Shown: positions 1 through 13,881 of the stretch, one piece after another
Position numbering within the stretch: the stretch's first letter is position 1
How the letters are laid out: each line of letters begins with the position of its first letter
Assembly: GCA_016188625.1 (NCBI GenBank)
Contig: JACPHL010000042.1
Location: 1-13,881 of the forward strand
Direction of reading: 5' to 3'
Source of the DNA: Candidatus Rokuibacteriota bacterium
GTDB lineage: Bacteria > Methylomirabilota > Methylomirabilia > Rokubacteriales > JACPHL01
Length of the DNA stretch: 13,881 bases
Position numbers and translations under genes: made by a program
Notes under the pieces: model-generated
The model's input: the letters and a program-made list of their open reading frames with translations, nothing else
Databases searched by the model: none
What the model was told of the DNA's origin: nothing

Positions 1-374
1 CCGCGCTGGTTGAGGATCGCCCGCTCCTCGACGACGACCCCGCCCGCCTTGAGCTCCCGCTTCTGGGCGATCCGTATCCGGCCGCGGATGGTGTCGCCGA
101 TCCTGACGGGCGCGAGGAACCGCCACTCGAGGCCCATGAAGGCGAGCACCGGGAGCTGGCCCTGGGGGACCCGGAACCCCAGGCCCGAGGAGAGGGCCAG
201 GGCCAGGAACTCCGGCACCGCGGCCGGCCCCCCGGCGCGGCTCGAGAGGTCGAGGAAGGCGTGGTCGCCGGCCAGGACCGCGAAGGTCACCAGGTCGGCC
301 TCGGTCACGGTCCGGGCGGGGGTGAGGGCCTCCTCCCCGACCTCGACCTCCTCGAAGTGGCGCCCCCCCTGCAC
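1..374 (-). CDS. MaoC-like hot-dog protein, partial, catalytic dyad degenerate
   Basis: The reading frame starts at a GTG (374-372) and runs off the left edge after 124 codons; by comparison with its neighbour roughly 20 C-terminal residues are missing. It is clearly a paralogue of the upstream gene: both share the starts HFEEVEVGEE / YFEEVEVGEE, the TVTEAD segment, the RIGDTI / KIGDTI strand and the ILNQRG segment. MaoC-type (R)-enoyl-CoA hydratases use an Asp/His dyad in a G-D-x-N-x-x-H motif. Here the Asp is kept (residue 37), but Asn is Ala39 and His is Asp42. I infer a non-catalytic or altered subunit, perhaps pairing with the intact paralogue, as in the heterodimeric ChsH1/ChsH2 hydratase of mycobacteria. 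The start is only 11 bases past the stop of the upstream gene, with a TAGGGA-like ribosome site, so the two are probably co-transcribed. Confidence 0.8.
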   Translation of the reverse strand, partial: MQGGRHFEEVEVGEEALTPARTVTEADLVTFAVLAGDHAFLDLSSRAGGPAAVPEFLALALSSGLGFRVPQGQLPVLAFMGLEWRFLAPVRIGDTIRGRIRIAQKRELKAGGVVVEERAILNQR

Positions 375-385
375 CGGACGTATCC

Positions 386-835
386 CTACCGGCGCTCCAG
401 CATCAGGTCGGTCTCCCCTTCCTGGACCACCTCACCCCGCTGGTTGAGGATCGTCTGGGAGAGGACGACGATGCCGCGATCGGGCTTGGAGGTCTCGCGC
501 TTTCCGACGACCTTGATCCGGACCTTGATGGTATCGCCGATCTTGATGGGGCCCTTGAACTTCCAGCGGATGCCGAGGAGGGCGAGGGTGGCGAACGGTT
601 GGGGGAGGGCCCGACCCCCCAGCCCGGACTGGATGGCCAGGCCCAGGAGGCCGTGGGCGATCCGCTCCCCGAAGACGCTCGCCTTCATGAACTCGGCGTC
701 GGTGTGGAGGACGTTATAGTCGCCCGACAACCCGGCGAACAGGACGATGTCGGCCTCGGTCACGGTCCGGCCCGGGGAGAGGTACTCCTCCCCGACCTCG
801 ACCTCCTCGAAGTACCGCCGCCCGCGCTCAGCCAT
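386..835 (-). CDS. MaoC family (R)-specific enoyl-CoA hydratase/dehydratase
   Basis: A 149-residue single hot-dog domain of the MaoC family, which hydrates 2-enoyl-CoA (or dehydrates 3-hydroxyacyl-CoA) in the cytoplasm. The hydratase motif is intact: FAGLSGDYNVLHTD around residues 33-46 carries Asp39, Asn41 and His44. The C-terminal half shows the usual beta strands (WKFKGPIKIGDTIKVRI, then VVLSQTILNQRGEVVQEGE). The ATG at 835 has a GGGAGG ribosome site about 7 bases upstream. It is the first gene of a leftward pair with the degenerate paralogue and is divergent from mqnE. The true substrate cannot be read from sequence; related proteins act in fatty-acid, polyhydroxyalkanoate and sterol side-chain metabolism. 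Confidence 0.85.
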   Translation of the reverse strand: MAERGRRYFEEVEVGEEYLSPGRTVTEADIVLFAGLSGDYNVLHTDAEFMKASVFGERIAHGLLGLAIQSGLGGRALPQPFATLALLGIRWKFKGPIKIGDTIKVRIKVVGKRETSKPDRGIVVLSQTILNQRGEVVQEGETDLMLERR

Positions 836-875
836 GGCATCGCCTCCCGGTCGTGATCACTCTGGCAACGCCCCT

Positions 876-905
876 CTTGTACCACATCCGGCCGTCCGGG
901 CTCAA
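876..905 (-). promoter_or_regulatory. Candidate sigma70-type promoter for the MaoC pair
   Basis: Read on the minus strand: a -35 like TTGAGC (905-900), an 18-base spacer, then a -10 like TACAAG (881-876), each matching 4 of 6 consensus positions. It sits about 40 bases upstream of the ATG at 835. Spacing is slightly long, so this is a moderate call by eye. Confidence 0.4.
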
Positions 906-932
906 GCTTCATCAAAACCGCGCCTTAGGGGC

Positions 933-961
933 TTGACAAGGGGTGCCCGACCGGGTAGTCT
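933..961 (+). promoter_or_regulatory. Sigma70-type promoter of the mqnE-mqnA-mqnC operon
   Basis: A perfect -35 TTGACA (933-938), a 17-base spacer and a weak -10 TAGTCT (956-961, 3 of 6). The predicted transcription start near 968 falls at the edge of the 20-bp palindrome at 968-987 and 26 bases before the chosen mqnE ATG. This placement is one reason to prefer the ATG at 994 over the in-frame GTG at 943, which would lie inside the promoter. Confidence 0.6.
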
Positions 962-967
962 CCGTGA

Positions 968-987
968 CAGACCGACCGGTCGGTCTG
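968..987. promoter_or_regulatory. TetR-family operator overlapping the mqn transcription start
   Basis: The 20 bases CAGACCGACCGGTCGGTCTG form a perfect palindrome with no spacer. The core ACCGACCGGTCGGT is the type of operator used by many TetR-family repressors. It sits just downstream of the -10 box, where a bound repressor would block RNA polymerase. A TetR-family gene lies in the same locus at 6189-6809, divergent from mqnD, and is the obvious candidate ligand. No second copy was seen between mqnD and tetR, so autoregulation from this site type is not evident. Confidence 0.7.
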
Positions 988-993
988 GGAGTC

Positions 994-2106
994 ATGCTCA
1001 CCGACACGCGCCCCGGCGCCGAGACCCCGGTGTTCCTCCGCGACCGGCGCCTCCTGCCGCCCTGGGAGAAGGTCCGGGCGGGCGAGCGGCTCGGCCGGGA
1101 GGACGGCCTCCTCCTCTTCGAGAGCGAGGACCTCCTGGGCCTCGGCCGGATGGCGGATCACGCCAAGCGCCGCCGCTCCGGGGACTGGGTCTACTTCGTC
1201 ATCAACCGCTACATCAACCCCACCAACGTCTGCGTGCTCTCCTGCAAGTTCTGCGACTTCGCCAAGAAGAAGGGGGAGCCGGGGGCCTACGAGCACACCG
1301 TCGAGGAGATCCTCGGCATGATCCACCCAGAGGTCCGGGAGGTCCACATCGTCGGCGGGCACCACCCGGACTGGCGCTTCGAGTACTACGAGGAGATGGT
1401 CCGGGCGATCCACGCCCGCTTCCCCGAGGTGAAGATCAAGGGGTTCACCGCGGCCGAGATCGACTACTTCTGGCGGCGCTGGAGGATCGAGCCGCTGGAG
1501 GCCCTGGCCCGGCTCAAGGCGGCCGGGCTCGTCTCGATGCCGGGGGGTGGGGCCGAGGTCTTCTCCCGGCGCCTCTGGAAGGCCCTCTTCCCCGGCAAGG
1601 CGGACGCCGACCGTTGGCTCGAGATCCACCGGACCGCCCACGGCCTCGGGCTCCGCTCCAACGCCACCCTCCTCTACGGCCACATCGAGAGCGTGGCCGA
1701 GCGGGTGGAGCACCTGCTCCGCCTGCGCGAGCTCCAGGACGAGACCGGCGGGTTCCTCACCTTCATCCCCCTCGCCTACCAGGTCGGGGACACCCGGCTC
1801 GTCCCCCGCCAGACCTCCCCCATCGACGACCTCCGGACCATCGCCGCGGCGCGGCTGCTCCTGGACAACTTCCCCCACGTGGAGGCCTACTGGGTGATGA
1901 TCGGGGAGGCGACGGCCTCGGTGGCCCTCCACTTCGGGGCCGACGACGTCAACGGGACCCTCGAGGACGAGCGGATCGCCCACGCCGCCAAGGCCGAGAG
2001 CCCGGTCAAGCTGGCCCGCGAGCAGATCCTCAGGATGATCCGGGACGCCGGGCGGATCCCGGTCGAGCGCGACGCCCTCTACACAGTCATCAAGGTCTGG
2101 AATTGA
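994..2106 (+). CDS. mqnE: Aminodeoxyfutalosine synthase (radical SAM)
   Basis: MqnE joins 3-(1-carboxyvinyloxy)benzoate to the adenosyl radical of SAM, giving 6-amino-6-deoxyfutalosine, the second step of the futalosine menaquinone pathway. With the ATG at 994 the protein has 370 residues, normal for the family. The radical SAM cluster motif CxxxCxxC is Cys80, Cys84, Cys87 (CVLSCKFC). The Mqn-type segments GGHHPDW, MPGGGAEVFS and LHFGADDVNGT follow, with NGT and ERIAHAAKAESP near the C-terminus favouring MqnE over MqnC. The in-frame GTG at 943 is possible but lies within the promoter. GGGAG at 987-991 could serve as a close ribosome site. The stop is one base before the mqnA GTG. Confidence 0.92.
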   Translation: MLTDTRPGAETPVFLRDRRLLPPWEKVRAGERLGREDGLLLFESEDLLGLGRMADHAKRRRSGDWVYFVINRYINPTNVCVLSCKFCDFAKKKGEPGAYEHTVEEILGMIHPEVREVHIVGGHHPDWRFEYYEEMVRAIHARFPEVKIKGFTAAEIDYFWRRWRIEPLEALARLKAAGLVSMPGGGAEVFSRRLWKALFPGKADADRWLEIHRTAHGLGLRSNATLLYGHIESVAERVEHLLRLRELQDETGGFLTFIPLAYQVGDTRLVPRQTSPIDDLRTIAAARLLLDNFPHVEAYWVMIGEATASVALHFGADDVNGTLEDERIAHAAKAESPVKLAREQILRMIRDAGRIPVERDALYTVIKVWN

Positions 2107-2107
2107 C

Positions 2108-2848
2108 GTGATCCGGGTCGGCCGGATCCCCTACCTGAACTGCGAGCCGTTCTACCACGCCCTCGACCACCCGACCGTGCTCGACCTCCCGCCCCGGGCC
2201 ATGGGGGAGGCCGCCCGGCGCGGGGAGATCGACGCCGCCCCCCTGTCCGTGGTGGACGGCTGGGCGCTCGCCGAGGCCTTCGGGCCGCTCCCCTTCGGGA
2301 TCGCGGTCCGGCGGGCGGCCCGGAGCGTGCTCCTCTTCTCGCGCCGCCCGCTGGCGCGCCTGGACGGGGCTGCCATCGCCGTGACCCCGGAGACCTCGAC
2401 CTCCGTGCTCCTCCTCCGGGTCCTGCTCGCCCTCCGCTACGGGGTGGCGCCCCGCGCCTGGGTGGGCCCCGAGGAGGAGGCGGACGCCCGGCTCCTCATC
2501 GGCGACGGCGCCCTCCAGGCGCGAGGTCGGCTGGAGGCGACGTACCCTCACCGGATCGACCTGGCCCTCGAGTGGCACGCCTGGACCGGCCTCCCCTTCG
2601 TCTTCGCCCGCTGGGTGGTCCGGCGGGGCTGTCCGCCCGAGGAGGTCCAGACCCTGGCTCAGGCTCTCGGGGCGGCGATCGACCGGGGGCTCGCCGCGCT
2701 CGGCGAGATCGGAACCAAGCGCCGGGACCTGGGCCTCACCTCGGAGGAGGTGGCCGAATACCTCCGGGGGTTCGCCTACCGGCTCGGCCCCGACGAAGAG
2801 AAGGCCGAGGCCGAGTTCCGCCGCTGTCTCGAGAAGCTGGAGGCCTGA
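2108..2848 (+). CDS. mqnA: Chorismate dehydratase
   Basis: MqnA dehydrates chorismate to 3-(1-carboxyvinyloxy)benzoate, the entry step of the futalosine pathway. The 246-residue protein opens with the family signature RIPYLNCEPFYHAL (about residues 6-19), followed by the EIDAAPLSVVDG segment and a periplasmic-binding-protein-like fold with no signal peptide, so it is cytoplasmic. It is a little shorter than many family members. The GTG start at 2108 is one base after the mqnE stop, and its TGA overlaps the mqnC ATG by one base (TGATG), implying translational coupling and a single transcript for mqnE-mqnA-mqnC. Confidence 0.93.
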   Translation: MIRVGRIPYLNCEPFYHALDHPTVLDLPPRAMGEAARRGEIDAAPLSVVDGWALAEAFGPLPFGIAVRRAARSVLLFSRRPLARLDGAAIAVTPETSTSVLLLRVLLALRYGVAPRAWVGPEEEADARLLIGDGALQARGRLEATYPHRIDLALEWHAWTGLPFVFARWVVRRGCPPEEVQTLAQALGAAIDRGLAALGEIGTKRRDLGLTSEEVAEYLRGFAYRLGPDEEKAEAEFRRCLEKLEA

Positions 2849-3921
2849 TGCTGGACCAGATCCTGGAGAAGGTCGAGGCCGGGAAGCGCCTCGACCGGGC
2901 CGAGGGGCTCTGGCTCCTCACCGAGGCCCCGCTCCTCGACCTCGGCCAGCTCGCCCAGGGCGTCCGCCACCGCCTCCACCCGGAGAAGCGCGTCACCTTC
3001 GTCATCGATACCAACCCCAACTACACCAACGTCTGCGTCACCGACTGCCAGTTCTGCGCCTTCTACCGCCGGCCCGGCGACCCGGAGGCCTACACCCTGA
3101 GCGTGGAGGAGGTCCTGGCCAAGATCGAGCGGGCTGCCGCGCAGGGGGCAACCACCGTCCTCCTCCAGGGCGGGCACAACCCGGCGCTCCCGCTCGACTA
3201 CTACCTCACCCTGGTCCGGGAGACCCGGCGTCGCTTCCCCGGGGTCACCCCCCACTTCTTCACCGCCTCGGAGGTCCAGACCATCGCCGAGGTGAGCGGC
3301 CTCGGGGTCCGAGAGGTCCTGACCAGGCTCCGGGAGGCCGGGCAGCTCACCCTCCCCGGCGGCGGCGCCGAGATCCTCTCCGAGCGCGTCCGCAAGCGGA
3401 TCAGCCCCAAGAAGGGCGGCCCGACGGCGTGGCTCGAGGTCCACCGGGAAGCCCACTGCCTGGGGTTCCGCACCACCGCCACGATGATGTACGGCCACGT
3501 CGAGCAGCCCGAGGACGTGCTCGACCACCTGGAGGCGATCCGCGCCATCCAGGACGAGACCGGGGGGTTCACGGCCTTCATCCCCTGGTCCTTCAAGCCC
3601 GGGAACACGCTGCTGGAGAAGTGGATCAAGCGCTACGCCGGCCCCAACGCCTACCTCCGGATGCTCGCGGTCGCCCGCTGCTACCTCGACAACTTCCCCC
3701 ACATCCAGGCCTCCTGGTTCTCCGAGGGGAAGCGGACCGGGCAGGTGGCCCTCCACTTCGGGGCCGACGACTGGGGTGGGACCCTCTTCGAGGAGAACGT
3801 CCACCGGGCGGCGGACTACGTCAACACGATCACGGTGGACGAGATCGTCGCCCTCATCCGCGAGGCCGGCTTCCGCCCCGCCCAGCGCACCACCCTCTAC
3901 GAGATCCTGAAGGTCTACTGA
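2848..3921 (+). CDS. mqnC: Cyclic dehypoxanthine futalosine synthase (radical SAM)
   Basis: MqnC is the radical SAM enzyme that cyclises dehypoxanthine futalosine into the spiro intermediate used by MqnD. The 357-residue protein carries Cys63, Cys67, Cys70 (CVTDCQFC) and the family segments LQGGHNPALP, LPGGGAEILS, TTATMMYGHVE and LHFGADDWGGTLFEENV, which separate it from the MqnE paralogue upstream. The C-terminus (AQRTTLYEILKVY) is the normal end of the family, so the gene is intact. Its last part is duplicated downstream: bases 3867-3908 recur at 4351-4392 with two mismatches, after an inserted protease gene. The start overlaps the mqnA stop by one base. Confidence 0.93.
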   Translation: MLDQILEKVEAGKRLDRAEGLWLLTEAPLLDLGQLAQGVRHRLHPEKRVTFVIDTNPNYTNVCVTDCQFCAFYRRPGDPEAYTLSVEEVLAKIERAAAQGATTVLLQGGHNPALPLDYYLTLVRETRRRFPGVTPHFFTASEVQTIAEVSGLGVREVLTRLREAGQLTLPGGGAEILSERVRKRISPKKGGPTAWLEVHREAHCLGFRTTATMMYGHVEQPEDVLDHLEAIRAIQDETGGFTAFIPWSFKPGNTLLEKWIKRYAGPNAYLRMLAVARCYLDNFPHIQASWFSEGKRTGQVALHFGADDWGGTLFEENVHRAADYVNTITVDEIVALIREAGFRPAQRTTLYEILKVY

Positions 3922-3927
3922 CGCACG

Positions 3928-4326
3928 ATGGGTGTCTTCAAGGTGGACGTGCGGATCGCCAAACCCGGCCGAAGGCCGCGCTGGGTCCGCATCCCCCAGG
4001 TCATGGTGGACTCCGGTGCCGAGCTCAGCCGGCTTCCGGAAGCCGATCTCCGATCAGCAGGTATCGAGGTCTTCAAGAAGGATCAACTCTTCGTGATGGC
4101 GAACGGGCAGTATGTCACGCGGAACGTGGGGATGGCGCTGCTCGAGGCCGGGGAGTTTAAGACCGTGGACGAGGTCGTTTTCGCCAGGCCTGGCGACCTC
4201 AAGCTGCTCGGCGCGAGGACGCTCGAAGGCTTCAACGCCGTGGTGGACCCGCAGAAGAAAAAGCTCGTCGCCGCGGGCCCGATGCCCGCGGCCGGATTCA
4301 GACCGGATCGAGGTGGACGTCCGTAA
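3928..4326 (+). CDS. Retropepsin-like (clan AA) aspartic protease family protein
   Basis: A 132-residue single-domain protein. The catalytic motif is MVDSGA with Asp28 (D-S-G in place of the commoner D-T-G), followed by the hydrophobic LPEADLRSAGI helix typical of small retroviral-type proteases. The C-terminal LLGARTLEGFNAVVDP segment matches the end of this family. Such proteins would be active as dimers; substrate unknown. It starts 6 bases after mqnC without a clear ribosome site. Base use is less GC-biased than the neighbours (AAGAAGGATCAACTCTTCG, GAGTTTAAGACC, GTCGTTTTCGCC), which suggests recent transfer. It separates mqnC from a duplicated mqnC tail, so it looks inserted. Confidence 0.75.
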   Translation: MGVFKVDVRIAKPGRRPRWVRIPQVMVDSGAELSRLPEADLRSAGIEVFKKDQLFVMANGQYVTRNVGMALLEAGEFKTVDEVVFARPGDLKLLGARTLEGFNAVVDPQKKKLVAAGPMPAAGFRPDRGGRP

Positions 4327-4405
4327 GGATCTGCGCTCGACCCGCGGCGTCGGCTTCCGCCAGGCCCAGCGCACCACCCTCTACGAGATCCTCCGCGAGT
4401 ATTAG
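4307..4405 (+). pseudogene. Orphan duplicate of the mqnC 3' end
   Basis: Bases 4351-4392 match mqnC bases 3867-3908 at 40 of 42 positions, and both copies reach a stop codon exactly 13 bases later (TAG here, TGA in mqnC). Translated, the copy ends GFRQAQRTTLYEILREY against GFRPAQRTTLYEILKVY in MqnC. Upstream, RIEVDV at 4304-4321 may align with TITVDE of MqnC, but the stretch between (4322-4350) is not clearly alike and is 6 bases longer. There is no radical SAM part, so it is a remnant, not a gene. The differing last residues suggest it came from a diverged mqnC rather than from a fresh copy of this one. Confidence 0.8.
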
Positions 4406-4428
4406 TCCCCGAGCCGAACCGACCGCCC

Positions 4429-5322
4429 TTAGAGAGGGGCGGCGAGAAACTCCAGGATCGCGTGCACGATCGCCTCGGGGGCGTCCTCCTGCAGGAAGTG
4501 GCTGGCGTCCGCGATCTCGCAGGTCACCGCGTGGGGGTAGACCCGCTGCCACCGCCGCAGCACCGGCTCGGGAAGCACGGGGTCGCGCATCCCCCACACC
4601 AGCAGCACCGGGATGCTCGTGAAGATCGGCAGCGCCTGCTCGATTCGTCTCATGTCGGGGTAAGACGGATCGGCCTCGTCCACCGGGATGTCGCGAGACC
4701 AGCAGAGGAGGGCGCGGCGAGAGTCCAGGATCGGAAAGGGCGCCAGATAGGCTGCCATCACGCTCTCACTCAGCCGCTCCGGGCGATGCGTCGTGCCTTT
4801 CAGCGCGGGCTCGACGTACCCGTTCCGCTCCAGCACGAACCGCTCGCCCCGCGGCGAGCGGATCAGCTCCAGCAGCCGGGGAAGCGGCCCGCCCGGCCAC
4901 GGGGCGAACGCCCAGGTGTTCATCAGGACCAGCCGCTTGACGCGCTCCGGATGGCGCATCGCGAATCCGAGCCCGACGGGCCCGCCCCAGTCGTGGAGCA
5001 CCAGGGTGACCGCGTGCAGATCGAGGGAGAGGAGGAGCGCCTCGACGTTGGCGATGTGGTGCCGGAGCCGATACGGGTAGGGCTCGGGCGGCACCTCCGA
5101 CTTCCCCATCCCCATGTGGTCCGGCACGACGCAGCGGTACCGCCGCGAGAGCGGTGGGATGAACCGACGGTAGAGATACCCCCAGGTGGGATCCCCGTGG
5201 AGCAGGACGACGGGCTCCCCCTGCCCCTCGTCCACGAAGTGCAGCAGGACACCGTTGACGCGGCCGTACCGCGGCGCGAACGGGAAGGTTCCTTCGAAGG
5301 TCTCGTCCCGGATCTCAAGCAT
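4429..5322 (-). CDS. Haloalkane dehalogenase / OleB-like alpha/beta hydrolase
   Basis: A 297-residue alpha/beta hydrolase with no signal peptide. HGDPTWGYLYR (residues 42-52) is the oxyanion loop typical of haloalkane dehalogenases and OleB beta-lactone decarboxylases. LHDWGG (109-114) gives an Asp111 nucleophile followed by Trp112; Asp247 (WGMRDPVLPE) and His275 (DASHFLQED) complete the triad. Family members usually have Glu or Asn where Asp44 stands. An Asp nucleophile excludes an ordinary serine esterase. The ATG at 5322 directly abuts the mqnD stop (TAGATG), so the two are co-translated. Its role beside a menaquinone gene is unknown: dehalogenation, lactone decarboxylation or another hydrolysis are all possible. 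Confidence 0.82.
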   Translation of the reverse strand: MLEIRDETFEGTFPFAPRYGRVNGVLLHFVDEGQGEPVVLLHGDPTWGYLYRRFIPPLSRRYRCVVPDHMGMGKSEVPPEPYPYRLRHHIANVEALLLSLDLHAVTLVLHDWGGPVGLGFAMRHPERVKRLVLMNTWAFAPWPGGPLPRLLELIRSPRGERFVLERNGYVEPALKGTTHRPERLSESVMAAYLAPFPILDSRRALLCWSRDIPVDEADPSYPDMRRIEQALPIFTSIPVLLVWGMRDPVLPEPVLRRWQRVYPHAVTCEIADASHFLQEDAPEAIVHAILEFLAAPL

Positions 5323-6150
5323 CTAAATAGGGTCGATAGGGGGAACGGCGGAGAGCAGTTCCTCGTCCACCGCGCGGCGGTAGAGGGTCTCGAGGGCCCG
5401 CCGGCCTTCGGCCCCGAGCGCCAGGGTGTAGTCGTTCACGTACATGAGGACGAAGCGCCGGCAGGTCTCCCGGTCGATCCCCCGCCCGTATTCGAGGGCG
5501 TAGTCGAGGGCCTCGTCCACGTGGGCCTGAGCGTAGCGGATCGAGGCGCGGAGGGCGTCGGAGAGCCGGCGACCGAGCGCCTCTCCGAGGTCGCGGCGGA
5601 TGACGTTGATCCCCAGGGGGACGGGGAGGCCCGTCTCGACGGTCCAGCGCTCCCCGAGGTCGAGAACCTTCCTGAGCCCGAGCGCCTCGTAGGTGATCTG
5701 CCCCTCGTGGATCAGGACGCCGGCGTCGGCCTGCCGGTCGCGGACCACGCGCGGGATCTGGTCGAAGGCGACCACGATGACCGGCGGGTCGCCCAGGGCG
5801 AGGCGGAGGAGGAGGTTGGCGGTGGTCCCGTACCCCGGGATCGCGATCACCTTCTCGCGGAGGGTCCGCTCCCGGTAGGCCCGCCGCGCCACCACGATGG
5901 GGCCGTACCCCTTCCCCATCGACGCCCCGGGGTCGAGGATCCGGTAGCGCTCGGCGACCGCCGGGTAGGTGGCGCAGGAGATGGCGGTGACCTCGAGGTC
6001 CCCCTCGAGGGCCCGCCGGTTCAGGGACTCGATCTCCTCCAGCACGTGCTCGACCCTGACCCCCTCCAGCGGGACCTTGCCGTGGGTCAGGGCGTAGAAC
6101 ATGAAGGCGTCGTCGGGGTCCGGGCTGTGGCCGATCCGGATCACGGGCAT
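5323..6150 (-). CDS. mqnD: 1,4-dihydroxy-6-naphthoate synthase
   Basis: MqnD splits cyclic dehypoxanthine futalosine to release 1,4-dihydroxy-6-naphthoate, the last dedicated step of the early futalosine pathway. The 275-residue cytoplasmic protein has the N-terminal IGHSPDPDDAFMFYAL signature (residues 6-21), GYGTTANLLLRLAL in the middle, and LIHEGQITY with His148 at the position of the catalytic His known from the Thermus enzyme. GAGGAGG lies 5 bases upstream of the ATG. It is separated from mqnE-A-C by the protease insert and the hydrolase, and transcribed towards them. The divergent tetR start is only 38 bases away. Confidence 0.93.
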   Translation of the reverse strand: MPVIRIGHSPDPDDAFMFYALTHGKVPLEGVRVEHVLEEIESLNRRALEGDLEVTAISCATYPAVAERYRILDPGASMGKGYGPIVVARRAYRERTLREKVIAIPGYGTTANLLLRLALGDPPVIVVAFDQIPRVVRDRQADAGVLIHEGQITYEALGLRKVLDLGERWTVETGLPVPLGINVIRRDLGEALGRRLSDALRASIRYAQAHVDEALDYALEYGRGIDRETCRRFVLMYVNDYTLALGAEGRRALETLYRRAVDEELLSAVPPIDPI

Positions 6151-6188
6151 CGGGGCCTCCTCGGCGACGTCTCCCGGACCCCAGGCCG

Positions 6189-6809
6189 ATGACCCCCCGG
6201 CCCAGGCTCCGGCCTGCTCGCGGCCGACCCGGGAAGGCGGCCACCCGCCAGAAGATCCTCCAGGCGGCGATGGAGGTCTTCGCGCGGAAGGGGTATCACC
6301 AGGCGGTGGTGGATGACATCGTCAAGGCCTCGAGGACCTCCAAGGGCGCGGTCTACTTCCACTTCCCCGGCAAGGCGGAGCTCTTCTCCGCGCTGGTGGA
6401 CGAGTTCGCCGCCCGGCTCGCCTCGACCGTGGCCGAGGCGATCGAGGGCCGGCGGGGCGGCCTGGCCAAGGTCCAGGCCGCGCTGGAGAGCTGTCTCGGG
6501 ACCTTCGCCCGCCACCGGGAGTCGGCCCGGCTCCTCGTCATCGAGTCGGTAAGCCTCGGACCGGCCTATCAGGCCAAGCGCCAGGAGATCCACGGGCGGT
6601 TCGCCGCGCTCATCCGATCCTACCTGGACCAGGCCGTCGAGGAGGGCTCCATCCCGCCCCTCAACACCGAGGTGGCGACCTACGCCTGGCTCGGGGCCGT
6701 GAACGAGCTGGTGATCCAGTGGCTCCACACCGGTCGGCCCGACCTCACCCGCGACGTCCTCCCCACCCTGACGGCCCTGTTTCTCCGCTCCATCGGCGCC
6801 CGCAGTTAA
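6189..6809 (+). CDS. TetR/AcrR family transcriptional regulator
   Basis: A 206-residue regulator. The N-terminal helix-turn-helix domain spans about residues 19-66 (TRQKILQAAMEVFARKGY, then VDDIVKASRTSKGAVYFHFPGK, the hallmark recognition helix and YFHF segment). The C-terminal ligand-binding domain is all-helical and of unknown ligand. It is divergent from mqnD across 38 bases, so it probably acts on its neighbours. The perfect palindrome at 968-987 over the mqnE promoter is a typical TetR-family site and a plausible target. The gene is followed by a strong hairpin at 6811-6841, two bases after its TAA. Confidence 0.9.
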   Translation: MTPRPRLRPARGRPGKAATRQKILQAAMEVFARKGYHQAVVDDIVKASRTSKGAVYFHFPGKAELFSALVDEFAARLASTVAEAIEGRRGGLAKVQAALESCLGTFARHRESARLLVIESVSLGPAYQAKRQEIHGRFAALIRSYLDQAVEEGSIPPLNTEVATYAWLGAVNELVIQWLHTGRPDLTRDVLPTLTALFLRSIGARS

Positions 6810-6810
6810 A

Positions 6811-6841
6811 CTCGGAGGGGGGCTAAAGCCCCCCTTCCGAG
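6811..6841. terminator. G/C-rich hairpin repeat, copy 1, likely terminator between tetR and phzF-like gene
   Basis: CTCGGAGGGGGGC, loop TAAA, then GCCCCCCTTCCGAG pair into a 13-bp stem with one bulged T. It starts right after the tetR stop. There is no T-run, so it is not a classical intrinsic terminator. Almost the same arms with a different loop occur at 10616-10644 after another stop codon, which indicates a dispersed element. Confidence 0.6.
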
Positions 6842-6854
6842 CACCTGAGGAGGA

Positions 6855-6898
6855 GGCGTCGATCCCTCGCTCCACACGTTCCGCTCGGGACCGACGCC
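6855..6898. repeat. Palindromic repeat, short form (44 bp)
   Basis: Arms GGCGTCGATCCC (6855-6866) and GGGACCGACGCC (6887-6898) are complementary with one mismatch, around a 20-base centre containing TCGCTCCACACGTTCCGCTC. The same arms and centre ends occur at 13691-13855 with about 120 extra bases inserted. It lies between the convergent tetR and PhzF-like genes. No coding potential. Confidence 0.7.
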
Positions 6899-6940
6899 GC
6901 CCCCCACAAAGGCCCGGCTCGGGTATGCGCCTGGACATCC

Positions 6941-7846
6941 CTAGGCGTCGGGGAGCACGAGGGTCCCCTCGAGGACCGTCACCGCCTCACCCCCGACCCG
7001 CACCGCTCTGGGCCGGCCCCGCTCGACCTCGAGCTCGACGAGGAGCCGGCCCGGGCGGCCGAGGGTGTCCCCCTGCTCCGCCCTGAAGCGGCGGATCCCC
7101 TCCCCCGCGGGCAGCCGACCGACCTCCCAGCAGTAGACGGCCAGCGAGGCGTGGACCGAGCCGCTCGCCGGGTCCTCGGGGATGCCGTAGTGAGGGGCGA
7201 AGAAGCGGGAGTGGGTCAGGGAGTCCGGCTCGATGGCCTCGAAGGTGGTGAGGCAGAGCCCGCGCAGCCCGCGCGCCGCGGCACTACGGGCGAGGACGGT
7301 CGGATCGGGGGAGAGGAGGTGGAGGACCCTGAGGGAGCGGCAGGGGACGATCAGGTCGCGCTCGGGCGTGAGCACGGCCGGCAATTCGGCGATCTCGTTG
7401 GCGGGAAGCCCGAGGGCCTGGGCGAGCGGGTCGAGGTCGTCGGCGTAGGGCTTGAGGATCGGGACGGCCGGCTCCAGCCAGATCAGGAGCGCGCCGTCCG
7501 CCTCCTCGACCGCCACGGGGAGGAGCCCGCCGAGGGTCTCGCAGGTGAGCCGGCGCCGCCCCTCGACCCTGAGCTGGCCGGCCCCGACCAGGACATGGAC
7601 GGTGGCGACCGTGGCGTGGCCGCAGAAGGTCAGCTCCCGGGTGGGGGTGAACCAGCGGAGCCGGTAGTCGGCGCCGGGCCGGGTCGCGGGGAGGAGGAAG
7701 GCGGTCGCGGGAAGGTTCATCTCCCGGGCGACCTCCTGCATCTCCGCCTCGGAGAGCCCGGCGGCGTCCAGGACCACCGCGGCGGGATTGCCGCCGAACG
7801 GCGCCCGGCTGAAGGCGTCCACCTGGAAGAGCGCGACCCGACGCAT
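6941..7846 (-). CDS. PhzF family isomerase-like protein with altered active site
   Basis: A 301-residue protein of the PhzF family (diaminopimelate-epimerase-like fold), whose members catalyse isomerisations such as that of dihydro-hydroxyanthranilate, though most are uncharacterised. Family marks are GGNPAAVVLD (residues 18-27), FTPTRELTFCGHATVA (66-81) and the second-domain EDPASGSVHASLAVY. In PhzF the general base is a Glu in an N-L-S-E-T motif; here the motif reads N-L-P-A-T, with Ala47 at that position, so classical isomerase chemistry is doubtful. I chose the ATG at 7846 because MRRVALFQVDAF is the usual family start; a GTG at 7861 would add five residues. It is divergent from the ThDP enzyme. 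Confidence 0.83.
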   Translation of the reverse strand: MRRVALFQVDAFSRAPFGGNPAAVVLDAAGLSEAEMQEVAREMNLPATAFLLPATRPGADYRLRWFTPTRELTFCGHATVATVHVLVGAGQLRVEGRRRLTCETLGGLLPVAVEEADGALLIWLEPAVPILKPYADDLDPLAQALGLPANEIAELPAVLTPERDLIVPCRSLRVLHLLSPDPTVLARSAAARGLRGLCLTTFEAIEPDSLTHSRFFAPHYGIPEDPASGSVHASLAVYCWEVGRLPAGEGIRRFRAEQGDTLGRPGRLLVELEVERGRPRAVRVGGEAVTVLEGTLVLPDA

Positions 7847-7890
7847 AGTCCTGAGCAGCACGGCGATGATAGCCCGCGCGCCGCGGCGGC

Positions 7891-7906
7891 GTCAACGTCG
7901 GTTGAC
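7891..7906. promoter_or_regulatory. Inverted repeat overlapping the -35 of the ThDP-enzyme promoter
   Basis: GTCAAC, spacer GTCG, GTTGAC: perfect 6-bp arms. The right arm supplies most of the -35 box (TTGACT). This is a plausible operator for an unidentified regulator in the divergent region between the PhzF-like gene and the ThDP enzyme. Confidence 0.4.
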
Positions 7907-7930
7907 TTGCCACGACCGCTGGGCCATACT
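7902..7930 (+). promoter_or_regulatory. Sigma70-type promoter of the ThDP enzyme gene
   Basis: -35 TTGACT (7902-7907, 5 of 6), a 17-base spacer, -10 CATACT (7925-7930, 4 of 6). It lies about 39 bases upstream of the ATG at 7969, which has an excellent ribosome site GAGGAGG (7957-7963) five bases before it. Confidence 0.65.
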
Positions 7931-7968
7931 GGCCGCGGCCTGACGGCGACGACTCTGAGGAGGCTGGC

Positions 7969-9630
7969 ATGGGAAAGGTCACGGCGGCCCACCTCCTGAT
8001 GCGCACCCTCCGCCAGCACGGGGTGGACCGGATCTTCGGGCTCTGCGGGGACCACGTCAACTCCATCTTCAACGCCTGCCTCGACGAGGGCATCCGGGTC
8101 ATCGACACCCGGCACGAGTCCGGGGCCACCCACATGGCCGACGGCTGGGCGCGGGTCACCGGCACCCCGGGGGTCGCGGTCGTGACCGGCGGGCCGGGGC
8201 ACACCAATTCGCTGACCGGGATCGCCACCGCGTGGATGGCCGGGAGCCCGATCCTGGCCATCAGCGGACAGTACGAGACCGGACTGGCCGAGCGCGGCGC
8301 CCTCCAGGAGGTGGACCAGGTGGGGATGGTCCGCGGGATCACCAAGTGGGCGCGGACGGTCACCGACCCCGAGCGCCTCCCCCACTACGCCGCCCTGGCC
8401 CTTCGGGCCGCCACCGAGGGGCGGCCGGGCCCGGTGCACCTGTCGATCCCCGTCGACGTCTCCTCGGCCGAGCTCGACGAGGGCCGGGTGCGCCTGCCCC
8501 CGGTGATCCAGCCGGAGCCGCCGGCCGCGCCCGAGGCGGCCATCGAGGCCGCCCTCGAGCGCCTCCGCGGCGCGGCGCGCCCCGTCGTCATCGCCGGGAG
8601 CGGGGTCTGGTGGGGGCGCGGCGTCGAGCCGCTCCGGCGGCTCGTGGAGATCGCCTCGCTCCCCTGCTTCACCATCGGGCTCGGCCGCGGCACCCTGCCC
8701 GACGACCACCCCCTCTGCCTGGGCTACGCCGATCCCCTCCTGAACCCGGTGGCTCGCGAGATCGCGCGGGCCGACGTCATCCTCCTCCTCGGCAAGCGGA
8801 TCGACTTCCGGCTCGGCTACGGGCGGCTCCTCGGGACCGAGCCGTTCCTCATCCAGGTGGACATCCACGCCGCCGAGCTGGGCCGGAACCGACCCGCCCA
8901 GCTCCCCCTCCACGCCGACTGCGGCGAGGTCCTCCGCCAGCTCGCGCGGGCCGCCGGGCGCCAGCGGGGGTGGGGCGAGAAGCCCTGGGTCGAGGAGCTG
9001 CGGCGGGCGCGCCGCTCGGCCCAGGAGGCCCGGCAGGCCGACGAGCGTTCCGAGGCGAGCCCGATCCACCCGCTCCGGCTCGCCCGGGAGCTACGCGAGT
9101 ACTTCGACGGCGAGGTCGTCTTCGCCATCGACGGCGGCGACTTCGCGCAATGGTGCCGGATCGGGCTCCCCGCCCGTCAGCCCGGTCACTGGCTCCGCCT
9201 GGGCGCCCTGGGGACCGTGGGCGCGGCCATCCCCCTGGGGATCGCCGCCCAGCTCGCCCGCCCCGGCGTGCCGGTGGTGATCCTCATCGGCGACGGCGGC
9301 TTCGCCATGAACGGCTGGGAGCTCCACACCGCCCTCCGCCACGGGGCGCCGGTGATCGTGGTGGTGGGCAACGACCAGGGGTGGGGGATGGAGCGGCAGC
9401 TCCAGGCCGCCTTCTACGACCGGACGGTGGGGGTCGAGCTCGGGCTCGTCCGCTACGATCGGGTGGTCGAGGCCATGGGCGGCCACGGCGAGCATGTGGA
9501 GCACCCGGCGGAGCTCCTCCCGGCCCTGGACCGCGCGGTGAAGTCGGGGAAGGTCGCCTGCCTCAACGTCATGGTCCAGGGGCTCCCGAGCCCGCTCACC
9601 CGGTCGAACATCGCCCGCCAGCGGGGGTGA
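7969..9630 (+). CDS. ThDP-dependent decarboxylase/carboligase (acetolactate synthase / 2-hydroxyacyl-CoA lyase-like)
   Basis: A 553-residue protein with the full three-domain layout of the family. The N-terminal Pyr domain has the ThDP-activating Glu50 (DTRHESGATHMADGWAR) and GGPGHTN. The middle domain follows at about 190-330. The C-terminal PP domain has the Mg/ThDP motif GDGGF starting at residue 441 with its Asn at 468. The loop ALQEVDQVGMVRGITKWA resembles both acetolactate synthase and 2-hydroxyacyl-CoA lyase/oxalyl-CoA decarboxylase. No regulatory ilvN-type subunit follows, which argues against biosynthetic acetolactate synthase. The substrate is undecided. The start is well supported by promoter and ribosome site, and a small membrane-anchored gene follows after 5 bases. 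Confidence 0.85.
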   Translation: MGKVTAAHLLMRTLRQHGVDRIFGLCGDHVNSIFNACLDEGIRVIDTRHESGATHMADGWARVTGTPGVAVVTGGPGHTNSLTGIATAWMAGSPILAISGQYETGLAERGALQEVDQVGMVRGITKWARTVTDPERLPHYAALALRAATEGRPGPVHLSIPVDVSSAELDEGRVRLPPVIQPEPPAAPEAAIEAALERLRGAARPVVIAGSGVWWGRGVEPLRRLVEIASLPCFTIGLGRGTLPDDHPLCLGYADPLLNPVAREIARADVILLLGKRIDFRLGYGRLLGTEPFLIQVDIHAAELGRNRPAQLPLHADCGEVLRQLARAAGRQRGWGEKPWVEELRRARRSAQEARQADERSEASPIHPLRLARELREYFDGEVVFAIDGGDFAQWCRIGLPARQPGHWLRLGALGTVGAAIPLGIAAQLARPGVPVVILIGDGGFAMNGWELHTALRHGAPVIVVVGNDQGWGMERQLQAAFYDRTVGVELGLVRYDRVVEAMGGHGEHVEHPAELLPALDRAVKSGKVACLNVMVQGLPSPLTRSNIARQRG

Positions 9631-9635
9631 GCGCG

Positions 9636-10016
9636 GTGACCCGGGGGGTGGTCGCCGCGCTCCTCGTCGGGCTCGCCGCCGGGGCGGCGCTCGGCCTGCT
9701 CGGCCCCCGCTACTGGCCGGAGCTCACGGCCCCCTTCGAGGGGAAGCGCGAACTGCTCCAGGGAGAGGTCCTGCGCGAGGAGCGGCGGGAGGACCGCTAC
9801 CTCCTCACCCTGAAGACGCCCGAGGGGGCGATCCTGGCGATCTTCCGGGAGCGCGCCGCGGAGGTGGATCTCCTGGTGGACCCCGGCGATCGCGTCACCC
9901 TGGCGCTCCGGGGCTACGCGCCGTTCGTGACCGACCCTCGCATTGCGCGGGTAATGAAGCGGGATCAGGGCGCGGCGCCTCCGGCCGCCCCCGCACCCTC
10001 ACCGACGGGCCGCTAG
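9636..10016 (+). CDS. Small N-terminally membrane-anchored protein, unknown
   Basis: A GTG start five bases after the stop of the ThDP enzyme gives a 126-residue protein. Residues about 5-23 form one Ala/Leu/Gly-rich hydrophobic helix that could be a membrane anchor or uncleaved signal. The rest (about 40-105) alternates in a way that suggests a small beta barrel (LLQGEVLREE, RYLLTLKTPEGAILAIF, VDPGDRVTLALRG), perhaps OB-like. The tail is Ala/Pro rich. No family recognised. The tight spacing suggests co-transcription with the ThDP enzyme, but no functional link is visible. Confidence 0.65.
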   Translation: MTRGVVAALLVGLAAGAALGLLGPRYWPELTAPFEGKRELLQGEVLREERREDRYLLTLKTPEGAILAIFRERAAEVDLLVDPGDRVTLALRGYAPFVTDPRIARVMKRDQGAAPPAAPAPSPTGR

Positions 10017-10108
10017 GATCGCCCTCCGAACGGCATCGCATGCCGCCCCGGATCGGCTGGCGCCCCTTCCGCGAACGCGCGCACCGCGCAACGGGGCAAG
10101 GACGCAAC

Positions 10109-10135
10109 TTATCCACTTATCCACACTCATCCACA
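10109..10135 (+). promoter_or_regulatory. Three tandem DnaA-box-like 9-mers
   Basis: TTATCCACT (10109-10117), TTATCCACA (10117-10125, an exact match to the classical DnaA box) and TCATCCACA (10127-10135), all in the same orientation with starts 8 and 10 bases apart. This could be a DnaA-binding site or a short tandem repeat that resembles one. No dnaA, dnaN or other replication gene is nearby. Confidence 0.5.
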
Positions 10136-10169
10136 AATCCGGAATCCCTGCGTCCCTCGCGGCGCGCGA

Positions 10170-10191
10170 CGGGCTCGTCCACGCGAGCCCG
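10170..10191. other. Perfect 8-bp hairpin in the intergenic region
   Basis: CGGGCTCG, loop TCCACG, CGAGCCCG. It lies 150 bases after the end of the gene at 9636-10016 and has no T-run. It may be a weak terminator or a regulatory structure. Confidence 0.3.
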
Positions 10192-10296
10192 CGACCATTC
10201 ACGATTTCGACGCCTCGGCGTGGCGAAGGCCGATGGCGCAAGGGCTCCAGCGGGGTGCCCGCCGAGAATCGGCCACCGGCGCAGCGAAACATTTTC

Positions 10297-10326
10297 TTGA
10301 CAGGGTCCCGCTCAACGTTGCTTCAT
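10297..10326 (+). promoter_or_regulatory. Tentative promoter of the 80-residue gene
   Basis: A perfect TTGACA (10297-10302) preceded by the AT-rich ACATTTTC. The -10 is poor: the best candidate at acceptable spacing is CTTCAT (10321-10326, 18-base spacer, 3 of 6). This would give a leader of about 35-40 bases. Confidence 0.35.
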
Positions 10327-10369
10327 TGAGAGCGGTTGCTAGGGGAGCCTCTCACGCTCGGAGGTCACA

Positions 10370-10612
10370 ATGGAGGTCTCGAGGAAGCCGCTCGCAAAGG
10401 TGGAAGGGAAGAAGAAGCTCCGACTGAGCGGACTGGTGATTCAGTGGCGCGGAACCCCGAACCTCGACGACTGGGTCGCGTTCATCGTCAACGGGACGAG
10501 ATCCCGACGGCTGATCCTGGCAGATCGCACCTCTGAGCGGAAGGTCAAGACCCTCCTCCATCGGATCGAGGGGCTCTCCAAGCGGGAGATCGAGCGGCTG
10601 GCCAAGGGATGA
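10370..10612 (+). CDS. Small basic protein of unknown function
   Basis: An 80-residue protein, rich in Lys and Arg, with no membrane segment or signal. A GGAGG site (10360-10364) lies five bases before the ATG, which supports it as a real gene. The N-terminal half looks like beta strands (KLRLSGLVIQWRG, DDWVAFIVNG, SRRLILADR), the C-terminal half like a helix (ERKVKTLLHRIEGLSKREIERLAKG). I do not recognise the family; a small nucleic-acid-binding protein is only a guess from charge. It is preceded by a possible promoter and followed three bases later by a hairpin repeat. Confidence 0.65.
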   Translation: MEVSRKPLAKVEGKKKLRLSGLVIQWRGTPNLDDWVAFIVNGTRSRRLILADRTSERKVKTLLHRIEGLSKREIERLAKG

Positions 10613-10615
10613 CAA

Positions 10616-10644
10616 CTCGGAGGGGGGCTCCGCCCCCCTTCCGA
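10616..10644. terminator. G/C-rich hairpin repeat, copy 2
   Basis: Arms CTCGGAGGGGGGC and GCCCCCCTTCCGA around a TCC loop, beginning three bases after the stop of the 80-residue gene. The arms are the same as at 6811-6841 after tetR; only the loop and the last base differ. It probably acts in termination or transcript protection as part of a dispersed repeat. Confidence 0.6.
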
Positions 10645-10645
10645 C

Positions 10646-10695
10646 GGCCCCCGGCGAAGCCGGCCGGTCGCTCTTCAGCGACCGGCTTTGGGGCC
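10646..10695. other. Three-way-junction inverted repeat
   Basis: An outer 6-bp stem (GGCCCC 10646-10651 with GGGGCC 10690-10695) encloses two hairpins: CGGC-GAA-GCCG (10652-10662) and CCGGTCGCT-CTTC-AGCGACCGG (10664-10685). It lies directly after the hairpin at 10616-10644 and between convergent genes, so it may stop transcription in both directions. Confidence 0.5.
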
Positions 10696-10717
10696 TGTCT
10701 CCCCCCAAGGTCAAACT

Positions 10718-11137
10718 TCAGCGCCCCGGCTCGACCCCTTCCTCGGTCGGCAGGGGGATCCCCCACCTCAGCGTGAACCCGAAGGCCGCGGCGCCGGTCG
10801 CCTCGCGATCGTCGCTCGGCACCCGCGGCGCCGTCCACCCGGCGAGCCCCGCCCGCACCGCCGTCCCCGGCCCCGTCGGGACCGTCACCGTCAGCGGCGC
10901 GAGGAACGCCGGTTCGTGGCGCGCCCGTATCCGCTCGGGGTAGTACTCCTCCTGCCGCACGCGGTCGATCTCGCGCGGCTGCCCCGGCTCGAACCGGACC
11001 CCCGGGGCCCTGGGCGGCGGCGGGACCCGCACCTCGATCCCCTTCCTCGGCGGCTCCTCGGCCAAGGCGGGCATGCTGCCGGCCACCGCGCCGGCCAGAA
11101 GGACCAGAACCAGGAGCGCTCTCGGATAGCTACCCAT
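10718..11137 (-). CDS. Secreted proline-rich protein, unknown
   Basis: A 139-residue protein with a clear signal peptide: a charged start (MGSYPR), a hydrophobic core (ALLVLVLLAGAVAG) and an ALA cleavage site after residue 26. There is no Cys at the cleavage site, so it is not a lipoprotein. The mature part of about 113 residues begins proline-rich (RVPPPPRAP), then has a polar region and a C-terminal stretch with possible beta strands (PAFLAPLTVTVP, GAAAFGFTLRWGIPLP). It could be periplasmic or an outer-membrane-associated fragment; no family recognised. GGAGG precedes the ATG by about five bases. It is 65 bases downstream of the TenA-like gene on the same strand and may share its transcript. 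Confidence 0.65.
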   Translation of the reverse strand: MGSYPRALLVLVLLAGAVAGSMPALAEEPPRKGIEVRVPPPPRAPGVRFEPGQPREIDRVRQEEYYPERIRARHEPAFLAPLTVTVPTGPGTAVRAGLAGWTAPRVPSDDREATGAAAFGFTLRWGIPLPTEEGVEPGR

Positions 11138-11202
11138 CCTTCCCTCCTCTATCCGGCGTCCCTGTCGATTAGACGACGGAGCGTCGTGGGCCGATTCACC
11201 CT

Positions 11203-11871
11203 TCACGGGAGCCCTGACGCCTCGGCCATGGTGTCCCAGAAGAGCTGCTCGTAGGCCTGCAGGAGCCGGGCCGCCCGCCTCACCCGGTCCGGCGCGACCC
11301 CGCGCGCGAGCCCGGCCTCGATCACGTGGCGGGCGGCCGCCTCGAACTCGGGCGAGGGGGTGGCGAACAGATCGAGGAACGCCACCGCCTCTCGGGGAAG
11401 CCCGTACCGCGCCTGGAGGGCCCGGGAGAGTCGGCCGCAGTTGGCGCCCCACGCCGGGAAGTTGACGAGGAAGGCCGCCGCCACCTCGGCCTCCGAGCCG
11501 TACAGGGCGAGCCAGGCCATGTAGGCGGTGTAGGCATGGGCCCCTGCCAGGGGCTCGTAGGCCCCGAGCTCCGCCTCCCGGACCCCGAGGGCCTCGCCGA
11601 GGCGGAGGAGGAGCTGGAAGGCCTGGGCCTCGCCCTGGAGGGTGACCAGGAAGAAGCCGCGGCCCGGCTCCTCCCCGGAGCGGGCGAGCAGGTGGGCGAC
11701 GCTCCGGAGGTCGGAGCCGATGATGTGGTACTGCTCGCCCACGAAGGGGCGCAGACGCTCGCGGGGGACCGCGCCGGCCTCGATGGCGGCGACGTAGCGG
11801 TGGTCGCGGATGGCCGCCTCGACCGGGGCGATCGCCCGGCGGATCTCCTCGAGGAGGGCGTCCACTGTCAT
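11203..11871 (-). CDS. TenA/PqqC-like protein (haem-oxygenase-like fold)
   Basis: A 222-residue all-helical protein. The C-terminal AYEQLFWDTM (residues 207-216, with Glu208) corresponds to the conserved Glu-x-x-Phe-Trp of TenA, and NFPAWGANC (137-145) resembles the Cys-containing helix of TenA aminopyrimidine aminohydrolases. EQYHIIGSDLRS near residue 46 sits where TenA has its substrate Asp. Related folds include PqqC and iron-dependent oxygenases, so the reaction (thiamine salvage, or an oxygenase) is not settled. The stop codon of the upstream gene lies within its ribosome site (TAGGAGG, 8 bases before the ATG), so it is translationally coupled to the Rossmann-type gene. Confidence 0.7.
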   Translation of the reverse strand: MTVDALLEEIRRAIAPVEAAIRDHRYVAAIEAGAVPRERLRPFVGEQYHIIGSDLRSVAHLLARSGEEPGRGFFLVTLQGEAQAFQLLLRLGEALGVREAELGAYEPLAGAHAYTAYMAWLALYGSEAEVAAAFLVNFPAWGANCGRLSRALQARYGLPREAVAFLDLFATPSPEFEAAARHVIEAGLARGVAPDRVRRAARLLQAYEQLFWDTMAEASGLP

Positions 11872-11883
11872 GGTCCGGACCTC

Positions 11884-13011
11884 CTAGCGGAGCCGCTCCA
11901 CGCGCGCGACCAGCTCCGCGGCCCGGCGCTCGCTGTCGCGAAGCCGGAGCTCCGGACAATGGTAGCCGAGGACCTCGCGCATGACCGCCACCGAGCGGGG
12001 GAGGAAGCGTACCGTGCCCTCCGGCCCGATCCCGGCGATCCCGTCGTGCGCCATCGCCCGCTCGTTGAGGCGGACCGCCCGGGCCCGCGTGAGGCCCCGG
12101 GGGAGGGCGAGGCGTGGCCCGGCGGCGCCGAGGCGGACCGGGTAGCCGCCGGGGAGCCCCAGGGGCCCGGCGGCGTGGGTCAGCTCATCGGTGTCGTCCA
12201 GGAGAGCGAGGACGGTCTTGGCCGCGGAGGCGGCCGTCACCCGGGCCAGGGATCGATCGGTCGGGATCGCGTGGAGCTCGGCCACGCGCCGGAAGAGGCG
12301 GCCCGGCGGCAGCCGCCGGGTCAGGTCGCGCTCGCCGTCCGACACCCGCAGGAAATACGGGGCGAGCATCCGCCCCTCGCCGAAGAGGGGGAAGACGTGG
12401 GCGTGGTGGGCGACGAGGACGCACCGGAGGTGATGGGAGGGGAGCCCGAGGAGGTCGGCCGCGGCCTCCCGGATCGCGGGGGCCAGGAGATCCACGTTCC
12501 CGATCCCGACCGTAGGGGCCAGGCCGACCCGACCCAGGACGGGGTTGACGACGTCGGGGTAGGAGGCGTTGACCACGACGGCCGCGATCCGGGCGGCCCG
12601 GACGGCCTGCATGAGCTTCCAGGTCAGGGTCAGGTGGACGGGGAGCCACGGGCCGAAGCGGGCGGCGGCGAGCCGGGCGCCGAGCGCCTCGGGGAGTGTC
12701 TTGATCACCCACCAGGAGAGCAGCGTGGTGGCGTTCAGGACGACGTCGGGGTGGAACGCCTGGAGGATCTCGGCCACCCGGCGGACATCCCGGATGTCCT
12801 CGCGGAGGAAATCGAGCTGCGGGAAACGGCCGCCCTGCTGGGCGCAGTAGCGGGCGCTCGCCACCTGTCGGGCGCGCGTCCCGTCCACCTCGAGGGCCAG
12901 GATGGCCCCGACCGTGGGCGCGCGGGCGAGGTCGTGGAGGGCGGCGCTCCCCACGTCCCCCAGCCCCGCGATCAACACCCGCCCCCGGCGGCCCGCCTCT
13001 CGGGAGGTCAT
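11884..13011 (-). CDS. NAD(P)-binding Rossmann-fold dehydrogenase-like protein
   Basis: With the ATG at 13011 the protein has 375 residues. The N-terminus holds a dinucleotide-binding motif VLIAGLGDVG (GxGxxG at residues 16-21) and an acidic residue at the end of strand 2 (EVDG, 41-44), favouring NAD. The middle resembles lactate/malate dehydrogenases in order: a VVNPVLGRVG strand (154-163), GIGNVDLLAPAIREAAADLLG (about 169-189), and VAHHAHVFPLF (200-210) at the place of the catalytic-His loop. The saccharopine-dehydrogenase-like superfamily is the alternative. The C-terminal part is not recognised. The open frame continues upstream but those codons overlap the divergent promoter. It is the first gene of a leftward operon with the TenA-like gene 12 bases on. 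Confidence 0.65.
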   Translation of the reverse strand: MTSREAGRRGRVLIAGLGDVGSAALHDLARAPTVGAILALEVDGTRARQVASARYCAQQGGRFPQLDFLREDIRDVRRVAEILQAFHPDVVLNATTLLSWWVIKTLPEALGARLAAARFGPWLPVHLTLTWKLMQAVRAARIAAVVVNASYPDVVNPVLGRVGLAPTVGIGNVDLLAPAIREAAADLLGLPSHHLRCVLVAHHAHVFPLFGEGRMLAPYFLRVSDGERDLTRRLPPGRLFRRVAELHAIPTDRSLARVTAASAAKTVLALLDDTDELTHAAGPLGLPGGYPVRLGAAGPRLALPRGLTRARAVRLNERAMAHDGIAGIGPEGTVRFLPRSVAVMREVLGYHCPELRLRDSERRAAELVARVERLR

Positions 13012-13021
13012 GGCGCCTGTC

Positions 13022-13049
13022 AGTGTACTATGCGGCCCGGAGCGATCAA
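13022..13049 (-). promoter_or_regulatory. Candidate promoter of the Rossmann/TenA-like operon
   Basis: On the minus strand: -35 TTGATC (13049-13044), a 16-base spacer, -10 TACACT (13027-13022), each 4 of 6. The ATG at 13011 would be nearly leaderless. It partly overlaps the upstream flank of the rightward promoter at 13055-13083. Confidence 0.35.
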
Positions 13050-13054
13050 AGGCC

Positions 13055-13083
13055 TCGTCACGCGGGGATCGCCCTGCTACAAT
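13055..13083 (+). promoter_or_regulatory. Promoter of the small membrane protein gene
   Basis: -35 TCGTCA (4 of 6), a 17-base spacer, -10 TACAAT (5 of 6). The expected start, near 13090, is only about seven bases before the ATG at 13097, and no ribosome site is seen, so translation may be leaderless or near-leaderless. Confidence 0.55.
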
Positions 13084-13096
13084 AGCGCCAGCCGCC

Positions 13097-13315
13097 ATGG
13101 TCGATTGGCTCTTGCTCGTCGCGGGCACCTCGCTCGGCATCATCTCGCTCCTGGCCGACCTGATCGGGCTCGGCGGCTTCCCGGGGTTCGGCTGGAAACA
13201 GGCGCTCGGGGTGGCGGTCAGCCTGGTGCTGGTGGGGGTGAGCACCGTCAGGATCTACCGCCGCGAGCGGCAAGAGGCGCCGGAGTCTCGCGGCTCGCCG
13301 GAGCCGCGCCCATGA
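13097..13315 (+). CDS. Small two-helix membrane protein, unknown
   Basis: A 72-residue protein with two predicted transmembrane helices, about residues 4-26 and 35-54, joined by a short Gly/Pro/Phe-rich turn (GGFPGFGW). A basic stretch (RIYRRER) follows the second helix and suggests that the C-terminus is cytoplasmic. No family recognised. Support comes from a good promoter just upstream and from the 4-base ATGA overlap of its stop with the next start, which marks a coupled gene pair. Confidence 0.6.
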   Translation: MVDWLLLVAGTSLGIISLLADLIGLGGFPGFGWKQALGVAVSLVLVGVSTVRIYRRERQEAPESRGSPEPRP

Positions 13316-13674
13316 AGGACGCGGCGCGACGCGACCGGCGCGCGAGCCGGGAGCGGGTGCTGGAGCAGCTCCGCCTGGCGGCCCGGAAGGGGGATCGCGC
13401 CGCCCTGGCCCTCGCCCTCGACGAGATGCGGACCCTGGCCCTCTCCCCCAGGTACTGGACCAAGTACCTGACCCTCCTGCAGCACCCCCTGGCCCGGCTC
13501 GTGGATCTCCTGGCGATCAAGCAGGGGGACCGGATCGCCCAGCAGAAGGGGTGGACCAAGCCGAGCCGTCGCCGGAAGAAGCCCAGGCCCGCCAAGCCCG
13601 CCGCCCCCAGGCCCAGACCCTCCCGCCGGGCCACGACCGCCTCGAAGCAGCCCTCCCTCTTCCCCGATATCTAA
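13312..13674 (+). CDS. Small basic protein with C-terminal clamp-binding-like motif
   Basis: A 120-residue protein whose ATG overlaps the previous TGA (ATGA). The N-terminal about 85 residues look helical (RVLEQLRLAARKGDRAALALALDEM, split here by family-unknown turns) and are followed by a disordered, Lys/Arg/Pro/Ala-rich linker (about 86-111). It ends in KQPSLFPDI. Q-P-S-L-F resembles the QL(S/D)LF consensus by which bacterial DNA polymerases and repair proteins bind the beta sliding clamp, in the usual place at the C-terminus after a flexible linker. Function otherwise unknown; a DNA-associated role is inference. Confidence 0.6.
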   Translation: MKDAARRDRRASRERVLEQLRLAARKGDRAALALALDEMRTLALSPRYWTKYLTLLQHPLARLVDLLAIKQGDRIAQQKGWTKPSRRRKKPRPAKPAAPRPRPSRRATTASKQPSLFPDI

Positions 13675-13690
13675 CCACCCCCCCCTGGGA

Positions 13691-13855
13691 GGCGTCGGTC
13701 CCTCGCTCCACACGCTCCGCGGCGCACCCGTCTGTGGCTCGCCGGGCGGGGCCCCTCCTCCTTCGTTCCGAGCCCGCGAGCCGGCTTCCCCACCCGGCTC
13801 ACTCACGGCGGGCACCCGCGCCGCTCCGCTTAACGTTCCGCTCGGGGCCGACGCC
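13691..13855. repeat. Palindromic repeat, long form (165 bp)
   Basis: Arms GGCGTCGGTCCC (13691-13702) and GGGGCCGACGCC (13844-13855) pair with one G-T wobble and match the arms of the short form at 6855-6898. Next to the left arm is CTCGCTCCACACGCTCCGC and before the right arm ACGTTCCGCTC, together giving the centre of the short form. The extra bases lie between direct repeats ACGCTCCGC (13712-13720) and ACGTTCCGC (13833-13841). No coding potential; the stretch from 13675 to the end of the window holds only this. Confidence 0.65.
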
Positions 13856-13881
13856 TCCCCGGCGGCCCGGAGGACTGAAGG

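Follow-up and report, generated by a model that had tools for sequence, protein, structure and literature searches.

The window analysed here is a stretch of 13,881 nucleotides from Candidatus Rokuibacteriota (contig JACPHL010000042.1), in which mqnE, mqnA and mqnC are followed by a retropepsin-like protease gene, a second mqnC 3' end (the tail), and then an abhydrolase gene and an mqnD-type gene, both on the minus strand (Table 1). The nearest relatives of the abhydrolase (69-71%) do not lie beside mqn genes. Elsewhere in the window, two neighboring genes on the minus strand are 78% identical over 120 bases (249-368 and 704-823) and form a tandem paralogue pair, the second gene of which matches MaoC-like dehydratases. 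A 33-base sequence, GGAGGCGTCGRTCCCTCGCTCCACACGYTCCGC, is present at 6852-6884 and 13688-13720 and is evidently an abundant dispersed repeat, with 59 copies in the 2.6-Mb genome at up to three mismatches (32 forward, 27 reverse; reversed controls gave 0); in most of eight copies compared conservation extends ~60-70 bases downstream, and several are located just behind stop codons.

Table 1. Features at the mqnC/mqnD junction of the window.
Feature	Coordinates	Strand	Evidence
mqnC (cyclic dehypoxanthinyl futalosine synthase), ends in LKVY-stop	2848..3921	+	TIGR03699 above cut-off; groups with G003 in tree
mqnC 3' core, repeat copy 1 (contains 3867-3908)	3858..3908	+	46/51 to 4342-4392
Last codons LKVY, stop, and spacer to protease start; of a kind common with L033 (CAAAGTCTACTAACGCACA)	3909..3927	+	
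Retropepsin-like aspartic protease, 132 aa	3928..4326	+	PF13975 (E 1e-5), motifs, predicted fold, purifying selection against G047 copy
Extra mqnD 3' end (LDPV-stop; TCAGACCGGATCGAG on + strand)	4298..4312	-	Matrix of mqnD ends; position as in L033
Joint, 29 bases	4313..4341	.	
Putative displaced mqnC 3' end (tail), ends in LREY-stop	4342..4405	+	Decayed at conserved residues
Abhydrolase (haloalkane dehalogenase-like)	4429..5322	-	Start codon abuts mqnD stop
mqnD-type gene, facing mqnC	5323..6150	-	PF02621

Duplicated gene ends around the protease gene

Bases 3867-3908 and 4351-4392 match at 40 of 42 positions in direct orientation, and 13 bases beyond each copy lies the last base of an in-frame stop codon, all in agreement with the original prediction. 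The repeat can be extended to 3858-3908 and 4342-4392 with an identity of 46/51, after which the first end continues as GAAGGTCTACTGA (LKVY-stop, the last base of the stop at 3921) and the second as CCGCGAGTATTAG (LREY-stop, last base at 4405), these final 13 bases agreeing at 4 positions. The 29-base heart of the repeat has no further occurrence in the 2.6-Mb assembly with up to three mismatches allowed, and no second full copy of mqnC was found in the genome, in which the other matches are mqnE and relatives at 41%. The repeat evidently reflects homology and not chance, with the proviso that 40/42 needs weighing against a very conserved stretch, the mqnC ends of relatives reaching 39/42 against the same core. 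The value for the tail is nonetheless higher than that of every relative, and its best alignment among 75 mqnC ends is to the mqnC of the window itself; a resident origin of both cores would predict this.

The agreement of 4/13 at the last codons against 46/51 in the core argues that the tail is not a plain copy of the mqnC end. The [KR]x[YFW]-stop pattern is rare by chance (~1.4e-4 per position expected in the window), and LREY-stop is thus likely to be the true mqnC end of another version; the LKVY/LREY difference indicates, from sequence, that the two ends derive from different mqnC versions. Substitutions in the core of the tail, judged against the ends of relatives, fall on conserved residues (E to G, A to V, P to Q), and the tail appears decayed, as in sequence released from selection; most likely it does nothing itself.

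An extra mqnD 3' end, overlooked in the original prediction, lies on the opposite strand within the 3' part of the protease ORF. Scored with a matrix of 24 relatives' mqnD 3' ends, 4298-4312 is the top match on both strands window-wide (chance 1.2e-6 per position) and outscores the real mqnD end at 5323; it sits where the real mqnD end lies behind a protease remnant in a related genome, L033 (see below). Homology of 4286-4350 to mqnC is not significant when compared with shuffles (31.5; 95% null 34), the joint shares one 8-mer with mqnC (chance ~1.6%), and, GATC apart, no clear microhomology is seen in the segment 4306-4341. By eye, 4311-4323 also resembles the start of the protease gene over a short stretch, which was judged to be chance.

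The protease gene and its relatives

The retropepsin-like gene proposed to lie between the repeat copies is borne out by its PF13975 match, motifs and predicted fold. The PF13975 score of 26.4 bits is below the curated cut-off of 28.2, PF13650 is also just under its cut-off in Pfam, and TIGR03698 scores 22.7, below its curated cut-off of 57.35. The D[ST]G active site (DSGA, residues 28-31) and LLG (LLGA, residues 93-96) motifs are both intact, and the predicted model has a retropepsin fold (pLDDT 87.9), for which Foldseek reports a probability of 1.0 to HIV-1 protease and to the human DDI1 RVP domain with TM-scores of ~0.5-0.7; a profile of the protease family compared with the PDB ranks the ApRick protease first. 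The family part stops near residue 122, and the final ~10 residues run into the joint. Comparison with the copy in genome G047 gives a dS of 1.17 and a dN of 0.14 over 74 codons, which argues that the gene has been under selection. From its sequence and predicted model it looks like a conserved clan AA (retropepsin-like) protease gene with an intact active site.

Relatives of the protease are present in 45 of the 60 genomes of the order, at one to nine per genome, and some are internally deleted (G047 and L033). The closest, that of G047 (L113, 1504-1773, minus strand), has codons 17-51 missing in frame, catalytic Asp included; the remaining frame is nonetheless open and conserved. The protease ORF is less GC-biased than its neighbors, as first noted, with a GC content of 64.9% and a GC3 of 0.80 compared with 0.91-0.98 in mqnE, mqnA, mqnC, abhydrolase and mqnD. 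As an argument for recent import this was dropped, since low GC3 is usual across the protease relatives (0.60-0.90).

The mqnC/mqnD junction in related genomes

In relatives within the order mqnC faces mqnD, mostly at a distance of 0-300 bases, and has neither the protease, the abhydrolase nor a second tail beside it; comparison of mqnC 3' regions, proposed originally as a check, thus finds that relatives without the protease are also without a second tail. A second tail is likewise missing in L033 (JACQWA010000156.1; the same genome as L009 and G039), which carries a remnant of the protease. Its mqnC ends in LKVY-TAA-CGCACA followed by the first 15 protease codons, with 14 of 15 residues identical to the window, and an internal deletion has fused this start to the final codons of the protease; the mqnD stop is one base past the protease stop, with no second tail between. 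Both protease ends being present, the gene was presumably once whole at this locus. The window and L033 proteases are 83% identical over 52 bases, a divergence no lower than that of mqnC itself, which leaves a recent transfer unproven. The idea that the 3' half of the window's mqnC is foreign was rejected, sliding identity giving no jump toward L033.

Phylogenetic trees place the window as sister to G003, a member of another family of the same order, both for MqnC (95/92) and for MqnD (100/98); in the MqnE and MqnA trees the window branches deepest within the order, but support for this is not strong. The G003 locus is split over two contigs (the end of C387 and the start of C84) and consists of mqnC, ~180 bases, and mqnD, with no protease, abhydrolase or tail at the junction. 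L033 groups with L034, L040 and L007, all of which are without the protease behind mqnC. The presence of the protease at the mqnC locus is evidently patchy, and transfer of a piece of the locus fits this better than does common descent, which would need four losses or more, although divergence is too great for proof. LKVY-type mqnC ends are retained in L003 and L033. The window's own family (f1) is represented by one genome in the comparison set, and an intact arrangement in which an mqnC ending in LREY-stop faces abhydrolase-mqnD was not found among the relatives compared.

The mqnC 3' end also appears to have been rewritten in L034 and L040, the relatives of L033, where mqnC ends early (..TTLYERV-stop and ..TTLYERVGSGLTP-stop) and a GGGGTCAGG/CCTGACCCC repeat adjoins. 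In G028 (L007, 2571-3200) the mqnC/mqnD junction contains a HigA-type antitoxin-like ORF, recognized by eye, and other short ORFs, not the protease, suggesting that the junction accepts different genes.

Origin of the junction and comparison with known systems

The region is best read as an ordinary but unusually legible recombination scar, of a known kind of imprecise recombination. The reading that we favor, and to which we give an even chance, is that it joins two versions of one convergent junction, a piece containing an mqnC end, the protease and an mqnD stub having been imported and the old mqnC end displaced in a manner like that of homology-facilitated illegitimate recombination (HFIR). 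Version X would have mqnC (LKVY-stop) and protease facing mqnD, an arrangement of which L033 has a decayed form, and version Y, whose intact existence we infer, would have mqnC (LREY-stop) facing abhydrolase-mqnD. A linear DNA piece of X would have entered a cell carrying Y and paired by homology with the resident, the crossover probably lying in the very conserved mqnC 3' core, and the other side would have been closed illegitimately, joining X's mqnD 3' end to the last ~64-90 bases of the resident mqnC. As an outcome, mqnC would be whole with X's last codons, the protease and a 15-base mqnD stub would be gained, and the resident mqnC end (its last ~64 bases) would be displaced to become the tail, such that a single event could account for all four features of the region (the altered end of mqnC, the protease gene, the mqnD stub, and the tail). 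We infer the direction of transfer from the absence of the protease in G003 and from the fact that the nearest match of the tail is the mqnC of the window itself. Of the two origins originally offered for the tail, that of an old end displaced corresponds to this import, and that of a fragment from a diverged mqnC corresponds to its mirror image.

In the mirror case X would be native and a Y piece (mqnC end, abhydrolase and mqnD) imported, with homology in or beyond mqnD and the illegitimate joint just within the former 3' end of mqnD; in this case the tail would be foreign and the mqnD stub the displaced native end. The joint is the same as in the favored import and one event covers the same four features; moreover, the abhydrolase too is missing from this place in all relatives, and the protease with its spacer is about as diverged from L033 as mqnC is, matching common descent. 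We nonetheless regard it as unlikely, since the ancestor of the order would need to have had the protease, with losses in G003, L003, L034/L040 and the other relatives, Y would have to be a near relative given that the window MqnD is firmly with G003, and the tail resembles the resident mqnC most closely. A tandem duplication of the mqnC-end/protease/mqnD-end unit within one lineage, with the second protease later lost and the abhydrolase acquired, would leave the order mqnC end, protease, mqnD end, mqnC end, another gene, and mqnD, but is improbable: uniform decay gives no such contrast as that between the last codons and the core, the retention of LKVY-type ends in L003 and L033 places the change elsewhere than on the mqnC side, and no remnant of a second protease was found behind the tail.

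The original prediction compared the layout with that left by elements that insert in gene 3' ends and restore them, and a site-specific integrative element carrying the protease into the mqnC 3' end, with att cores of ~42 bases, would indeed give a restored gene end, a repeated core and a displaced old end. We consider it extremely unlikely. No integrase, transposase or other recombinase family matches any of the 17 window ORFs scanned with Pfam, upholding the earlier observation on integrases, and the window has no RNA family or tRNA usable as an insertion site. In L033 the same protease follows mqnC with no second core, the insert terminates in an mqnD 3' end, and the suggestion that the protease might lie next to other repeated gene tails failed at 29 other protease loci, none of which has a flanking repeat (best scores 0-16, compared with 36 for the window). 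A general protease-carrying integrative element is effectively refuted by these sequence comparisons. An assembly or binning artefact, in which two strains (X and Y) are joined in one metagenome contig, has in its favor that the contig analysed comes from a metagenome assembly that is fragmented into 344 contigs and 84% complete, but it is very improbable given that the joint has at most a few shared bases, too short for an ordinary k-mer misjoin, and that MqnC and MqnD, on opposite sides of it, give the same kinship.

Under the favored import, the region would preserve, in an uncultured lineage near Rokubacteria, a legible trace of DNA exchange between distant relatives, which affected a housekeeping locus and left both displaced gene ends visible. 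It would also be a warning that an att-like layout, in which cargo is flanked by copies of a gene end, does not need an integrase to arise. A doubtful extension is that accessory genes of these bacteria could enter repeatedly at the convergent mqnC/mqnD junction, where the near-invariant mqnC 3' end would act as homologous anchor, and that one-sided homologous recombination might carry retropepsin-like genes from species to species as passengers, with no recombinase involved.

The protease gene resembles the TIGR03698/TIGR02281-like clan AA aspartic proteases and the ApRick protease (5c9d) in its retropepsin fold, D[ST]G and LLG motifs, and single short domain, and differs in scoring below curated cut-offs and in its location behind mqnC. 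Integrative elements whose att sites are gene 3' ends likewise bring in sequence that restores the gene end and displaces the old one, but here no integrase was found, the protease occurs elsewhere without repeats, and a relative has the gene without a second end. HFIR is described in Streptococcus pneumoniae, Acinetobacter baylyi, Pseudomonas stutzeri and, rarely, E. coli, and in its products foreign DNA is trapped between a border formed by homology and an illegitimate one, the latter mostly with 3-10 bp of microhomology (PMC3240628). The window has a homologous border in the mqnC 3' core, 46/51 of which is common to both copies, and a border joining unrelated sequences, where the mqnD-type end at 4298-4312 is followed by an mqnC end from 4342; GATC is a possible microhomology at the illegitimate joint. 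HFIR usually brings a deletion in the recipient, and none is evident at the window junction, where relatives have less DNA, not more. The window therefore differs in being an old scar alone, with no clear microhomology and no matching recipient deletion shown. A similar explanation has been given for the orphaned 3' regions of T6SS effector and Rhs loci (PMC5361080). The window differs from these in involving a menaquinone (futalosine) housekeeping gene and a dead tail of ~64 bases with no toxin/immunity role, but the likeness is in the arrangement itself, in which there is a conserved upstream anchor, a new 3' end arrives, and the old 3' part stays downstream.
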